Origin: Akkermansia massiliensis | Lineage (GTDB): Bacteria > Verrucomicrobiota > Verrucomicrobiia > Verrucomicrobiales > Akkermansiaceae | Direction: 5' to 3' | DNA: 64,000 bases | Assembly: GCF_023516715.1 (NCBI RefSeq) | Contig: NZ_JAMGSI010000001.1 | Coordinates: forward strand, 62,001 to 126,000 | Shown here: positions 1 to 64,000 of the stretch, piece after piece | Numbering within the stretch: position 1 is the stretch's first letter | Layout: each line of letters begins with the position of its first letter | Program-made: the position numbers and the translations under genes | The notes under the pieces: generated by a model | The model's input: the letters and a program-made list of their open reading frames with translations, nothing else | What the model was told of the DNA's origin: nothing | The model's database searches: none

Positions 1-2181
1 TTCCCCACGTTCCCGGAGGATGAACTGGAGCGGGAGAAGGGGGTGGTGCGCCGGGAGATGGCCATGTACGCGGACGATCCCGATTCCGTGGCTTACCAGC
101 TTCTGATGCAGACATTGTATCTCAAGCATCCGCGCCGCTGGCCCGTGCTGGGGGAACCCGCCGCGTTTGACTGCCTGACGCGCCAGGACGTGCTGGATTA
201 CCATGCCAGCCGCTATGTTCCGAACAATGTGGTGCTTTCCATCGCGGGAGATGTGGATGCCGCGGAGATTTTTTCCCATCTGGAACTGCTGGTGGAGGAT
301 TTAAAGTCCCGCCCCCTGAACCGGGAGCTTATTCCCCATGAACCGCACCAGTTCGGTTCCCGCAGGGTGCGCAAGGAATTTGCCGTGCCTTATTCCAAAC
401 TGAACCTTGCCTGGCGCCTGCCCTGTTCAGGCCATCCGGATACGCCGGCTCTTTCCGCCCTGGCCAGCATCCTGGGCGGGGGCCGTTCCGCGCGTTTTTA
501 TGAAAAGTTCCACGACCGCCTGGGGCTGGTGTACAGCATTGAGGTGCATTCCAACCAGTCCGAGACTGACGAAGGGGCGTTCACCATCAGCATTGACGTG
601 GACCGCGCCCAGCGTGACAAGGTGCGGGACCTGGTGCTCCAGGAACTGCGGAATCTGGCACAGGAGGATTTTACGGAGGATTTGAAGAGAGTTTGCAAGC
701 AGACGCGGGTCAGCCGCCTGCGCCGCAGGAGTTCCGCCGCCGGAGTGGCCTCGGAAATGGGGGCGGACTGGTTCGGGGCGCGCAATTTGAACCTGTCTTC
801 AGAATGGCAGGAAGCCATTGAACGGGTGACCACGGAAGACCTGCACCGCGTGTGCTCCACCTGGCTGTCCTCCCCGAATGTGACGGAAGTCAGCCTGGAT
901 CCCGTGGGCAGCAACGCCGCGGAGGAAGACGGTTCCGCCGCCGGGACGGAAACGGCCCTGAGCGAGCATGTGCTTGGCAACGGCATGAAGGTGGTGATTC
1001 GTGAGGACCACCGCCTTCCGCTGGCCTATGCCTGCCTGGCCTTCAAGGCCGGCTGCCGTGCGGAGAATGAACATGACGCCGGGGTGACGGATTTGATGTC
1101 CGAATGCCTGCTGAAAGGGACCGCCACGCGTTCTGCAGGGGACATAGCGCGTTTTCTGGAGGACATCGGAGGGGCCATCAATACCTCCACAGGCAACAAT
1201 TCCCTGAGCGTGGGCTGCCAGATTCTGGCGGAAGACCTGGATTCCGGACTGGAGCTGATGGCGGATGTGGTGATGAATCCCTCCTTCCCGGAGGACGCCT
1301 TCCTCCGGGAGAAGGAGTCCTTTGTGGCAGATGCGGAGGAGGATTTGGAAGATCCGCTTTCCGTGGCGTTCCGGCAGGAACGGAAGGTGGCCTACGGCCA
1401 TGTTTCCTACGGGAATTCCCCGTCCGGCACGCCGGAGAGCCTTTCTTCACTGACAGTGCGGGACGTGAAGGAACAGTATGAACGCATCATCTGCGCCTCC
1501 AATGCCGTGATATGCATTTCCGGAGATGTCAGGAAGGAGGAGGTTCTCCCTCTTCTGGAAAAGCGTCTTGGCGGAATGAGGGCCGGAATGCCGCCGGTCC
1601 TGACTCCCACGCCCGCGCTGCGCGCTGGCCGGGAGGTGTCCGTGCTGGACAAGCAGCAAGCCGTGCTGGTGGTGGGAATGCCGTGCGTGGACGTGGCTTC
1701 CCCGGAAATGGCGCAGGCGCTGCTGTTCCAGGCCTGGTGCAGTGACATGGCCGGTCCCGTTTTCACCAACATCCGGGAGGAAGCCGGGCTGGCCTACTAT
1801 GCCAGCTCCTCCCTGTTCATCGGCATGGACGCCGGAGGCATCTGCTTCTACCTGGGCACCTCTCCGGAACAACTGGAGGAAGCCGGGCGGCGGCTGGAAA
1901 AGACTCTGGAGATGATTCATGAGCGCGGCATGACGGAAGAGGAGCTGGAACGCACCAAGGCGTCCGCCCTTTCCTCCCGCCTGCTGGCCATGCAGTCCAA
2001 CGGAGCCCTGTGCCAGATGCTGGCTCTGGATATCCTGTTCGGGCTGCCCCTGGATGCGTTTGAACGGCAGACAGTCGCCATCAGGAACATGGAGCTGGAC
2101 CAGGTGAACGCCTTTATCAAGAAGGTGCTGGACCCCGCGCAGCCGCGTTCCTGGTCCATCGTGCGTCCGCCCCTTTCCTGA
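1..2181 (+). CDS. M16-family zinc peptidase, 5' end outside the window
   Basis: The reading frame is open from base 1, so the N-terminus, including the HxxEH zinc motif expected in the first M16 domain, lies upstream. What remains is the end of one M16 repeat and a full second repeat (from about residue 305 of the visible part, 'EHVLGNGMKVVIREDHRLPLA'-type start). The second repeat lacks an HxxEH motif, which is usual for the non-catalytic half. Family features visible are the EREKGVVRREM segment, a GGGRSARFYE loop, and a second 'AGPVFTNIREEAGLAYY' loop. Proteins of this family are processing or scavenging peptidases, often periplasmic or secreted in Gram-negatives. A clear terminator follows the stop codon. 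The assignment is secure; substrate and location cannot be told. Confidence 0.93.
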   Translation, partial: FPTFPEDELEREKGVVRREMAMYADDPDSVAYQLLMQTLYLKHPRRWPVLGEPAAFDCLTRQDVLDYHASRYVPNNVVLSIAGDVDAAEIFSHLELLVEDLKSRPLNRELIPHEPHQFGSRRVRKEFAVPYSKLNLAWRLPCSGHPDTPALSALASILGGGRSARFYEKFHDRLGLVYSIEVHSNQSETDEGAFTISIDVDRAQRDKVRDLVLQELRNLAQEDFTEDLKRVCKQTRVSRLRRRSSAAGVASEMGADWFGARNLNLSSEWQEAIERVTTEDLHRVCSTWLSSPNVTEVSLDPVGSNAAEEDGSAAGTETALSEHVLGNGMKVVIREDHRLPLAYACLAFKAGCRAENEHDAGVTDLMSECLLKGTATRSAGDIARFLEDIGGAINTSTGNNSLSVGCQILAEDLDSGLELMADVVMNPSFPEDAFLREKESFVADAEEDLEDPLSVAFRQERKVAYGHVSYGNSPSGTPESLSSLTVRDVKEQYERIICASNAVICISGDVRKEEVLPLLEKRLGGMRAGMPPVLTPTPALRAGREVSVLDKQQAVLVVGMPCVDVASPEMAQALLFQAWCSDMAGPVFTNIREEAGLAYYASSSLFIGMDAGGICFYLGTSPEQLEEAGRRLEKTLEMIHERGMTEEELERTKASALSSRLLAMQSNGALCQMLALDILFGLPLDAFERQTVAIRNMELDQVNAFIKKVLDPAQPRSWSIVRPPLS

Positions 2182-2186
2182 GGAAG

Positions 2187-2226
2187 CGGGATAACGGAGC
2201 GGCTTTTGCTCCACCTCCCGTTTTTT
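2187..2226 (+). terminator. Rho-independent terminator after the M16 peptidase
   Basis: A two-part stem (CGGGA with TCCCG, inside it GGAGC with GCTCC) is followed directly by six T. It begins six bases after the M16 stop codon. Confidence 0.85.
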
Positions 2227-2493
2227 GCCCTGTTGGCGGCCAGGTTCCACCGGGGGCCTGGCCTGCCTGCCGCAAAAGTGGGAATCGGCGTTCCGCCCGG
2301 GAATGAGGGCCTTCCGGTCCTCATCAAGTGCGGCTGCGGGAGAAAGGGAAGAAAGCCCAGCTTTGCTTCGGACGGACGTAAATGCGAAAGGCGGGAGCCT
2401 TCCGCTCCCGGATGGGAGTTTTCCGTCTTTACCGGTTTTTCAAGCGGAGTATTCCTCTTTTTCTGCCGGGCTGCCCTGCCACCGGGCGTAAAA
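2227..2493. other. Non-coding spacer between two convergent units
   Basis: Short open frames here are not supported by start signals or composition. Apart from the terminators at each end I see nothing in it. Confidence 0.5.
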
Positions 2494-2525
2494 AAGCCGT
2501 TCCCTCGCGCAGGAAGGAACGGCTT
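2490..2525 (-). terminator. Rho-independent terminator of the pyrH-frr-bactofilin block
   Basis: A perfect 10-bp stem (2494-2503 with 2516-2525, AAGCCGTTCC arm) has a 12-nt loop. Read on the minus strand it is followed by a run of U. It sits 25 bp past the bactofilin stop. Confidence 0.9.
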
Positions 2526-2549
2526 GATGAAAAAATGAGGTTCGCGGTT

Positions 2550-2870
2550 TTAACCGATTTCCGTGCGGCCCAGCAGGTGGGCGCCTTCTTCCATGGCGAG
2601 GCTGCGGGTCTTCATGTCCCCGACGACGCGGGCCTGCTGCTTGAGTTCGCAGCGGTCGGAGGTGACCTTGCCTTCTACGTTGCCGTAGATGCGCACGTCT
2701 CCGGCGGTGATGTCGCCCTTGATCTGGGCGGTTTCTCCGATGGTGACTTTTCCCTTGTCGGAAATGATTTCACCTTCGATTTTGCCGTCGATGTGCATGT
2801 CGTTCTGGAAACGGATGGTTCCCTTGATTTCAATGCCGGAGGCGAGGAAGTTTGTTACGTTGTCTGTCAT
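2550..2870 (-). CDS. Bactofilin (polymer-forming cytoskeletal protein)
   Basis: A 106-residue protein made almost entirely of the short right-handed beta-helix repeat of bactofilins (GTIRFQNDMHIDGKIEG, then GKVTIGETAQIKGDI, then GDVRIYGNVEGKV). Flanking tails are short and no membrane segment is present. Bactofilins self-assemble into filaments without nucleotides and often organise the cell envelope or peptidoglycan enzymes; which of these applies here is unknown. It is the last gene of a minus-strand run after pyrH and frr, 34 bp behind frr, with a terminator right after it. Length is typical of a minimal bactofilin. Confidence 0.92.
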   Translation of the reverse strand: MTDNVTNFLASGIEIKGTIRFQNDMHIDGKIEGEIISDKGKVTIGETAQIKGDITAGDVRIYGNVEGKVTSDRCELKQQARVVGDMKTRSLAMEEGAHLLGRTEIG

Positions 2871-2904
2871 TGTCGTAAAATGGTTGGGGATGGATGGTTC
2901 TGGC

Positions 2905-3471
2905 TCAGATGGTCATGATGTCCTTTTCCTTGACGGCCACCAGCTCGTCAATGTCCTTCACGTACTTGTCCGTGAGCTTCTGGATCTGCGTTTCCAGATC
3001 GCGCTGGCCGTCTTCCGTGACGATGTTGTCCGCCTTGAGCTTTTTGGCGGAGTCCATGCCGGCCTTGCGGGCGCCGCGTACGCGCACGCGGGCTTCTTCC
3101 GCCTGGGATTTGACAAGCTTCACGAGGTCCTTGCGGCGTTCTTCCGTGAGGGCGGGAATGGGCAGGCGGATGGAGCGGCCTTCCACCAGCGGGTTGAGGT
3201 TCAACTTGCTTTCATTGATGGCGCGGCCGATGTCATGGACGGTGCTCGGGTCAAAGGGCTGGATGAGGATGAGGCGGGGTTCCGGCGTGCTGATGACGGC
3301 CAGGCCCTTCAGCTTCATGACGGAGCCGTAGCTGGAGACGTGCACGTCCAGGTTTTCAACGAGGCCGGGGGAGGCTTTTCCCGTGCGTACGCCGGAGAAT
3401 TCCTGTTTGGCGAAGTCCACGGCCTTGAGCATGGATTCCTCCGTTTCCAATATTAATGTTTCTGCGTCCAT
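2905..3471 (-). CDS. frr: Ribosome recycling factor
   Basis: A 188-residue protein covering the whole RRF family. It has the N-terminal helix with FSGVRTGKASPGLVENL, the small beta domain (GRSIRLPIPALTEERRKDLVK), and the long C-terminal helices ending in KLTDKYVKDIDELVAVKEKDI. Together with EF-G it splits post-termination ribosomes in the cytoplasm. It follows pyrH by 55 bp in the same direction, a pairing conserved widely in bacteria. Nothing about the protein is unusual. Confidence 0.97.
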   Translation of the reverse strand: MDAETLILETEESMLKAVDFAKQEFSGVRTGKASPGLVENLDVHVSSYGSVMKLKGLAVISTPEPRLILIQPFDPSTVHDIGRAINESKLNLNPLVEGRSIRLPIPALTEERRKDLVKLVKSQAEEARVRVRGARKAGMDSAKKLKADNIVTEDGQRDLETQIQKLTDKYVKDIDELVAVKEKDIMTI

Positions 3472-3526
3472 GATTGTGGTGGGTGCTAAGTGTTTTTTGT
3501 AGGTTGGAAAAAGGGGCGTGCGGAGT

Positions 3527-4252
3527 TCAGCTGATGGTGGTGCCGATGGGTTCCCCGAGCAGGGCGCGCGTGATGTTGCCCGGCGTGTGCATGTCGAATA
3601 CGATGATGGGCTTCTTGTTGTCCATGCACAGGGTGAAGGCCGTGGAGTCCATCACCTTGAGCTGGCGTTCCAGGCATTCCTGGTAGGAAATGGCGTCAAA
3701 GCGCTTGGCGTCGGAAACCTTCTTGGGGTCCGCATCATAAACGCCGTCCACGGAGGTGGCCTTCATGACCACTTCCGCATTGATCTCGCTGGCGCGCAGG
3801 GCCGCCGTAGTGTCTGTGGAAAAGAACGGATTGCCGGTGCCGGCGGCGAAGATGACGATTTTATTGTTGTCCAGGTAGGTGCGGGCTTTCAGGCGGATGA
3901 AGGATTCCGCCACGTTTTTCATTTCAATGGCAGACTGCACCACGCAGGGGACTCCCGCGCGTTCCAGCGCGCTTTGGAGAGCCAGGGCGTTCATCACCGT
4001 GGCGAGCATGCCTACGTAGTCCGCCGTGGCGCGGTCCATGCCGCGCACGCTGGCTTTAGCCCCGCGCCAGAAGTTGCCGCCGCCCACGACCAGGCCGATC
4101 TGCACGCCGGCGCGGTGCGCCTGGGCGATTTCTTCAGCAATGCGGGCGACGATTTCCGGGGAAATGTTGTCCATGCTGCCGGGGCTGCGCAGGGCTTCTC
4201 CGCTGAGTTTCAGGAGGATTCTTTGATAGGCGGGTGCGGATGTGTCAGACAT
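3527..4252 (-). CDS. pyrH: UMP kinase
   Basis: A 241-residue amino-acid-kinase-fold protein of the bacterial UMP kinase type. Visible motifs are KLSGEAL near the start, GGGNFWRG in the phosphate-binding region, [14 protein letters not shown], and [16 protein letters not shown]. It phosphorylates UMP to UDP with ATP in pyrimidine nucleotide synthesis. The start Met lies directly before [20 protein letters not shown], which gives the normal family length. It is upstream of frr, and the MscS gene ends 66 bp before it. Confidence 0.97.
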
Positions 4253-4318
4253 AGATGCGGATTTTACGCAGACAAGATTGAAATTTCACGGGGCAAAAAG
4301 AAAGCAAAAAGAGAGCAC

Positions 4319-5227
4319 CTACTGATTTTTCTCCGCCGTGCCGGAGATTTCCACCTGGATGGGGCTTCTGCTCTCCAGACTGCGGGTGGGGAAGGGGAAG
4401 GAAATGCCCTCTGCCGCAAAGCGGTGCTTGATGTCGTGGGCAAGCGTTTTCTGGCAGTCCAGAAAGTTGTCCTTCAGGCACCAGGCGCCGATTTTGAATC
4501 CCAGGGAGGAATCCTGGAATCCGGTGAACATGATGACGGGAGCCGGGTCGTCCAGGCAGAGCTTGTTCTGTTTGACCACTTCCTGCAATATGCTCACGAC
4601 GTGTTCAATGTCGCAATTGTAGTCCACGCCCAGGTCCAGGTCACAGCGGCGCGTGGAAAAGCGGGTGATGTTGCTCACCGGGTTTTTGATGATCATTTCA
4701 TTGGGTATGCGGACCATGGTGTTGTTCGGCAGCCGGAGCTGGACGGACATGAGGTTGATGGAGTCCACATTGCCGGTGATGCCGCCCACTTCAATCATGT
4801 CCCCCAGGTTGATTTGCTTTTCCCCCACCAGGAAGAGGCCGCTGATGATGTTGGACAGGGAGGTCTGGGAGGCGAAGCCGACCGCCACGCCGATGATGCT
4901 GGCCGCGCCCAGCAGGGTGAGGATGTCGAACCCCATCAGGGCGAAGGCTTCCACGCCGATGATGATGTAGCCTGCCTCCTTGACTATTTTAACGGTCAGG
5001 CGGGACGCCTGGGGGGACATTTTCAGGGCGGTGATTTTCCGGAGCACCTGGCAGAGCAGCTTCAGGAGAATCCAGCTGACCACCAGCCATATCACCACAT
5101 GCAGGATTTTGGCGCCCACGGACTGCACCATCTCCAGCTTGAGCCAGTCCGGCATGTTCAGAAAATCCATGGTTCTTGTCCAGATATCTTCCCTGGAGGA
5201 TGCGGCTGCCATGAAATCCATATTCAT
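4319..5227 (-). CDS. Small-conductance mechanosensitive channel (MscS family)
   Basis: A 302-residue inner-membrane protein with three hydrophobic helices in the first 130 residues (around 37-58, 76-100 and 105-130). The pore-lining stretch VGFASQTSLSNIISGLFLV follows, then the beta domain with GDMIEVGGITGNVDSINL and RIPNEMI. Such channels open on membrane tension and release solutes during osmotic downshock. Length fits the small E. coli MscS class. It is the first of the minus-strand genes leading to pyrH, but co-transcription is not certain. Confidence 0.93.
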   Translation of the reverse strand: MNMDFMAAASSREDIWTRTMDFLNMPDWLKLEMVQSVGAKILHVVIWLVVSWILLKLLCQVLRKITALKMSPQASRLTVKIVKEAGYIIIGVEAFALMGFDILTLLGAASIIGVAVGFASQTSLSNIISGLFLVGEKQINLGDMIEVGGITGNVDSINLMSVQLRLPNNTMVRIPNEMIIKNPVSNITRFSTRRCDLDLGVDYNCDIEHVVSILQEVVKQNKLCLDDPAPVIMFTGFQDSSLGFKIGAWCLKDNFLDCQKTLAHDIKHRFAAEGISFPFPTRSLESRSPIQVEISGTAEKNQ

Positions 5228-5371
5228 GCCAAGGATGTAGCAAACACCCCTGTGCGGCTCAAGGGGCGTGCGCGTATTCCTCCTGATTTATGACAGTTCC
5301 GGCATTTCCGGAAAGGGAGAGGCCGCGGCCGGGGAGGGGGGATAGCCGGGAATGTGCGCCTTAAAGGGCCG

Positions 5372-6415
5372 TCAGGTACCGGATACGCGCGTCAAGATAG
5401 AGAAAAAGCGGGAGGGCCTGTTCGGAATGAGGTACACTTTTCCTCCGGCGGAAAAGAAAATGACTTCCATGCCCTTTTCCGTCCCCCGGTCCACACGAGC
5501 CATTTTCCATTCCCCTGCAGGACTGGCGGACGTATAAACCAGATAAAATTTCAGGGAACCGTCCGGGCCTTTCTTGGCCGCTTTTGATTTATTGGAAAAG
5601 TCATACAGCTCTCCCGCCTGGTTCTTCCAGATTCCGTTTAACAGCTGGTCCACCGGTCTGCCCTCGGAATTGAATGGCTTCATGTAATTGTGGATGGCGA
5701 TCGCTTCCTCCATGCTTCCCTGCTGGGCCAGCTGCTTCTGCCTTTTTTCCACGGCGGCCAGATATTTCCGGGTTAACGGCTGGCACGCCTTGGAGTATTC
5801 CGTCAGGAATTCCTGATGCAGGTTGTTCAATCCCGGCTCCGGTGATTTGATGATGTTTTGCCTGCCGTCTTGCAGGGTGAGCCAGTCAGTACTGGAGTCC
5901 TTGTAAATCTGAATGATGGTGGAGTCGTCTTTTTTAACCCAGATGCGCAGGGGCTCCCCGGTGAAGACCACTATTTCCCGGGAGGATTTTCCGGGGTCCG
6001 CCCACTGGTCCTGGGGCTGGAATGCTGTTTGTTTAATGTCTTTTGAGAACCGCCTCAGTCCGGCATCCAGAAACTGCGTGAATTCGTTGCTGTCCCCGTT
6101 CTTTTTCCACGCCTTTCCTATGAAGAACGGGTCGATGGTGTTGGAAGAAGGCGGAGAGAGAATATCTTTTTTGATGTTTTGAAGAACGGATTGTATCTGT
6201 TTGGCTTTTTCAAAGTCGGATTGATTGACCGCCTGCTGCTGGAGGGCGAGAAGTTTTTTTGAAAATGCGGGAAGAAGAGCTTCCCCGCGCCTGGTGCAGA
6301 ATTTTTGATAGGCTGTTTCAAGGTCCCTGATGTTTTCAGGCGCTTGGGCATTTGCGGCCCAGACGGAGCCTGCAAGGGCAGAAATCAACAGGAAAGCCGG
6401 CATGAAGTAGTTCAT
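5372..6415 (-). CDS. Secreted protein of unknown function
   Basis: A 347-residue protein beginning with a signal peptide (MNYFMPAFLLISALAGSVWA, likely cleaved after the following residues). The mature part starts with a helical, probably coiled region (residues 30-90, rich in K, Q and E). It ends with a small beta-rich segment containing two tryptophan-initiated strands (GIWKNQAGELYDFSNKSKAA and GEWKMARVDRGTEK). I do not recognise the family. Met5 is an alternative start. A TTGACA lies 35 nt before the first ATG. The gene stands alone between mscS and the peroxiredoxin terminator. Confidence 0.75.
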   Translation of the reverse strand: MNYFMPAFLLISALAGSVWAANAQAPENIRDLETAYQKFCTRRGEALLPAFSKKLLALQQQAVNQSDFEKAKQIQSVLQNIKKDILSPPSSNTIDPFFIGKAWKKNGDSNEFTQFLDAGLRRFSKDIKQTAFQPQDQWADPGKSSREIVVFTGEPLRIWVKKDDSTIIQIYKDSSTDWLTLQDGRQNIIKSPEPGLNNLHQEFLTEYSKACQPLTRKYLAAVEKRQKQLAQQGSMEEAIAIHNYMKPFNSEGRPVDQLLNGIWKNQAGELYDFSNKSKAAKKGPDGSLKFYLVYTSASPAGEWKMARVDRGTEKGMEVIFFSAGGKVYLIPNRPSRFFSILTRVSGT

Positions 6416-6421
6416 TCCGGG

Positions 6422-6450
6422 TAAATTAGAACGGAAGGATCCGTTGTCAA
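6422..6450 (-). promoter_or_regulatory. Putative promoter, possibly leaderless
   Basis: On the minus strand TTGACA (6450-6445) is followed after 16 bases by TAATTT, which ends seven bases before the ATG at 6415. The -10 match is weak. The spacing suggests that transcription starts at or next to the start codon. Confidence 0.45.
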
Positions 6451-6475
6451 TACTTATATGTTAGAGAAAAGCGGC

Positions 6476-6509
6476 AAAAAGGCCGTTCCCCGGAAAAGGG
6501 AACGGCCTT
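6476..6509 (-). terminator. Rho-independent terminator of the peroxiredoxin gene
   Basis: A perfect 12-bp stem (6479-6490 with 6498-6509, AAGGCCGTTCCC arm) with a 7-nt loop. On the minus strand it is followed by five U. It lies 19 bp beyond the stop of the peroxiredoxin gene. Confidence 0.92.
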
Positions 6510-6528
6510 GAAATATTGTCGGGGCAGC

Positions 6529-7152
6529 TTACTTGCTGAGGTAGGAGGCCACGCCTTCGTGGGACGGGGTCATGGCCGCTTCACCCTTGTGCCAGCCAAG
6601 GGGGCAGACTTCTCCGTACAGTTCGAAGTGCTGGAGGGCGTCTACCACGCGGATGGCTTCATCAATGGAGCGTCCCAGCGGGAAGTCGTTGATGAGCTGG
6701 TGGCGGACGATGCCGTCCTTGTCAATCAGGAAGAGGCCGCGGTAGGCGATCAGTTCCCCGTTGACTTCCACGTTGCCGTCTTCGTCAATTTCCTCGTCTC
6801 CGGCCAGAACGCCGTAGTCGGCGGAAATGGTCTTGTTGATGTCGGAAACGATGGGGTAGCTCACGCCCTGGATGCCGCCCTGGTCACGGGGGGTGTTCAC
6901 CCAGGCCCAGTGGGAGAATTCGCTGTCCGTGGAGCAGCCTACGACGGCTACGTCACGCTTGTCGAATTCGCCCAGGGCTTCCTGGAAGCCGATCAATTCA
7001 GTGGGGCACACAAACGTGAAGTCCTTCGGGTAGAAGAACAGGATCACGTACTTTTTGCCTTTGAACTGGTCAAGACTGAAATCCGGTACGATGGTACCGT
7101 TTACAACTGCGTTTGCACTGAAATGAGGTGCCGGTTTTCCTATGAGGAGCAT
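6529..7152 (-). CDS. Typical 2-Cys peroxiredoxin (AhpC/Prx1 group)
   Basis: A 207-residue thioredoxin-fold peroxidase. The peroxidatic cysteine is Cys49 in FYPKDFTFVCPTELIGF. The resolving cysteine is in the C-terminal YGEVCPLGW, giving the intersubunit disulfide typical of this class. It reduces hydrogen peroxide and organic peroxides in the cytoplasm using a thioredoxin-like or AhpF-like partner, which is not encoded nearby. It is monocistronic, with its own promoter-like sequence and a strong terminator. The symbol ahpC would fit, but the Prx1 branch cannot be separated by eye. Confidence 0.95.
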   Translation of the reverse strand: MLLIGKPAPHFSANAVVNGTIVPDFSLDQFKGKKYVILFFYPKDFTFVCPTELIGFQEALGEFDKRDVAVVGCSTDSEFSHWAWVNTPRDQGGIQGVSYPIVSDINKTISADYGVLAGDEEIDEDGNVEVNGELIAYRGLFLIDKDGIVRHQLINDFPLGRSIDEAIRVVDALQHFELYGEVCPLGWHKGEAAMTPSHEGVASYLSK

Positions 7153-7181
7153 GGTCGGTTTTTTGGTTTGGTTCTAAAAGA

Positions 7182-7209
7182 ATGATTCCAAAAAACGAAC
7201 GAAAGTCAA
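7182..7209 (-). promoter_or_regulatory. Putative promoter of the peroxiredoxin gene
   Basis: On the minus strand TTGACT (7209-7204) and AATCAT (7187-7182) are separated by 16 bases. This would leave a leader of about 25-30 nt before the ATG at 7152. No OxyR-like palindrome was recognised. Confidence 0.4.
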
Positions 7210-7287
7210 GTGGCAATGATGCCTTCTCTGTGGCAAAAGGGCCTGTTTTCTCTTGAAAATGAAGCTTTTTTTGTCAGTATTGCCTGC

Positions 7288-8997
7288 ATGTCATCCTCAA
7301 AGGCGCAACAAGACGAGTGGTCCGGCAAAATTGGCGTGATTCTTGCTGTGGCCGGGAGCGCCGTGGGGCTGGGCAACTTTCTGCGTTTTCCGGGGCTGGC
7401 GGCCCAGTACGGCGGGGGCGCCTTCATGGTGGCGTACGGTCTCATGCTGGTGCTGGTGGGCGTGCCCGTGGCATGGGCGGAGTGGTCCATCGGGCGGCGC
7501 GGCGGCCAGATGGGAGCCCACTGCGCCCCCGGCGTATTCTGGTACCTGACCAAGGGGTCCAGGCTGTGGAAGTTCCTGGGGGTGCTCGCGGTTCTGGGCC
7601 CTTCCTCCGTGGCCTTTTACTACATGGTGGTGGAGGCGTGGTGCTGCGGCTATTTCTGGAAGATGCTGACCCAGCCGGAGGTATTTGCCACGGCTGAGGG
7701 AACGGCGCAGACCTTTTTCAGTTTCACGGGGATGTACGGGGACGGGAGCGCCCTGCTGTCCGACAACGGGCTGCTCTGGATCGTCGGCGGGGTCATCCTG
7801 CTGAACCTGGGAATCATTTACCGGGGCATCAGCAAGGGAATCGAGATGTTTTCACGCTGGTTCATGCCGATACTCCTGCTGATTTCCCTGGTGCTGCTGG
7901 TGCGCATTTTGTGCATCGGCACGCCGGACCCATCCTATCCGGACCGCAGCATTGAGCAGGGGCTGGGGTATATGTGGAATCCCAGCAAGGTGTTGGTGGA
8001 GGAGCAGGACCGGGACAGCGGGGAGTGGAAGACGGTTTCCATGGTGTCCGCCTCCCACCGGGGGGCCATGGATGAAGCCGTGCGGCAGGTGGAAATGTCC
8101 GGCGGAACCCGCAGGCTGACCGAGGTGACGTTGTGGGACGGCCTGAAAAACATTGAACTTTGGATAGCGGCGGCCGGGCAGGTGTTCCTGAGCCTTTCCG
8201 TAGGGACGGGGCTGATCCTGACTTATGCGAGCTACGTCAGGAAGAAGGAGGACATCGCATTGAGCGGCCTTTCCGCGGCCGCCTCCAACGAGGTGTGCGA
8301 GGTGGGCATTGCCGGCATGATGACGGTGCCTGCCGCCGTGGCGTTCCTGGGGGTGGCCGGAGCCGCCGGGCAGGGAACTTTTGCGCTGGGGTTCATGGTG
8401 CTTCCGCAGGCCTTTGCCAAGATGGGCTCCAGCGTGATCTTCGGCAGCCTGTTTTTCCTGCTCCTGACCGTGGCGGCGGTTACCAGCTCCATTTCCATGA
8501 TGCAGGTGGGCCTGTCCTTTATTGAAGAGTTCATGGGGTTGAAACGCAAGATGGCCGTGGTGGTGCAGGGTTTTTTCACGGCCACGGGCACGCTGATCGT
8601 CGCCTGGTACAGCGGCAACCTGCTGGCGATGGATACGTATGATTTCTTCCTGGGCACCCTGTGTTTCTTTGTAAGCGCCATGGTGATGATGATTCTGTTC
8701 TCCTGGAAGCTGGGAGTGGACCGGGGGCTGATGGATCTGGAAGACGGTTCCGTCATCCGCATTCCCAGAATCTACCGCTTCATCATGAAGTTCGTGACGC
8801 CCACGCTGCTGCTGGCGATTTTCCTGACCTGGCTGGCCCAGAACATCTGGGTGAAGCAGGCCGCCCCCATTGAAGCGCTGGGACGCGGGGAGCATGGCGC
8901 GGTTATTCCGATGGGCTTTCTGGCGGCCTACACCCTGTTCCTGCTCTTTATCACCATGGCGTCCGGAAGGCACAAGGTGTACCACGGCCCGCGGTAG
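7288..8997 (+). CDS. Sodium-dependent transporter of the NSS (SNF) family
   Basis: A 569-residue inner-membrane protein. The start is placed at the ATG giving MSSSKAQQDEWSGKIGVILA, because the first NSS helix begins only 15 residues later and the 26 residues upstream are not family-like. The family signature of helix 1 (AGSAVGLGNFLRFPGLAAQYGG) contains the unwound sodium/substrate site. About 12 hydrophobic helices follow. A soluble insert of about 60 residues (around 210-275, WNPSKVLVEEQDRDSGEW region) is longer than in LeuT. The protein should import an amino acid or related solute with sodium; the substrate cannot be told. It stands alone. Confidence 0.92.
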   Translation: MSSSKAQQDEWSGKIGVILAVAGSAVGLGNFLRFPGLAAQYGGGAFMVAYGLMLVLVGVPVAWAEWSIGRRGGQMGAHCAPGVFWYLTKGSRLWKFLGVLAVLGPSSVAFYYMVVEAWCCGYFWKMLTQPEVFATAEGTAQTFFSFTGMYGDGSALLSDNGLLWIVGGVILLNLGIIYRGISKGIEMFSRWFMPILLLISLVLLVRILCIGTPDPSYPDRSIEQGLGYMWNPSKVLVEEQDRDSGEWKTVSMVSASHRGAMDEAVRQVEMSGGTRRLTEVTLWDGLKNIELWIAAAGQVFLSLSVGTGLILTYASYVRKKEDIALSGLSAAASNEVCEVGIAGMMTVPAAVAFLGVAGAAGQGTFALGFMVLPQAFAKMGSSVIFGSLFFLLLTVAAVTSSISMMQVGLSFIEEFMGLKRKMAVVVQGFFTATGTLIVAWYSGNLLAMDTYDFFLGTLCFFVSAMVMMILFSWKLGVDRGLMDLEDGSVIRIPRIYRFIMKFVTPTLLLAIFLTWLAQNIWVKQAAPIEALGRGEHGAVIPMGFLAAYTLFLLFITMASGRHKVYHGPR

Positions 8998-9066
8998 GCG
9001 GGGGAAAACCGGCGCGGATGTCCGTTTATCCGTGGCTTGCGGCAGCCGGAGGTCCAATCCGGAGGC

Positions 9067-9092
9067 TTGACCGCCGCCGGATTTGATATAGT
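9067..9092 (+). promoter_or_regulatory. Putative promoter of the AsmA-like gene
   Basis: TTGACC at 9067-9072 starts 34 nt before the ATG at 9101, and TATAGT lies at 9087-9092. The 14-base spacer is shorter than normal, so the assignment is tentative. No Shine-Dalgarno sequence is present. Confidence 0.3.
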
Positions 9093-9100
9093 CTGTTACC

Positions 9101-10660
9101 ATGTCCAGAATGAGGAGGATACGCAGGAAAAAGCCCCGTGCCGGAGGCATTTGGAAAAAGCTGCTGCTGTGGGGCGTGCTGGGGGCTCTGGTGCTGGCTG
9201 TGGCGGCGGTAGCCGGCTCCTACCTGTATGTCAGGTCCTATTTGAAGAGTGACGATTTTTTAACCATGCTGGGGCAGTCCGCCGTTGACGACATGAATGT
9301 GGATGCCGCCAGGATAGCCCCGCTGGACTGGGACGGTTCCGGCATCCGGTGCGACGGCGTGACGATGGAAGGGCATGAGTTTTTAACCTCCCTCCAGGCA
9401 AAAAACATTGAAACGGAGTTCAGCCGCTGGGATTTGCTGAAGCGCGCCTTTGTGATTACCTCCGTGAATATTGCGGAGCTGAAGCTTCAACTGGCCCCGG
9501 CGCCCTTCCGTTTCCGGGAAAAGGAAGAGGGACCCAGGAGCTGGGTGGAAAAGAATATCCTGCCGGATACGTTCCGCCTGGAAAAGGGGAGCATTGATTC
9601 CCTGTCCGTCTCCTACGGTGTTCCCGGCAGGCTGTACGCCCTGAACGGAACCCGTGTGGAGAGTACCCATGATGCCGGGTCCAGCCAGTACAAGTTTGAC
9701 GTGCAGGGGGGCAGGCTGCTCCTTCCCTTCAAGGGCTGTCCGGAGTTTTCCCTGATGTCCGGCACGGCGCAGTTCAACCATTCCAGCAGGCGGGTGAACG
9801 TTCCCTCCTGTCGCCTGACCACGGATGCCGGCGGCTATGTGGACATCAAGGGGGACTGGGACGGCCTTTCCTCCTCCTGGACGGCGAATATGGTGGTGAA
9901 CAGCGTTCCCGCCTCTTCCATCCTGGAAAATGACTGGAAGAAGCATGTCCAGGGCAGTGTGAGCGGCGGGGTGGACCTGCGCGGCGGCCGGGACGGCGTG
10001 ACGCATGTGGCCGGGCTGGTAAGATTGCAGGACGGGATGCTGACCGGGCTTCCCGTCCTGGACAGGCTGGCTCTCTTCTGCGGTTCTTCCAGATTCCGCC
10101 AGCTCCCCCTGCACAAGGCGTCCGCCCAGTTCCGCTATAAGGAAGCCGCCTGGCATGTCTCCGACATTCTGGTGGAGAGCGAAAATCTGGTGAGGGTGGA
10201 AGGCTGGCTGGAAATCGGAAAAGGAGGCGAGCTTAACGGAAGGTTGCAGGTGGGCCTGCGGTCCGACGGCCTGTGGAGCGCCCTGCCGGGCTTTTCCGAC
10301 GTGTTTTCCGCTTCCCGCCAGGGAGCCGGAGGCAATCTGGTGTGGGCCAATGTGAACATTGGCGGCACGCTGGACAACCCGTCGGAAGACTTGTCCGCGC
10401 GGCTTATCAAGGCGGCGGGAGACCGCCTGACGGAGATCGGCATGGGCAAGGTGGCGGAAGTGGCGGACGTCGCGTCGCGCCTGCTGAACAAGGGGGCCGG
10501 GGAAGGCAGGGGGAAGGATGGCACGGAAAAGGGTAACGGGGGGTTCAGGATTCCGGCCGCAGACCAGGTTCCCGCTCCCGTCATGCCCCAGCTTCAGGAC
10601 GCCGCAGAGAAGGGGCTCAAGACCGGGAGCGACCTGATGAACGGATTGATGAATTTGTAA
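9101..10660 (+). CDS. AsmA-like membrane-anchored periplasmic protein
   Basis: A 519-residue protein with a basic N-terminus (MSRMRRIRRKKPR), one transmembrane helix (about residues 20-42) and a long beta-rich periplasmic domain. The middle and C-terminal parts resemble the AsmA/DUF3971 group in pattern: repeated alternating strands such as GKGGELNGRLQVGL and a layer of conserved Gly/Asp turns. A low-complexity Gly/Lys-rich stretch (about 465-480) precedes the C-terminus. Relatives are thought to bridge the periplasm and move phospholipids. That role is an inference here, since only the general pattern supports it. The IF-1-like gene follows 14 bp later. Confidence 0.65.
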   Translation: MSRMRRIRRKKPRAGGIWKKLLLWGVLGALVLAVAAVAGSYLYVRSYLKSDDFLTMLGQSAVDDMNVDAARIAPLDWDGSGIRCDGVTMEGHEFLTSLQAKNIETEFSRWDLLKRAFVITSVNIAELKLQLAPAPFRFREKEEGPRSWVEKNILPDTFRLEKGSIDSLSVSYGVPGRLYALNGTRVESTHDAGSSQYKFDVQGGRLLLPFKGCPEFSLMSGTAQFNHSSRRVNVPSCRLTTDAGGYVDIKGDWDGLSSSWTANMVVNSVPASSILENDWKKHVQGSVSGGVDLRGGRDGVTHVAGLVRLQDGMLTGLPVLDRLALFCGSSRFRQLPLHKASAQFRYKEAAWHVSDILVESENLVRVEGWLEIGKGGELNGRLQVGLRSDGLWSALPGFSDVFSASRQGAGGNLVWANVNIGGTLDNPSEDLSARLIKAAGDRLTEIGMGKVAEVADVASRLLNKGAGEGRGKDGTEKGNGGFRIPAADQVPAPVMPQLQDAAEKGLKTGSDLMNGLMNL

Positions 10661-10674
10661 CCTGATTTTTCCAG

Positions 10675-10899
10675 ATGAAACTTTATCCCTACCAGACGGT
10701 GCAGGCAGTGGCCGTTATTGCGGAGCGCATCGCGGATACGGCTTTCCGCGCCACCCTGCCGAACGGCAAGACTACTGTGGCTTTTGTGGAGAAAAAGAAC
10801 GCTCCGTTAAGAGATGTGCTCAAGCCGGGCGACCGGGTGAACGTGACGATTTGCCCGGCGGATTTTGACCGCGCCCGCGTGGACGGCCTGGCGGAATGA
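10675..10899 (+). CDS. Small IF-1-like (S1/OB-fold) protein
   Basis: A 74-residue protein matching translation initiation factor IF-1 in length and layout. The first strand (VQAVAVIAERIADTAFRATL) corresponds to IF-1's 'VEGTVVEALPNAMFRVEL'. 'PNGKTTVAFVEKKN' corresponds to 'ENGHKVLAHISGKM', and 'LKPGDRVNVTICPADFDRAR' corresponds to the strongly conserved '[20 protein letters not shown]'. It lacks the basic tail (..ITYRYK/R) of true IF-1, ending in GLAE. It may be a divergent second IF-1 or another RNA-binding OB protein. It probably shares a transcript with the AsmA-like gene. Confidence 0.75.
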   Translation: MKLYPYQTVQAVAVIAERIADTAFRATLPNGKTTVAFVEKKNAPLRDVLKPGDRVNVTICPADFDRARVDGLAE

Positions 10900-11094
10900 C
10901 GGGGGATTGAGGTTCCAACGGCATATTTCAAGCTGTTTTCATTCCCCTCCTCATATTTGGGAACGTGGACTTTTTGGCACACGGCAGGGGTACGTTTGTG
11001 CAGATCCATTTTATTTGCGGGATGGATTCTGCCATGCGGGCTCCGTGGCCCCTCCCTCCGGATTTTTATTCTGTTTTTAGCCGTTATGGCATTT

Positions 11095-12169
11095 TCATGT
11101 GGAAAGGCATATCCATTTTCCCACCGTTTTAAAGCGTCTGAGGATGTTGAATACAAAGACTGAAACAGCAAAGACAAGAACTGGTTCAAAGAATTTCAGG
11201 ATGGAGTGCAGCGTGCTGTTTTCAATGCTGGCGGGTATGCTGTGATAGAATAGCATAATGCCTATGGGGTGGAAGACATAGACGAAAAAGACGGAAGGCG
11301 CCAGGCTGGATAGTTTAGTAGCCGTTTCCGGGGATAGCCGGGTGCAGGCTATGGCGCATACCATGGGGAAAATGACCATGAAGATGTTTTGGACGGATAT
11401 CAATATGAGGGCGACATGCTGGCTGCCTCCGGCATCCTGCATGGCGTATTTGCCAACTGCGGCGCACAGCAGCATTACCAGCGTCAAGGATGAAACAAGG
11501 GCAAGGTGCTCGCAAATCCATGCGTGAAGACGGATGAATGCGCTTCCTGCGCGCGCAAAAAATACCAAGCAGGAACCAGGACATGCCGTACGCTCCCTGT
11601 GCTTTAAATAAAAAGGGGATGTCATCTAAACCCGCATGGTAAATTAATTCGGGGGCAGCCCCCAGAATTTGGAAAATGACGGTAAATAACAACAGTGCCG
11701 CATCATTCAATTTACTTAACAGAGGGCTGACAAGGCTTAACAGCAGCAGTTCCCTCAAGAACCACAGTATTCCGTAGGCGGGGAAGGTGTTGAAGATATT
11801 ACAGCCGAAAACGGCAACCATGTTGGCATAGATGGCATGAAGATTGAATTTGAAGTAGATCAACGCTCCAATCAGGCACCAGAGAAGATAAGGAATGAAC
11901 AGTTTGAGAAAACGGCTGTAATTGAGCGCCTTTTTACTGTCCTGCTTAATAAACAAGGCTGAAATGAAAAAGAAAACGAAGACGGACCAAGCGCCTATTA
12001 TATTATCGCTGAAATAGTTCCATACATTGGCATGGGATGCTATAATACACAGCATGGTGAGTACCCGGCAAATGTCAATCCAGACAATACGCCCGTGAGA
12101 TTTAATCTGCTGTATATTAATGAATTGGTTGTCAGCGATGTTGCTACATGCGTGACTGATTGTTTTCAA
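11095..12169 (-). pseudogene. Membrane acyltransferase (acyltransferase-3 family), frameshifted
   Basis: Two overlapping minus-strand frames together make one acyltransferase-3 protein of about 350 residues. The first (from a TTG at 12169) carries the hallmark VWIDICRVLTMLCIIASHANVW and seven or so membrane helices up to GMSWFLLGIFCA. It then runs out of frame into Arg/His-rich sequence. The second frame (stop at 11095) continues the hydrophobic protein from FFARAGSAFIRLHAW onwards. The switch falls in (GC)4A6 at 11549-11562; one base fewer in the A6 run restores the frame. Relatives O-acetylate surface sugars. It follows recR by 30 bp and is A+T-richer than its neighbours. Mutation, phase variation and sequencing error are all possible. 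Confidence 0.8.
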
Positions 12170-12207
12170 AGGGAGTCCGGGTTTGTTTTTAGAGCGTTTT
12201 CAAAGGG
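12162..12207. repeat. 12-bp direct repeat at the recR/acyltransferase junction
   Basis: GTTTTCAAAGGG occurs at 12162-12173 and again at 12196-12207. The second copy covers the recR stop region and the first the acyltransferase start. It may mark the edge of an inserted segment. Confidence 0.6.
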
Positions 12208-12808
12208 CCGTCCTGCCTTCCAGCGCTTTCATCAGCGTCAGCGTGTCCGCATGGCTGAGGCCGGCGCCGGCGGGCAGGCCCTGGGCGGGGCGGGAAATTT
12301 TGCAGTCCAGTTCTTTGAGCAGGTGGTGGAGGTAGGTGGCCGTGGCTTCCCCCTCCACGTCGGAGCCCGTTGCCAGAATGACTTCACAGCCCGGCAGCCG
12401 GGTGACGCGTTCCACCAGGGACTGGATATTGAGGTCTTCCGGCTCCACGTCGTCCAGCGGGGAGAGCTTGCCGCCCAGGCAATGGTACAGCCCGCGGTAG
12501 GCGCTGCTGCGCTCAATGGGAATGACGTCCGTGGCCTGTTCCACCACGCAGATGAGGCGGCTGTCCCGTTCTTCATCCCGGCAGGCGGCGCAGGGTTCTC
12601 CGGCGGTGCTGAAAAAGCCGCAGACGGGGCACGGCGTGACGTGTTCCGCCGCCTGGCCGATGGTGCGGGCAATCGCCTCCGCTTCTCCCATGTGCCCCTG
12701 GAGCATCCACAAGGCCATGCGTTCCGCTCCGCGGGTGCCGATGCCCGGAAGCTGTTTGAGGGCGGTTACCAGTTCAAGCACGGGAAGGGGATAGTCCAGA
12801 TTATTCAT
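12200..12808 (-). CDS. recR: Recombination mediator protein RecR
   Basis: With the start at the internal ATG giving MNNLDYPLPVLELVTALKQL, the protein has 202 residues, the usual RecR length. A longer frame adds 22 residues unlike the family. Order of parts: helix-hairpin-helix (LPGIGTRGAERMALWML), a four-cysteine zinc finger (CPVCGFFSTAGEPCAAC), and a Toprim domain beginning ICVVEQATDVIPIE and ending EVILATGSDVEGEATATYL. RecR acts with RecO and RecF to load RecA on gapped DNA. The start codon overlaps the end of the upstream membrane-protein gene, which suggests coupled translation. Confidence 0.94.
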   Translation of the reverse strand: MNNLDYPLPVLELVTALKQLPGIGTRGAERMALWMLQGHMGEAEAIARTIGQAAEHVTPCPVCGFFSTAGEPCAACRDEERDSRLICVVEQATDVIPIERSSAYRGLYHCLGGKLSPLDDVEPEDLNIQSLVERVTRLPGCEVILATGSDVEGEATATYLHHLLKELDCKISRPAQGLPAGAGLSHADTLTLMKALEGRTAL

Positions 12809-13250
12809 GAGTGGGGGGATGTTCGGAATGATGCGGGCCGGGCGACGGCTGGGGCCACAGGATGGCGAGCGCACCCGCGCTCCCCGCGGAGAGCAGGCAC
12901 GGAACGGCGTTGAAGAAGATGCCCCACAGCCCCAGCACCGGGGTAAAGCAGGCCAGCAGAAGAAGGAAGGCGGCCAGAACGGCCGTTTTACGGAGTGTTC
13001 CGCGGATCAGGATCAGGTCGTAAACCAGGGCCAGCGTCAGCGCAATGCACAGCAGGAAGCCCATGCCGGGGGAGAGGGCCGGAGCATCTGCAGCCAGCAG
13101 AAACGGAGCGGAGGCCATGGCTCCCTTCAGGGCTTGCGCCCAGGCGGGGGTGACGCCCAGGGAATACAGCACCACGATCAGGATGATCCCCGCTACGGAG
13201 AACAGGGCCCACCGCATGAGCAGAATGTCCTGGTGCGTTTTGGAAGGCAT
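12801..13250 (-). CDS. Small four-helix membrane protein of unknown function
   Basis: The frame is open to 13298, but the ATG at 13250 gives MPSKTHQDILLMRWALFSVA, a better membrane-protein start, and 149 residues. Four hydrophobic helices are visible (about 13-33, 54-78, 85-105 and 108-130). A Pro/His-rich tail ends the protein. No catalytic motif or family was recognised. It overlaps the recR start by 8 bp, so the two are probably translated together; this does not by itself imply a role in recombination. Confidence 0.7.
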   Translation of the reverse strand: MPSKTHQDILLMRWALFSVAGIILIVVLYSLGVTPAWAQALKGAMASAPFLLAADAPALSPGMGFLLCIALTLALVYDLILIRGTLRKTAVLAAFLLLLACFTPVLGLWGIFFNAVPCLLSAGSAGALAILWPQPSPGPHHSEHPPTHE

Positions 13251-13337
13251 GGCTGTGAAATGAAGAAGGCGGAAGCGCGATGGCTGCGGTGGACACAAAC
13301 ATCAGCGCTTCCGCCGGGAAGGGGTTTCCTGAAAGGG

Positions 13338-14585
13338 TCAGGCGAATCTCTTCACGATGACGGAGGAGTTATGCCCCCCGAAACCGAAGGAGTTGCTCAG
13401 GACGGCGTCCACTTTGGCCTCGCGGGCCTTGTTGGGCACGCAATCCAGGTCGCATTCCGGGTCCTGGTTGTCCACGTTGATGGTGGGCGGGATGATGTTT
13501 TCCTGCATGGCCATGAGGCAGGCTGCCAGTTCCACGCCGCCGGCGGCGCCCAGAAGGTGGCCGGTCATGGATTTGGTGGAGCTGATGAGCAGCCCGTTTT
13601 TGGCGTGGTCGCCAAAGACGGCCTTGATGGCCTTGATTTCGCAGATGTCCCCCAGCGGGGTGGAGGTGCCGTGCGTGTTGATGTAGTCAATGTCCTCCGG
13701 CTTCATGCCTGCGTGTTCCAGGGCCATCTGCATGCAGCGTGCGGCGCCGCGGCCTTCCGGGTCCGGAGCGGTGAGGTGGTGGGCGTCTGCGGAGATGCCG
13801 TAGCCGACGAGTTCCCCGTAAATCTTGGCGCCGCGTTTCTGGGCATGTTCCAGCGTTTCCAGAATGACGACGCCGGAGCCTTCGCCCATGACGAAGCCGT
13901 CGCGGTCCACATCATACGGGCGGGAGGCGCGCTGGGGTTCGTCATTGCGGGAGCTGAGGGCTTTCATGTTGCTGAATCCGGAGACGCCCGTAGGCAGGAT
14001 GGTGGCTTCCGCGCCGCCGCAGACCATGACGTCCGCATCGCCGAATTTCATGATGCGCCAGGCTTCCCCGATGTTGTGGTTGGAGGTGGCGCAGGCCGTG
14101 ACGATGGACATGTTCGGGCCGCCGAATCCGTATTCCATGGAGATGAGGCCGGAGGCGATGTTGCTGATCATGTACGGGATCATGAAGGGGGACACGCGGG
14201 CCGGCCCCTTGGAAAGAAGCGTGGCGTGCTGGCTTTCCAGCGTGCCGAGACCGCCGATGCCGCTGCCCACCATGACGCCTATGCGGGTTTTGTCCTCCGC
14301 TTCCAGATCCATTCCGGAGTCCTTGAGAGCCATTCCGGCGGCGCCCATGGCAAAGTGCGTGAAGCGGTCCACGCGGCGGGCGTCCTTGGGCGTCTTGAAA
14401 TACGGGGTGGGATCGAAATCCTTGACTTCACCGGCGATTTTCGTGGAGTAGTCGGTGACATCCATGGACTTGATGGTGTCAATGCCGCTGCGGCCAGCCT
14501 TCATGGCTTCCCAGGTGGATGCAAGATCATTGCCCAAGGGGCTGATCACTCCGATGCCGGTGATAACAATTCTGCGGTCGGTCAT
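13338..14585 (-). CDS. fabF: 3-oxoacyl-ACP synthase II
   Basis: A 415-residue condensing enzyme, using the ATG before TDRRIVITGIGVISPLGND rather than one seven codons upstream. The catalytic cysteine is Cys165 (SIVTACATSNH). The two histidines are in NTHGTSTPLGD and KSMTGHLLGAAGG, with the conserved lysine just before the second. It elongates acyl-ACP chains with malonyl-ACP in fatty acid synthesis. The gene stands between recR and the esterase without an adjacent acpP, which in many bacteria lies next to fabF. Sequence and length are normal. Confidence 0.97.
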   Translation of the reverse strand: MTDRRIVITGIGVISPLGNDLASTWEAMKAGRSGIDTIKSMDVTDYSTKIAGEVKDFDPTPYFKTPKDARRVDRFTHFAMGAAGMALKDSGMDLEAEDKTRIGVMVGSGIGGLGTLESQHATLLSKGPARVSPFMIPYMISNIASGLISMEYGFGGPNMSIVTACATSNHNIGEAWRIMKFGDADVMVCGGAEATILPTGVSGFSNMKALSSRNDEPQRASRPYDVDRDGFVMGEGSGVVILETLEHAQKRGAKIYGELVGYGISADAHHLTAPDPEGRGAARCMQMALEHAGMKPEDIDYINTHGTSTPLGDICEIKAIKAVFGDHAKNGLLISSTKSMTGHLLGAAGGVELAACLMAMQENIIPPTINVDNQDPECDLDCVPNKAREAKVDAVLSNSFGFGGHNSSVIVKRFA

Positions 14586-14649
14586 AATAAGTGTGAGTGG
14601 TTGCAAATAATGCTTGAGTCAGAATAGGCGACATTACAGGAAAGTCAAG

Positions 14650-16359
14650 CTAATCCCCCCCGTTCCCCAGTGCGGGGCGAACGGGGAATGCGGAAGGGGC
14701 TTTCCTGCTGGGGGACAAGGGCTTTCCGGATACGGGCGTTCCCTGTTCCGCCGCGGCGGAGCCGGTCCCGCGAACGGATTTCAGGATAAATTCCACAATG
14801 GGAGCCGGGTCCGGCAGGCTGTGGGGATGGTGGCCTGCTCCCGGTTTATGGATCACCCGGATGCTGCCGCCCATGGCGCGGTATTTCCGTTCCACTACGG
14901 CCATGTTCTCCTCCAGGGGCACCACGTTGTCCGCGTCCCCCACCACGGCGAGTACCGGAATGCGCGCGTTGGCGAGCGGCGCCAGCCTGTTGACGGGGCT
15001 CAGCTTTCCGCTCAGGGCTTCCTGTTCCGTAGCGCCGTAAACGTCCAGCAGGCGGAGCCAGTCTTCCGGGGAGCCTGTTCCCTTCCCCCTGCCGCCGGGC
15101 CAGCTCGCCACGTCGCAAACGGGGGCGTCCGCATAAATGGCGGCCACCCGGCCGGGATGCAGGGCCGCCCAGTTGAAGGAAAAGAGGCCTCCGCGGCTGA
15201 ACCCTTCCAGCACCGTTTTTGGGGAAAGGCGGTAGTCCCGGACCAATGTTTCATAAAACCGGTCCATGATGTCCATGGCTGCGGGCGCGCCGTACATGTT
15301 CTGCACGTCCACGTAAGCCACATGAAACCCTTCCTTGAGCAGGGCTATGTCCGCCTGCGGCTCGTTCCCGAAGAATTCCTGCCGCCAGATCCACGGCCTG
15401 TTTTCCGCCGGGGTTTTGGGGAGAACGAGGGTGGCGTTCCTGCCCGCTACCTTGAAGTGAAGGGACGGGAAGCCGTGCCAGTCCGAGACGGCCACTCCCT
15501 CCCGGATGCAGGGAAGAACGGAGACCGGAACCCCCTTCGGGATGCCGGGGCGGCGGTGGCCCGTTTCCGTCAGCCACGCCAGCTTGTACAGGTTGTGGCG
15601 CTCCAGGGCTTTCCTGAACTCGTCCCCTTCCGGAAAACGGACGCGGACGGGCACGCGGAGGATGGAGGCGAGGGGAGGCCAAATGGCCCTGGCAATCATG
15701 AAGTGGCCCTCCTGCCCGGGATGGACGCCGTCCCCGGCGTAAATGAAGCGGGCATTCCTTTTCTTCGCTTCCCGGATTTGGCGGCCCAGCTCCGGGCGCA
15801 TGTCCACAACCTTCCAGCCGTCCTTTTTACGGCTGGCGAGCCATGCGGCATAAGTGTCCAGCACCTGGTTGTAACGGGCCGCATCCTTTTCCGGGGTATC
15901 CGCCATATAGGGAGGCGGCGTGATGGCGATGAATTGGGCCCCGGCGTCTTCCACTCTTTTTTTCAGCCGTTCCATGCCTTGTTGATAGGCCTGGAAGCCT
16001 GATTCGGAAAAGGGCTGCATCATGCCGTCGTTCATCCCATAGCAGGCAATGACGAGGGTGGGCGCGTATTTGGAGAGAATGGAATCCAGGCGGTCATGAA
16101 GGCACGGGCGGGGGAAGGCGCCCCCGGCGTGGCCCGGTTCCGACAGGCCGGAGACCGTTTCACTGGGGAGCGCCATGCTGACGATTTCCGCGTGCCGGTA
16201 GGCCGGAGTCTGCCGCAGGGCCGCTTCCACCAGGGCAGGCCATTGTCCGGAATAGGGGATGCTGTCCCCCAAAATGGCGATTCTGGGCTCCCCGCCCATG
16301 GCGTGCGCCAGGAAAAGGGCCAGCAGGACCGGGATGATGCGCAGGGTGGTCATTCTCAT
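14650..16359 (-). CDS. Secreted two-domain hydrolase: SGNH esterase fused to alpha/beta hydrolase
   Basis: A 569-residue protein with a signal peptide (ending about ..LFLAHAMG). Residues 25-225 form an SGNH/GDSL domain: AILGDSIPYSGQW with the nucleophile serine, GMND in block III, and the Asp-His pair in GDGVHPGQ. Residues about 270-540 form an alpha/beta hydrolase with nucleophile elbow GFSRGG, acid GDADNVVP and histidine GAGHHPH. All catalytic residues of both halves are present. The likely job is deacetylation or de-esterification of extracellular glycans or glycan fragments, by analogy with similar bimodular esterases; the substrate is not known. The C-terminal 30 residues are low-complexity. 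Confidence 0.88.
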   Translation of the reverse strand: MRMTTLRIIPVLLALFLAHAMGGEPRIAILGDSIPYSGQWPALVEAALRQTPAYRHAEIVSMALPSETVSGLSEPGHAGGAFPRPCLHDRLDSILSKYAPTLVIACYGMNDGMMQPFSESGFQAYQQGMERLKKRVEDAGAQFIAITPPPYMADTPEKDAARYNQVLDTYAAWLASRKKDGWKVVDMRPELGRQIREAKKRNARFIYAGDGVHPGQEGHFMIARAIWPPLASILRVPVRVRFPEGDEFRKALERHNLYKLAWLTETGHRRPGIPKGVPVSVLPCIREGVAVSDWHGFPSLHFKVAGRNATLVLPKTPAENRPWIWRQEFFGNEPQADIALLKEGFHVAYVDVQNMYGAPAAMDIMDRFYETLVRDYRLSPKTVLEGFSRGGLFSFNWAALHPGRVAAIYADAPVCDVASWPGGRGKGTGSPEDWLRLLDVYGATEQEALSGKLSPVNRLAPLANARIPVLAVVGDADNVVPLEENMAVVERKYRAMGGSIRVIHKPGAGHHPHSLPDPAPIVEFILKSVRGTGSAAAEQGTPVSGKPLSPSRKAPSAFPVRPALGNGGD

Positions 16360-16488
16360 GATACCACATTACGCAGGCGCGGGAATGAATGTTTCAGAGG
16401 CGCGTTTCTTCCGGAAAATAGAATTTTCCCGGAGCTTTTATCCGGTTCCCGGCTTTTCCGTCCGGTCCTTTTTTCCGTGCCGTGCGCG

Positions 16489-17004
16489 TCAATGGGGGCT
16501 GTTCGCCATGGCCGGCTGCGGCGCAGCCTGGAATTCCAGGGAAAGGGAATTGACGCAGTAGCGCGTGTTTTTCGGCGTCAGGCGTTCTCCGGTGAAGATG
16601 TGCCCCAGATGTGCTCCGCACCGGGCGCATGTGATCTCCGTGCGCCGCCCCTGGCCTGCGTTGATGCTTCTGACGGCGTCCGGCAGGGAATCGTCAAAGC
16701 AGGGCCAGCCGCATCCGGCGTCGAATTTGTCTTCCGACCGGAACAGGGCTTCCCCGCACTTGCGGCAGCCATAGGTGCCTTGTTCAAAGAAGCTGACGAA
16801 CTGCCCGGAAAAGGGCGGTTCCGTTCCCTGGTGCTCGATGATGCGCTTTTCCGTTTCCGTGAGGGGACGGCGCGTTCGGGATGGGCCGGGATCAGGCACG
16901 CCCTGGGAGGCGGGAATTCCGCCGTCCACAGCCATGACGCCTGCCACCCCTTCCGCAATCGTTCCTATCCATGATGCCCAGTGTCTACGTTCTTCCTGAT
17001 TCAT
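16489..17004 (-). CDS. msrB: Peptide-methionine (R)-S-oxide reductase
   Basis: A 171-residue protein whose MsrB domain starts near residue 48 (PLTETEKRIIEHQGTEPPFSG). Two CxxC pairs (CRKC and CARC) bind structural zinc. The catalytic cysteine is Cys150 in RYCVNSLSL. It reduces the R-epimer of methionine sulfoxide in proteins. The first 47 residues are not part of the domain and have no clear signal peptide; a later start such as Met24 is possible. It lies between the bimodular esterase and dinB on the same strand. Confidence 0.94.
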   Translation of the reverse strand: MNQEERRHWASWIGTIAEGVAGVMAVDGGIPASQGVPDPGPSRTRRPLTETEKRIIEHQGTEPPFSGQFVSFFEQGTYGCRKCGEALFRSEDKFDAGCGWPCFDDSLPDAVRSINAGQGRRTEITCARCGAHLGHIFTGERLTPKNTRYCVNSLSLEFQAAPQPAMANSPH

Positions 17005-17115
17005 ACGTACCTATGACCAGGTTGGAGCGGATTTCGCTCATTCATACACCAATATCTTGTGGATAAGGTTGATTTTAAGGGGAGAATACTAAAAATATGG
17101 GAGTCTGTGGGAGGA

Positions 17116-18195
17116 TTAGTACTCTAAATCCAGCCAAAGCTGCTCCCAGATTCCTTGCCGCTGTTCTTCCTGGGGGTGGGAGACGGACAGCCCCAGAAGG
17201 CGGAACGTGCGGTCCCCGGAATCCAGGTCTTCCATCAAAGTCCGGGCCAGGGGCAGGATGTCCTCCTTCTCCGTCAGGGAATCCGGAACGGTCATGCAGC
17301 GGGACTTCTGGACGAAGTCCGGGAATTTAACCTTCAGGGTAAGCGTGTTGCCCCGGAAGCCGGAGCGCGCCAGGCGCCCCGTGAGCTCTTCCACCAGCAG
17401 GGGAAGGTGTTGTTCCAGGGCCTCCGCCCTGGTGACGTCTGCCCGGTAGGTTTCTTCACAGCCCACGGATTTGCGGATGCGGGAAGGTTCCACGGGGCGG
17501 TCGTCCATGCCGCGGGCGAAGTTGTAGAAGATCCCCCCTATCTTGCCGAAATGGCGGAGCAGGAAATCCAGGCTGCGTTCCCGGAGCTGCGCCCCGTTGG
17601 TGATGGAGAGGGCGCGCATGCGTTCGGCGGTGGCGTGGCCGACGCCCCAGAAGGCCTCAATGGGGAGCCGCGCGATGAATTCCTCCGCGCGGGAGGGATG
17701 AATGGTGAACAGGCCGTCCGGCTTGCGGTAGTCGGAAGCGATCTTTGCCAGGAATTTATTGTAGGAAACGCCAGCGGAAGCCGTCAGATGAAGTTCCTGC
17801 CTGATTTCCCTCTTGATGCGCCGTGCAATGTCGACGGCCAGCGGAATGCCCGGCTTGTTTTCCGTAACGTCCAGAAAAGCTTCATCCAGGGAAAGGGGTT
17901 CCACCAGGTCCGTGTAACGGTGGAAGATGGAGCGTATCTGCGCTGAAACGGATTTGTACACGTCCATGCGGTTGCGGGTGAAAATCAGCTTGGGGCAAAG
18001 CTTCATCGCCTTCATGGAAGGCATGGCGGAACGCACGCCGAAGCGGCGCGCCTCATAGCTGGCCGCCGCCACCACGCCGCGCATCTCCGGTCTTCCTACG
18101 GCGATGGGCTTGCCGCGGTACTCGGGATGGTCGCGCTGTTCGATGGATGCGTAAAAGGCATCCATGTCCACATGGATGATTTTTCTCTGTTTCAT
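17116..18195 (-). CDS. dinB: DNA polymerase IV (Y family)
   Basis: A 359-residue translesion polymerase. The catalytic acidic residues are in HVDMDAFYASIE near the start and in SLDEAFLDV around residue 105. The thumb has a helix-hairpin-helix (EAFWGVGHATAERMRAL), and the little-finger domain follows (GNTLTLKVKFPDF). The C-terminus lacks an obvious beta-clamp-binding peptide of QLxLF type, although EQLWLDLEY at the end is similar. No LexA-type box was recognised upstream. Confidence 0.96.
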   Translation of the reverse strand: MKQRKIIHVDMDAFYASIEQRDHPEYRGKPIAVGRPEMRGVVAAASYEARRFGVRSAMPSMKAMKLCPKLIFTRNRMDVYKSVSAQIRSIFHRYTDLVEPLSLDEAFLDVTENKPGIPLAVDIARRIKREIRQELHLTASAGVSYNKFLAKIASDYRKPDGLFTIHPSRAEEFIARLPIEAFWGVGHATAERMRALSITNGAQLRERSLDFLLRHFGKIGGIFYNFARGMDDRPVEPSRIRKSVGCEETYRADVTRAEALEQHLPLLVEELTGRLARSGFRGNTLTLKVKFPDFVQKSRCMTVPDSLTEKEDILPLARTLMEDLDSGDRTFRLLGLSVSHPQEEQRQGIWEQLWLDLEY

Positions 18196-18879
18196 GGGTG
18201 CGCTTCATGATCCCGGTTAAAGCGGAAATCATGAGGAAAGGAGCGGCCGCATCATAACGCGATTTGCCTGCCAAGTCCAGTTGGACAGGGTAAAGAAAGG
18301 CTTGAAAATGAAAGAAAGGGAGGTTTTTGGAAAAGGCGGCGATTTTGAATGAAACGGTTTGGAGGAAGGTGGTTGAGCACCGGAATTTCCAGAGGAAAAT
18401 GGAGCGCCGTCAGACTAATAGGGAAAGTATCTCTTTCTCCGGTCGCGCCGTGCTGAAAGGAACTTCTCTTCTTCCTAGTCCGGAGATTCGTTTTTTTGCC
18501 GGGAACCCGATAAAAGAGGGAGTGGCTGCACTTGATAAGGAAGCGGAAAAATGAAGGGAACGGGCTGGAGGGAAAAACAGCAGGCAGTTTCCCCTCTGCA
18601 CGGAGGAAACGGACTTGTTGGCGTTGGGGCATGGAAAAGGCGAAGGACGCGGACGCCTTTGCCTTTTCTCTTGATGGCAGTGCGACTTTCGCCATCGTCC
18701 GGAACAAGGGAGATTTTTTAAAAAAGATCAGAGGCTCTGGCTGCCCACATTTTTTTCTTGATCACGGGGTATTTGAGGCGAAGGTGTTATGTTCATGGCA
18801 TGAAGGAACGGCATGCTCCGGATTTTTTTCCTAAGAAAAAACTGCCGGGCACGGAACCAGTTGGAGAAATGGTGACTTC
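18196..18879. other. Gene-free stretch of about 680 bp
   Basis: Short frames on both strands are not convincing: no family-like sequence and no good starts. The only structure found is the 13-bp stem-loop at 18634-18668. Confidence 0.5.
18634..18668. other. Perfect 13-bp stem-loop in non-coding DNA
   Basis: GAAAAGGCGAAGG (18634-18646) pairs with CCTTTGCCTTTTC (18656-18668), with one G-U pair and a 9-nt loop. No U-run follows on either strand, so it is not a standard terminator. Confidence 0.55.
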
Positions 18880-19167
18880 ATGATAAAAACCGAACATCAG
18901 GAAACGGCGATGAAGAGGTATTTTTCCGGAGAGGAGATTGAAATAGGCGACCATATCACCACGGACGGGGGCGAGGATCATAACGTGATTCTGAAAATCA
19001 TCGATTGTCCCGCAGTCAGGGACGATTATGGCCTTGATTGTTTTGGCGCCCTGATGTGCAGCTCTCAAACCGGGGGTATCATCTTCGTGTCTTTTGATGA
19101 AGTTTGTTCACCAGATACCAGGCTGCTTCACCGGAAAACGAGTGATGACCATTTGACGGCGATATGA
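18880..19167 (+). CDS. Small acidic protein, possibly of the small immunity-like type
   Basis: A 95-residue soluble protein; a second ATG at 18910 (MKRYFSGEEIEIGDHI) is an equally good start, with AGGAAA before it. The core reads GEEIEIGDHITTDGGEDHNVILKI, then a short acidic turn, then GGIIFVSFDEV. This recalls small beta-rich proteins of the pattern 'IxxGDxVxxDGxxG', often linked to toxin systems. That resemblance is only general, and there is no toxin gene beside it. It lies alone between dinB and the MarR-GNAT gene. Confidence 0.55.
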   Translation: MIKTEHQETAMKRYFSGEEIEIGDHITTDGGEDHNVILKIIDCPAVRDDYGLDCFGALMCSSQTGGIIFVSFDEVCSPDTRLLHRKTSDDHLTAI

Positions 19168-19238
19168 GGGGCATGAATTTCTTGGCCGGAGGAAAGGATA
19201 GTGGCCCTTCCTTCGGAATGGGCCGGGATGGCGGCGTG

Positions 19239-20192
19239 TTACTGGAGCGCCAGTTCCATCTGGATATCCACCCTTTCATAGGACGGGCGGTAAATCTCCA
19301 CTTCCCTGAATCCCGCCTTCCTGTATAGCTGGATGGCCGGGCGGAGCAGGGTATTGCTTTCCAGAAAGATTTTTTTGCAGCCCAGTTCTTTCGCCTTGGC
19401 GATGACGGTCCGGCACAACAGCATGCCGATGCCTTTGCCCTGCGCGCTGGGGCTGACGGCAAGTTTGGCCAGTTCGTACTGATGAACGGGATCGTTCTTC
19501 CTGCACAGGGCGCATACGCCGACAGGCTCTTCCCTGTAAAGCGCCACAAAGATGTGGCCGCCCTTGTCCAGAATGTGCTCCTGCGGGTGGTCCAGCGCGT
19601 GATGGTCCGGTTCTTCCATCTGCCAGTGCGCCGTAATCCATTCTTCATTGAGCGCCTTGAAAGCGGCCCGGTAGCGGGGATCGTAGGGAATGATGGAGAC
19701 ATCCCTGCCTTCCCGTTCCTTTTTTGCTTCCTTCACCCGTTCCAGCAGCGTTTTTTCCGCCAGCAGCCCTTCCCATTCTTCAATGGCGCGCCACAGGTCG
19801 TTCCGGGTTTGGCGGGAAATTTGTTCCACGGCGGCTTCCACGTCGGGATATTGTTCCGCCATGATATCGGACATTTTCTTTCCCTTGGCGGACAGCATGA
19901 CGAGGTTTCTCCGTCCGTCCGTTTTGTCCTTCTTTTCTTTCACCAGCCCCCTGGCGCCCATTTCCTTGACAATGTTGCTGACGGACGGGTGTGAATGCCC
20001 TATTTCCCTGGCAATGGAGGTGATGGTCTTGGCTTCCCCCTCTGACAGGACAAAGAACACGGGAAACCATTTGGGGCGGATGTCCACGCCGTACATGCGG
20101 AAGATCAGGGCGGCGTCATTCGTTATTTTATCCGTCAGCATCCGCAGTCTGCTTCCAATGGCCATTTTTCCTGTCCGGTTGAAGAAATCCAT
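19239..20192 (-). CDS. MarR-type regulator fused to a GNAT acetyltransferase
   Basis: With the ATG preceded by GGAGACGGG, the protein has 317 residues; an upstream extension of 39 codons is A+T-rich promoter DNA. Residues 1-150 are a winged-helix MarR domain: recognition helix around AREIGHSHPSVSNIVKEMGARGLV and wing KEKKDKTDGRRNLVMLS. Residues 165-317 are a GNAT domain with the acetyl-CoA loop SAQGKGIGMLL and the C-terminal LYRKAGFREVEIY. It presumably binds DNA and acetylates a small molecule or protein. A palindrome lies in its own upstream region, and the adaptive-response genes start on the other side, so it may control either or both. Confidence 0.9.
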   Translation of the reverse strand: MDFFNRTGKMAIGSRLRMLTDKITNDAALIFRMYGVDIRPKWFPVFFVLSEGEAKTITSIAREIGHSHPSVSNIVKEMGARGLVKEKKDKTDGRRNLVMLSAKGKKMSDIMAEQYPDVEAAVEQISRQTRNDLWRAIEEWEGLLAEKTLLERVKEAKKEREGRDVSIIPYDPRYRAAFKALNEEWITAHWQMEEPDHHALDHPQEHILDKGGHIFVALYREEPVGVCALCRKNDPVHQYELAKLAVSPSAQGKGIGMLLCRTVIAKAKELGCKKIFLESNTLLRPAIQLYRKAGFREVEIYRPSYERVDIQMELALQ

Positions 20193-20223
20193 ATTCCCGT
20201 CTCCTGTTGTATTGTTAAAAATG

Positions 20224-20245
20224 TAACTGATTACGTAATTGGTTA
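20224..20245. promoter_or_regulatory. Candidate MarR operator
   Basis: A 22-bp imperfect palindrome centred on ACGT (TAACTGATTACGTAATTGGTTA, 18 of 22 positions symmetric). It lies between the divergent MarR-GNAT and ada-type genes, 32 bp upstream of the MarR start. Size and symmetry fit MarR-family sites. Confidence 0.6.
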
Positions 20246-20261
20246 TATAATTATTCCCCAA

Positions 20262-20267
20262 TGTCAA
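20262..20267 (-). promoter_or_regulatory. Possible -35 element for the MarR-GNAT gene
   Basis: TTGACA on the minus strand, followed by a T/A-rich stretch containing TATAAC that runs into the palindrome. The spacing is short, so the promoter is uncertain, but a repressor on the palindrome would cover the -10 area. Confidence 0.3.
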
Positions 20268-20356
20268 AATAATTTTTTTGGATGCATGTCCGAAAATGGC
20301 GGGAATCATGTCCGCGGTTTGCTATCATGAGCCTCAACCGTGGAGTTTGCAAAACC

Positions 20357-21829
20357 ATGAAAGGAAATGAAAAGGCCTGGTATGCCGCGTTTAAATCCAA
20401 GGATGCCCGTTTTGACGGCCATTTCTTCGTGGGGGTGGCGTCTACGGGCATTTACTGCCGCCCCATATGCCGCGCAAAGCTGCCCAGGGCCGGGAATTGC
20501 ACCTATTACGCCACAGCGGCTGAAGCGGAACGGGCCGGATTCCGGCCTTGCCTGCAATGCCGCCCGGAGCTGGCGCCCGGAACCGCTCCGGTGGACGCCG
20601 CCGCTTCCCTGGCGCGCCGTGCGGCCGGTTTCCTGGAGGAGAATTGCGGAGACATGGAAAGCCTGGAAGAGCTTGCCGCCCACCTTGGCTGCACCGGGCG
20701 ACATTTGCGCCGGGCTTTTGCCGCGGAGTTCAATGTTTCCCCCATCCAGTATTTGCAGACTCTCCGGCTGCTGCTGGCGAAGAATCTCCTGACAAGCACG
20801 AGGCTTTCTGTTCTTGACGTTGCCATGAGCGCGGGGTTCGGCAGTTTGCGGCGCTTCAATGAATTGTTCAAAAAGGAATACAGGCTTTCCCCGGCGGCAT
20901 TGCGGAAGCTGGGGAAGGGGGGAAAAGAGGAGGAGGGTTCCGGAATAACGCTGACGCTGCCTTACCGCCCTCCCTACCGGTGGGAGAGGCTGCTTGAGTT
21001 CCTCGCGCTGCGGGCCATTCCCGGCGTGGAGGCCGTACGCGGCGGGGAGTATGGCCGCACCGTGCGTCTTGCAACCAGAAGGGGGAAAGATGTCTATGGC
21101 TGGATACGGGTGGGCCATTGCCCCGTGAAAAATGCGCTGATCGTGGTGATCGCGAGGTCTCTGCTTCCCGCCTTGTCCCAGGTTCTTGCAAGGGTACGCC
21201 ATTTGTTTGACTTGTACTGTGACCCGGCCGCGGTGGATGAAACGCTGGCTTCCATGAACGGCCTGTCTCCGGGACTGTATGTTCCGGGAACCCGTCTGCC
21301 CGGCTGTTTTGACCCTTACGAGCTGGCGGTGCGGACAGCGCTGGGACGGCAAATTTCCATGAAAGCCGCGAATGCTCTGGCGGGGAGGCTGGCGCGGAGC
21401 CATGGCGAGCCCGTGCGGACGGGGATGGAGGGGCTGACCCATGCGTTTCCTGCGCCGGGGAAGATTCTTTCCCTGAGCGGCCCGGGAAGCGCCGGATGGG
21501 ACATTCCCGGAATGACCGCATCCAGGGGCAGGGCGGTTGTCGAGCTGGCGCGCGCGTTTGAAGAAGGGAGCATTGATTTCAGTTTCCGGGCCGATCCTGA
21601 GGCTGAAATGAAAAAGCTGGCGGGGCTCCCCGGCATCGGAATATGCACGGCGCAGTATATCGCCATGCGGGCCTTTGGATGGACGGATGCCTTTCCTTCA
21701 ACCGATCCCGGCATTAGAGAGGCGCTCTCCCCGCGCACGCAAAAGGAAATTCTTGCTCTGGCGGAAGGCTGGAGGCCGTGGCGCGGCTATGCTGCCGTCA
21801 ATTTATGGAATTCACTGAAACAACACTGA
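20357..21829 (+). CDS. Ada-type regulator fused to AlkA-type DNA glycosylase
   Basis: A 490-residue protein from the ATG before KGNEKAWYAAFKSKDARFDG; ATGs 10 and 25 codons upstream are less likely. Residues 1-80 form the Ada zinc domain (GIYCRPICRAK, then RPCLQC), in which a cysteine takes methyl groups from DNA phosphotriesters. Residues 90-180 form an AraC-type helix-turn-helix (LEELAAHLGCTGRHLRRAF and VLDVAMSAGFGSLRRFNELFKKEY). The rest is an AlkA glycosylase with hairpin LPGIGICTAQYIAMRAFG and catalytic aspartate in STDPGIREAL. It should sense alkylation, activate its regulon and excise 3-methyladenine-type bases. ogt follows 12 bp later. Confidence 0.93.
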   Translation: MKGNEKAWYAAFKSKDARFDGHFFVGVASTGIYCRPICRAKLPRAGNCTYYATAAEAERAGFRPCLQCRPELAPGTAPVDAAASLARRAAGFLEENCGDMESLEELAAHLGCTGRHLRRAFAAEFNVSPIQYLQTLRLLLAKNLLTSTRLSVLDVAMSAGFGSLRRFNELFKKEYRLSPAALRKLGKGGKEEEGSGITLTLPYRPPYRWERLLEFLALRAIPGVEAVRGGEYGRTVRLATRRGKDVYGWIRVGHCPVKNALIVVIARSLLPALSQVLARVRHLFDLYCDPAAVDETLASMNGLSPGLYVPGTRLPGCFDPYELAVRTALGRQISMKAANALAGRLARSHGEPVRTGMEGLTHAFPAPGKILSLSGPGSAGWDIPGMTASRGRAVVELARAFEEGSIDFSFRADPEAEMKKLAGLPGIGICTAQYIAMRAFGWTDAFPSTDPGIREALSPRTQKEILALAEGWRPWRGYAAVNLWNSLKQH

Positions 21830-21841
21830 AATAATAGAAAG

Positions 21842-22384
21842 ATGATGTATTACTCAACACACTATTCGTCACCCCTTGGTCCGCTCACACTGGCGAGCGA
21901 TGGGGAACATCTCGCGGGCTTGTGGCTGGAGGGCCAGAAGTATTTTGGAGATACCGTCAGCGGGGACATGGAGGAAAGGGACGGCCTGCCGGTATTTGCC
22001 GCGGCAAGAGACTGGCTGGACAGGTATTTTGCGGGCGGCAGGCCTCCGGTAGCCGAATTGCCGCTGGCCCCCGTGGGGGGAGAGTTCCGCCAGGCCGTAT
22101 GGAAGATTCTCTGCGACATTCCCTACGGAGAGGTTACCACTTACGGAGAGATTGCCCGGAAGATGGCCGCGCGCGGGAATAGAAGGAGCATGTCTGCTCA
22201 GGCAGTAGGAGGAGCGGTGGGGCATAACCCCATTTCCATCATTATCCCGTGCCACCGGGTGGTGGGCGCAGGCGGGAGCCTGACGGGCTATGCCGGCGGA
22301 ATTGCCGCGAAAATCAGGCTTCTGAAGCTTGAGGGAGTGGACATGTCCCGCCTTTTTATGCCGAAAAAGGGCACCGCCCTTTAA
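21842..22384 (+). CDS. ogt: Methylated-DNA--protein-cysteine methyltransferase
   Basis: A 180-residue O6-alkylguanine repair protein. The acceptor cysteine is Cys137 in IIIPCHRVVG. The helix-turn-helix and arginine finger are in GEVTTYGEIARKMAARGNRRSMSAQAVGGAVGHNP. It moves the alkyl group to itself and is then inactive. Twelve bases separate it from the Ada/AlkA gene, so the two form an adaptive-response operon that splits the E. coli Ada domains differently: the N-terminal Ada part is joined to AlkA and the C-terminal methyltransferase is separate. Either of two adjacent ATGs could be used. Confidence 0.96.
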   Translation: MMYYSTHYSSPLGPLTLASDGEHLAGLWLEGQKYFGDTVSGDMEERDGLPVFAAARDWLDRYFAGGRPPVAELPLAPVGGEFRQAVWKILCDIPYGEVTTYGEIARKMAARGNRRSMSAQAVGGAVGHNPISIIIPCHRVVGAGGSLTGYAGGIAAKIRLLKLEGVDMSRLFMPKKGTAL

Positions 22385-22482
22385 GGGGGGCAGGGAATGT
22401 CCTGCACAGGCGGAACGTTGCCGCCAGACGGTGCGGAGGGGTAATCAAACGCCGTTCCGATGTCTTGCGATTTCAATCAAAC

Positions 22483-22518
22483 AAAAACCGCAAGCACTGA
22501 TAAACAGCAACTTGCGGT
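22483..22518 (-). terminator. Rho-independent terminator of tRNA-Arg
   Basis: An 8-bp stem (22487-22494 with 22511-22518, ACCGCAAG/CTTGCGGT) followed on the minus strand by five U. It starts ten bases after the encoded CCA end. Confidence 0.85.
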
Positions 22519-22528
22519 ATGAAAAGTC

Positions 22529-22603
22529 TGGTAGGCCCGGTAGGAATCGAACCTACATCGTCGGTACCGGAAACCGATGTCCTATCCATTGAACGACGAG
22601 CCC
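22529..22603 (-). tRNA. tRNA-Arg (anticodon CCG)
   Basis: A 75-nt cloverleaf on the minus strand: acceptor GGGCTCG with CGGGCCT, D arm GTTC/GGAC, anticodon stem TCGGT/ACCGA with loop TTCCGGT, variable loop CGAT, T arm GTAGG-TTCGATT-CCTAC. The 3' CCA is encoded. Anticodon CCG reads the arginine codon CGG. The first acceptor pair is G-U. Confidence 0.95.
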
Positions 22604-22762
22604 ATGTTCCCAAGGAACGAGAGAGATAGAATAGAAAAAACGGGCCGGATGCAAGTATTTTTATACGGGTGACGGGATTGGCGTGATGAAAATATTAAAG
22701 ACCAAAGACTAATGGCAAAAGGGCGCCAGAATGTTCCGGGCTCGGGAGAGCAGAGTTTTCCG

Positions 22763-23875
22763 TCAGGAGATTTTATGGTGGAAGGAGAAGATGGCTGCCA
22801 GAACGGCCACCACCGTAACAGTCATGATGGCCGCAAAGAGGGGCCAGAGGTCCAGGAATCCGGCCCCTTCCAGGAAGATGCGCTGGATGAGTTCCAGCCC
22901 ATACCTCATGGGGTTGAGCAGGGTAAGGTCCTGGAAGATGTCCGGCATGCTGGAGATGGGGGTGGCGAAGCCGGAGAGCATGACCATGGGAACCAGCAGC
23001 AGGAAGGTTCCCACAATGGCCTGCTGGAGGGATTGGGCGAAGGAGGAGATGCACAGCCCGATGGCCGCCGCGGTGATGATGAAGAGCAGAATGGCCGCGG
23101 CAAGCAGCCAGATGGAGCCCTGGAAGGGGATGCGGAACCAGAACATGGCCACCAGCACCACAAAGACGGCCTGCATGGAGCCGGTGATGACCGTGGCGAT
23201 GCCTTTGCCCAGCAGGATTTCCCCCGGGTTGTACGGGGCCACCAGGAGCTGGTCGAAGGTGCCTTCCTCCCGTTCCCGGGCGATGGAGAGCGCCCCGGAG
23301 AGGATGGAGTTGATCAGGGCCAGGACGGCAATGAGGCCGGGCACGATGAACCAGCGCGTGATGAGGTTGGGGTTGAACCAGGAGCGGGCTTCTATTTCCA
23401 CCGGGGAGGCGCCGCCGTTTCTGGCGGTCAGGTCCGCGCCGAAGCCGGAGGCGATTTGCTGGGCGTAGCCCAGGGCGATGGCTGCCGTGTTTGCGTTGCG
23501 CCCGTCCGCAATGAGCTGGAGGGAGGCGGGGCGGCCCGTCTGGAGGTTGCGGGAGAAGTCCGGAGGAATGGTGAGCCCTACGACGATTTCCCGGTTGTCG
23601 ATCATGCGGTCGATGTCCTTTTCCGTGGCTGCCGCGGCCTGCCGCCGGAAGATGCCGGTTCCCTCCAGGTCCGCGATGTACTGGGCGGCCGTTTCCCCGC
23701 CGTCCTTGTCCAGCACGACATAAGGCACGCGCGTGACGTTCATGGTGGCCGCGTATCCGAAGATGCATATCTGGATGACGGGCGGGATGATCAGGGCCAT
23801 GCGGCTTTTTTTGTCCCTGAGCACGGCCAGCAGTTCCTTTTTGACGAGGGAGGCTATTCTGACGAAGAAGTCCAT
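22763..23875 (-). CDS. ABC-2 type permease (YbhR-like)
   Basis: A 370-residue inner-membrane protein with one N-terminal helix (about 25-45), a periplasmic domain of about 130 residues, and five helices in the C-terminal half. Typical ABC-2 stretches are EREEGTFDQLLVAPYNPGEILLGK and LSGFATPISSMPDIFQ. It is the last gene of the four-gene efflux unit and pairs with the preceding permease to form the membrane channel. Substrates of the E. coli YbhFSR pump include some drugs and sodium; here the substrate is unknown. Confidence 0.93.
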   Translation of the reverse strand: MDFFVRIASLVKKELLAVLRDKKSRMALIIPPVIQICIFGYAATMNVTRVPYVVLDKDGGETAAQYIADLEGTGIFRRQAAAATEKDIDRMIDNREIVVGLTIPPDFSRNLQTGRPASLQLIADGRNANTAAIALGYAQQIASGFGADLTARNGGASPVEIEARSWFNPNLITRWFIVPGLIAVLALINSILSGALSIAREREEGTFDQLLVAPYNPGEILLGKGIATVITGSMQAVFVVLVAMFWFRIPFQGSIWLLAAAILLFIITAAAIGLCISSFAQSLQQAIVGTFLLLVPMVMLSGFATPISSMPDIFQDLTLLNPMRYGLELIQRIFLEGAGFLDLWPLFAAIMTVTVVAVLAAIFSFHHKIS

Positions 23876-23879
23876 GGCG

Positions 23880-24986
23880 TTATTCGAGGGATTTGGGGGC
23901 TTTCAGCCGGGCGATGCCCATGAGGACGACGGCAAAGACGCCCAGCGTGATGCAGCACGGGATGATGACGGAGGGGATGTCCCCTGCCAGGAAGAGGGTC
24001 TGGAGCAGGGTGACGTAGTAGCGCGCCGGGATCATGTAGGTAAGGGCGCGCACGGCGGGCGGCATGTTCAGGATGTCGTACAGGAAGCCGGAGAGCATGA
24101 GGGCCGGCATGAAGGTGCCCATGATGGCGAACTGGCAGGCCAGGAACTGGTTTTTCGTGGCGGTGGAGATGACGAGTCCCAGCCCCAGGGCCACGATCAG
24201 GAACAGGGCGGAGACCGCCAGCAGCAGGGTGAGGGAGCCGCGGATGGGGATGTCAAAGACGAAGGCGGCGAAGATCATGGAGATGGCCAGGCTGACCATG
24301 CCCAGCAGGAAGTTGGTGGCCGCCTTGGCGGTGAGGATTTCCCCGCTGCCCACGGGGGTGACAAAGAGGCTTTCCAGCGTGCCCCGTTCATATTCCCGCG
24401 CCATGACCAGGGAGGTGAGGAGCGCCCCGATCATGGTCATGATGGTGACGATGACGCCGGGAACCAGGTAGTAGTGGCTGTCGTTGGCTTCATTGAAGCG
24501 GGTGCGCGTCTGCACGTCCAGCACGGGGGCGGCCCCGCCGCTCAGGGAGGCCGCCCAGGAACCGACGACGGCCTGGAGGTAGTTGCGTATGAGGGTAGCC
24601 TGGTTGGCGTTGACTCCGTTGACCACGATCTGGACTTTCGTAACGCCGCCGTTGAGCGTGTCCGGCGCGTTGCTTTGCAGGGCAATGAAGGCGTCCGCCT
24701 GATGGGTGCGCAGCTTTTCCTCCGCCTCGCGGGAGGAGAAGACGCGGGTGGTCTGGAAGTACCTGGAGAGGGTGAGGCGCGTTTCCAGGTTGGTGGATTC
24801 GCTGGAGGCCGGAACGGCCAGGTACGCGATGCGCACGTTTTTGATGTCCATGCTCATGCCGTAGCCGAAGAGGAGCAGGAGCACGGCGGGGAGAATGACG
24901 GCGATGCCGATGTTGCCGGGGTCCCTCACCACCTGGTGGAGTTCCTTGACGATGAGGGCGCCGATGCGTTTGAGGGAGGCCTTCAT
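23880..24986 (-). CDS. ABC-2 type permease (YbhS-like)
   Basis: A 368-residue paralogue of the next permease with the same plan: an N-terminal helix, a large external loop, and the ABC-2 core with REYERGTLESLFVTPVGSGEIL and LSGFLYDILNMPPAVRAL. Its start overlaps the end of the ATPase gene by 4 bp, and the next permease begins 4 bp after its stop, so translation is coupled along the operon. Confidence 0.93.
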   Translation of the reverse strand: MKASLKRIGALIVKELHQVVRDPGNIGIAVILPAVLLLLFGYGMSMDIKNVRIAYLAVPASSESTNLETRLTLSRYFQTTRVFSSREAEEKLRTHQADAFIALQSNAPDTLNGGVTKVQIVVNGVNANQATLIRNYLQAVVGSWAASLSGGAAPVLDVQTRTRFNEANDSHYYLVPGVIVTIMTMIGALLTSLVMAREYERGTLESLFVTPVGSGEILTAKAATNFLLGMVSLAISMIFAAFVFDIPIRGSLTLLLAVSALFLIVALGLGLVISTATKNQFLACQFAIMGTFMPALMLSGFLYDILNMPPAVRALTYMIPARYYVTLLQTLFLAGDIPSVIIPCCITLGVFAVVLMGIARLKAPKSLE

Positions 24987-26746
24987 GATTCTTCCCCTCC
25001 CTTCCGCATGTGTTCTTCCGTGATGGTCAGGAAGGCGTCTTCCAGGGAGGCCGGGGCGCCGTCTTCGCGGGGCGGGGCATATTGGCGTATTTCATCCGGA
25101 GAGCCTTCCGCCAGTGTGGTTCCGTCCATCATGATGAGCATGTTGTCGCAGAATTCCGCTTCTCCCAGAAAGTGGGTGGTGATGATGATGGTGACGCCTT
25201 TTTCCGCCAGGGAGTTGATGCGCAGCCAGAAGTCGCGCCGGGCCAGGGGGTCCGCGCCGGAGGTGGGTTCGTCCAGGAAGAGGATGTCCGGGGAATGGAG
25301 CAGTCCGCACGCCATGCTCAGGCGCTGCTTGTAGCCGCCGGGCAGGTGCGCGGCGGGGGCGTTCATGTACGGGGTGAGGTGGAATTCCTCTTCCATGGAA
25401 CGGATGGCGTCCCGCCGTTCCTTTCCGGCCATGCCGTAGGCCCCGGCAAAGAATTCCAGGTTCTGCCGCGTGGTGAGCATGCCGTACATGGAGAATTTCT
25501 GGGCCACGTACCCCACTTTTCTGCGCGCCCTTGCGGCGGCGGTTCTCAGGTCCGCTCCGGCCACGTTAAGGGTGCCTCCGGTTGCCGGAAGAAGGCCGCA
25601 AAGCATGCGGAACGTAGTGCTTTTTCCGGCCCCGTTCGGCCCCAGCAGGCCGAAGACCTGCCCCCGGCTGACGGAGAAGCTGACGTGGTTGACGGCGGTA
25701 AAGTTGCCGAATTTGCGTACCAGGTCCGTTACCCGGATGATGGTTTCCCCGCTTGTTCCCTGGCCGGGAGGGGGAGTTTCCGCGGGAACGGGGATGTCCT
25801 GCGGGGTGAGGTCCGCCTGTCCGGCCAGCAGGGTCATGAAGCCGTCTGAAAAGTCCGGCTGTCCCGGCTGCGGGTGGTATTCCTCCAGTTTCCGCCGTGT
25901 GGGGTGGTCCTGCGGCAGGATGATGCGCACGGTGCCTCCCTGGGGAGTGGCGTTGATAATTCCGGGCAGGGCGGCCAGCCTGCTCTGGAACTGGCGCGCA
26001 TGGATGCCTTCCGGCGTGCGCACGGTGATGCACATGCCTTCCGCGCGGGCGATGACGTCCGCGGGCGGGGCATCCATCAGCAGGCCCCCCTTGTACATGA
26101 TGAGGGTGCGGTTGCAGTAGGCGGATTCATCCATGTAGGAGGTGCTGACCAGCACGCCCACGCCTTCCTCATGGGAGAACTGCCCCAGGATGTTCCACAG
26201 TTCCCGGCGGGAGAGCGGGTCCACCCCCACGGTGGGTTCATCCAGCAGAATCAGGGGAGGGGAGGAGACCAGGGAACAGCACAGCCCCAGTTTCTGCTTC
26301 ATGCCGCCGGAGAGCTTGCCCGCCAGGCGCGTGGTGAAGCGTTCCAGGCTGGTCATGGAGAGCAGGCTGCGGAAGCGTTTTTCCCGGTCCTGGCCGGAGA
26401 CGCCGTGCATGCGGGCGTAAAGCTCCATGTTTTCCTTTACGGTAAGGTCCTCGTAAAGGCCGAATTTCTGAGGCATGTACCCGATGGAGGCCTGAATGGC
26501 CCGCGCCTTTTTAACGGAGTCCAAGTTCAGTACGGAAATGGAGCCTTCATGCGGTTTCATCAGCCCCGTGATGAGGCGGATGAGCGTGGTTTTTCCCGCA
26601 CCGTCCGGCCCCAGCAGTCCCACGATTTCGCCGGCGGAGAGGCGGAAGGAGACGCCGTCCACCGCGGGAAAGGGAACGCCCGCCGGGTCCGGAAACATTT
26701 TGCGGACGTTCCGGCAGTCAATCAGGGGCTGGGAGTCCGTAGTCAT
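24983..26746 (-). CDS. ABC transporter ATPase with two nucleotide-binding domains (YbhF-like)
   Basis: A 587-residue cytoplasmic protein carrying two complete ATPase domains. The first has Walker A GPDGAGKTTL, signature LSGGMKQKL and Walker B PLILLDEPTVGVDP. The second (from about residue 335) has GPNGAGKSTT, a variant signature LPGGYKQRL and DILFLDEPTSGADP. A Pro/Gly-rich linker joins them. It drives the two permeases encoded next. The order membrane-fusion protein, ATPase, permease, permease is that of the ybhGFSR unit. It overlaps both neighbours by 4 bp. Confidence 0.95.
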   Translation of the reverse strand: MTTDSQPLIDCRNVRKMFPDPAGVPFPAVDGVSFRLSAGEIVGLLGPDGAGKTTLIRLITGLMKPHEGSISVLNLDSVKKARAIQASIGYMPQKFGLYEDLTVKENMELYARMHGVSGQDREKRFRSLLSMTSLERFTTRLAGKLSGGMKQKLGLCCSLVSSPPLILLDEPTVGVDPLSRRELWNILGQFSHEEGVGVLVSTSYMDESAYCNRTLIMYKGGLLMDAPPADVIARAEGMCITVRTPEGIHARQFQSRLAALPGIINATPQGGTVRIILPQDHPTRRKLEEYHPQPGQPDFSDGFMTLLAGQADLTPQDIPVPAETPPPGQGTSGETIIRVTDLVRKFGNFTAVNHVSFSVSRGQVFGLLGPNGAGKSTTFRMLCGLLPATGGTLNVAGADLRTAAARARRKVGYVAQKFSMYGMLTTRQNLEFFAGAYGMAGKERRDAIRSMEEEFHLTPYMNAPAAHLPGGYKQRLSMACGLLHSPDILFLDEPTSGADPLARRDFWLRINSLAEKGVTIIITTHFLGEAEFCDNMLIMMDGTTLAEGSPDEIRQYAPPREDGAPASLEDAFLTITEEHMRKGGEES

Positions 26747-27765
26747 GGCCTGGGCTGTTCCGGAGGCTGCGTTCCGGCATTCTGGTCCAGGGGGATGGTG
26801 ACTGTGGCGGGAGCGCCCAGCCGCAGCCGGTTGTCCGGGTCGTCCACGATGATGCGCACTTCATAGACCAGGGCAGTCCGGAGGTCCGGCGTTTCCACAT
26901 TCTTGGGCGTGAATTCCGCCACGGAGGAGATGAAGCCTACCGTTCCCTTGAAGTCCGTATCCGGGAAGCTGTCGTTGTGCACGGTGGCGGAGAAGCCGGG
27001 CTTCACCTTTCCCAGCTGGGATTCGGTCAGATAGGCCCGCACCCATTTGGTGTGGTTCAGGGAGAGGTTATAAACAGGTTTCTGCGGGGAGGCCATGTCC
27101 CCCTTTTCCAGAATCCGGTTGCGCACCACGGCGTTGCCCGGCGCGTAAAGCACGGCATCCTTCAGGTTCTGTTCCCTGATGACCAGATTGGCCTTCGCCT
27201 GGTTGTACTGGGCCAGGGACTGGGCAATGTCTTCCACGCGGGAGCCCGCCAGCAGCAGTTCCAGCTGTTTTCTGGCTACGTCCAGATTGGCCGCCGCCAC
27301 TTGCTGGGAGGCTACGGCGTCGTCCGCCTCCTGGCGGGAGATGGATTTGGTGTCGGCCAGCGCCACCAGCCTCTTGCTGCGCACTGCGGCGTTGTTCAGC
27401 GTGGCTTCCGCCGCCTGCACGTTTGACCGTGCCTGGGCTATCTCCTCCGCGCGCGGGCCGTTTTTAACGCGGAGGTAGTTCTGCCGCGCGGCCTCCGTTG
27501 TCTGCCGCGCTTCATCCACGGCCTGCTGCAGGCGCACCGTTTCCAGCGTGGCGAGTTTCTGCCCGGGGACCACGGTGTCCCCCTCGTCCACCAGCACGGA
27601 GTCAATCCGCTCGGAGATCAGGAAGGCCAGGTCCACCTGGCGCAGGTCCACGTTGCCGTAAAGGACGGCTTTATCCTCAGGCCCGGACGGAGCCTCCCGG
27701 TAAATGAACCAGGCTGCCGCTCCTGCCGCGCAAAGAAGAATCAGGAGGATCACCAGCTTTTTCAT
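26743..27765 (-). CDS. HlyD-type membrane-fusion protein of the efflux operon (YbhG-like)
   Basis: A 340-residue protein with an N-terminal membrane anchor (residues 3-22). It has a lipoyl half-motif (VDEGDTVVPGQKLATLE), a long alpha-helical hairpin (about 85-195, rich in A, Q and E), and a beta-barrel domain with VRAYLTESQLGKVKPGFSATV. It links the inner-membrane pump to an outer-membrane exit channel, which is not encoded here. It is the first gene of the operon, and its stop overlaps the ATPase start. Confidence 0.93.
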   Translation of the reverse strand: MKKLVILLILLCAAGAAAWFIYREAPSGPEDKAVLYGNVDLRQVDLAFLISERIDSVLVDEGDTVVPGQKLATLETVRLQQAVDEARQTTEAARQNYLRVKNGPRAEEIAQARSNVQAAEATLNNAAVRSKRLVALADTKSISRQEADDAVASQQVAAANLDVARKQLELLLAGSRVEDIAQSLAQYNQAKANLVIREQNLKDAVLYAPGNAVVRNRILEKGDMASPQKPVYNLSLNHTKWVRAYLTESQLGKVKPGFSATVHNDSFPDTDFKGTVGFISSVAEFTPKNVETPDLRTALVYEVRIIVDDPDNRLRLGAPATVTIPLDQNAGTQPPEQPRP

Positions 27766-27774
27766 GTCTCTATT

Positions 27775-27788
27775 TATACATCTGTATA
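27775..27788. promoter_or_regulatory. Palindrome upstream of the efflux operon
   Basis: TATACA-TC-TGTATA, with perfect 6-bp arms, lies 10 bp before the HlyD start codon and about 110 bp before alaS. It could be a repressor site; no regulator gene is adjacent. Confidence 0.4.
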
Positions 27789-27896
27789 ATTTTTTACAAG
27801 TAAAATACAGCCGTCATGACGGAGAAGGAATTAGCGGTTTACTAACGGGGTCAGAACAGGCATAATCCGGCGACTTTTACTTTTCCTATTATTGAT

Positions 27897-30725
27897 ATGA
27901 TGACCGCCACCGAGATACGCCAAAGCTTCCTGGACTTTTTCCGCGAGAAACAGCACACGGTCGTGCCCTCTGCTTCTTTGATGCCCCAGAGCCCGGGATT
28001 GTTGTTCACTAATGCCGGCATGAACCAGTTTGTTCCGTATTTCCTGGGGGTATGGACTCCGCCGTGGACGCCCGCCCGCGCCACGGACACCCAGAAGTGC
28101 ATCCGCGCCGGCGGCAAGCACAACGACCTGGAGGATGTGGGTTATGATTCCTACCACCATACGTTTTTTGAAATGCTGGGGAACTGGTCCTTCGGGGATT
28201 ATTTCAAGAAGGAAGCCATCCGGTGGGCCTGGGAGCTGGTGGTGGAACGGTGGGGGTTCCCGGCGGAACGGCTGTACGCCACCGTATACGCGCCGGACAA
28301 GAGCAAGGGCGATCCCGGAGAGTTTGACCAGGAGGCCTGGGATTACTGGGCGGAGCTGTTCCGTTCCCGCGGGCTGGACCCGGACGTGCAGATCGTGCAC
28401 GGGAACGTGAAGGATAATTTCTGGATGATGGGTGAAACCGGCCCCTGCGGCCCCTGTTCCGAGCTGCACGTGGACCTGACCCCGGAGGGGGATACGAAGG
28501 GCAGCCTGGTGAACAAGGATTCCGACCAGTGCATAGAAATCTGGAACCTGGTGTTCATCCAGTATAATGCGGAGAGCGACGGCTCCATGCGCAATCTTCC
28601 GGCGTGCCACGTGGATACGGGCATGGGCTTTGAACGCGCGTGCTCCATCATGCAGTGCACGGACGGGTTCAAGGATTTTTCCCGCAAGCCGTCCAATTAC
28701 GCCACGGACGTGTTCCGCCCCCTGTTTGACCGCCTGGAGGTGCTGAGCGGACGGAAGTATGCGGACGTGTATCCGGCGCCCGGGTCCAAGAAGGTAGGCG
28801 CGCAGGATGATTCTCTTCAGGAGGCGATTGCCTTCCGCGTGATTGCGGACCATCTGCGCACGCTCAGTTTTTCCATTGCGGACGGTATTCTGCCGGGCAA
28901 CAACGGCCGTAATTATGTGCTGCGCCGCATTCTGCGCCGTGCCGTGCGCTATGGCCGCCGCCTGGGCTTCACCCAGCCGTTCCTGGCGGAGCTGGTGGAT
29001 ACGCTCGTGGAGTCTTTCGGACAGGTGTTCCCCGAGCTGGCCGCCCGCGCCTCCACCGTGAAGGAGGTGCTGAACCGTGAAGAGGCCAGCTTTAATGAAA
29101 CGCTGGATCGCGGCCTGGAATTGTTTGACGCGGAAACGGCTTCCGCCGGAAAGGTGAGCGGGGAGTTTGCCTTCAAGCTGTATGATACGTACGGTTTTCC
29201 GATTGACCTGACGGCCCTGCTTGCGGAGGAACGCGGGCTGGAAATTGACATGGACGGGTTCAACAGGCTGATGGACGAGCAGCGGGAACGCGCCCGCGCC
29301 GCCCGCAAGAGCGAGGTGGTGCGTGCCCTGGATTTGAAGACGGACGCCGTGACGGAGTTCACGGGGTACGATGTGGACGAATGCGCCGCCACGGTGCTGG
29401 AAGTAAGCCGCCAGGGGGATTCCCTGTTCATTATTACGGACAAGACCCCGTTTTACGCGGAGATGGGGGGCCAGGTTTCCGATGCCGGGTTGATTGAAAT
29501 AGGGGGGGACAGCTACCATGTGATGGCCGTCCAGCAGATCGGGAATGCCCGCGCCCATGTGGTGGAAGCCCGCGAAGGGCTGGACGTGAAGCCGGGGGAC
29601 CGCGTGCATCTGAGCATTGATGCGGAACGCCGCCGCCGTGTGGAGGCGCACCATACCGCCACCCACCTTCTTCACTGCGCCTTGCACCAGGTGGTCAGCC
29701 CGGATGCGGCCCAGCAGGGTTCCTTTGTATCGGAAGACCGCCTGCGCTTTGACTTTAACAGCGGCGCCGTCACGCCGGACCAGCTCCGCCGGATTGAGGA
29801 GAAGGTAAACGGCTGGATTGAGGAGGCCCTGCCGGTGCACTGCACGGAACGCGCCTATGCGGACGTGAAGGGAAATTCCGCGATTGCCCAGTTTTTCGGC
29901 GACAAGTACGGGGACGTGGTGCGCGTGGTCCAGGTGGGCGGCTGCCGGAATGAACTGGACGGCGTTTCCATGGAGTTCTGCGGCGGCACGCACATTGCCA
30001 ATACAAAGGATATAGGCCTGTTCAAGATCAAGAGCGAGGGGGCCATCGCCTCCGGCGTGCGCCGCATTGAGGCCATGACGGGAGACGCCGCCCTGGAGAT
30101 GATCCGTCAGCACGTCGTTGCCAGGAGCCTGGAAATCGCCAGGGCGGTGGAAAAGATCAAGGAAGTCAATTATGAGCTGGCGGACATGGGGCTGGAACAG
30201 GTTCCGGTTCCCACGATTGAAGACAAGCCGGGGCTGTCCGCCCTGGGCGCTTCCGACATCCGGACGGTGAATGATTCCCTGGCGCGTTTTGACGCTTCCG
30301 TGGAGCATTTCAAGCAGACGGCCCTGGATGCGGAAAAGAAGCTTAAGAAGGCCCGCGCCGGGCAGTCCGCCGCCAGGGCTGACGCCCTGCTGAATGAATG
30401 GCTTTCCGATGACCCCGCCTCCCTGATCCAGGTGGCGGAGGGTGCCGGGGAATTGCTCCAGGAATTGCTGAACGGGTTGAAAAAGCGCCAGTATGCGGGC
30501 GCCGCCTTCCTGCTGTGCGTGGACAGTTCTTCCTTGCTCCTGGGCGCTTATTGTGGCAAAGATGCCATTGCGGACGGATTGTCCGCCGGGGATATGATCC
30601 GCGAGGTTTCCGCTCTTGCCGGAGGCAAGGGGGGCGGTCGGCCGGACCAGGCCCGCGGTTCCGCCCCGCAGGATGCCGATCCCCAGGCGCTGGCCGCGGC
30701 GGCACGCAACATCATTAACGGGTAA
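27897..30725 (+). CDS. alaS: Alanyl-tRNA synthetase
   Basis: A 942-residue class II synthetase, somewhat longer than the roughly 875 residues of E. coli. Domains in order: catalytic core (FTNAGMNQFVPYFLG, HHTFFEMLGNWSFGDYFK, GPCGPCSE), tRNA-recognition helices, editing domain with HHTATHLLH and CGGTHIANTKDIG, and C-Ala domain. A DHHA1-like end (GGKGGGRPDQARGSAPQ) is present. ATG codons at 27897 and 27900 are both possible. A TATTAT box ends only five bases upstream, so the leader is very short. pssA follows 33 bp downstream. Confidence 0.98.
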   Translation: MMTATEIRQSFLDFFREKQHTVVPSASLMPQSPGLLFTNAGMNQFVPYFLGVWTPPWTPARATDTQKCIRAGGKHNDLEDVGYDSYHHTFFEMLGNWSFGDYFKKEAIRWAWELVVERWGFPAERLYATVYAPDKSKGDPGEFDQEAWDYWAELFRSRGLDPDVQIVHGNVKDNFWMMGETGPCGPCSELHVDLTPEGDTKGSLVNKDSDQCIEIWNLVFIQYNAESDGSMRNLPACHVDTGMGFERACSIMQCTDGFKDFSRKPSNYATDVFRPLFDRLEVLSGRKYADVYPAPGSKKVGAQDDSLQEAIAFRVIADHLRTLSFSIADGILPGNNGRNYVLRRILRRAVRYGRRLGFTQPFLAELVDTLVESFGQVFPELAARASTVKEVLNREEASFNETLDRGLELFDAETASAGKVSGEFAFKLYDTYGFPIDLTALLAEERGLEIDMDGFNRLMDEQRERARAARKSEVVRALDLKTDAVTEFTGYDVDECAATVLEVSRQGDSLFIITDKTPFYAEMGGQVSDAGLIEIGGDSYHVMAVQQIGNARAHVVEAREGLDVKPGDRVHLSIDAERRRRVEAHHTATHLLHCALHQVVSPDAAQQGSFVSEDRLRFDFNSGAVTPDQLRRIEEKVNGWIEEALPVHCTERAYADVKGNSAIAQFFGDKYGDVVRVVQVGGCRNELDGVSMEFCGGTHIANTKDIGLFKIKSEGAIASGVRRIEAMTGDAALEMIRQHVVARSLEIARAVEKIKEVNYELADMGLEQVPVPTIEDKPGLSALGASDIRTVNDSLARFDASVEHFKQTALDAEKKLKKARAGQSAARADALLNEWLSDDPASLIQVAEGAGELLQELLNGLKKRQYAGAAFLLCVDSSSLLLGAYCGKDAIADGLSAGDMIREVSALAGGKGGGRPDQARGSAPQDADPQALAAAARNIING

Positions 30726-30758
30726 GCCCTTCACGGGGCGCCCCACTGGACACCGACC

Positions 30759-31583
30759 ATGGACAAGAAGATTTTTCCGGACGAACCTGAGATTCCCATT
30801 CTGCCGAACCTGTTTACGGCAGGGAACCTGGTGTGCGGGTTTTTCGCCATTCTGACGATTTTTGAAGGGATCAACCAGGCGGACAGCGACGCCGTGGCGG
30901 CTTTCTCCTATTACCAGAATGCCACGTTCCTGATTTTCGCGGCGTGCCTGTTTGACTTGTTTGACGGCCGCATTGCGCGCATGCGCGGGCAGGACGGCCC
31001 GTTCGGACGGGAGTTTGATTCCCTGGCGGACATTGTCTCCTTCGGCATTGCTCCGGCGCTGCTGGTGGCCAAGGCGGTCCTGTTCCAGCTTTCTCCGCCG
31101 GAGGTGGGCTGGGGCATAGGCATCCTGTATCTGCTGTGCGCCGCCCTGCGCCTGGCGCGGTTCAACTGCATGGCCGCCGCTCCCCGGAAGGAGGGGCAGA
31201 GCAGCGATTTTGTGGGGCTGCCCGTTCCGATGGCGGCGGGCGCCGTGGTTTCCACCATGTACTTGGTGATGTATCTGGCGGGCAGGGCTCCGGACGGGGC
31301 CATGGACCTGGGCGTGTTCAAGTACGTGATTGCCCTGGCGATGGCGGGAGTGTCCGTCCTGATGATGAGCCGTGTGGTTTATCCCAGCTTCAAGCACATC
31401 AACATGCGCACGCGGGGGACCATGTACGCGATCGTGCTCATTGTGCTGACGGTCATCTGCATCTTCAAATTCCCGTGGGTGATGCCCGCGGTCATTTTCT
31501 CCATTTACCTGCTTTACGGGCTGGTGCGCCCCTGGGTGGCCCGCCGCTGGCGTAACAGGCTGGAAGCCAGCGATGGAGAATAA
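30759..31583 (+). CDS. pssA: CDP-diacylglycerol--serine O-phosphatidyltransferase
   Basis: A 274-residue inner-membrane enzyme with about eight helices. The CDP-alcohol phosphotransferase motif is complete: FDGRIARMRGQDGPFGREFDSLAD (DG-x2-AR-x8-G-x3-D-x3-D). It makes phosphatidylserine, the precursor of phosphatidylethanolamine. A separate psd gene is not in the window. It lies 33 bp after alaS and probably shares its transcript. Confidence 0.94.
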   Translation: MDKKIFPDEPEIPILPNLFTAGNLVCGFFAILTIFEGINQADSDAVAAFSYYQNATFLIFAACLFDLFDGRIARMRGQDGPFGREFDSLADIVSFGIAPALLVAKAVLFQLSPPEVGWGIGILYLLCAALRLARFNCMAAAPRKEGQSSDFVGLPVPMAAGAVVSTMYLVMYLAGRAPDGAMDLGVFKYVIALAMAGVSVLMMSRVVYPSFKHINMRTRGTMYAIVLIVLTVICIFKFPWVMPAVIFSIYLLYGLVRPWVARRWRNRLEASDGE

Positions 31584-31766
31584 AAGGGCTTTTTAGGAAG
31601 CTGTTCCTCCTTTAAATGGGTCGTCGTGCGCCTGGCCAGGGTGGTTGGCGCGGATTTGCCGTGTTTCAAACCTCGGGCATGCCTTTGGACCAGGTCTTTT
31701 TCTGGGGAAAGAAAACGTCCGTCTCCGGAACTCGCCGCAATTTTCCCGCACGGCGGTATAACGTCA

Positions 31767-31800
31767 AACCGGCCGCGCATCACAGAGACGGCGGCCGGTT
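31767..31800 (-). terminator. Hairpin downstream of the secreted-protein gene
   Basis: AACCGGCCGC (31767-31776) pairs perfectly with GCGGCCGGTT (31791-31800). Only a weak U stretch follows on the minus strand, so termination is probable rather than certain. Confidence 0.5.
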
Positions 31801-31862
31801 GAAAGACGGAGAAAACGGATGGCATGCGCGAAGGGGGAACCATTGCCCCGCGGGTCCGGCGC

Positions 31863-32378
31863 TTACTTGCTCTTCTTTTTAAAATCGTCGGCAAAGGGGT
31901 CCTTTTCCGGAGCGGTGGGAACGGCGTGCGTCTCAATGTCCTTGGTGCTCTTGACCAGCGTGATGCACACGGGCTTGCTGCGGTTGCCCATGTCGTCATA
32001 TGTGTAAAGGAAGCGGCGCACGAGTTCCTTGCTCTTGGAATCGAACATTTGCTCCTCCCTCAGGTTGGCGTTGCCGTCGTAACCGTAGCGTACGAAAAAG
32101 AGTTCGTTCTTCTGCCCGTCAAAGATCAGGCATGAGCGCAGTTCTCCAAAGGGGCCTCTTTTGTAGAGGGTTACGGAAACGAGAACGTTGTGGATGTTGT
32201 AAGTGGTTTTTTTCATCCCCTTGCCGTCCCCGGTCTTTTCAAAGTAGCTGCGCGACCCGTCTTCATGCTTGACCATGCGGGAGGAAGCGGTCTGGACGTT
32301 GAAATCATCCTGGCTGGCCGCCAGGGCTCCGGCCGTCATGAGCAGGGGGATGATGAGAAGCAGGGGCGTTGTTTTCAT
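31863..32378 (-). CDS. Secreted protein of unknown function
   Basis: A 171-residue protein with a clear signal peptide (MKTTPLLLIIPLLMTAGALA). The mature part is a small beta-rich domain (about 35-130; strands such as NVLVSVTLYKRGPFG and LFFVRYGYDGNANLREEQ) and a charged tail ending in Lys-rich residues. The family was not recognised. It is convergent with pssA and divergent from folP. Confidence 0.72.
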   Translation of the reverse strand: MKTTPLLLIIPLLMTAGALAASQDDFNVQTASSRMVKHEDGSRSYFEKTGDGKGMKKTTYNIHNVLVSVTLYKRGPFGELRSCLIFDGQKNELFFVRYGYDGNANLREEQMFDSKSKELVRRFLYTYDDMGNRSKPVCITLVKSTKDIETHAVPTAPEKDPFADDFKKKSK

Positions 32379-32442
32379 GGTGAAAAAAGTGTTTCTGACT
32401 TATTAAAGTGATGTATAGTGCCTTTGACAAGAACGTAATTAG

Positions 32443-33282
32443 ATGAACTGGCTTGTAAGGCGAGACATATTGAATGTGGCGCGCGGCGGCGTGCTGATGG
32501 GAATTGTAAACGTCACTCCGGATTCCTTTTCCGACGGAGGGCGTTTCCATACGGTGGAACGCGCCGTTTCCCATGCAAAAGAGCTTGAGCGGCAGGGAGC
32601 CCTTATTCTGGACATTGGGGGGGAATCCACCAGGCCGGGTGCGGCGGAGGTCTCCGTGGAGGAAGAACTGGACCGGGTGCTTCCCGTGGTGCGGGAACTC
32701 CGCCCATGCACGGACGCCGTGATTTCCGTGGATACGCGCCATGCCGCCGTGGCGGCGGCTGTGCTGGAAGCGGGAGCGGACGTGATCAATGATATTTCCG
32801 GATTGCAGGAGGAGGGAATGGCGGAGCTGTGTGCGGAGGCGCGCTGCGGCGTAGTGGCGATGCACATGCAGGGACGGCCTGAAACGATGCAGAACGCGCC
32901 TTTTTATGAAGACGTGGTGCGGGAGGTGCGCGGCTATTTTGAGGAGCGTTATGATTTTCTGCTGGGCCGCGGCCTGGTCCCGGAGCAGATTTGCTGGGAC
33001 CCTGGCATCGGCTTCGGCAAGACGCTGGAACACAATCTGGCCCTGCTGTCCAATATGGACAGGCTGGAGGTGGCGGGACGTCCGGTATTGTTGGGCCTTT
33101 CCCGCAAGCGCATGCTGGGAGCCGTTCTGGGTGATGCGGAGCAGGGGCGTGCGCCGCTGAGCACCGCCGTGATGACGGTATGGGGACATTTGCACGGCGC
33201 CCGTATTCACCGTGTTCATGATGTGGAGGAATGCGCCCGCGCCCTGCGCCTGGTCCAGGCCGCCGAACCGTTTGTCCGCTGA
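32443..33282 (+). CDS. folP: Dihydropteroate synthase
   Basis: A 279-residue TIM-barrel enzyme. Family motifs are MGIVNVTPDSFSDGGRF near the start, ILDIGGESTRPGA, ISVDTRHAAVAAA, and CWDPGIGFGKTLEHNLALL. It joins p-aminobenzoate to the pterin pyrophosphate in folate synthesis. A TATAGT lies about 25 bp upstream. The YfhO-like gene starts 7 bp after its stop, so the two are probably co-transcribed without an evident functional link. Confidence 0.96.
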   Translation: MNWLVRRDILNVARGGVLMGIVNVTPDSFSDGGRFHTVERAVSHAKELERQGALILDIGGESTRPGAAEVSVEEELDRVLPVVRELRPCTDAVISVDTRHAAVAAAVLEAGADVINDISGLQEEGMAELCAEARCGVVAMHMQGRPETMQNAPFYEDVVREVRGYFEERYDFLLGRGLVPEQICWDPGIGFGKTLEHNLALLSNMDRLEVAGRPVLLGLSRKRMLGAVLGDAEQGRAPLSTAVMTVWGHLHGARIHRVHDVEECARALRLVQAAEPFVR

Positions 33283-33289
33283 TTGAGCC

Positions 33290-35881
33290 ATGGAACCCGC
33301 TTCTTCCCGCCCGGTATTGACGTCTCTGGCGTCTGTTGCGTTCGCCCTGGCTGTTCTGTTCCTGTTCCTGGCGGTGCGCGGAATTTGGCCGCTTGGCGGC
33401 CATTACCTGGAATACATGGATAACGGGCAGATGGTGTATCCCACCTTGAAATATTATGCCTCCGCTCTGATGACCGGAGCGTTGGACGGGTCCTTCTTTT
33501 ATGATGTCAATGGAGGAGCGGGCATCCGCGTGAGCCCCTCCCTGCCGCACCAGCTGCTGGTTCCCTCCACCTGGATTGTGGTGGCGATGGGAGACTCCTT
33601 TCTGTTGAAGGACATGGTATGGGTGATGCTGGCGGACGCGGCCTGCATCTGCCTGACGGCTTCCTGGTTTCTGAGACGCGTCTTCCCCTCCCTGCCCGTA
33701 TGCTGGACCGTGCTGCTGACGGCGGGTTATGCCCTGGGGGGATTTTTCCAGACCAAGTACGGGTTCATGCAGTTCCTGGACCACGCCGCCATGTTCCCCC
33801 TGTTTGCCCTGGGCCTTTACCAGCTGGTGAACGGAGGGAGGGGGTGGCTGTATGCCGTCGGCCTCTTTCTGCTGGCTACCTCCATGTACAGCGCTTTCAT
33901 GGCCGTCGTGACCGGCTGGCTGTTCGCGTGGGCCTTCACGCTTCCCCTGAAAGGGACGGCAGAACGCCGCGTCCGGCTGGCGCGCGTGTTCTGGTACACG
34001 GCGGCGGTGACGCTGGCGACCTGCTATTACTGGCTGCCCATGATGGAGATGAGCCGGGATTCCATGCGGTCCCTGTTCATGACTCCCCCCACTTTTTTTG
34101 AACTGTCCTGGCCGTTTGACCCTCCCAAATTCCTGGAACGCCTGTATTCCTGCCTGCCGGGAATGGCGTGCACCGCTTTGGCTGCCGTCTATCTGGTTTA
34201 CGGGAGGAAGGAGGCCCCGCCGGCGAACAAGGGGAGGCGGCTGTTTCTTCTCCTGCTGGCGGCGTCCGTGCTCCCTGCGTTCATTGAACCCCTTCACCGC
34301 GCCGCCCATCTGTGGAGCTACGTGGATTTTCCGGTCCGGTTCGGGTTCATTCCCAATCTGGTGGTGGCGTCGTTCTGCGCCTGGATCCTGTCCGGCGGGA
34401 GGCTGCCGCAGCCGGCGGGGCGGCGCTGGGGCTGGGGATGGAGCCTTGGCCTTCCCGTGGCGGCGTTTGCCGTCTCCCTGATTGTCCTTCACGTGACGGA
34501 TATGGACCTGGTGGCGCGCCTTCTGCCTCTGCTGTTTTTTTCATGCGCGTGGCTGTGCTGGCGGCATGCGGAAGGCAAAAGGCTGGGGTGGTCCATAGCC
34601 GCCGTGATTCTGCTGGGGCTGCCCGTGGGGGCTGCCGCGTTCTGGAAGCAGGGAGAAGAGGAAAAGGCCGCTGTACTGGCCCTGAATGCGGAATGGCTGG
34701 CGCGCGGAATGGACGGGTACGCCGGGCTTCTGCGCGTGAAAGACAGGGACCGCCTGCTGGTGGACAACGCGGATTGCCTGGGGCCTGTCCCGAGCATCGG
34801 CAACTTCCGGCATACCACGAGCATCAGCCATTTCCGTTTTCTGAAAAACCTGGGGTACCGGGATGAATTCACGCGCACGTATGGTCAGGGGGGTACCCTG
34901 TTTTCCGATCTGCTGCTGGGCCATGGCTTTTTGCTGGCGTCCCGTCCCGTGGAAGGAATGGAGAGCGTGCTTTCCCGGGAAGGCATGTATTTATACAGGC
35001 TTCCGGGCGCCCGCTGGGGGCTGGTGGTTCCCCAGAGCGCGCTGGGGCTGCGGCTGGATGCGGAAGCCGGCGTGTTCAGCAATCTCAATGCCCTGCATGC
35101 CGCGCTTTGCCCGTCAGCGGAAGGCCCCCTGTATGCTCCCGTGGAAGTGCGGACGGAGAGGAATGGCAACTTTTACCGGATGAGCGTGCCGGAATATCCC
35201 GGCGCGGTGTACGGCTTCCCGCAGACGGATACGGAGGAACTCCGCGTCAATGGCCGCGCGGTGCCCGTCATGGCGGAAGCGCAGAAGGCCCCCGGCGGGA
35301 CGTGCCGCACCTATAATGGAGCATTGGAATTAAAGCGTGCGGGTGTAACCGGGGAAACCGTGGTGGAGGGAAGGATGCGGCGGCTGGTGGAGGCTCCTCT
35401 TCTGGCGGCTGCGGCGCGAATGCCGGAGCAGGATGTTCCGGTTCTGGGGAAAGGCCAGGATCAATACGGGTTGGAGGCGCACGGACGCGGAGGCCATGTG
35501 GAAGTGTCCCTCTCTGCCGGAAAGGGGGAGGCGCTGATGGTTCCGGTGGTGCATGACCGTGGATGGAAGGCCACGCGGAACGGGGTGGACGTGCCCGTGG
35601 AAAAGGTGGGGGAATTGATGGCGGTGCGCCTTCAGGAGGGGCGGAACAGGGTGGTGTTTGATTATTATCCGCCTCTGTTGAAAGAATCTCTGTTTGTTTC
35701 AGCCGGAACGGCTCTGCTTTTTCTGCTGTATGCGTGGTGGGCGCGGCGGCATCCGGAATCCCAGCTCAGAAGGATGGTACTGGCCTGTGGATACAGGCTC
35801 TTTCTGTGTTGCGCCGCCGTGGTGCTGGCGGCCGTTTATGTGGGGTCCGTCGTGTTGTTTGTGGTGCAGTCCATGCTGTAA
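33290..35881 (+). CDS. YfhO-family integral membrane protein
   Basis: An 863-residue protein with about a dozen hydrophobic helices between residues 10 and 450, an external beta-rich domain (about 460-800), and two final helices. The plan matches the YfhO family: an early YMDNGQMVYPTLKYYASAL loop, the GGAGIRVSPSLPHQLL segment, and a C-terminal 'VPVVHDRGWKATRNGVDVPVEKV' with FDYYPP. Gram-positive relatives take part in sugar decoration of lipoteichoic acids and are seen as GT-C-type glycosyltransferases. By analogy this one may modify a surface glycan; that is inference. Confidence 0.82.
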   Translation: MEPASSRPVLTSLASVAFALAVLFLFLAVRGIWPLGGHYLEYMDNGQMVYPTLKYYASALMTGALDGSFFYDVNGGAGIRVSPSLPHQLLVPSTWIVVAMGDSFLLKDMVWVMLADAACICLTASWFLRRVFPSLPVCWTVLLTAGYALGGFFQTKYGFMQFLDHAAMFPLFALGLYQLVNGGRGWLYAVGLFLLATSMYSAFMAVVTGWLFAWAFTLPLKGTAERRVRLARVFWYTAAVTLATCYYWLPMMEMSRDSMRSLFMTPPTFFELSWPFDPPKFLERLYSCLPGMACTALAAVYLVYGRKEAPPANKGRRLFLLLLAASVLPAFIEPLHRAAHLWSYVDFPVRFGFIPNLVVASFCAWILSGGRLPQPAGRRWGWGWSLGLPVAAFAVSLIVLHVTDMDLVARLLPLLFFSCAWLCWRHAEGKRLGWSIAAVILLGLPVGAAAFWKQGEEEKAAVLALNAEWLARGMDGYAGLLRVKDRDRLLVDNADCLGPVPSIGNFRHTTSISHFRFLKNLGYRDEFTRTYGQGGTLFSDLLLGHGFLLASRPVEGMESVLSREGMYLYRLPGARWGLVVPQSALGLRLDAEAGVFSNLNALHAALCPSAEGPLYAPVEVRTERNGNFYRMSVPEYPGAVYGFPQTDTEELRVNGRAVPVMAEAQKAPGGTCRTYNGALELKRAGVTGETVVEGRMRRLVEAPLLAAAARMPEQDVPVLGKGQDQYGLEAHGRGGHVEVSLSAGKGEALMVPVVHDRGWKATRNGVDVPVEKVGELMAVRLQEGRNRVVFDYYPPLLKESLFVSAGTALLFLLYAWWARRHPESQLRRMVLACGYRLFLCCAAVVLAAVYVGSVVLFVVQSML

Positions 35882-35934
35882 CGGTTTCCGGGGAATGGAG
35901 AAAGCCGCCTTCAGCCGGTTCATGTACAGGATTT

Positions 35935-36296
35935 GACCGCTCCTGGCGGTCCCGGGAAGCGTTGCGGGAAGACGGGTAAAACAGCGTGATTGAAGCAGTG
36001 GGGCCGGAAACGTATACGTTCCGTGGATTGTTTTCCATGCTGGGAAAGGTGACGGGGCCCGTCGTCCGGTTTTGCCCGTTCCTCCGTGGGCCGCCTATGC
36101 CGCCGTCGGCATCATGGGGATGCTTCATCGTGACGTGATGCTGACCAGGGATGAAATCCTCGGGCTGATGGAGGACAGGCCCTGCGTTGAAGGCATTCCG
36201 CCTGCCGGCTCCATCCGGCTTTCCGCAGGGGCGGAAAAGCATGCCGCGGATTTGGGAAAAGCTTATGCTTGTGAAATGTCCCGGAGGAATTGTTGA
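35935..36296 (+). pseudogene. Remnant of an NAD(P)-dependent sugar epimerase/dehydratase-like protein
   Basis: Two frames carry pieces of the C-terminal part of this SDR family. After a TAA at 35977 the first reads NSVIEAVGPETYTFRGLFSMLGK, matching the typical '(V/I)EAVGPETFTYREL' of these proteins. The second, from 36072, reads GMLHRDVMLTRDEILGLMED and then PPAGSIRLSAGAEKHA to a stop, matching the usual C-terminus. At least one stop and one frameshift (about 36065-36075) interrupt it, and the NAD-binding N-terminus is missing. The gene is therefore decayed and truncated. Confidence 0.7.
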
Positions 36297-36583
36297 TGAT
36301 GAAATTAATGACTTAAAAACGGCTTAGACTATTTCTCGCGGAGTCAAGTTCGATGTCGTTGACATCTTCTACGTTTATTTCCAATGAATTAATTTTCAAC
36401 AAACCGGGGGGGAGGAAGCGTGTTCCTCTTTTCAGGGGTTCATTTTTAGTTTAGTTATTTTTCAGCAGACTGGGCCGGTTTCGTTGAACTGGATCTGTAC
36501 CAGTGGCTCAGTCATCTTTTTTGCGCTCCTTGGCAATTAGACTTAACAATTGACTTTTTACGTGTTTATTTTACTATTTTTTT
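36297..36583. other. A+T-rich spacer with the promoter of the secreted-protein operon
   Basis: No gene is visible. A small inverted repeat GATGTC-gtt-GACATC lies at 36352-36366, and the promoter described below is at its end. Confidence 0.5.
36550..36577 (+). promoter_or_regulatory. Putative promoter, leaderless geometry
   Basis: TTGACT (36550-36555), a 16-base spacer and TACTAT (36572-36577). The ATG at 36584 is exactly seven bases past the -10 box, where transcription would begin. No Shine-Dalgarno sequence is present. Confidence 0.5.
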
Positions 36584-39085
36584 ATGTTTCTGATTGTTAG
36601 ATCTTATTTATTTATTTGGATCTATTGTTTTTTATACATGGGCATTCCTTCAAATGGCGGAGAATTGCCTGCTTGTCCAGCTTCCTTTATTACGTCTATC
36701 GTTTGCAACCGTTCAGGAGATATTTGGGTTGCGACGGAAGGGAAGGGATTGATGCGCTTGCCATACGGAGGGGAAAAATGGGAGCAGCAAAAAGGAAACG
36801 GGCTGCCTGATACAACAAATTTCTATGCTCTTCTCGAAGACAGGCAGGGGCGTATCTGGGTGGGGACAGACAATAAAGGAGTGGCTGTGTGGAATGGGAA
36901 ATCATGGCAACAGTACAACCAGTCAAATGCCTTGCCGGGGGAGAGGATCTTCGCCATGGCTGTATCTCCTGTCAGTGGAGATGTGGCTATTGCTACTTCC
37001 GGCGGCCTGACTGTTTATCAACCGGAAACGGAATCATGGAAAGATTACACAAGGGCGGAAGGTTTGCCGGAGGACCAGATTGCTTCTCTCTCCTTTGATC
37101 GAAAAGGAACTCTTTGGGCAGCTTTTCAAACTTCCGGAGTGGCTTCAGCAGAACCTTCCAACGGATATTCACGGTGGAATGTAGTGCAGACAAAGTGGTA
37201 TTGGGATACGCTGCAGAGAGTTCGCCAACCATTTGAAGCCAGAGGGAAAGGCCTGCCTTCAAATTTTTGCAACGCGATTTGTGCCGAATCGGGCTGGATT
37301 TGGGTAGGCACCAATTCCGGACTCGGGTACTCTAAAAATAAAACAGACTGGAACTTTCTGAGGGGCAGGGACTATGGGGCGAAAAATGAAGGACTATGGA
37401 AACCGGATGAGAAAACGTCTGTCCGGCATGCTCAAAAACTCTTGAAAATGAACCGTAGGGAAAACAATGACGATTCTCTTTTGCCGGAGGATTATATCAC
37501 CTGTTTTTATCCGTCTTCCCAAGGGATGTGGATAGGATTCAGGGAAAAGGGCGTTTCTTTTGTGCGGAAAAATTTACAAAAAATTCAGACTGTGGATATG
37601 CCCTGTGACGATGAAGTGGAAAAATTGGTCAGCGTGACCAGTTTTGCTTCTCTGCCGGATGGCAGCTTGTATGCCGGAACGTATGGAAAAGGATTATTGC
37701 ATTTGGGCCATGTAGAGAGAAAACGGATTTTCCCGTTGAATGATGTGAAGCATCCTTCTTTCCCGGGCATTGGACAACTGTCGGAACTTTTAAAAACCAG
37801 GACAGCAATTGATGGAATGAAAAAAACAAATCCCCCTGCAAAAGCCCTTTTCTGGTATGAAGACTGGGCTACCCGGGGCGACTGGTGCGAACGCTATGGA
37901 CGGAGTTACATGCTCCTGTGCGGAGCTGCCGGTCCTATGGGTTCCGTCCTTGAGGCTTTTGACAATGCATACAGATGCGAATCCGTCAAGGGTCCACACG
38001 TCAAAGTGGGTGAAAGCGGTGTATCCGGAAAAGTTATCTGGGAAAATGAACGGGGTGACGAAAACATCCTTTACTGCCCCATCAGCACGACCAGAACGCT
38101 TGCCCGGTGGAGTGACCGGGGAGAATCCGTAGACAGAGACTTTGACGGTCCGGACCTTGGCGTGCTGATTCAGGTTCCGGACAAAAAACAGCTCCTCTCC
38201 TTTTATTTTTATGATCCAACCCCGCTTGCCGACAATGATCTGGACAACAGCCTCAAGGATTACATACTCGAAATCAGAAAACTACCTGCCAATTTTGATT
38301 TTGACTCCTTCCTGGGACTTGGAAAAGAGGAGGAAGTTCAGGAAGAAGACTTATTCCGGGAACCTTCCTATGACGGGCTTAAGGATTACATACCCCTGCC
38401 TGTTCTGGCGCGAAGCAGGGTTAAATCATTTGCCGGATGTGGAGTTTACAAGAATTTCATCGTCGAAGGCTCAGGGTGGTACTACGTCAGAATATTGAAA
38501 AACTACTCAGTTTCTACAACCCTCAACGGAGTATTTATCTCATCCCTGGACGAAACGAAAATTGCTGTCGACAAACTCCTGGAAAGACTAAATCAAAAAT
38601 CATTCTACTATGGGCTTTGCATACCATCTCCCCCTCCTTTGAACTCCGAGCAGGCAAGTAAACTTTCTTCTAGCCTCTTAAAATTATGGGCTGCCAGCCA
38701 AGACATGAGGCTGTTAAACGGGAAAGAAATCTTCTCATCAAGAAAACTTGGAATTTATGCCTACAGACACCTTCTTGCTACCCAGGCTCCAGATGAAATC
38801 AAAAAGAACTGGAGATGGAGACTGAAAATATGGGAAACGGAGGACAGGAAGGACTTCCGGCAACAAATGAAAAAAGCGTGGGCCAGTTTGCAGGATACGG
38901 TCTATTTCTACAGATCTTCTGAATGGGCTACATTCGCGCCGGATACCACCATTCCCTTTTCAGTCGATGAAGTCAGAAAAATGTCCGCTTTGAAAATTGA
39001 TTGGAAACAGTATTTGCCGGGTTCAAACAAGAAACCGGAACTTGACGTTCAACAAATGAAAGAATGGTTAAAGAATAAAAAATAA
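36584..39085 (+). CDS. Secreted seven-bladed propeller protein with C-terminal unknown domains
   Basis: An 833-residue protein with a hydrophobic N-terminus (residues 2-18) that looks like a signal peptide. Residues 35-380 hold about seven repeats of the 'regulator propeller' type: GDIWVATEGKGL, GRIWVGTDNKGV, GDVAIATSGGL, GTLWAAFQTSGV, GWIWVGTNSGL, GMWIGFREKGV and GSLYAGTYGKGL. Two regions follow: one with EDWATRGDWCERYGRSYMLL (about 430-600), seen in planctomycete/verrucomicrobial secreted proteins as far as I recall, and a charged helical end. No histidine kinase part is present, unlike in hybrid sensors. Its stop codon overlaps the next start (TAATG). Lower GC than neighbours. Confidence 0.8.
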   Translation: MFLIVRSYLFIWIYCFLYMGIPSNGGELPACPASFITSIVCNRSGDIWVATEGKGLMRLPYGGEKWEQQKGNGLPDTTNFYALLEDRQGRIWVGTDNKGVAVWNGKSWQQYNQSNALPGERIFAMAVSPVSGDVAIATSGGLTVYQPETESWKDYTRAEGLPEDQIASLSFDRKGTLWAAFQTSGVASAEPSNGYSRWNVVQTKWYWDTLQRVRQPFEARGKGLPSNFCNAICAESGWIWVGTNSGLGYSKNKTDWNFLRGRDYGAKNEGLWKPDEKTSVRHAQKLLKMNRRENNDDSLLPEDYITCFYPSSQGMWIGFREKGVSFVRKNLQKIQTVDMPCDDEVEKLVSVTSFASLPDGSLYAGTYGKGLLHLGHVERKRIFPLNDVKHPSFPGIGQLSELLKTRTAIDGMKKTNPPAKALFWYEDWATRGDWCERYGRSYMLLCGAAGPMGSVLEAFDNAYRCESVKGPHVKVGESGVSGKVIWENERGDENILYCPISTTRTLARWSDRGESVDRDFDGPDLGVLIQVPDKKQLLSFYFYDPTPLADNDLDNSLKDYILEIRKLPANFDFDSFLGLGKEEEVQEEDLFREPSYDGLKDYIPLPVLARSRVKSFAGCGVYKNFIVEGSGWYYVRILKNYSVSTTLNGVFISSLDETKIAVDKLLERLNQKSFYYGLCIPSPPPLNSEQASKLSSSLLKLWAASQDMRLLNGKEIFSSRKLGIYAYRHLLATQAPDEIKKNWRWRLKIWETEDRKDFRQQMKKAWASLQDTVYFYRSSEWATFAPDTTIPFSVDEVRKMSALKIDWKQYLPGSNKKPELDVQQMKEWLKNKK

Positions 39086-40530
39086 TGAGCATTAAATTAT
39101 TTACTGCCATCTTCTTGCCGGCATTACTGTTTCATCTGATGCCGTTACACGCGGCGGAGGATTACAAGTGCGAAGTAAAAATAACTCCTGGCGAGAATGT
39201 CGCCATGTCCGAAGATGGGGATAAAGCCATACTGGACAAGCAGGAAGGCAAAGTTTACAAATTTAAAGCTGTTGCCAAATTTACTCCTGACTCAGAACAG
39301 GAATGGGTAGAATACCGATATGGTAAAACAAGAAAGTATATATGGGAACCTGCGCCAATCATGACGAGCGACCCTCCCAGGGGAAAGGGAGGATTTTCTT
39401 CTACGGGAATTTGCTCTCCCAGTGAAGAATACTGGGGAACTGAATTCAAGGTCAAAGTTAAGGTGAACATGGGGGTGGTCGGTCCAAAGAGAAAAAGAGA
39501 GGTGGCCGAAGATGAAATGGATGCCATAGCTCCGTTAATTCAAATACAGTTCGCCAAGTTCAGGGAAAATGCCGGGGGCAATGGTTTCACCATTCACGAT
39601 CAATTCAGAGGGAAGCCTGTTCCGGTTCCGGAATTCAAAAGGGAGGATAAAACACCGGATGACGATAAATCACCCGTAGGGTACTATGCAGGGGATATTC
39701 CTTCCTTTACTGTCACCTTCAAGGCGCTGCCGGACTCCATGAAAACAATCAAGGCAACGTGCACCGACGGAATATTTGCCTCTGAAGCAACTGAATTGTC
39801 CATTGCCAATGGAAAAGCCGAGGGTGTCGTCACCGCCAAGGAAGCCGTGGAGAGAAAATGCCGGGGACGCGCAGAAAATGCATCCTGGAGTTTCTCTGTT
39901 CTGGGAGTGAAGTTATCCGCCAAGGAACAAATGACCATCAGCAAATGCTATGTTCTTCTTGACAGGGGTAATCTGGACAAGCCTTGGAAAACCCTGCTGA
40001 AAACAGCTTTTGGGAAGTGGAACTTCAGCGGAGCGACCACCCATGATCAGCTTATGGACAGGCTTAGTCGCGGTATATCCAACAGTGCTTCTTATTACGA
40101 TGAATGGAACCCGGAAGTGGGAAAAACCGGCTCCCTGTATGTGGATCAGAAACAAAACCCCATGCCCTTGTCGGTAGCCGGAATGGTAGATGCCATCGAC
40201 AAAGGAACGGCAAAAATCATCTGTGTGGAAGCTGCCGGTCTTATGGAATATTCTGCGTCGGTTCTCGGCTCGGGCGGAGTCAGTTCCAGAGGAGTCGGGT
40301 GGACGGAAACTAGAAAAACAACAAACGCACAAGGACAGGAGGAGACAAAATCCTGGCGCTCCGGCCATGCCTGGTGCCTTTATGGAGGTAAAGTACATAA
40401 CCCTGTTCCCTACAATGCAGGTCCTACCAACAAATCGGAAAGTGATTACATAAAAGACGATTTGAAATCCGATGAAAACAGGAGTAATTTTACCGAACCT
40501 GGCGGCTGCTACTTCTCATTTAACAAATAA
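39085..40530 (+). CDS. Secreted protein with a transglutaminase-like C-terminal domain
   Basis: A 481-residue protein with a signal peptide (MSIKLFTAIFLPALLFHLMPLHA). The N-terminal two thirds are beta-rich and unrecognised. The last 110 residues carry a possible cysteine-hydrolase core: Cys380 in KIICVEAAGLMEYSASVLG, His428 in SGHAWCLYGG, and Asn439 in VHNP. The order, the spacing and the His-Ala-Trp motif fit the transglutaminase-like fold, where an Asp or Asn completes the triad. The function could be peptide cleavage or crosslinking outside the cell. It shares one base with the preceding gene, so translation is coupled. Confidence 0.72.
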   Translation: MSIKLFTAIFLPALLFHLMPLHAAEDYKCEVKITPGENVAMSEDGDKAILDKQEGKVYKFKAVAKFTPDSEQEWVEYRYGKTRKYIWEPAPIMTSDPPRGKGGFSSTGICSPSEEYWGTEFKVKVKVNMGVVGPKRKREVAEDEMDAIAPLIQIQFAKFRENAGGNGFTIHDQFRGKPVPVPEFKREDKTPDDDKSPVGYYAGDIPSFTVTFKALPDSMKTIKATCTDGIFASEATELSIANGKAEGVVTAKEAVERKCRGRAENASWSFSVLGVKLSAKEQMTISKCYVLLDRGNLDKPWKTLLKTAFGKWNFSGATTHDQLMDRLSRGISNSASYYDEWNPEVGKTGSLYVDQKQNPMPLSVAGMVDAIDKGTAKIICVEAAGLMEYSASVLGSGGVSSRGVGWTETRKTTNAQGQEETKSWRSGHAWCLYGGKVHNPVPYNAGPTNKSESDYIKDDLKSDENRSNFTEPGGCYFSFNK

Positions 40531-40535
40531 CCATC

Positions 40536-41963
40536 ATGACTTGCACGCACAGTATGAAAATTCTCCCCTTTTTCTTCATTGCCGTAACCCTCATAGGGCA
40601 GATTCTTCATGGGGCGCCTGTTGCAGGGAATGACCTGTATCCCGGCCAAACAGTCTGGGAAATAAAACCGGCCGCAGTATGGAACCAGACCACCATAAAA
40701 TCCAATCCTGCTGAGCGCAAGGCCCGTCTGTATAACCTGTATGAGGAAATTAAACCAGGCGGGAATCCTGTTCCTGGACAGTCCGAGGCGGCAAAAGACA
40801 TGGAAGGGCTCAATATATCTCAGTACTACCTGGGATGGGACTATGAGCAGAATTACTGGGTCATTGTCGATATCATGGGAAACGTCTACATGGCCGTCAA
40901 AATGTTCTACTCCCCAAACCCCGTCTACAGTCGTCAGAAAGCAGTAGATGAAATGCTTGTCTCACAAAAACAGGGACCTCCGGTCAACCGTAACCGTGAA
41001 TACCGATGGACCATGTTTGGTGACGGTATAAAAATGGCATTTCTGCAAGTCCCGTTTATTTTAGACGAAGATAAAAAATTATGTGGGGAATTCTTTGCAG
41101 AACAGGAGGGGTTTTCCCTCATTGCCGCTGACCACTGGTTCTTTCCGCTTATTAGAAAAGAGCTTAAGGATAAAGAACTTTTTGAAATATCAGAGACCAT
41201 ACTCGCCGCACTTAATGGAAAACGCCAATTCGGGTATTTTCCGAAAAGGACGCGGCAGGCGGTGAAAAAGTGGAAGGATATTTCAAAGATGCCTTATCAA
41301 AAGAGGACCAGGCATGAAGAAGAATTAAGGAAATTAACAAAAGGCATGCCCGAGGGCTTATACGACAGGATTGATCGGAATGCTCGTGAGCTGCAACGGA
41401 ATGATAATATTCTCAACCTGAATATGCCGGACGGGAACGAAGACAAGGGGCCTGAAATGATACCCAATATTAATAGCGGCATCGGAACGGTGCGCTGGCT
41501 CAAGAAGCACGTAAATATCCCTTTTATTGCGGAAAAAGGTCATGACGAATCTCATATCAACGGATGTTCCGGTACTTTTAGCGTGAACAAGAATGGACGG
41601 GATTATCCCGTCACCTACACGATTCTGCATCTTCATACGAAAGACCAGGCCTTGAGAGCGATGTTCGCGATGCAGGCGGAGCAATCAAAACAACTTATCA
41701 AGCCGGATATCCTGAAAAAAATCCTGCAGGTACATCCCGGTCTGGTGGGAGATTACGATGTCTGCCTCAAACCGGTAATCAATGAATTGGGAGTCCCCGT
41801 ACCCCAGGGAGAATACTCCTCAATTAGTTTCATACGGGGTAATACGGCCGTTATGCTGAAAAACGAGACGATGGATATTTCCGTTTTGCCATTGGCAAAA
41901 CAAATGGACGAAGCTTTGCTTAAGAATATGCAGTTGTTCATGAAACCCGAAGAAACACGGTAG
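40536..41963 (+). CDS. Secreted protein of unknown function
   Basis: A 475-residue protein; Met7 (40554) gives a cleaner signal peptide (MKILPFFFIAVTLIGQILHG). No known domain was recognised. The first half has an aromatic-rich stretch (YYLGWDYEQNYWVIVDIMG). The middle is basic and helical (about 225-290), and the end is a mixed alpha/beta part with two cysteines (INGCSGTF and YDVCLK). It follows the transglutaminase-like gene by 5 bp in the same lower-GC operon. The three proteins probably work together outside the cytoplasm. No terminator was found after it. Confidence 0.7.
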   Translation: MTCTHSMKILPFFFIAVTLIGQILHGAPVAGNDLYPGQTVWEIKPAAVWNQTTIKSNPAERKARLYNLYEEIKPGGNPVPGQSEAAKDMEGLNISQYYLGWDYEQNYWVIVDIMGNVYMAVKMFYSPNPVYSRQKAVDEMLVSQKQGPPVNRNREYRWTMFGDGIKMAFLQVPFILDEDKKLCGEFFAEQEGFSLIAADHWFFPLIRKELKDKELFEISETILAALNGKRQFGYFPKRTRQAVKKWKDISKMPYQKRTRHEEELRKLTKGMPEGLYDRIDRNARELQRNDNILNLNMPDGNEDKGPEMIPNINSGIGTVRWLKKHVNIPFIAEKGHDESHINGCSGTFSVNKNGRDYPVTYTILHLHTKDQALRAMFAMQAEQSKQLIKPDILKKILQVHPGLVGDYDVCLKPVINELGVPVPQGEYSSISFIRGNTAVMLKNETMDISVLPLAKQMDEALLKNMQLFMKPEETR

Positions 41964-42642
41964 GTTTCTTGTGATTGAAATTTAATTGCTTAGCGAATAT
42001 TGGCAAAATAGCTCAAGTTTGGAAGTGCGTCGATTGGTGATTCGAGTCCGGGTAATGGGAAGAAGCGCCAAAGAAATAACGCAGCCCTATGATGTTAAAA
42101 GGAACCACTTTATACAATCTGCCCAAACGATGCAGGGAAATAGGGAAGTGTAACCGCATTTCCCAGGTTGTAACCCGGTTCCGGATTCAGAAGGGCTTTT
42201 AGTTGCGGAAAAACTTGTCTGATGCCCGCTCTTTTTCCTGATGCCGTTGCCGTTATGGGTAACTTGAGAAGTGACAGGGATTGATGAAATGATGCGATTA
42301 GTGGGAACCGGCAGTGCTTTATCTTTTTTAGAGTCCTGCCTTGACTCCCATGGAGGAAATGTGGTCCAGGGTTAATTTTTTGTGTGTCAAGCCAAAGCTT
42401 GTTCCCGGTGTTGTTGAGGGGAGTTTTACCTGCTTTTTTTCTGCTATTCGCATGAAGACATTCCTGAGCGGTTCAAACATGATGGTTATTCTTGGTTATA
42501 GTTAATTTGCTGTAAAGCGTATCAAGTCTTCGTGCAGCGGGAACGGCTCCGTTCCCTTTTCAATGTTGATGGGTTGACGTGAAAAGGCTTTCCGTTTTTG
42601 AAGGATGGTTGACAGGGGAATCTGGCGCGGTAGAGTGGTTTC
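41964..42642. other. Gene-free stretch of about 680 bp with a tRNA-like remnant
   Basis: No convincing gene. At 42009-42029 TAGCTCAAGTTTGGAAGTGCG resembles a tRNA D arm, and at 42036-42049 GGTGATTCGAGTCC resembles a T arm, but the anticodon arm is missing between them. The ispG promoter is at the end. Confidence 0.5.
42609..42636 (+). promoter_or_regulatory. Putative ispG promoter, leaderless geometry
   Basis: TTGACA (42609-42614), a 16-base spacer and TAGAGT (42631-42636). The ATG at 42643 lies where transcription should start. Confidence 0.55.
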
Positions 42643-44403
42643 ATGCAGTCTTCCTATTGTCCGAGTCCTTACCGTTATACGCGCCGCGTGACCCGTGAAG
42701 TCATGGTGGGGGATGTGGGGGTGGGCGGCTCCAATCCCATCCGGGTCCAGTCCATGCTGACGTCCGATACGCGGGATACGGATGCCTGCGTGAAGGAGGC
42801 TCTGGAATTGGCCGCGGCGGGGTGCGAGATTATCCGCCTGACCGCCCAGACCAAGGCGTATGCGGCCAATCTGGAGAATATTTCCCGTGAATTGCGCGCG
42901 GCGGGTTGCCATGTGCCGCTGGTGGCTGATATTCATTTCAAGCCGGACGCCGCCATGGAGGCCGCCAAGTGGGTGGAGAAGATACGCATTAATCCTGGCA
43001 ATTTCATCGACAAGAAGAAGTTTGAAGTGAGGGAGTATTCGGACGCCGAATACCGTGAGGAACTGGACCGCCTGAGGGAGGAGTTTACGCCCCTGGTGCT
43101 GTTTTGCCGGGAGCATGGCCGCGCGATGCGCATCGGGTCCAACCACGGCTCCCTGTCCGACCGCATTCTGAACCGCTTTGGCGATACGCCGGAGGGGATG
43201 GTGGAGAGCGCGATTGAGTTTGCTCAGATTGCCCGGGACTTGGATTACCATTCCCTGGTGTTTTCCATGAAGGCTTCCAACGTGAAGGTGATGGTGGCCG
43301 CCTACCGCCTGCTGGTGGAACGCATGAATGCCTTGGGGCCGGACTGGAATTATCCCATTCATCTGGGGGTGACGGAAGCCGGGGGCGGAGAGGACGGCCG
43401 CATCAAGAGCGCGGTGGGCATCGGGTCCCTGCTGACGGACGGCATTGGGGATACCCTGCGCGTTTCCCTGACGGAGGACGCCGTGCGGGAAGTGCCTGTG
43501 GCCTACCGCCTGTCCAATCCGTTCCAGCCGTCGGAGCGTTCCGATGATCCCGTTTCTTCCTTCCCCGAACCGGAGTTGAGCTATGATCCCCTGAAGTTTT
43601 CCAAAAGGCAGGGAGGGCTGGCGATGTGTTACGGGGTGCGCCTGGGCTGGGAGCAGCCCGTGCGCGTGGTGGTGCCGGATGCGGGGTTTTACGCCCTCCA
43701 GACGGAACGGGATGCGATGGGGGACATGATGCCGGAGCTGGCCTTCGGCCAACTGGAGGCCATTGAGGTGGACCCCCGCTGCGGTGACGAGCTGGAGCCG
43801 CTGAAGGAACTGGCCGAACCGTCCGTTGTCACCGTGAAGAACGGCCTGGACATGGAACCCGTGTATGCGTTCCGCCTTCTGGCTTCCCGCATGGAAGACA
43901 GGCACCTGATTCTGCTGAAGGATACGCTGATGCCCGGTTCCGTTTCCGATGAGGACGTGCCGCTGGTGGCCGCCCGCAATATCGGCTCCCTGCTGAGCGA
44001 CGGCATTGGAGATGCCGTGCTGATTCAGGGGGAATCGGATCCCCGGCTGGCTTCCTTCCTGGGATTCAATATTTTGCAGGCTACGGGGACGCGCCTGACG
44101 CGTGCGGATTACGTTTCCTGCCCGTCCTGCGGACGCACCTTGTACAATATTCAGGAGGCGACGGCCCGCATCCGGAAGGCTACGGAGCATTTGAAGGGCG
44201 TGAGGATTGCCGTGATGGGGTGCATCGTGAACGGTCCCGGCGAGATGGCGGACGCCGATTTCGGCTATGTGGGCGGCGCGCCGAACAAGATCAACCTGTA
44301 CGTGAAGCACACCCCCGTCAAGTTCAACATTCCCCAGGAGGAGGCCGTGGAGCGGCTGGTGGACCTGATCAAGGAGTACGGGCGGTGGGTGAACCCCAAG
44401 TGA
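42643..44403 (+). CDS. ispG: 4-hydroxy-3-methylbut-2-enyl diphosphate synthase, long form
   Basis: A 586-residue enzyme of the MEP isoprenoid pathway. The N-terminal TIM barrel is clear (NPIRVQSMLTSDTRDTDACV, PLVADIHFKPDAA, KIRINPGNF, MRIGSNHGSLSDR). The C-terminal iron-sulfur domain has the cluster cysteines in SCPSCGRTLYNIQ and AVMGCIVNGPGEM. Between them is an insert of roughly 200 residues (about 290-490), as in plants, Chlamydiae and Bacteroidetes, which is why it exceeds the 370 residues of E. coli. It starts a transcript with the downstream SDR gene, 30 bp away. Confidence 0.97.
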   Translation: MQSSYCPSPYRYTRRVTREVMVGDVGVGGSNPIRVQSMLTSDTRDTDACVKEALELAAAGCEIIRLTAQTKAYAANLENISRELRAAGCHVPLVADIHFKPDAAMEAAKWVEKIRINPGNFIDKKKFEVREYSDAEYREELDRLREEFTPLVLFCREHGRAMRIGSNHGSLSDRILNRFGDTPEGMVESAIEFAQIARDLDYHSLVFSMKASNVKVMVAAYRLLVERMNALGPDWNYPIHLGVTEAGGGEDGRIKSAVGIGSLLTDGIGDTLRVSLTEDAVREVPVAYRLSNPFQPSERSDDPVSSFPEPELSYDPLKFSKRQGGLAMCYGVRLGWEQPVRVVVPDAGFYALQTERDAMGDMMPELAFGQLEAIEVDPRCGDELEPLKELAEPSVVTVKNGLDMEPVYAFRLLASRMEDRHLILLKDTLMPGSVSDEDVPLVAARNIGSLLSDGIGDAVLIQGESDPRLASFLGFNILQATGTRLTRADYVSCPSCGRTLYNIQEATARIRKATEHLKGVRIAVMGCIVNGPGEMADADFGYVGGAPNKINLYVKHTPVKFNIPQEEAVERLVDLIKEYGRWVNPK

Positions 44404-44433
44404 GGCTTTTAACGATTCCGGAGAGGTTCCAGC

Positions 44434-45084
44434 ATGGGAAGGATGTTTATCAGCGGCGGCCACGGCGGTTTGGCGCGGGCTGCCGTGGAGTGTTTTACCG
44501 CCGCAGGATGGGAGGCGGATGCTCCGTCACACGCTGAACTGGACGTAGGGAACCGTTCCGCCGTGCGCCGCTGGTTTGACGAACATGCTCCGTATGACCT
44601 GGCGGTGTGCGCCGCCGGAATTACCAGAGACAGGCCATTCCTGAAACAGACGGAGAAGGAGTGGGACGAGGTGATGAACGTGAATGTGACGGGAGCCGCC
44701 TGGTGCGCCCGCTGTGCCGCCGCAGCCATGGCGAGGGAGAAGCGGGAGGGGCAGGTGGTAATGGTGGGTTCTTATGCGGCGCTTCGCCCGGCTCCGTCCC
44801 AGGCGGCCTATGCCGCTTCCAAGTCTGCGCTGGAAGGCTTGGTGAAGAGCCTGGCGCGGGAATGGGGAAAGGAGGGAATACGCGTTAATCTGGTGCTGCC
44901 GGGGTTCATGCTGACGGAGATGACGGCCGGGTTGAGGGAGAGCGTGAAGGAGTCTGCTTTGTCCAGGCATGTTCTGGGCAGGTTTAATACGCCGGAGCAG
45001 GCCGCGGCGTTTATTCTGTTTTTGCAGGAAGTCCTCACGGCAGCCTCCGGGCAGGTGTTCGATTTGGATAGCCGGATTGCCTGA
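44434..45084 (+). CDS. Short-chain dehydrogenase/reductase (FabG-like)
   Basis: A 216-residue SDR, shorter than the usual 240-250. The cofactor motif is reduced to ISGGHGGLA near the start. NVNVTGAAW, the catalytic serine in VMVGSYAALRPAPSQ, and YAASKSALEGLVKSLA (Tyr-x3-Lys) are present, and GIRVNLVLPGF follows. It may reduce a 3-oxoacyl-ACP or another carbonyl; the true fatty-acid fabG cannot be distinguished by eye. It lies 30 bp after ispG in the same direction. Confidence 0.88.
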   Translation: MGRMFISGGHGGLARAAVECFTAAGWEADAPSHAELDVGNRSAVRRWFDEHAPYDLAVCAAGITRDRPFLKQTEKEWDEVMNVNVTGAAWCARCAAAAMAREKREGQVVMVGSYAALRPAPSQAAYAASKSALEGLVKSLAREWGKEGIRVNLVLPGFMLTEMTAGLRESVKESALSRHVLGRFNTPEQAAAFILFLQEVLTAASGQVFDLDSRIA

Positions 45085-45093
45085 TCATGGGCA

Positions 45094-45110
45094 GCGGATT
45101 TCTTATCCGC
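45094..45110 (+). terminator. Hairpin after the SDR gene
   Basis: GCGGAT-ttctt-ATCCGC followed by GTTTTC, ten bases past the SDR stop. It may terminate the ispG-SDR transcript, although the T run is short. Confidence 0.5.
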
Positions 45111-45400
45111 GTTTTCATCAATGATGGAAAGGTTTTCCGAAAGAAAAGCCTTTCTTCACAGGGATGCAGCATGATACGCCATGTGTAAAAAGAATAGGAA
45201 ATCCCTGGGAACAAGGGCCTCCCGGTCCTTGAAAAGATATATGAACAGGAGGATATGCCGCTTTCTCACTCCTGGGATTTTATGCTTTATCCGAAAGCCG
45301 GAAGCCTGCCGTTCCCGGCGGAATACCCTTAAACCAGCGGAGGTTTTTTCTCAAATACTTTTCCCTCAAGCTTGGAACTTGACCACGGATAAGAAATCCG
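45095..45400. repeat. Perfect 15-bp inverted repeat pair
   Basis: CGGATTTCTTATCCG at 45095-45109 and its exact reverse complement CGGATAAGAAATCCG at 45386-45400. The segment between holds no convincing gene. The second copy lies between the possible -35 and the start codon of the acyltransferase. Confidence 0.7.
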
Positions 45401-45409
45401 TTGAAATAT
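45379..45409 (+). promoter_or_regulatory. Putative promoter of the acyltransferase gene
   Basis: TTGACC (45379-45384) begins 35 nt before the ATG. A weak AAATAT lies at 45404-45409. One arm of the inverted repeat sits between them and could act as an operator. Confidence 0.3.
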
Positions 45410-45413
45410 CCCC

Positions 45414-46598
45414 ATGAGCTTGCTGTCGGCTGGTGATCAGGGAAAAGGAAAGTCTTCTTCCTATGGTAGTCTGGATATTCCCCTGTCGCGGAATTATGGA
45501 ATAGACGCCTTGCGCATTGTCGCCATGATGCTGGTTTTGGTTCTTCATCTTTTGGCCGCCACTCATGTATTGCCGCTGGACAATCATGATTCCGCTTCCT
45601 ACCGGGTAGGGTGGCTTCTGGAGATTGCCGCCTATTGCGGGGTGAATTGTTATGCGCTGATTACTGGGTATGTATGCTGTGACGGGACGTTCAGGTATGA
45701 ACGCGTGGTTACCTTATGGTTCCAGGTGATTTTTTATACGGCGGGCAGTCTGCTGCTGGTGCTGCTGTTTTCCTCCCAGGTGGTTCATTTTAATGACGTC
45801 CTGAATTCGTTGTTTCCCGTTTTAACCGTCCAGTATTGGTATGTGACGGCGTATGTAGGGCTGTTTTTCTTTATTCCTTTCCTTAATGTCCTGGGGAACC
45901 GGCTTACCAAATCACAGTTCCAGTATCTTCTGGTTACCGTTTTTGTTCTGTTTTCCGTGGTTCCCACCTTGCTTCACAGGGATGTGTTTCCTGTAGAGGG
46001 AGGGTATTCCGTCTGGTGGCTGGGCGTTCTCTACATGCTGGGAATGTATATTAAAAAGCATGGCCTGTTGACTGGAATGAGGACGGGCGCCTTATGGATG
46101 CTTTATGCCGGGTGTGTATGTTTTGTCTGGGCGTTCAAGATGGTTCTTGACGTGGTGTCCCCGTACCTGATTGGACAGATAAGGGGCGGCGGAACGTTTA
46201 TTGCCTATAATTCTCCGTTCATTGTAGGAACGGCGGTTGCCCTGTTCCTGATTTTTTCCCGCATGCGTTTTTCATCCCGCAGGACGGTTGCCTGCATTTC
46301 ATGGCTGGCGGCCGCCTCGTTCAGTGTTTATGTGCTGCATTGCAATGTTTTGATAGGCAAATGGTTTTTATGGGATGTCTTTGAATGGGCCGCGTCTTCT
46401 TCCCCTGCGTTGATGGTCGTGAAGGTACTGGCAATGGCTGTTGCGGTGTATGCAGGCTGCTCCCTGGTGGATGCCGTACGGCGTTATTTGTTCAAGACTA
46501 TGGACGTTAACAGGGAAGCCCGTGCAGTCGTCGGCTTTTTCGGGAAGCTGGGCCGTGCCTTCCGGAAAGTGTGCCGCAGATTGTTTCTGCATTCCTGA
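45414..46598 (+). CDS. Membrane acyltransferase (acyltransferase-3 family)
   Basis: A 394-residue inner-membrane protein with about ten helices. The N-terminal hallmark is NYGIDALRIVAMMLVLVLHLLA, where the Arg and His form the usual catalytic pattern; CGVNCYALITGYVCC follows. Relatives transfer acetyl or other acyl groups to sugars of surface polysaccharides. Length is normal for the family, unlike the frameshifted relative at 11-12 kb. It stands alone and is convergent with the secreted esterase gene. Confidence 0.88.
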   Translation: MSLLSAGDQGKGKSSSYGSLDIPLSRNYGIDALRIVAMMLVLVLHLLAATHVLPLDNHDSASYRVGWLLEIAAYCGVNCYALITGYVCCDGTFRYERVVTLWFQVIFYTAGSLLLVLLFSSQVVHFNDVLNSLFPVLTVQYWYVTAYVGLFFFIPFLNVLGNRLTKSQFQYLLVTVFVLFSVVPTLLHRDVFPVEGGYSVWWLGVLYMLGMYIKKHGLLTGMRTGALWMLYAGCVCFVWAFKMVLDVVSPYLIGQIRGGGTFIAYNSPFIVGTAVALFLIFSRMRFSSRRTVACISWLAAASFSVYVLHCNVLIGKWFLWDVFEWAASSSPALMVVKVLAMAVAVYAGCSLVDAVRRYLFKTMDVNREARAVVGFFGKLGRAFRKVCRRLFLHS

Positions 46599-46666
46599 AG
46601 GCAGGGGAAACGTTCTGTTCCGTTATTCCGCACAACTCGTGTTTGAGAACGGGATGGTTTTCCCGC

Positions 46667-47944
46667 TTATTGCTGTCCCCTGCCTAAAAGGCCCTTGAGC
46701 CAGGGAATGACCAGGTCTTTTTTGAAGAAGTGGTTGCTCGGGTCCACATTGGCGAGGCGGAAAAAGGCGTCTCTGTCCAGCCCTGCGGGCAAATGTTCTC
46801 CGTGCCAGCGTTGGGCCGGGTCTGCAAAGCGGGGCTGGTGGCGGTACTGGAAATGGTCCGGCGCTCCGGCTGTGCGGTAGGCCGCGGAGATGAGTTGGAA
46901 GTCCCTGTCCAGACCGCCTTCCGTACAGATTACGGGGCGGGGAGCCAAAGCGGCCACAATGTCTGGAAAGTCAAACTGCTTCCAGAAACCCGGAATGAGG
47001 TGGCGGATGGAGTTGGGCGCGGAGCGCACTCCCCTGCTGCTGGGCATGGTCATGACTTTGGCGCGTTCCAAGGTACGGCACAGGAAGTCATTGTACACAA
47101 AGGCAAAGATGTCCGGATTCAGGACGCCCAGCACCATCATGGGTTCCGTTCCCAGGGAGAAGCCGCTCAGGATGATGCGGTTTTTCTGCACCCAGGGGCG
47201 TGTTTTTACCCAGTCCAGAACGCATTGGTCCATATAGGAGGTGTAGCCCAGCCAGCTCCAGTCCATTTCCAGCAGGAAACGGGCCAGGTTTTCATAGTCG
47301 TGGGAAGAGCGGCCGGCGGCGTGCTCGGCGTCGCCCTCCTCTCCCGTTCCGGCGTTATCCACCACAACGGCGGCCCAGCCCTGTTTGACGTAGTGGCAGG
47401 CCATGGCGTTGCTGCCCGGCTGCGGTACGGGGGGCTGGGCCAGGTCCGGCGACGTTTCCGCCGCCAGTTCTTCCTTGGTTTGATCAGAACCGGGGATGCA
47501 GAATAGCACGGGAACCGGATTTTTTTCTGAAGCGGTATCCGGAACAAGTACCAGAAACGGTACCGCAGCGCCCGGGAGGGGATAGGCTTCCCATTTTTCT
47601 ACCCGGTAGTGTTCCCTCTGCACGGTTTTTACCAGGACGGGTGCGGGAAGGTTGTCATGAAGGGGGAATTTCATCAGTTTTTCCATGGCTTCCCGGACTT
47701 TCTTCTGCCAGGCGGGGAAGTCTTCCGGTCTCATGTCCGGAGAGAATGCGCATGCCGGCTGAATGTTTTCCAGCATTGTTTGCACGACGCCGCGGGAGGA
47801 GACGTGCCGCTGGTCGTTCCGGGAGGAATGGAGTACCGCCCAGTCAGCCGCCTGGAATTTTCCTTGCGGTGAGGAAAAGGAGAGGGAGGGAAGGCAAATG
47901 GCCATGAAGAGAAGAGATAAAAATCCGGCGGTCTGAATGGTCAT
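46667..47944 (-). CDS. Secreted alpha/beta hydrolase (acetyl-xylan-esterase/dienelactone-hydrolase-like)
   Basis: With the start at the ATG giving MTIQTAGFLSLLFMAICLPS (a signal peptide), the protein has 425 residues. The longer frame upstream to 48226 is low-complexity and overlaps the opposite gene. The hydrolase core (about 135-420) has an oxyanion region VPVLFCIPGSDQTKEE, a nucleophile elbow LSGFSLGTEP, an acid in CTEGGLDRDF, and a likely histidine in RWHGEHLP. It probably removes ester groups from extracellular glycans, like similar Bacteroidetes/Verrucomicrobia esterases; this is inferred. Confidence 0.85.
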   Translation of the reverse strand: MTIQTAGFLSLLFMAICLPSLSFSSPQGKFQAADWAVLHSSRNDQRHVSSRGVVQTMLENIQPACAFSPDMRPEDFPAWQKKVREAMEKLMKFPLHDNLPAPVLVKTVQREHYRVEKWEAYPLPGAAVPFLVLVPDTASEKNPVPVLFCIPGSDQTKEELAAETSPDLAQPPVPQPGSNAMACHYVKQGWAAVVVDNAGTGEEGDAEHAAGRSSHDYENLARFLLEMDWSWLGYTSYMDQCVLDWVKTRPWVQKNRIILSGFSLGTEPMMVLGVLNPDIFAFVYNDFLCRTLERAKVMTMPSSRGVRSAPNSIRHLIPGFWKQFDFPDIVAALAPRPVICTEGGLDRDFQLISAAYRTAGAPDHFQYRHQPRFADPAQRWHGEHLPAGLDRDAFFRLANVDPSNHFFKKDLVIPWLKGLLGRGQQ

Positions 47945-48028
47945 GGGACTATGATTGCCATAAAAGGAAGCCCGTTGCAAGACGGCAGGGGTACCGTTTT
48001 TCCTGGCTGTTCCTGACGTACCGGAAGC

Positions 48029-49243
48029 TTGAGTTTTTCCGGGTGCGGCAGTAGTCTGGCCGCCGTCATGATTGCGGGGGGAAAAAGTCACGGAAGACCG
48101 GAGCCGCGGGTATGCGGCCTGGGGCTGGCTTCCGGCTTTGGCATGGGGGCGGCAGCCCATCTCACCGGAGTGAGGGAAGGGCGCAGCGTGTTGAAGCCGT
48201 TGAGGGAACTGTGGGGAGCGGGGCATCCGTGGGGCGATGTTTTGAGCGGGTGGATTCCGGACAGGAAGCTTTTATGCAGCCGCAGGAACGGCCCTGCCTC
48301 CCAGTTGGCGCTGCTGCTGGCGCGGCAGGCCGTGGAAGAAGCCGGTTGGGGAGAGGAAGAATTGAAGGATGCGGCCCTGATTGTGGGCAGTTCCCGGGGG
48401 AACGCCTCCGGCTGGCTGAGCCCGTGGCCCGGACGGCGGTCCATGAAGATTCTGGCCGTTCCCAATTCCCTGCACAGTGAGCTTGCCTCCTGCGTCAGCA
48501 TTGAACTGGGGATTCGCGGGCCTTACCACGTGCTGGCGAGCGGCTGCGCCGCCGGTCTGGATGCCGTGGGCATGGCGGCCATGCTGATGCGTCAGGGAAT
48601 TGTCAGGAGGGCGCTGGCTATCGGGCTGGATTTGCCCTTGTGCCGGGAGCTGCTGGGGACGTACTGGGCTTCCGGGATGCTTTCCCGCAACGGAATGAAT
48701 GATCCCTACGGTCCCCATGCCGACGGCATGTGCATTTCCGAGGGAGGGGCGGCCATGGCGCTGGAGTTGTCTTCCGGCCCCGGCATTTACGTGAAGGATT
48801 ATCTGGTGAATTCAGATGCCTACAGCCCGCTGGGAATGCCGGAGGACGGAAAGAGCATTGCCGCCCTGCTGGATGCCGCCCTGCGGAATTGGGATGGAAG
48901 AGTTCCTTTGACCGTCTGTCCCCATGCCAGTGGAACGGCGGGGAATGCCGCTTCCGAGCGGGCCGCTTTAAAACGGGTTTTTGGAACCGGCATTCCGGAT
49001 TTAAGGATGATGAAGCCCTGGACGGGTCATGCCATTGGCGGCAGCGGCATTCTGGAACTGGCCCTGATGCTGGCTTTTATCAGGGAGGGGGCTTTGCCAC
49101 CTAATCCTTTCTGGGTAAGTTCCCCGGCAGGTGCGGCTTGTGTTGCGGAAGAATTGCCTTTGGATGGGAGGCGGATGCTGGTTAAGTCCGCCGCTTCCAT
49201 GGGCGGCCATAATGTAGTGCTGAGCCTTGACGTGGGCGGCTAA
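48029..49243 (+). CDS. Beta-ketoacyl-synthase-like protein next to bioF
   Basis: A 404-residue thiolase-fold condensing enzyme, more divergent than FabF; the ATG at 48068 is an alternative start. The catalytic set is complete: Cys in LASGCAAGLDAVGMAA, His in VCPHASGTAGNAASE, and Lys-x3-Gly-His in KPWTGHAIGGSG. The chain-elongation motif around the cysteine differs from FabF (ASGCAAG instead of TACATS). It ends 24 bp before bioF in the same direction. A role in making or extending the acyl substrate of BioF is an attractive inference, but a separate lipid or polyketide function is possible. Confidence 0.85.
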   Translation: MSFSGCGSSLAAVMIAGGKSHGRPEPRVCGLGLASGFGMGAAAHLTGVREGRSVLKPLRELWGAGHPWGDVLSGWIPDRKLLCSRRNGPASQLALLLARQAVEEAGWGEEELKDAALIVGSSRGNASGWLSPWPGRRSMKILAVPNSLHSELASCVSIELGIRGPYHVLASGCAAGLDAVGMAAMLMRQGIVRRALAIGLDLPLCRELLGTYWASGMLSRNGMNDPYGPHADGMCISEGGAAMALELSSGPGIYVKDYLVNSDAYSPLGMPEDGKSIAALLDAALRNWDGRVPLTVCPHASGTAGNAASERAALKRVFGTGIPDLRMMKPWTGHAIGGSGILELALMLAFIREGALPPNPFWVSSPAGAACVAEELPLDGRRMLVKSAASMGGHNVVLSLDVGG

Positions 49244-49267
49244 CATGTTTCTGGAGCGAGAACGCTT

Positions 49268-50428
49268 ATGAAGAATCCTGGACAGTTTTTATCAGAGTTG
49301 AAGTCCGCGGGACTGCTGCGCGTTCTGCGGAATGTGGATTGCCTGCCCGGCGGCATGGCCCGCATGGAGGACGGCCGGGAGGTAGTCAACCTGGCAAGTA
49401 ATGATTACCTGGGCCTGGCTCATCATCCGGCCCTGGCGGAGGCTTTTTCCCGTGCGGCGCGTGATGGCGGGGCCGGGGCCATGGCTTCCCGCCTGGTCAC
49501 GGGGACGCGCCGGGCGCATTCCGGTCTAGAGGAGGCCCTGGCTGATCTGAAGGGGACTGAAGCGGCGGTCAGCTTTTCCTCCGGTTACGCAACCTCCCTG
49601 GGGGTGATTACCTCCATTGCGGACCGGGAGGATACGGTGCTGATGGACAAGCTGTCCCATGCCAGCCTGATTGACGGGGCGCGGCTGTCCGGTGCCCGCT
49701 TGTCCACGTTCCTGCATAACGACATGGAATCATTGAGAAAAAAGCTGGAGCATTTGCGGAGCGCGAATCCTTCCGGCGGAATCCTGGTGGTGACGGAATC
49801 CGTTTTCAGCATGGACGGGGACCGCGCGCCTCTTCAGGAAATCGTGCGCCTGAAGGATGAATTCGGCGCTCTGCTGCTGGTGGATGAAGCACACGGATTC
49901 GGTGTGCTGGGAGAACACGGGGCGGGATTGGCGGAGGAACTGGGCGTCTCCTCCCGGATAGATTTTCAGATGGGGACCTTGAGCAAGGCCGCCGGGGTGA
50001 GCGGCGGTTATGTAGCCTGTTCCCGCGCCTGGGCGGATGTGATGATCAATTCTGCGCGGTCCCTGATCTATTCCACGGCTCCGCCTCCCGCCCTGGCCGC
50101 CGCCGCCCTGGCCGCAGTGGAAGTGATCCGGAGCGCAGAGGGGCAGGAACTGCGCCGTCATGTTTCCGTGCTGGCGGATGCCTTGTCCTCCGCGCTGGGA
50201 ATGCCCGGCAGGCCCGTTTCCTCCATCTTCCCCGTGGTAATGGGAGAGAATGATGCCGCCCTGGCCGCAGCGGGTACGTTGCTGGAACGCGGTTTTCTGG
50301 CTCCCGCCATACGTTATCCTACGGTCCCCCGCGGAACGGCCCGTCTGCGCGTTACGGTAACGGCGGCCCATCGGACCGTCCAGATCGGGCGGTTGGGAAA
50401 AGCGTTGGCGGAGTTGCTCCACGGATAA
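49268..50428 (+). CDS. bioF: 8-amino-7-oxononanoate synthase (alpha-oxoamine synthase family)
   Basis: A 386-residue PLP enzyme. Visible motifs are LASNDYLGLAHHP, GSR-like ASRLVTGTRRAHSGLEEALA, DEAHGFGVLGEHGAGL, the PLP lysine in MGTLSKAAGVSGGYV, and the C-terminal RYPTVPRGTARLRVT, which is characteristic of BioF. It condenses pimeloyl-ACP or CoA with alanine in biotin synthesis. Other members of the family (Kbl, serine palmitoyltransferase) are less likely by motif. No bioA, bioD, bioB, bioC or bioH is in the window. It is linked to the preceding condensing enzyme. Confidence 0.9.
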   Translation: MKNPGQFLSELKSAGLLRVLRNVDCLPGGMARMEDGREVVNLASNDYLGLAHHPALAEAFSRAARDGGAGAMASRLVTGTRRAHSGLEEALADLKGTEAAVSFSSGYATSLGVITSIADREDTVLMDKLSHASLIDGARLSGARLSTFLHNDMESLRKKLEHLRSANPSGGILVVTESVFSMDGDRAPLQEIVRLKDEFGALLLVDEAHGFGVLGEHGAGLAEELGVSSRIDFQMGTLSKAAGVSGGYVACSRAWADVMINSARSLIYSTAPPPALAAAALAAVEVIRSAEGQELRRHVSVLADALSSALGMPGRPVSSIFPVVMGENDAALAAAGTLLERGFLAPAIRYPTVPRGTARLRVTVTAAHRTVQIGRLGKALAELLHG

Positions 50429-50447
50429 TAACATAATTACTTGAATA

Positions 50448-50981
50448 ATGATGAAAGCGTTGTCTTCCCATTCCCTTCATTTGGTCCTGAGCCTGTTTTT
50501 CCTGCCGATGATCGTGGTGTATGCCGTGACCGGCCTGCTGTACATGGGCGGCGTGGACCAGCACTTCACTTCCCATGTGGAAGTGCATGAGCTGAATGCC
50601 GCCGACCAGCCGCCCTATGAGGATTCCTGCAGGGAACTGGAACGCCGTGGAGTAGCATTGCCGGAAGGAAAGGTAAGGCCGTTCAAAGGGAACTACCTCC
50701 TGGGTCCTATGACGGATACGCATGTGCTGTTCCTCAGGAAAGGCCATGCCCTCCGGGCGGAAGTGGTGGAGCCTGGCATTTACCCCAATCTGATGCTGGC
50801 TCACAAGGGGAAGGCGGGATGGTGGTTTACTGCGTTAGGATACGGGGCGGCTCTTTCCCTGATTATACTGTATGTTACCGGAATTCTGCTGATGTGGAAA
50901 AACCGCGGGAAGCGGAAATTAATGCTGGTCAGCGCCTTCTTGGGAACAGCCGCTGTGGTGGTGGGGTATCTGATGCTTTGA
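50448..50981 (+). CDS. PepSY-associated membrane protein (short form)
   Basis: A 177-residue protein with an N-terminal helix (about 12-33; SLHLVLSLFFLPMIVVYAVTG), an extracytoplasmic domain, and two C-terminal helices (about 125-146 and 155-175). The pattern 'HSLHLVLSLFFLPMIVVYAVTGLLYMGG ... LMLAHKGKAGWWFTALG' fits the PepSY-TM family, which includes membrane proteins linked to iron uptake and flavin reduction. It is shorter than the full family. It follows bioF by 19 bp, apparently by chance. Either of two adjacent ATGs can start it. Confidence 0.7.
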   Translation: MMKALSSHSLHLVLSLFFLPMIVVYAVTGLLYMGGVDQHFTSHVEVHELNAADQPPYEDSCRELERRGVALPEGKVRPFKGNYLLGPMTDTHVLFLRKGHALRAEVVEPGIYPNLMLAHKGKAGWWFTALGYGAALSLIILYVTGILLMWKNRGKRKLMLVSAFLGTAAVVVGYLML

Positions 50982-51107
50982 GGCGTGGAATGACAGCCGG
51001 ATGTCCGGAATGGCAGAGCTTGCATCTTGACAGGAATGCTCTCTTCCAGTAAGGGAAGGGATGAAGGTTCCAAAGGGAATTTTCACTGAACTCCATAGAA
51101 TAACACG

Positions 51108-51563
51108 ATGATGAATGCTCCTGATTCTTCTCCCCCTCCGTCCTGCTGCAGCGGTTCCCCCTCCTGCACGGCTGCTTTGGTCCTCGGCATTATTGCCCTG
51201 GTGCTGGCGTTGATCGGATTTTTCCCGTGCCTGGGCTGGATTACCCTGATTCCTGCGGCTCTGCTGGCCATTATTGCCCTCATCATGAGTATTGTGGCTG
51301 TGAGCAAGGGCTCTCCCAAGGGCGCTCTTGTCGTCGCCATTATTGCGTTGGCGGCATCTGCCGCAGCAGGCATTGTGCAGGCATGGATGGCCAGCGCGAC
51401 CGTGACTTACATGGAACAGCACCAGGATTATGTGGAAAAGAAGGCGCAGGAGATCCAGAAAGAGCTTCAACAGATGGAGCAGCAGAACCAGGAGCAATTG
51501 AAAAGGCTCAGGGATGCGGAGGATTCCTCCCCCGCTGATGAAACGGGTTCCCAGGACCTGTAG
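51108..51563 (+). CDS. DUF4190-type small membrane protein with coiled-coil tail
   Basis: A 151-residue protein. A Pro/Ser/Cys-rich start (SSPPPSCCSGSPSC) leads to two helices (about 22-62) with the DUF4190 pattern ALVLGIIALVLALIGFFPCLG, then a third helix (about 70-95). The C-terminal 50 residues form a Gln/Glu/Lys-rich coiled coil. Function unknown. A TAGAAT box ends six bases before the ATG, so the transcript may be leaderless. It has a paralogue at 52283. Confidence 0.72.
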   Translation: MMNAPDSSPPPSCCSGSPSCTAALVLGIIALVLALIGFFPCLGWITLIPAALLAIIALIMSIVAVSKGSPKGALVVAIIALAASAAAGIVQAWMASATVTYMEQHQDYVEKKAQEIQKELQQMEQQNQEQLKRLRDAEDSSPADETGSQDL

Positions 51564-51593
51564 TTTCTGAAACGCTTTCAAGGGAGCACGGCG

Positions 51594-51968
51594 ATGAATT
51601 GCATGCGCTCTGCGTGGCGTTCATGCCGCAATAGCTGGATGACCAGGAAAGTGTGGCTGCCTGCATGGGCCATCCTGTCCTTACTGTTGTTGGCGCCGTC
51701 CCTCATGGCCCTGGCAGTCAGTCCTGCCGGGATGAATTCACTGGCGGCTTCCGTGGCCGTGCCGCACCGGGAATGTCCTTTGTGCGGCATGACGCGCGGG
51801 TATGTGGAAATGGCCCGCGGAAATATACGCGCTGCATGGGAGAGGAACCGGGGCGCTCCGGTCTGGTTTATGGCAGGGCTGCTCAATGGAGGAGCTGCCG
51901 TGTTTTATCTGGCATGGTGTTGGCGGAGGAGGGCAGGCTTGGGGAAGAAAAATGGTCTTCCGGGATGA
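51594..51968 (+). CDS. DUF2752 membrane protein
   Basis: A 124-residue protein with two helices (about 22-42 and 90-108). Between them is the DUF2752 signature CPLCGMTRGYVEMARGNIRAAWERN, a cysteine pair followed by a conserved Thr-Arg. This family is widespread but has no known function. It starts 30 bp after the DUF4190 gene. Confidence 0.82.
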   Translation: MNCMRSAWRSCRNSWMTRKVWLPAWAILSLLLLAPSLMALAVSPAGMNSLAASVAVPHRECPLCGMTRGYVEMARGNIRAAWERNRGAPVWFMAGLLNGGAAVFYLAWCWRRRAGLGKKNGLPG

Positions 51969-52282
51969 AAAAACAGCAGGCGGAAAGGGAAAAACAACTT
52001 CCTGACCGGTGCAGGGCCATGGATGTGTCATGCGTTTTTTGTCATACTGGCGATGTTCTGAAGAAGGCATGCAACTAGGGAAGCAGTATGATTGACCATG
52101 CAATCATGGTATTTATTTTTAGCGCATTGAGAAGCGTTCGGTCTTTGTTTTGACATGAGCCGGGGATGTTGGAACAGGAGAGAGCCGTCAAGGGGCAACA
52201 GGGAGGTTCCTTGACAGATTTTACACGCTTTCTTTAACATTAGAGCGTTTCCGTGTCTGGAAATCCAATGAAAAAATGAAAG
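51969..52282. other. Spacer with a promoter for the second DUF4190 gene
   Basis: No gene is supported. TTGACA at 52211-52216 and TAACAT at 52235-52240 (18-base spacer) form a possible promoter with a leader of about 35 nt. Confidence 0.45.
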
Positions 52283-52834
52283 ATGAACAAAATAAACTAC
52301 TCGGATCCCCGCCGTTCCGTCCCCGATACCGTTTCAACCATTCTTGCATTGGTTCTGGGTATTGTAGGATTGATTCTCGCGTTGCTCGCCTTTCTTCCAT
52401 GTCTGGGGTGGGTAGCAATTGTCCCCGGCCTTCTCTGTGCCATTCTGGCTATTATTCTGGGAGCGGTAGCGGTAAAGAGGAGTGATGACAGGACGTATGG
52501 TTCTGCCAGGGGCGCGCTGACTTGCGGGTGTGTCGGCCTGGTGATCATTATTGGAGCGATCATTTATCAGGGCATGATTCTGGCGCCTGTGATGAAACAG
52601 GCGGATGCCCATACGGAGGAATTCACATGGACGGCTTGCAGCGCTGTGAGGGAGGCGCGGAAGGAAATGCACCCCAACGCATGCGAGGCGGTGGACCGTG
52701 TTATCTCTTTGATCGACCATCCGGAGGAAAGAAAAGAGACGGTGACGGAGAGGTTCCTGGAGGTAGCGCCACCGGCTCCAAGGGGCGCTACTGCCGTACT
52801 GGAAGGCCCGGTGCCTTCTGTTTCCGGTAAATGA
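52283..52834 (+). CDS. DUF4190-type small membrane protein
   Basis: A 183-residue paralogue of the protein at 51108. It has the same helical pair (ALVLGIVGLILALLAFLPCLGW and GLLCAILAIILGAVAV), a third helix (about 78-100), and a longer soluble tail of about 80 residues with two cysteines (WTACSAVREARKEMHPNACEAV). Function unknown. It has its own promoter-like sequence and is followed by a hairpin. Confidence 0.72.
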   Translation: MNKINYSDPRRSVPDTVSTILALVLGIVGLILALLAFLPCLGWVAIVPGLLCAILAIILGAVAVKRSDDRTYGSARGALTCGCVGLVIIIGAIIYQGMILAPVMKQADAHTEEFTWTACSAVREARKEMHPNACEAVDRVISLIDHPEERKETVTERFLEVAPPAPRGATAVLEGPVPSVSGK

Positions 52835-52912
52835 GGCGGTAAAATCTTTGAAGGCAGGGCACCCGGTGTTCGTTTACCGGCTGTTTCTTCTGTCATGGAA
52901 ATCCTGCAGGCA

Positions 52913-52952
52913 GGGCGGTTTGAAGGGTATTGCATGTCCATTCAAACCGCCC
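52913..52952 (+). terminator. Long hairpin after the DUF4190 gene
   Basis: GGGCGGTTTGAA (52913-52924) pairs perfectly with TTCAAACCGCCC (52941-52952), then TTCTTC. The stem is strong, but the U run is interrupted. Confidence 0.65.
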
Positions 52953-53411
52953 TTCTTCATGCACGCGGCAAAGAGGCTTTGGCTGGCGGAAACGTACGGG
53001 GCGGAGAAGGGTCTTTTTATGGGATTCAGCATATTGAGTCTTCCGTCGGATGAGAGGAAAGAGATAATTTGACAGGAGGGGTGGACGGAATGGATGCAGT
53101 TGCAGACTTTTTCCGGCAGTCTGAACGGCTGGTTGGAGAAGAGGGTATCTCCTGCTTGTGATAATGTCCATATCGGTGGAAATGGGGCCGGGTATTCATT
53201 TTCTTTTCTTGCCGAGGGGCAACGCGGAGGAAGGGCCGGAAGAAACGCATGAGAGGAAAAGACAGACTCATTCCTGCCACCGTGAAAATGCCTCAATTTA
53301 TTTGAAACCAATGTCCTAGGCCCGTTAAAACAGCGTGCATTCATACAGGGTAATGATGAAGGTTGGAACTGATGCAACGCATCATTTCATTACAACTCAA
53401 CGATTATCTGT
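52953..53411. other. Gene-free spacer of about 460 bp
   Basis: Short frames on both strands look like chance. A TTGACA at 53069-53074 has no good -10 partner. I see no other structure. Confidence 0.45.
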
Positions 53412-54197
53412 ATGAATGAATCCATATCAAATTCTCCGCAGCCTGATCCTGTGGAGCAGCCGGGAATCATCTTTTTCATTCCCTGCAAGGCAAACAACGC
53501 TCCTCTGCTGGTGGAAGCTGTACAGGGCATCCGCCGTGCCGTTCCGGAAGCGTCTGTCATTATTCTGGACGATGACCGGGCACGCTGTCCCCAAACCGTC
53601 AGGGAAGTGCTGAGGAACATGTCCGTGGAATGGAAAGTGCTGAAGAAAACTGATACGTCCTCCGAACATGCGGCCGCTATTCTGACTCTGATGGCTCAGG
53701 CTGTGCGCCATGAACATGATGTGCTGGTGCGCACCAAGCCGGACAATCTCATTCTCCATGCCGGTTTTTTAAGGGAATTTGCCCGTTCCGAAGCGGGATT
53801 ATCCGGAACCTGTCTTCGGTCCGGCCTGCTGTGCAATGAACTTTATGCCCTGAAGCCTGCTGTGCTTCGGGCCATTCTCCAGCATCTGGAGCAATCCTCC
53901 TCCGTGATGAAATGTCCGGAGGGCGCCGTCATCCTGGGGGCGTTTACCGCCCTGTTCCCGGATGGGGCCCCACTCCTCGCCAGAGCATGGACGCGAGGAA
54001 CCGGAGGTCCCCTGTGGGGGCATTACAACTGGACGACTTTTCCGTCTGCGGAATCCCTGGCGGACATGGACATGGTATCCATGAGCCGGCGTTATCAGGA
54101 CAAGGTGGCGCGCCGCGCCCGTATCTCCGTCATGAGATGCCTGCGGAACGCCATCTGTAACCGTCCTGTTTCCGTGGACCGTCAACCTGCCGCCTGA
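53412..54197 (+). CDS. Glycosyltransferase-like protein with an altered DxD site
   Basis: A 261-residue protein with a GT-A-like start (IIFFIPCKANNAPLLVEAVQGIRRAVP, then VIILDDDRARCP). It is clearly related to the gene at 63312: both share 'P.A...I.DD.R..CP..V' and an 'EW.V' block. Where that relative has the metal-binding DAD, this one has KPD (VLVRTKPDNLI), so one Asp of DxD is missing and transferase activity is doubtful. A GATTAT box ends five bases before the ATG. It is upstream of the RHS gene in the same direction. Confidence 0.6.
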   Translation: MNESISNSPQPDPVEQPGIIFFIPCKANNAPLLVEAVQGIRRAVPEASVIILDDDRARCPQTVREVLRNMSVEWKVLKKTDTSSEHAAAILTLMAQAVRHEHDVLVRTKPDNLILHAGFLREFARSEAGLSGTCLRSGLLCNELYALKPAVLRAILQHLEQSSSVMKCPEGAVILGAFTALFPDGAPLLARAWTRGTGGPLWGHYNWTTFPSAESLADMDMVSMSRRYQDKVARRARISVMRCLRNAICNRPVSVDRQPAA

Positions 54198-54213
54198 ACC
54201 TGACCCAAAGCAT

Positions 54214-54270
54214 CTGCCGGGAATGGGGCCGGGGAAATTCCATGGCGGCGTTTTCCCTTATTCCCGGCAG
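54214..54270 (+). promoter_or_regulatory. Large hairpin directly upstream of the RHS gene
   Basis: CTGCCGGGAAT (54214-54224) pairs perfectly with ATTCCCGGCAG (54260-54270). Inside it GGGAAA (54232-54237) pairs with TTTCCC (54252-54257). There is no U run. It may be the end of the upstream transcript or an RNA structure in the RHS leader. It would bury the ATG at 54242. Confidence 0.55.
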
Positions 54271-54292
54271 GTGCCTCAACGACAATAAAACA

Positions 54293-57200
54293 ATGAAAGA
54301 AATTGATAATCAGTTATCCACTCCGGAACAATCCGGAGGAATGCCCAGCCATCCCGTTACATTCGTTTCCAATGATGAACCGTCTCCGATGCCGTGGCCC
54401 AATACGTGGTACCCTGTCACTCCCATAGGGCCGGAGACGGAATACCCGTGCCCGTGTTCCGAGGGCGACTCCGGTACGGGAAGTACGGACAACAACAGCG
54501 TGGACTTCTCCATAGAATTCGGACGCTTTCCCAAGTGGCCGGAATTGAGTGGAGGCCGCCTGATGCTGAACCTGAACATGATGGATGCCGGGTTATGCTG
54601 GGGGACCGCTTTCCAGTACGAGCACATTTCCCAGCGCCGTCTGGAAGTGGCTGAAACCCTCAATGCATCCATCAGCCGCCCGGAAGAACCGGAAGACGTT
54701 TCCCGGGCGGTGGTGAAGACGGAAAAAGGATTTCCGCGTTATTACAGCTTTGCCTCTCCAAATGTTTCCGGGGCAGAGGTTCTTGGCGGTAGCCAGATGT
54801 TCCAGGACAGGATGCGGCGCGTTGTGGTGGATGGCGTTTCCTATCTGGAAGAAGTTCAGGAAAGCGGCATGACCATGCGCTTCCGCCCCAATTCCGCTAT
54901 ATTTGACCATATCGTGACGCCGCGCGGCGTGAAAATCACCTTTGCTGAACTGGCCGCGGAACTTAAGGTAGTCAGGCAGGACGCCTACGACGAACCCGGC
55001 ACTGCGGTGGAAACTTTCAACTCCCTTTCCCTGTTCATGCTGAAGCAGGTGTGGAACAAGACGGACGGCTTGCTGGATCTAAGCAATGTTCAGAGCATTA
55101 GATGGTATGCCCCCGCAGACGTGACGGGGCGGCACAACGATGGCACGTATATCATCCGCAAAGGAGCCGTTCCGATCAAGACATGGAAGCTGTCCTGGTC
55201 GTTCGCGGATACGGAGACGATGGTCGCCAGGGCTGTGGATGAAGAAAATCCGGAAGTGACCCAGATGCTGTTGCAGACATTCCGTATTGAAGAACCGGGA
55301 GGTTTTATCAGTGAATGGCGCGCGGGCCTTTACCCGGACGATCTGACCCTGGTGAAAGGAGAGGGGGATGACGCCATCAGCATCGTCACCAGATGCCTTC
55401 CGGCGCCCGGCCATGAAAACCTGGTTGCCAAGGATATTAACGGACAGGCCATGGTGGCGGGAGGGTACTATACGGACAAGAAGGAAAAATTCAAGTATGT
55501 GTACAGCGGCGTGGCCGGAACCGAGCATGCCGTGCTGTGTTCCGCAGAAAAGGAAGTATACCAGCGCCGTTTGTACGGGGACGTCCTTATCTCCCGCACG
55601 GAAGGATATGGAACCCCGCTGGAAAGAACATGGACGTACGGATACGGCAGCGATCCTTCTTCCCCCAATTATGGCAAACGCATCAGGGAAACGCGCCCGG
55701 ACGGAGCCGTGGTGGAGATGGAGTATGATTCCAACGGGAACGTGATTCAACGGACGGAGCCGTGGTATGGGGATATTTCTATGAGGACTTCCTATTCATA
55801 TGCAGATGAATTGTTCAATGACCGGAGAATTTCTCAGGAGCTTGTAGAACTGGTATCTCCTCAGAGGACCGAATGTCTGGAAAAAACACAGTATGAATAC
55901 AATAAGACAGAACAGGTTTATTCGAAAACCGCCACACGCACCTATCTGGGTTCTACAAATGTGGGTGTTCTGAATTCGGTAACTACGGTTGAGGAATGGT
56001 ACACAGCTCATGACTGCGTGTATGCGCCAGGACGGTTGAAATGCAGATATCAATATGAAAACGTGCAAGATGTGGATAATCCTGATATAGTAAATAATGG
56101 AGAGGCCAGAAATATTTCACGTCGCGAATATTCTACCTGCAGTGATTATGGCGCTGTTTGGAAATGTACAGAGGATGACTATATAGATGTGGCGGATTCA
56201 GAAAAGTCCTCCAGGATAATTCGCTATTATGCAGAGAACGGCGATGAAATTGCTACAGACCATCAAGTTCATTTATATTCGCCGGGATTTGTCTCCATTG
56301 ACTTTCGCCGGATGTCTTATGATCCTTCACATCGTTTGATCCGGACAGATTACGCCAATGGCTTGTATTCCATGATGGAATGGAGTTGTGCGGGACCGTT
56401 GTGGGAAACAGATGTAAGAGGGCTGCAGACGCGTTATACCTATGATGGGGCCAAACGTCTGGTGTGTGTGGAAAGGGATGCTGCCGTGGCTGTGGAAAAT
56501 TGGAATGATGTAGATATGAATGCCGATTGTCCGGATAGTATAACGGAAACGACATACGATGGGATGGGGAGGATTTTGTCAGTGAGCCACTCCATAGGGG
56601 ACAGGAAAACGACGGTTTCTTCCCAATATGATTTACTGGGAAGAGTCACTTCCCGGACGGATAAGATGGGGCGAACCTCCCTTTATTCTTATTCCCAAGA
56701 CGGATTGACAATGACTGAAACAACATCGCCCGGAGCTACGCTGGTGACCAGGAAAGCTCCTTCCGGCCTGGTTGTGGAAGAGTCCGGCACAGGACGGGAG
56801 GCGCGTTATTATGAATATAAGGCGGACTGGTCCGGGATTTGGAAATATATACGCCGTCTTTCCTCATCCGGAGATATGATAGAAAATATTCTGGAAAATG
56901 CAGATGGCAAGATATTGAGAATTTTACATTCTAACGGCGCTGTGATGGTAGACCAGTATAACGCCGAATATAACGGATTCGGGCAAATAGTATGTGAACA
57001 GCAAAAGAATGAATGCCCGTTGTGGTACCATTATAATAACAGAGGAGAACTGACGGGATGGATGAGGAGTTGGAATGACTGGCCTGATAATTCTCCATAC
57101 AGGTATTCAGTGGTTTCCCGTTATACCCGCCTGTCTTTTCCTCCTCCCGGATTGTCTGCTTCAGCGGTAAATGCTGTCTGGCGTATGGACTACGTACAGG

Positions 57201-59887
57201 CTATTTGTGAGGGATTGGATGCTGACTTCGAATATACATATACATTAGTCTCCAGAACGGACAGTGCCCTGCAATCTTTGGAGTCAGTCGTTATGAGGGA
57301 GAGGCTACCGGAATACCGTTCCATTTGGGAAAAAGTTTACAATGAAAACGGTAATATACGTGTTCTAAGGGGACGGAAGGGATGTGACAGGGAAGAGGAA
57401 GAAGTCATCCTGAACGGGGATACCGTACGCCTGATACAAATAGATGGGACAATGACCCAGTACAAGCGTACTTACAGTATGACCGGAGATATGCTTACAA
57501 TCCGCGATGCCCGTGGTAAAGACATGACCATCGTCAACGATGCCACAGGAAGGGAAACAAGCCGAACGGACCAGGACGGAGAGACGACTACTACCTCCTA
57601 TGATGCGGTTACAGGGCTGGCAAATTGTATTGTAACTCCTGATGGCAAGCAGACATGGTTTTCCTATGATTTTCGTGGACGCTTAGTGCAGCAGTATGGA
57701 ACGGCTGTCCAGCCCATCAAATGGGAATATGATGCCATGGACCGTATTGTGGCTCTGCATACCTATCGTGCATCAGGATCTGTTCTGGATGCGATTCCAT
57801 CCTCGGATTCCGATATCACACGCTGGACTTATGACCCTGTGAGTGGACTTGTGGTGAATAAGACTTATGCGGATGGTTCCATGACTTCGTATTACCATGA
57901 TGACTGGGGGCGTCTGGGAACTCGTATCCAGTCCCGCGGAGTGACGACGGAATACCAGTATGATACTGTATCAGGAAAAATAGCTTCTATAACGCATAGT
58001 GATGGAACTCCGTCTGTGTCATTTTCCTATGATAGGATGGATCGGTTATCTTCCGTCCAGGATGCATCCGGAACACGTTCCTTTTACTATTGGGATCTTG
58101 AAGATATTGCCTACGAACAAACTTCTGGCATGGTAGCAAGCCTGCTTGAGTACCAGCGTGATTCTTTGGATCGTTCGTCCGGATATACGTTTTCTCTGAA
58201 TGGAACAATGGTACAGCAGGTCGCTCTGGAATATGATGTCGCAGACCGCCTTTCTGCAATGTCGCTTAATGGTTCATCCTTTACGTATGGATATGATTCG
58301 GCTACGGGCTGGCTCAACAGTTTGACCTATCCGAATGGATTGGTTAGAAACACAGTGTTTCATGCCAATCTTCCTTTGCCGGTGTCCCTGACTTACGTGA
58401 AGGGAACTTCCTCCATTCCTGCGCTCAAGCACGCCTATACGTGGGACAGTATGCGGCGTCCTTCCGTACGGGAAGACTATGTGGGTTCAACTGCTCTTTC
58501 CCGTCGCCACACATATGGCTACAATGCACGAGGGGAATTGACGGAAGACACCATGAACGCGGGAGGAGCCTTCAGCTATGACTATGACAATATCGGCAAC
58601 CGCCAGACGGCGGCAGAACAAGGCATTTCCAGTACCTATCGAAGCAATAGTTTGAACCAGTATGCTACTGTGACACATTCAGGAACAGCCTTCGCACCTG
58701 TGTATGACTCTGACGGTAATCAAACGAGTGTGAACACTTCCACAGGAATATGGTCTGTCCAGTATAATGCGGACAATCGTCCGGTGGTCTTTACACAGGG
58801 AAGCAAAAAGGTGGAATGTGTGTATGACTATCTTGGTCGACGTGTGGAAAAAGTGGAATATGATGGAAATAACTTGACCAGACGTACAAGATTCGCGTAT
58901 ATGGGATATCTAATGGTGGCAAGCATGGACTGCACGCAAAATACCTCCAATCCGCCCTTGCTGGGTACGTGGTTTTGGGATCCCTCTGAATCGGAGTCGA
59001 CACGGGTATTGGCGATGTGCACGCACAATGCGGACAAGAGCGTGGCCACCACCCGTTATGTGGCGCATGACCTGCTCAAAAGCGTAAGCGCTCTGTTTGA
59101 CTCCTCGGGAAACCGTCAGGCGAAGTTTGAATACACGCCCTACGGAGAAACCTTGAGTTCGGAAGGAATTAAGACCGCGTCTATGCCATTCCTTTATTCC
59201 TGCGAGTACCATGACGAAGACTTAGGTTTAATTTACTACAATTACCGCCATTACAATCCACAAGATGGTCGCTGGATATCCAGAGATCCGATTGGAGAAA
59301 AAGGTGGTGTCCATTTATATGGATTTGTAAAAAATAATCCTGTATTAATTAGTGAGTATCTAGGTCTGTCTTTTTCTTCCAGAGAAGAACGGTATGGAGA
59401 TGGTTGCGTTTTAACACAGGACCCTAGTGATATTACAGTGACTGAGGAGTTTGCTGGAACACGGGAAACCGAAAGATATGTACGTAAAGTGTCTGAAGCA
59501 GTAATTGAAAAGCACACTAAACGTCCTAAACTTGTAAAAACCGCAGTTAAAGGATTAGATGCTTTAGGGATGTCTTTCACTACGGCGGCACCCTTTTTGC
59601 TTTCTTTACAGGTGAACGTAAAAGTAGAATTTACATGTAGGTGTAAATGCAAGTGTGAAGGTTGGTTAAAAAATGCGCTGTATGGAGAAGCAATTGCTCC
59701 AATGACAGGTTCATTTACAATTAATAGCAGAACCTTTGGTAACGGGAATCCATATACTGACGGATTGGGATCTATCAACAAGATACCAAAAAAAGAGGAA
59801 ATTGAAGAAAAGAAACAAGAAGAATTCAATAAACTTTTTTCGTCAAAATTAAAAGAATGTGAAGAGAAATGTAAAAAGTTAAGATAA
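54293..59887 (+). CDS. RHS-repeat polymorphic toxin
   Basis: About 1,865 residues from the ATG giving MKEIDNQLSTPEQSGG; an ATG at 54242 lies inside a strong hairpin. No signal peptide is visible. After an N-terminal region of about 430 residues come many RHS/YD repeats of the form 'YDxxGRxxxxT' (for example YDLLGRVTSRTDKMGR, YDYLGRRVEKVEYDG). The core closes with LGLIYYNYRHYNPQDGRWISRDPIGEKGG and LYGFVKNNP. The last 172 residues (from about 59370) are a different, A+T-rich tip with a Cys/Lys motif CRCKCKCEGW and a Lys/Glu-rich helical end. The shell should encapsulate and deliver this tip as a toxin. Its activity is not recognisable. Confidence 0.9.
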   Translation: MKEIDNQLSTPEQSGGMPSHPVTFVSNDEPSPMPWPNTWYPVTPIGPETEYPCPCSEGDSGTGSTDNNSVDFSIEFGRFPKWPELSGGRLMLNLNMMDAGLCWGTAFQYEHISQRRLEVAETLNASISRPEEPEDVSRAVVKTEKGFPRYYSFASPNVSGAEVLGGSQMFQDRMRRVVVDGVSYLEEVQESGMTMRFRPNSAIFDHIVTPRGVKITFAELAAELKVVRQDAYDEPGTAVETFNSLSLFMLKQVWNKTDGLLDLSNVQSIRWYAPADVTGRHNDGTYIIRKGAVPIKTWKLSWSFADTETMVARAVDEENPEVTQMLLQTFRIEEPGGFISEWRAGLYPDDLTLVKGEGDDAISIVTRCLPAPGHENLVAKDINGQAMVAGGYYTDKKEKFKYVYSGVAGTEHAVLCSAEKEVYQRRLYGDVLISRTEGYGTPLERTWTYGYGSDPSSPNYGKRIRETRPDGAVVEMEYDSNGNVIQRTEPWYGDISMRTSYSYADELFNDRRISQELVELVSPQRTECLEKTQYEYNKTEQVYSKTATRTYLGSTNVGVLNSVTTVEEWYTAHDCVYAPGRLKCRYQYENVQDVDNPDIVNNGEARNISRREYSTCSDYGAVWKCTEDDYIDVADSEKSSRIIRYYAENGDEIATDHQVHLYSPGFVSIDFRRMSYDPSHRLIRTDYANGLYSMMEWSCAGPLWETDVRGLQTRYTYDGAKRLVCVERDAAVAVENWNDVDMNADCPDSITETTYDGMGRILSVSHSIGDRKTTVSSQYDLLGRVTSRTDKMGRTSLYSYSQDGLTMTETTSPGATLVTRKAPSGLVVEESGTGREARYYEYKADWSGIWKYIRRLSSSGDMIENILENADGKILRILHSNGAVMVDQYNAEYNGFGQIVCEQQKNECPLWYHYNNRGELTGWMRSWNDWPDNSPYRYSVVSRYTRLSFPPPGLSASAVNAVWRMDYVQAICEGLDADFEYTYTLVSRTDSALQSLESVVMRERLPEYRSIWEKVYNENGNIRVLRGRKGCDREEEEVILNGDTVRLIQIDGTMTQYKRTYSMTGDMLTIRDARGKDMTIVNDATGRETSRTDQDGETTTTSYDAVTGLANCIVTPDGKQTWFSYDFRGRLVQQYGTAVQPIKWEYDAMDRIVALHTYRASGSVLDAIPSSDSDITRWTYDPVSGLVVNKTYADGSMTSYYHDDWGRLGTRIQSRGVTTEYQYDTVSGKIASITHSDGTPSVSFSYDRMDRLSSVQDASGTRSFYYWDLEDIAYEQTSGMVASLLEYQRDSLDRSSGYTFSLNGTMVQQVALEYDVADRLSAMSLNGSSFTYGYDSATGWLNSLTYPNGLVRNTVFHANLPLPVSLTYVKGTSSIPALKHAYTWDSMRRPSVREDYVGSTALSRRHTYGYNARGELTEDTMNAGGAFSYDYDNIGNRQTAAEQGISSTYRSNSLNQYATVTHSGTAFAPVYDSDGNQTSVNTSTGIWSVQYNADNRPVVFTQGSKKVECVYDYLGRRVEKVEYDGNNLTRRTRFAYMGYLMVASMDCTQNTSNPPLLGTWFWDPSESESTRVLAMCTHNADKSVATTRYVAHDLLKSVSALFDSSGNRQAKFEYTPYGETLSSEGIKTASMPFLYSCEYHDEDLGLIYYNYRHYNPQDGRWISRDPIGEKGGVHLYGFVKNNPVLISEYLGLSFSSREERYGDGCVLTQDPSDITVTEEFAGTRETERYVRKVSEAVIEKHTKRPKLVKTAVKGLDALGMSFTTAAPFLLSLQVNVKVEFTCRCKCKCEGWLKNALYGEAIAPMTGSFTINSRTFGNGNPYTDGLGSINKIPKKEEIEEKKQEEFNKLFSSKLKECEEKCKKLR

Positions 59888-59893
59888 ACTAGC

Positions 59894-60442
59894 ATGAAAT
59901 GTAATATAAGTAAATATTTTTTATGGAGTGCAACAGGGGTGCTTTTCGTTGCAAATATTGTTTGGAGTATAATTTTTCTTTCAACCCAGAATTCTGTATG
60001 TGATCCGGAACAGGATGATATACAAATGTGTCAGGAACAAATAGACCGACTTTCCTATATTATTTCATTATCTGCTGAAATGGCAGTATTGAGGAAAGAA
60101 AAGGGTGATATGAAGGAGCTTGAAATTCTCTTACGGCAAATTGTAGATCAGATAACTGCTAATGTCATAGCAAATTCCATCTATGAATTTGATGGAAAAG
60201 GCTTAGTGAAATTTGACTTAATGAATAAAATATTTAAAGGATTAGTAGATGCCGGCTTGATTGATCCGGAAATATTGCAAAGTCCATTAGGCATTTATGA
60301 AGATGCAAAAAATCATAAAATAATACATAACTTGTATTCTTTCAATGGTAATACTGTTAAAAAAACTATGACGGTGGATGAATGTAAAAATTTTCAGAAA
60401 TGGTTTTATGATAAAATAGTGAATCAAGTTGAGAAGGATTAG
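59894..60442 (+). CDS. Candidate immunity protein for the RHS tip
   Basis: A 182-residue protein starting 6 bp after the RHS stop. A membrane helix (residues 8-31, FLWSATGVLFVANIVWSIIFLS) anchors a soluble, mostly helical domain with acidic patches. The composition is strongly A+T-rich, like the toxin tip and unlike the RHS shell, which fits joint transfer of the pair. Location and size match immunity genes of polymorphic toxins. If the membrane anchor is real, the tip may act in or near the membrane or periplasm. No family was recognised. Confidence 0.65.
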   Translation: MKCNISKYFLWSATGVLFVANIVWSIIFLSTQNSVCDPEQDDIQMCQEQIDRLSYIISLSAEMAVLRKEKGDMKELEILLRQIVDQITANVIANSIYEFDGKGLVKFDLMNKIFKGLVDAGLIDPEILQSPLGIYEDAKNHKIIHNLYSFNGNTVKKTMTVDECKNFQKWFYDKIVNQVEKD

Positions 60443-60471
60443 TTTTAGTTTTTATTGACTTTACATCATTT

Positions 60472-60513
60472 AATGAGGTTGTTTTATCAAATTAAAGCAA
60501 CCTCATTTTTTTT
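60472..60513 (+). terminator. Rho-independent terminator of the RHS-immunity unit
   Basis: AATGAGGTTG (60472-60481) pairs with CAACCTCATT (60498-60507), with eight T at 60506-60513. It lies 30 bp after the immunity stop. Confidence 0.9.
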
Positions 60514-60554
60514 AATATCTAAGAGTAACACTGAATGTAGAAATGATCCAAGCT

Positions 60555-60626
60555 ATGGCAATGCAATTTCGCTATTCCTGTGAATGCTATAACGAGAATT
60601 TGGGCTTAATATACTACATTAACTAA
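60555..60626 (+). pseudogene. Fragment of an RHS core end
   Basis: This short frame reads MAMQFRYSCECYNENLGLIYYIN and stops. It matches the end of the intact RHS core (MPFLYSCEYHDEDLGLIYYNY). It is a broken, displaced copy and marks where an older toxin tip joined. Confidence 0.75.
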
Positions 60627-61025
60627 TATATTGATTCTACTGTGTTATTTGATTACTGGCACTCATTTCAGTTCATCTATAGGTTTTGATGTTTTTAGTT
60701 ATCCGTAATATCAGTATCTCAGCAGATAGTACAGATGTGCTAGACAGCAATAAAAAGGAGCGATGGGACAAGACGTACAAATATACTTAGGTAGATCATT
60801 TGGGATTTAAATGCTAACGCAGATGGGATCCCTCAAGAGAGACAAATAGACTAAAGTAGCTACACGCTAGGGAAATTGGAAAATATAAATCCTTCTAAAT
60901 TTGTAGAAAATTCCTCTTCTTCTTGAAGTAAGTTTCTCGTATTTAAGAGAATAACTGGTTATCGGCCGGATGAATCGACAATACAAAATATGAAATTCGA
61001 AGGTTGATTTTCAGAAAAGAAATAA
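60627..61025. other. Degraded A+T-rich sequence
   Basis: No open frame of useful length on either strand. It probably holds the rest of a decayed RHS tip; beyond position and composition nothing shows this. Confidence 0.4.
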
Positions 61026-61184
61026 CGGTCAATATGCCGGGAAAATTATGCAAGGTCAGATTCAACGGAGCAATATATTGATGCAGTCGTAGATGCCGTT
61101 CTTAATATGTATAAGGATAAAAGTAAAATTACTGTTGATAAAAGAGATTGCGATATCATATCTTTATCTAAGTTTTTAATATAA
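61026..61184 (+). pseudogene. Remnant of a small gene, perhaps an old immunity gene
   Basis: The frame encodes ENYARSDSTEQYIDAVVDAV followed by a short Lys/Asp-rich end and a stop, but it has no usable start codon and a TAA just upstream. A clear terminator lies 14 bp beyond, so it is likely the 3' end of a once functional gene behind the broken RHS tip. Confidence 0.4.
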
Positions 61185-61197
61185 AGTAAATTATACG

Positions 61198-61224
61198 CCG
61201 AGGTACATATGTGCCTCGGTTTTT
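61198..61224 (+). terminator. Rho-independent terminator
   Basis: CCGAGGTACA and TGTGCCTCGG form a 10-bp stem (one G-U pair) at 61198-61219, then five T. It closes the decayed unit upstream. Confidence 0.85.
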
Positions 61225-61464
61225 GTTCATAGGGAGCTCAGTTGATGGGAACGAGCATGGATTGCCTGTCCTACACCTCCAATTCATTTTTATTTGGCAG
61301 ACAGCTTTGGAGCTTTCTGAACTGGGGGTAAAGCGGGGTTTGGGGTGCAAGGTACAACGCGAACAGGGAAGAAAAGGCAAGTGGTGCCTAATGTTATTCC
61401 AGGGGCTACGGGTTATTGGCCATTGTGTCAGGATAGACTATCAATGCTATTGGAAGAGAGGGAG

Positions 61465-61738
61465 ATGAGTATCGATTCCCTTTTTAAATGGTGCTGCCTT
61501 TTGAGGAGAGCTGTTTTTGTCCTATTGCCTGTGGTCTTGTGCATGGGATGGTATATATGGACTTCATGGAAGGATTGGTTTCGCTGGCATGGGTCCGATA
61601 TTTGAAGCGTTTCTTCCGGGGAGCGAATCGTGTGTGAAGATTGAGGACTATTCACGGAAAGCCTGTTTGGTTCTTGAAAAGCGAAGAGGCTTTCGCTGTC
61701 TGTTTTTAAAATGGTTTGAGGTTCTTTCTGCTTGTTAG
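61465..61738 (+). pseudogene. Possible frameshifted small membrane protein
   Basis: The first frame, from an ATG preceded by GGAAGAGAGGGAG, gives MSIDSLFKWCCLLRRAVFVL and a hydrophobic helix up to WFRWHGSDI, then a stop at 61605. The next frame continues with FEAFLPGSESCVKIEDYSRK to 61738. The two parts could be one protein of about 90 residues broken by a frameshift. No family was recognised, so this is tentative. Confidence 0.3.
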
Positions 61739-62085
61739 GAAAGAATGTTTTTTTACTTTGGGTGAAAGTGGCCGCGAATAGAAAAAGCAGCTTGACCTGC
61801 CTTCTCCGATTGACTATAGGGAGGGGCCAAGTGGAAGCTCCCTTAGAAAGCTCTCTTGAGACTGTCTATAAAGGATTGCCGGTTTTTTAAATGCCGGGAG
61901 GGGAGGAAAGGTCTGCTGCGCAGGATTCTTCATGAACGCCAGAAGCGTTCCAGATATGGAATATTTTGCTTTTTTTCTTTATTGCATAGTTTTCTAATAT
62001 TGCTTTTTTTGATGAAGTTGCGCTGTTTTCTAACATTTTTATTCTAGGCCCGTTTGATTTTATATATATAGTTTTTGGATATTGT
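61739..62085. other. Non-coding A+T-rich spacer
   Basis: Short frames only. T-rich stretches and small hairpins are present, but no structure strong enough to name. Confidence 0.45.
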
Positions 62086-62649
62086 ATGAATATTTGCATG
62101 TCCATCTATAGATCAATCGAATTGCGGAAGAATACATCCGGAAGTTATAAGGTCAGACTAACCATTGACCGGGGGAGCAAGTTCTGCGGCGCCAGGAAGT
62201 CGCTCGGTCTTGGCACCCATCAGGAGGATTGTGCGTTAAGGCGCGCCTACCTGATGCGGTGCTTATTGTTCCATATGGGATGGTTTCCCGGTGGAAAGAT
62301 TGCCGTCAGGAATTCCGCCGAATGCGGTATTAAGGAGGTTGTGTGGGACAGCATGGACTGCATCGGAGATTCCGGAATGTTCAGGCTCACCGGAAGGGGC
62401 TGCCGCGTCGCCACGGATGAAACGATGGTCATCTGGTTTCAAACGAATGGAGATGAGGCAGTGCAGTGTCTTCGTTTGCTTATTTCCGGATGGAGAATAG
62501 ATGACCGGGCGGGTGACCTGAGGGTTTTGATTCAGGGATTACAGCATTGCGCCTCGGAACAGCGCCAGCATCCCTGCCGGATTTTGAATATTGAAATCGG
62601 GTCTGGTTCCATGATGGCAGCGCGGGACGAGTGTGTATTGAAGGGCTAG
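62086..62649 (+). CDS. Protein of unknown function with an integrase-arm-like N-terminus
   Basis: A 187-residue protein; the ATG at 62098 is an alternative start. Residues 10-55 (IELRKNTSGSYKVRLTIDRG, then ARKSLGLGTHQEDCALRRAYL) resemble the three-stranded 'arm' DNA-binding domain at the start of some tyrosine recombinases. No recombinase catalytic core follows. The rest has several cysteines and an acidic middle, and is unrecognised. It lies alone between the RHS debris and sufE. The resemblance is by pattern only. Confidence 0.5.
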   Translation: MNICMSIYRSIELRKNTSGSYKVRLTIDRGSKFCGARKSLGLGTHQEDCALRRAYLMRCLLFHMGWFPGGKIAVRNSAECGIKEVVWDSMDCIGDSGMFRLTGRGCRVATDETMVIWFQTNGDEAVQCLRLLISGWRIDDRAGDLRVLIQGLQHCASEQRQHPCRILNIEIGSGSMMAARDECVLKG

Positions 62650-62736
62650 GGAGCCGGACCGTTCCGGTTAAGTCAATTTTCAAGAGGGTTTTCTGAACGG
62701 TCGGAATTGCTTTTAATATATAACGAATAAGAACAT

Positions 62737-63303
62737 ATGGATTGTTTTGAAGAACGGCGGCAGGTTCTACTGCAGGAGCTGGCCGCCCTGTCCGGGGAGG
62801 GGGCTCTGTACGGTTTTTTAATGCGCCAGGGGGAACAGTTGCCGCCCTTTGCGGAGGAATGGAAAACGGAAGCCTGCCTCCTGCGGGGATGCCAGTACCG
62901 GGTATGGCTGCGGCTGGAGCTTGCAGGCGGTCTGGTGCGGATTGATGCCGATAGCGATTCCCTCATCAGCCGAGGTTTGATGGCTCTGTGGGTGCGTCTG
63001 TTTTCCGGACTGAGGCCGGGAGAAGTGCTGGCCGCAGAGACGGATTTCCTTCATCAGGGTGTTCTTGGCGGCTGGCTGATTCCTTCCCGGGCGAATGCCC
63101 TGGGCAATATGGCCTCCAGAATCAAGTTGGGCGTGCTGCGGTTGAAGCAGGAGGCGCGGAAGGAGGCCGCAGTGTCTGGCTCTCCTTCTTCCCTGCCGGA
63201 GCTTTCCTTGGAGCCTGTTGAACAAGGCCCGTTGCGGCAGATGGAGATGTCCGGCAGTTCCTGTCATGATGATCGCAAACAGGAAAAAGAGTTCCAGCGA
63301 TAG
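62737..63303 (+). CDS. sufE: SufE-family sulfur acceptor
   Basis: A 188-residue protein. The SufE core (residues 5-140) has the acceptor Cys52 in LLRGCQYRVWL, then the conserved hydrophobic helix region with DSDSLISRGLMALWVRLFSGL. It accepts persulfide from the cysteine desulfurase SufS and passes it to the Fe-S assembly scaffold. No other suf gene is near. The C-terminal 40 residues are an extra, low-complexity tail. The glycosyltransferase-like gene begins 8 bp after its stop, so the two may be co-transcribed. Confidence 0.88.
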   Translation: MDCFEERRQVLLQELAALSGEGALYGFLMRQGEQLPPFAEEWKTEACLLRGCQYRVWLRLELAGGLVRIDADSDSLISRGLMALWVRLFSGLRPGEVLAAETDFLHQGVLGGWLIPSRANALGNMASRIKLGVLRLKQEARKEAAVSGSPSSLPELSLEPVEQGPLRQMEMSGSSCHDDRKQEKEFQR

Positions 63304-63311
63304 AGTTATTG

Positions 63312-64000
63312 ATGATGAAAAAGAAAGCAAGCATTCACGTTCATTTGTTCGTTTATTCGGGAGACGCCGCCCTGGTCGGGGAGAATCTGCTGTGTGTCCG
63401 GCATGCCCTCCCCGGAGCCCATTTGGTCGTGATTGACGACGGGCGCCATCCTTGCCCGGATGAGGTGAAGGCGCAGGCGGAGGAACTGGGGGCGGAATGG
63501 CGCGTGTCCTTTTGGGAAAGAGGCGGCAATTTGAGGGGGAAGGCCTGTATTGAAGGGATGCTGGGGGAGATGCTCCGGAGCATGGACGATGAAGGGGATA
63601 CCCTGGTGAAGATAGATGCGGATACGGTGATGGTGTCGGGAGATGATTTGCTGCGTTTTGCCGACCGGAGGGAGATGGTGTTCTGGGGCAGCGGTTCCGT
63701 GGAACAGCGTGTTTACGGCTGCCTGTATGCCTTGAAGGCGTATGCGGCCGTAAAAATCCGGGAGTATGTTCGCAGGCTGGAGCTGCTGCCGGACGCGCCG
63801 GAAGATATTGTGATAGGCACCAGCGCTTTTAATTTATATCCTGGAGAGGAACGGCACATGGTTTATGCTCCCTTTGGTCCGGACGCGCCGGACAGCGGGT
63901 GGACGGCGTATTACTGGGGACGTTATCCGGAGGTGAAGGGTTACCAGCGTTTCACCATGGTGACGACGGGCAATCCTCCTCCGCAGCCGCTGGACAAGCG
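63312..64000 (+). CDS. Glycosyltransferase-like protein, 3' end outside the window
   Basis: Two adjacent ATGs start a frame open to the window edge (229 codons visible). After SIHVHLFVYSGDAALVGENLL comes a GT-A-like fold with VVIDDGRHPCP and a metal-binding DAD in LVKIDADTVMVSG. It is a relative of the protein at 53412, in which this motif is changed. The sugar and acceptor are unknown. It follows sufE by 8 bp. Confidence 0.72.
   Translation, partial: MMKKKASIHVHLFVYSGDAALVGENLLCVRHALPGAHLVVIDDGRHPCPDEVKAQAEELGAEWRVSFWERGGNLRGKACIEGMLGEMLRSMDDEGDTLVKIDADTVMVSGDDLLRFADRREMVFWGSGSVEQRVYGCLYALKAYAAVKIREYVRRLELLPDAPEDIVIGTSAFNLYPGEERHMVYAPFGPDAPDSGWTAYYWGRYPEVKGYQRFTMVTTGNPPPQPLDK

What the first reader, a model, noticed from the sequence alone, without database searches (positions are those of the whole stretch)
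36584..41963. Operon of three secreted proteins with no recognised system
Three tightly packed genes (TAATG overlap, then a 5-bp gap) encode exported proteins: a seven-bladed propeller with unknown C-terminal domains, a transglutaminase-like cysteine hydrolase candidate, and an orphan. The block is A+T-richer than its surroundings and flanked by a decayed epimerase on one side and a tRNA-like remnant on the other, as expected for acquired DNA. A propeller as binding platform beside a possible cysteine hydrolase suggests a joint extracellular activity on a peptide or glycoprotein. I know of no described system with this composition.
Basis: partly seen in the sequence, partly recalled or inferred. 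Interest (0 to 1): 0.72.

Follow-up and report, generated by a model that had tools for sequence, protein, structure and literature searches.

The report
Akkermansia secreted polymorphic toxin-immunity-like operon
Three neighbouring secreted-protein genes in a gut Akkermansia belong to an undescribed gene family in which a cysteine enzyme and the protein encoded right after it swap matched parts between relatives, the pattern expected of a bacterial toxin and its private antidote.

Summary
In detail: A (36584-39085, propeller), B (39085-40530) and C (40536-41963) overlap or nearly touch, carry leader-like N-termini and form a 46.6% GC block in a 57% GC window. The triplet recurs at a dozen loci in the genus, and as B-C-A in another family. 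B ends in a transglutaminase-like domain (AlphaFold model; Z about 10 to transglutaminase 3, 9.6 to LapG) with Cys380 and His428 invariant in all 21 aligned relatives. C follows B in 24 of 24 selected pairs (-71 to +25 bp).

New: close relatives share B's front part and C's back half (DNA up to 99% identical), while B's enzyme domain and C's front domain lose detectable DNA similarity and change together: one exchangeable cassette across the gene boundary. C looks like two copies of one domain, variable then constant. Tandem, orphan and arrayed C genes occur. Best reading: a polymorphic toxin (B) with exported cognate immunity protein (C), A being a surface partner. Toxicity is untested, and the window's own pair shows no recent swap. 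The insert sits at a site empty in A. muciniphila; the truncated epimerase is real, the tRNA remnant is not. No Pfam, NCBIfam or PADLOC model fits B or C.

The parts
36584..39085 (+). Gene A: exported seven-bladed-type Reg_prop propeller followed by conserved C-terminal domains of unknown fold
   Evidence: ORF; Reg_prop PF07494 E 7e-22; 10-member family alignment
39085..40530 (+). Gene B: exported protein, conserved front part plus C-terminal transglutaminase-like domain; proposed toxin
   Evidence: ORF; family alignment; model
39982..40527 (+). B transglutaminase-like domain, residues 300-481
   Evidence: model pLDDT about 60-85; Z 10.3 to transglutaminase 3 (1l9m), 9.6 to LapG (4fgq)
40222..40224 (+). 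Cys380 codon, predicted nucleophile
   Evidence: invariant in 21 aligned B-family proteins and in A7
40366..40368 (+). His428 codon, predicted catalytic base
   Evidence: invariant in 21 aligned B-family proteins and in A7
40399..40401 (+). Asn439 codon, third catalytic position (Asp in most relatives)
   Evidence: alignment column Asp/Asn
40536..41963 (+). Gene C: exported two-domain protein; proposed immunity protein
   Evidence: ORF; always next to B in 24 selected pairs
40824..41213 (+). C domain 1, residues about 97-226: the copy that varies together with B's enzyme domain in relatives
   Evidence: model; identity profiles
41562..41942 (+). C domain 2, residues about 343-469: the constant copy with the RGNTAV motif
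   Evidence: model; alignments
35886..36288 (+).
   Evidence: 73-81% DNA identity to the end of a longer gene in G004, G048 and G067
36289..42575 (.). Insert that carries A-B-C; absent from the same site in G040, G041, G043, G044, G045, G004, G048, G067
   Evidence: blastn of flanks

Best explanation
B is an exported toxin whose C-terminal transglutaminase-like cysteine-hydrolase domain is the active part, and C is its exported cognate immunity protein, which binds that domain through its own first domain and protects the producer. Shown here: adjacency of B and C; the fold and invariant Cys/His of B's last domain; matched replacement of B's enzyme domain together with C's first domain between conserved arms in related loci; tandem, orphan and arrayed C genes. 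Inferred: that B harms rival cells, that C neutralises it by binding, that the substrate lies in the envelope or outside the cell (both have Sec-type leaders), and that A, from a family probably present in the A. muciniphila outer-membrane proteome, displays or anchors B. The window pair is read by homology to these loci; it has not itself been seen to swap recently.
For: Same gene order at a dozen loci; B-C adjacent in 24 of 24 selected pairs; invariant Cys and His with Asp/Asn; transglutaminase-like fold, Z about 10; conserved-variable-conserved layout across the B-C boundary in protein and DNA in three separate groups, e.g. 95.2% and 98.8% DNA arms around about 1 kb without detectable similarity in G220; enzyme-domain identity tracks C-front identity (rho 0.91, 12 close pairs) better than C-back identity (0.56); gene A shows no such block; tandem or orphan C genes and a four-gene C array; B remnant upstream of a second C in L040.
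Against: No toxicity, binding or neutralisation data exist. All variable tips keep one fold, whereas most polymorphic toxins swap unrelated folds. The window's own relatives show gradual divergence, not a block swap. One pair (G046_c5/G000_L044) is mismatched: 46% enzyme domain, 87% C front. Over all pairs, with poor alignments, the correlation is weak (0.26). No dedicated delivery machine was identified. Several distant B genes have no recognisable C.
Confidence: 0.6

Rival explanations
1. B is a secreted protease, deamidase or cross-linking enzyme used on mucus or dietary protein, and C is its private inhibitor or folding partner that prevents premature activity, as staphostatin does for staphopain. 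Diversity then reflects substrate range, not warfare.
For: Enzyme plus downstream binding partner is also the layout of protease-inhibitor operons (general knowledge); an A-family homologue is more abundant in mucin-grown A. muciniphila if it is Amuc_0371.
Against: Orphan C genes and a four-gene C array beside a split B are expected for immunity, not for a private inhibitor; the sharp matched cassette swap is not expected for substrate adaptation alone.
Confidence: 0.25
2. B-C is a periplasmic protease and its regulator that controls a surface protein, perhaps A, as LapG and LapD control an adhesin.
For: LapG is among the closest structural matches (Z 9.6); A is often encoded next to B-C.
Against: Three A. 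glycaniphila B-C loci lack A; A does not vary with B's enzyme domain; no second-messenger domain was found in C.
Confidence: 0.1
3. The variable block is antigenic or receptor variation of surface proteins produced by gene conversion, with no toxin role.
For: Conserved-variable-conserved blocks are also produced by gene conversion among surface antigens (general knowledge; layout).
Against: The variable B domain keeps Cys and His in every aligned member and the variation is matched across two genes.
Confidence: 0.05

Closest known systems
Polymorphic toxin systems (Zhang et al. 2012, PMC3482391), including Tox-TGase and other papain-like toxin domains
   Same: Conserved front part, variable C-terminal enzyme tip, immunity-like gene directly downstream, extra immunity genes; transglutaminase-like toxin domains and one immunity family with a signal peptide and lipobox (Imm65) are listed there
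   Different: All tips keep one fold; the exchanged cassette ends inside the immunity protein, so that C has a variable and a constant domain; no match to Pfam, NCBIfam or PADLOC models; no delivery domain recognised
T6SS amidase effectors with periplasmic immunity proteins (Tae/Tai; general knowledge)
   Same: Papain-like cysteine hydrolase with an exported cognate immunity protein
   Different: Both partners here carry Sec-type leaders; no T6SS gene seen at the loci; target unknown
LapG/LapD (periplasmic transglutaminase-like protease and its regulator)
   Same: LapG is among the nearest folds to B's last domain (Z 9.6)
   Different: C is an exported two-domain protein without recognised signalling domains; cassette exchange is not part of LapG/LapD
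Dual-domain and orphan immunity genes of gut Bacteroidales (rAID, PMC12247911)
   Same: Tandem immunity domains within one protein, orphan copies, rapid divergence
   Different: Those use SUKH domains against T6SS effectors; C has no recognised family
Amuc_0371, two-component regulator propeller protein of the A. muciniphila outer-membrane proteome (PMC4960237)
   Same: Probably the A-family member: G040, taken as A. muciniphila from its contig length, holds one Reg_prop protein, and it is the A homologue
   Different: No B or C beside it; followed by a 176-aa small protein instead

Membership tests
Polymorphic toxin systems | Conserved N-terminal part with variable C-terminal toxin domain | tested here: met
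   Met in relatives of B: 63-93% against 19-51% identity in exchanging pairs; not seen directly for the window allele
Polymorphic toxin systems | Immunity gene directly downstream of the toxin tip | tested here: met
   C adjacent to B in 24 of 24 selected pairs, -71 to +25 bp; that C confers immunity is inferred
Polymorphic toxin systems | Toxin tip and immunity gene exchanged together; orphan or arrayed immunity genes | tested here: met
   for exchange; for tandem, orphan and arrayed C
Polymorphic toxin systems | Recognised trafficking domain or dedicated secretion route | tested here: inconclusive
   Sec-type leaders read by eye; no known trafficking domain found by Pfam; B residues 1-298 not modelled with confidence
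Polymorphic toxin systems | Toxicity neutralised by the cognate partner only | not testable with these tools
   Needs expression and binding experiments
Transglutaminase-like (papain-fold) cysteine hydrolases | Cys-His-Asp/Asn catalytic residues in order | tested here: met
   Cys380, His428 and Asn439; Cys and His invariant, third position Asp or Asn
Transglutaminase-like (papain-fold) cysteine hydrolases | Transglutaminase-like fold | tested here: met
   Predicted domain matches transglutaminase 3 (Z 10.3) and LapG (Z 9.6); by sequence one relative reaches Transglut_core only at E 0.21
Transglutaminase-like (papain-fold) cysteine hydrolases | Catalytic activity | not testable with these tools
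   No assay
T9SS PorZ (NF052228) | Curated model score for gene A | tested here: not met
   33.1 bits against a cut-off of 260
Known anti-phage defence systems (PADLOC-DB) | Match of A, B or C to a defence model | tested here: not met
   No hit at E<=0.1 for nine family proteins

The most novel reading that the evidence does not exclude
A Verrucomicrobiota-wide antagonism system, used by the gut symbiont Akkermansia, in which a Sec-exported transglutaminase-like toxin tip and the first domain of a two-domain exported immunity protein form one exchangeable specificity cassette that crosses the gene boundary, while the toxin's front part and the immunity protein's second domain stay constant, with an outer-membrane propeller as docking or delivery partner.
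Probability: 0.35. Interest if true: 0.85.

Novelty: new variant of a known kind. Interest (0 to 1): 0.68.

Why it matters
The searches made here of an open-access library returned no paper describing a polymorphic toxin-immunity system in Akkermansia, a widely studied gut symbiont. If the reading is right, it gives a testable mechanism for competition among Akkermansia strains and related Verrucomicrobiota, two new protein families, and an unusual specificity module that crosses a gene boundary. The key test is simple: matched against mismatched B-C pairs in a laboratory strain.

Tried and rejected
tRNA-like remnant near 42020-42060: no ARAGORN or Rfam support. PorZ/T9SS link of A: far below the cut-off. 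Profile searches of B and C against solved structures gave only chance matches. Fold search with C gave only matches below the usual noise level (best Z 6.8), several of them Mog1/PsbP-like by my own knowledge. Small exported proteins that follow A where B-C is missing: homology to B's front part not established (75% probability over 66 columns for the joint profile, below 40% for single proteins). Direct profile comparison of C's two halves failed (6%); the duplication rests on the short single-domain relatives and the repeated secondary structure. No plasmid record and no confirmed IMG/VR contig carries C. Literature searches for Akkermansia with polymorphic toxins or toxin-immunity returned nothing that describes such a system by title or abstract; subscription papers are not held. 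The first two alignments were too diverse for the contig scan.

Full report
What is there. The window lies in a 3.28-Mb genome (G000) whose genus also holds Akkermansia glycaniphila Pyt (G013) and a rabbit Akkermansia assembly (G046), named by matching contigs. A has Reg_prop blades; B and C match nothing in Pfam, NCBIfam or PADLOC. The block is 46.6% GC against 57.1% for the rest of the window.

Acquisition. In G040, G041, G043, G044 and G045 the left flank (up to about 35875-35895) is followed after about 70-115 bp by the right flank (from about 42552-42596): an empty site. G004, G048 and G067 carry a longer gene whose 3' end matches 35886-36288, so that gene is truncated in the window. G046 keeps B and C at the same place (about 97% identical outside a short deletion in B) but has lost A, so the insertion predates the split of these two species. 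No tRNA remnant was found.

Recurrence. A-B-C in this order occurs in L033, L034, L038, L044 (A broken), L119, L120, L121, L125, L128, L129, L130 and L136, and as B-C-A in two genomes of another family of the same class (L139, L140). Within the genus C was found in 10 of 76 genomes and A in 19 of 76. B and C were adjacent in all 24 pairs listed, -71 to +25 bp apart. These pairs were chosen because both genes were recognised; several distant B genes have no recognisable C beside them. A is more widespread than B-C, and three of four A. glycaniphila B-C loci lack A, so B-C is the core and A an associate.

What B is. Across 21 aligned B-family proteins the window's Cys380 and His428 are invariant and the third position is Asp or Asn. 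The AlphaFold model is poor for residues 1-298 but fair (pLDDT about 60-85) for the last domain. Structural comparison gives transglutaminase 3 (Z 10.3, 165 residues, rmsd 4.5) and LapG (Z 9.6, 135 residues, rmsd 3.8) among other transglutaminase-like enzymes. Cys380 opens helix 380-393 and His428 lies on strand 419-433, as that fold requires; the distance could not be measured.

What C is. The model (mean pLDDT 64.7) shows a similar order of strands and helices twice, at about 97-226 and 343-469. Short single-domain relatives that follow B in distant members of the phylum align to both halves of the C profile (96.8% and 89.6% probability), which supports a domain duplication; a direct comparison of the two halves did not detect it. 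Structural matches are too weak to name a fold.

The new observation. Close relatives were compared along B and C. In A. glycaniphila, in G220/G247, and in G004/G044 versus G046, B's front part is 63-93% identical and C's back half 81-99%, while B's enzyme domain drops to 19-51% and C's front half to 25-48%. At DNA level the two tandem pairs in G220 are 95.2% identical up to base 1021, show no detectable similarity for about 1 kb across the end of B, and are 98.8% identical over the last 806 bp. A. glycaniphila, an isolate and so not a binning artefact, shows the same layout, with a second variable block inside its longer B. Gene A has no such block. Where the enzyme domain is conserved (G004/G044) or intermediate (G220_2/G247), so is C's front half: rho 0.91 over the 12 closest pairs, against 0.56 with C's back half. 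The pairs are not independent, so these coefficients are descriptive; over all pairs, where alignments are poor, the correlation is weak (0.26). G046_c5 versus G000_L044 is a partial exception (46% and 87%). The window allele and its relatives (L034, G069) show gradual divergence, not a block swap.

Immunity-like behaviour of C. Extra C genes occur in tandem (L039, L040, L128, L136), alone (L033:13057-14523, L137), and as four C-like genes in a row between the two parts of a split B in L190. In L040 a short B remnant lies directly upstream of the second C, as left by displacement of an older toxin tip.

Mechanism. Matched exchange of the enzyme domain and the front of the next protein implies that they bind each other specifically (inference). 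With orphan and arrayed C genes, the simplest account is an exported toxin and its exported immunity protein. Both leaders are Sec-type by eye, which points to an envelope or extracellular target, as in the periplasmic Tae/Tai pairs (general knowledge). A's role is inferred: the only Reg_prop protein in G040, a genome taken as A. muciniphila from its 2,664,102-bp contig (general knowledge), is an A homologue, and the outer-membrane proteome names one such protein, Amuc_0371, more abundant on mucin (PMC4960237). Toxicity was not tested, and a private-inhibitor reading remains open.

Comparison with the known. Zhang et al. (PMC3482391) describe polymorphic toxins with transglutaminase-like domains and an immunity family that bears a signal peptide; this set works like those. 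It differs in keeping one fold throughout and in a cassette that ends in the middle of the immunity protein. Dual-domain and orphan immunity genes are known in Bacteroidales (PMC12247911). Searches of the held papers returned no report of such a system in Akkermansia by title or abstract.

Noticed in passing
L034:10628-12376; L037:9975-11711; L043:9958-11334; L121:4195-6051; L122:10947-12809: A second secreted protein family with a Cys...His pattern reminiscent of transglutaminase-like enzymes sits next to A genes, mostly where B-C is missing.
   Followed up: partly
L044:4704-13944 (G000:C1 about 215700-224945): The window's own genome has a second A-B-C locus whose A is split into three pieces by inserted genes, one of them transposase-like by eye, while B and C are intact.
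   Followed up: partly
L152-L154 (A. glycaniphila Pyt): The longer B proteins have a second variable block at about residues 150-450, well before the enzyme domain.
   Followed up: no
L190:325-5506: A B gene is split by four consecutive C-like genes, its C-terminal His/Asp part lying downstream as a separate ORF.
   Followed up: partly
window:59001-62000: GC falls to about 36%, far below the rest of the window and the triplet; content not examined.
   Followed up: no
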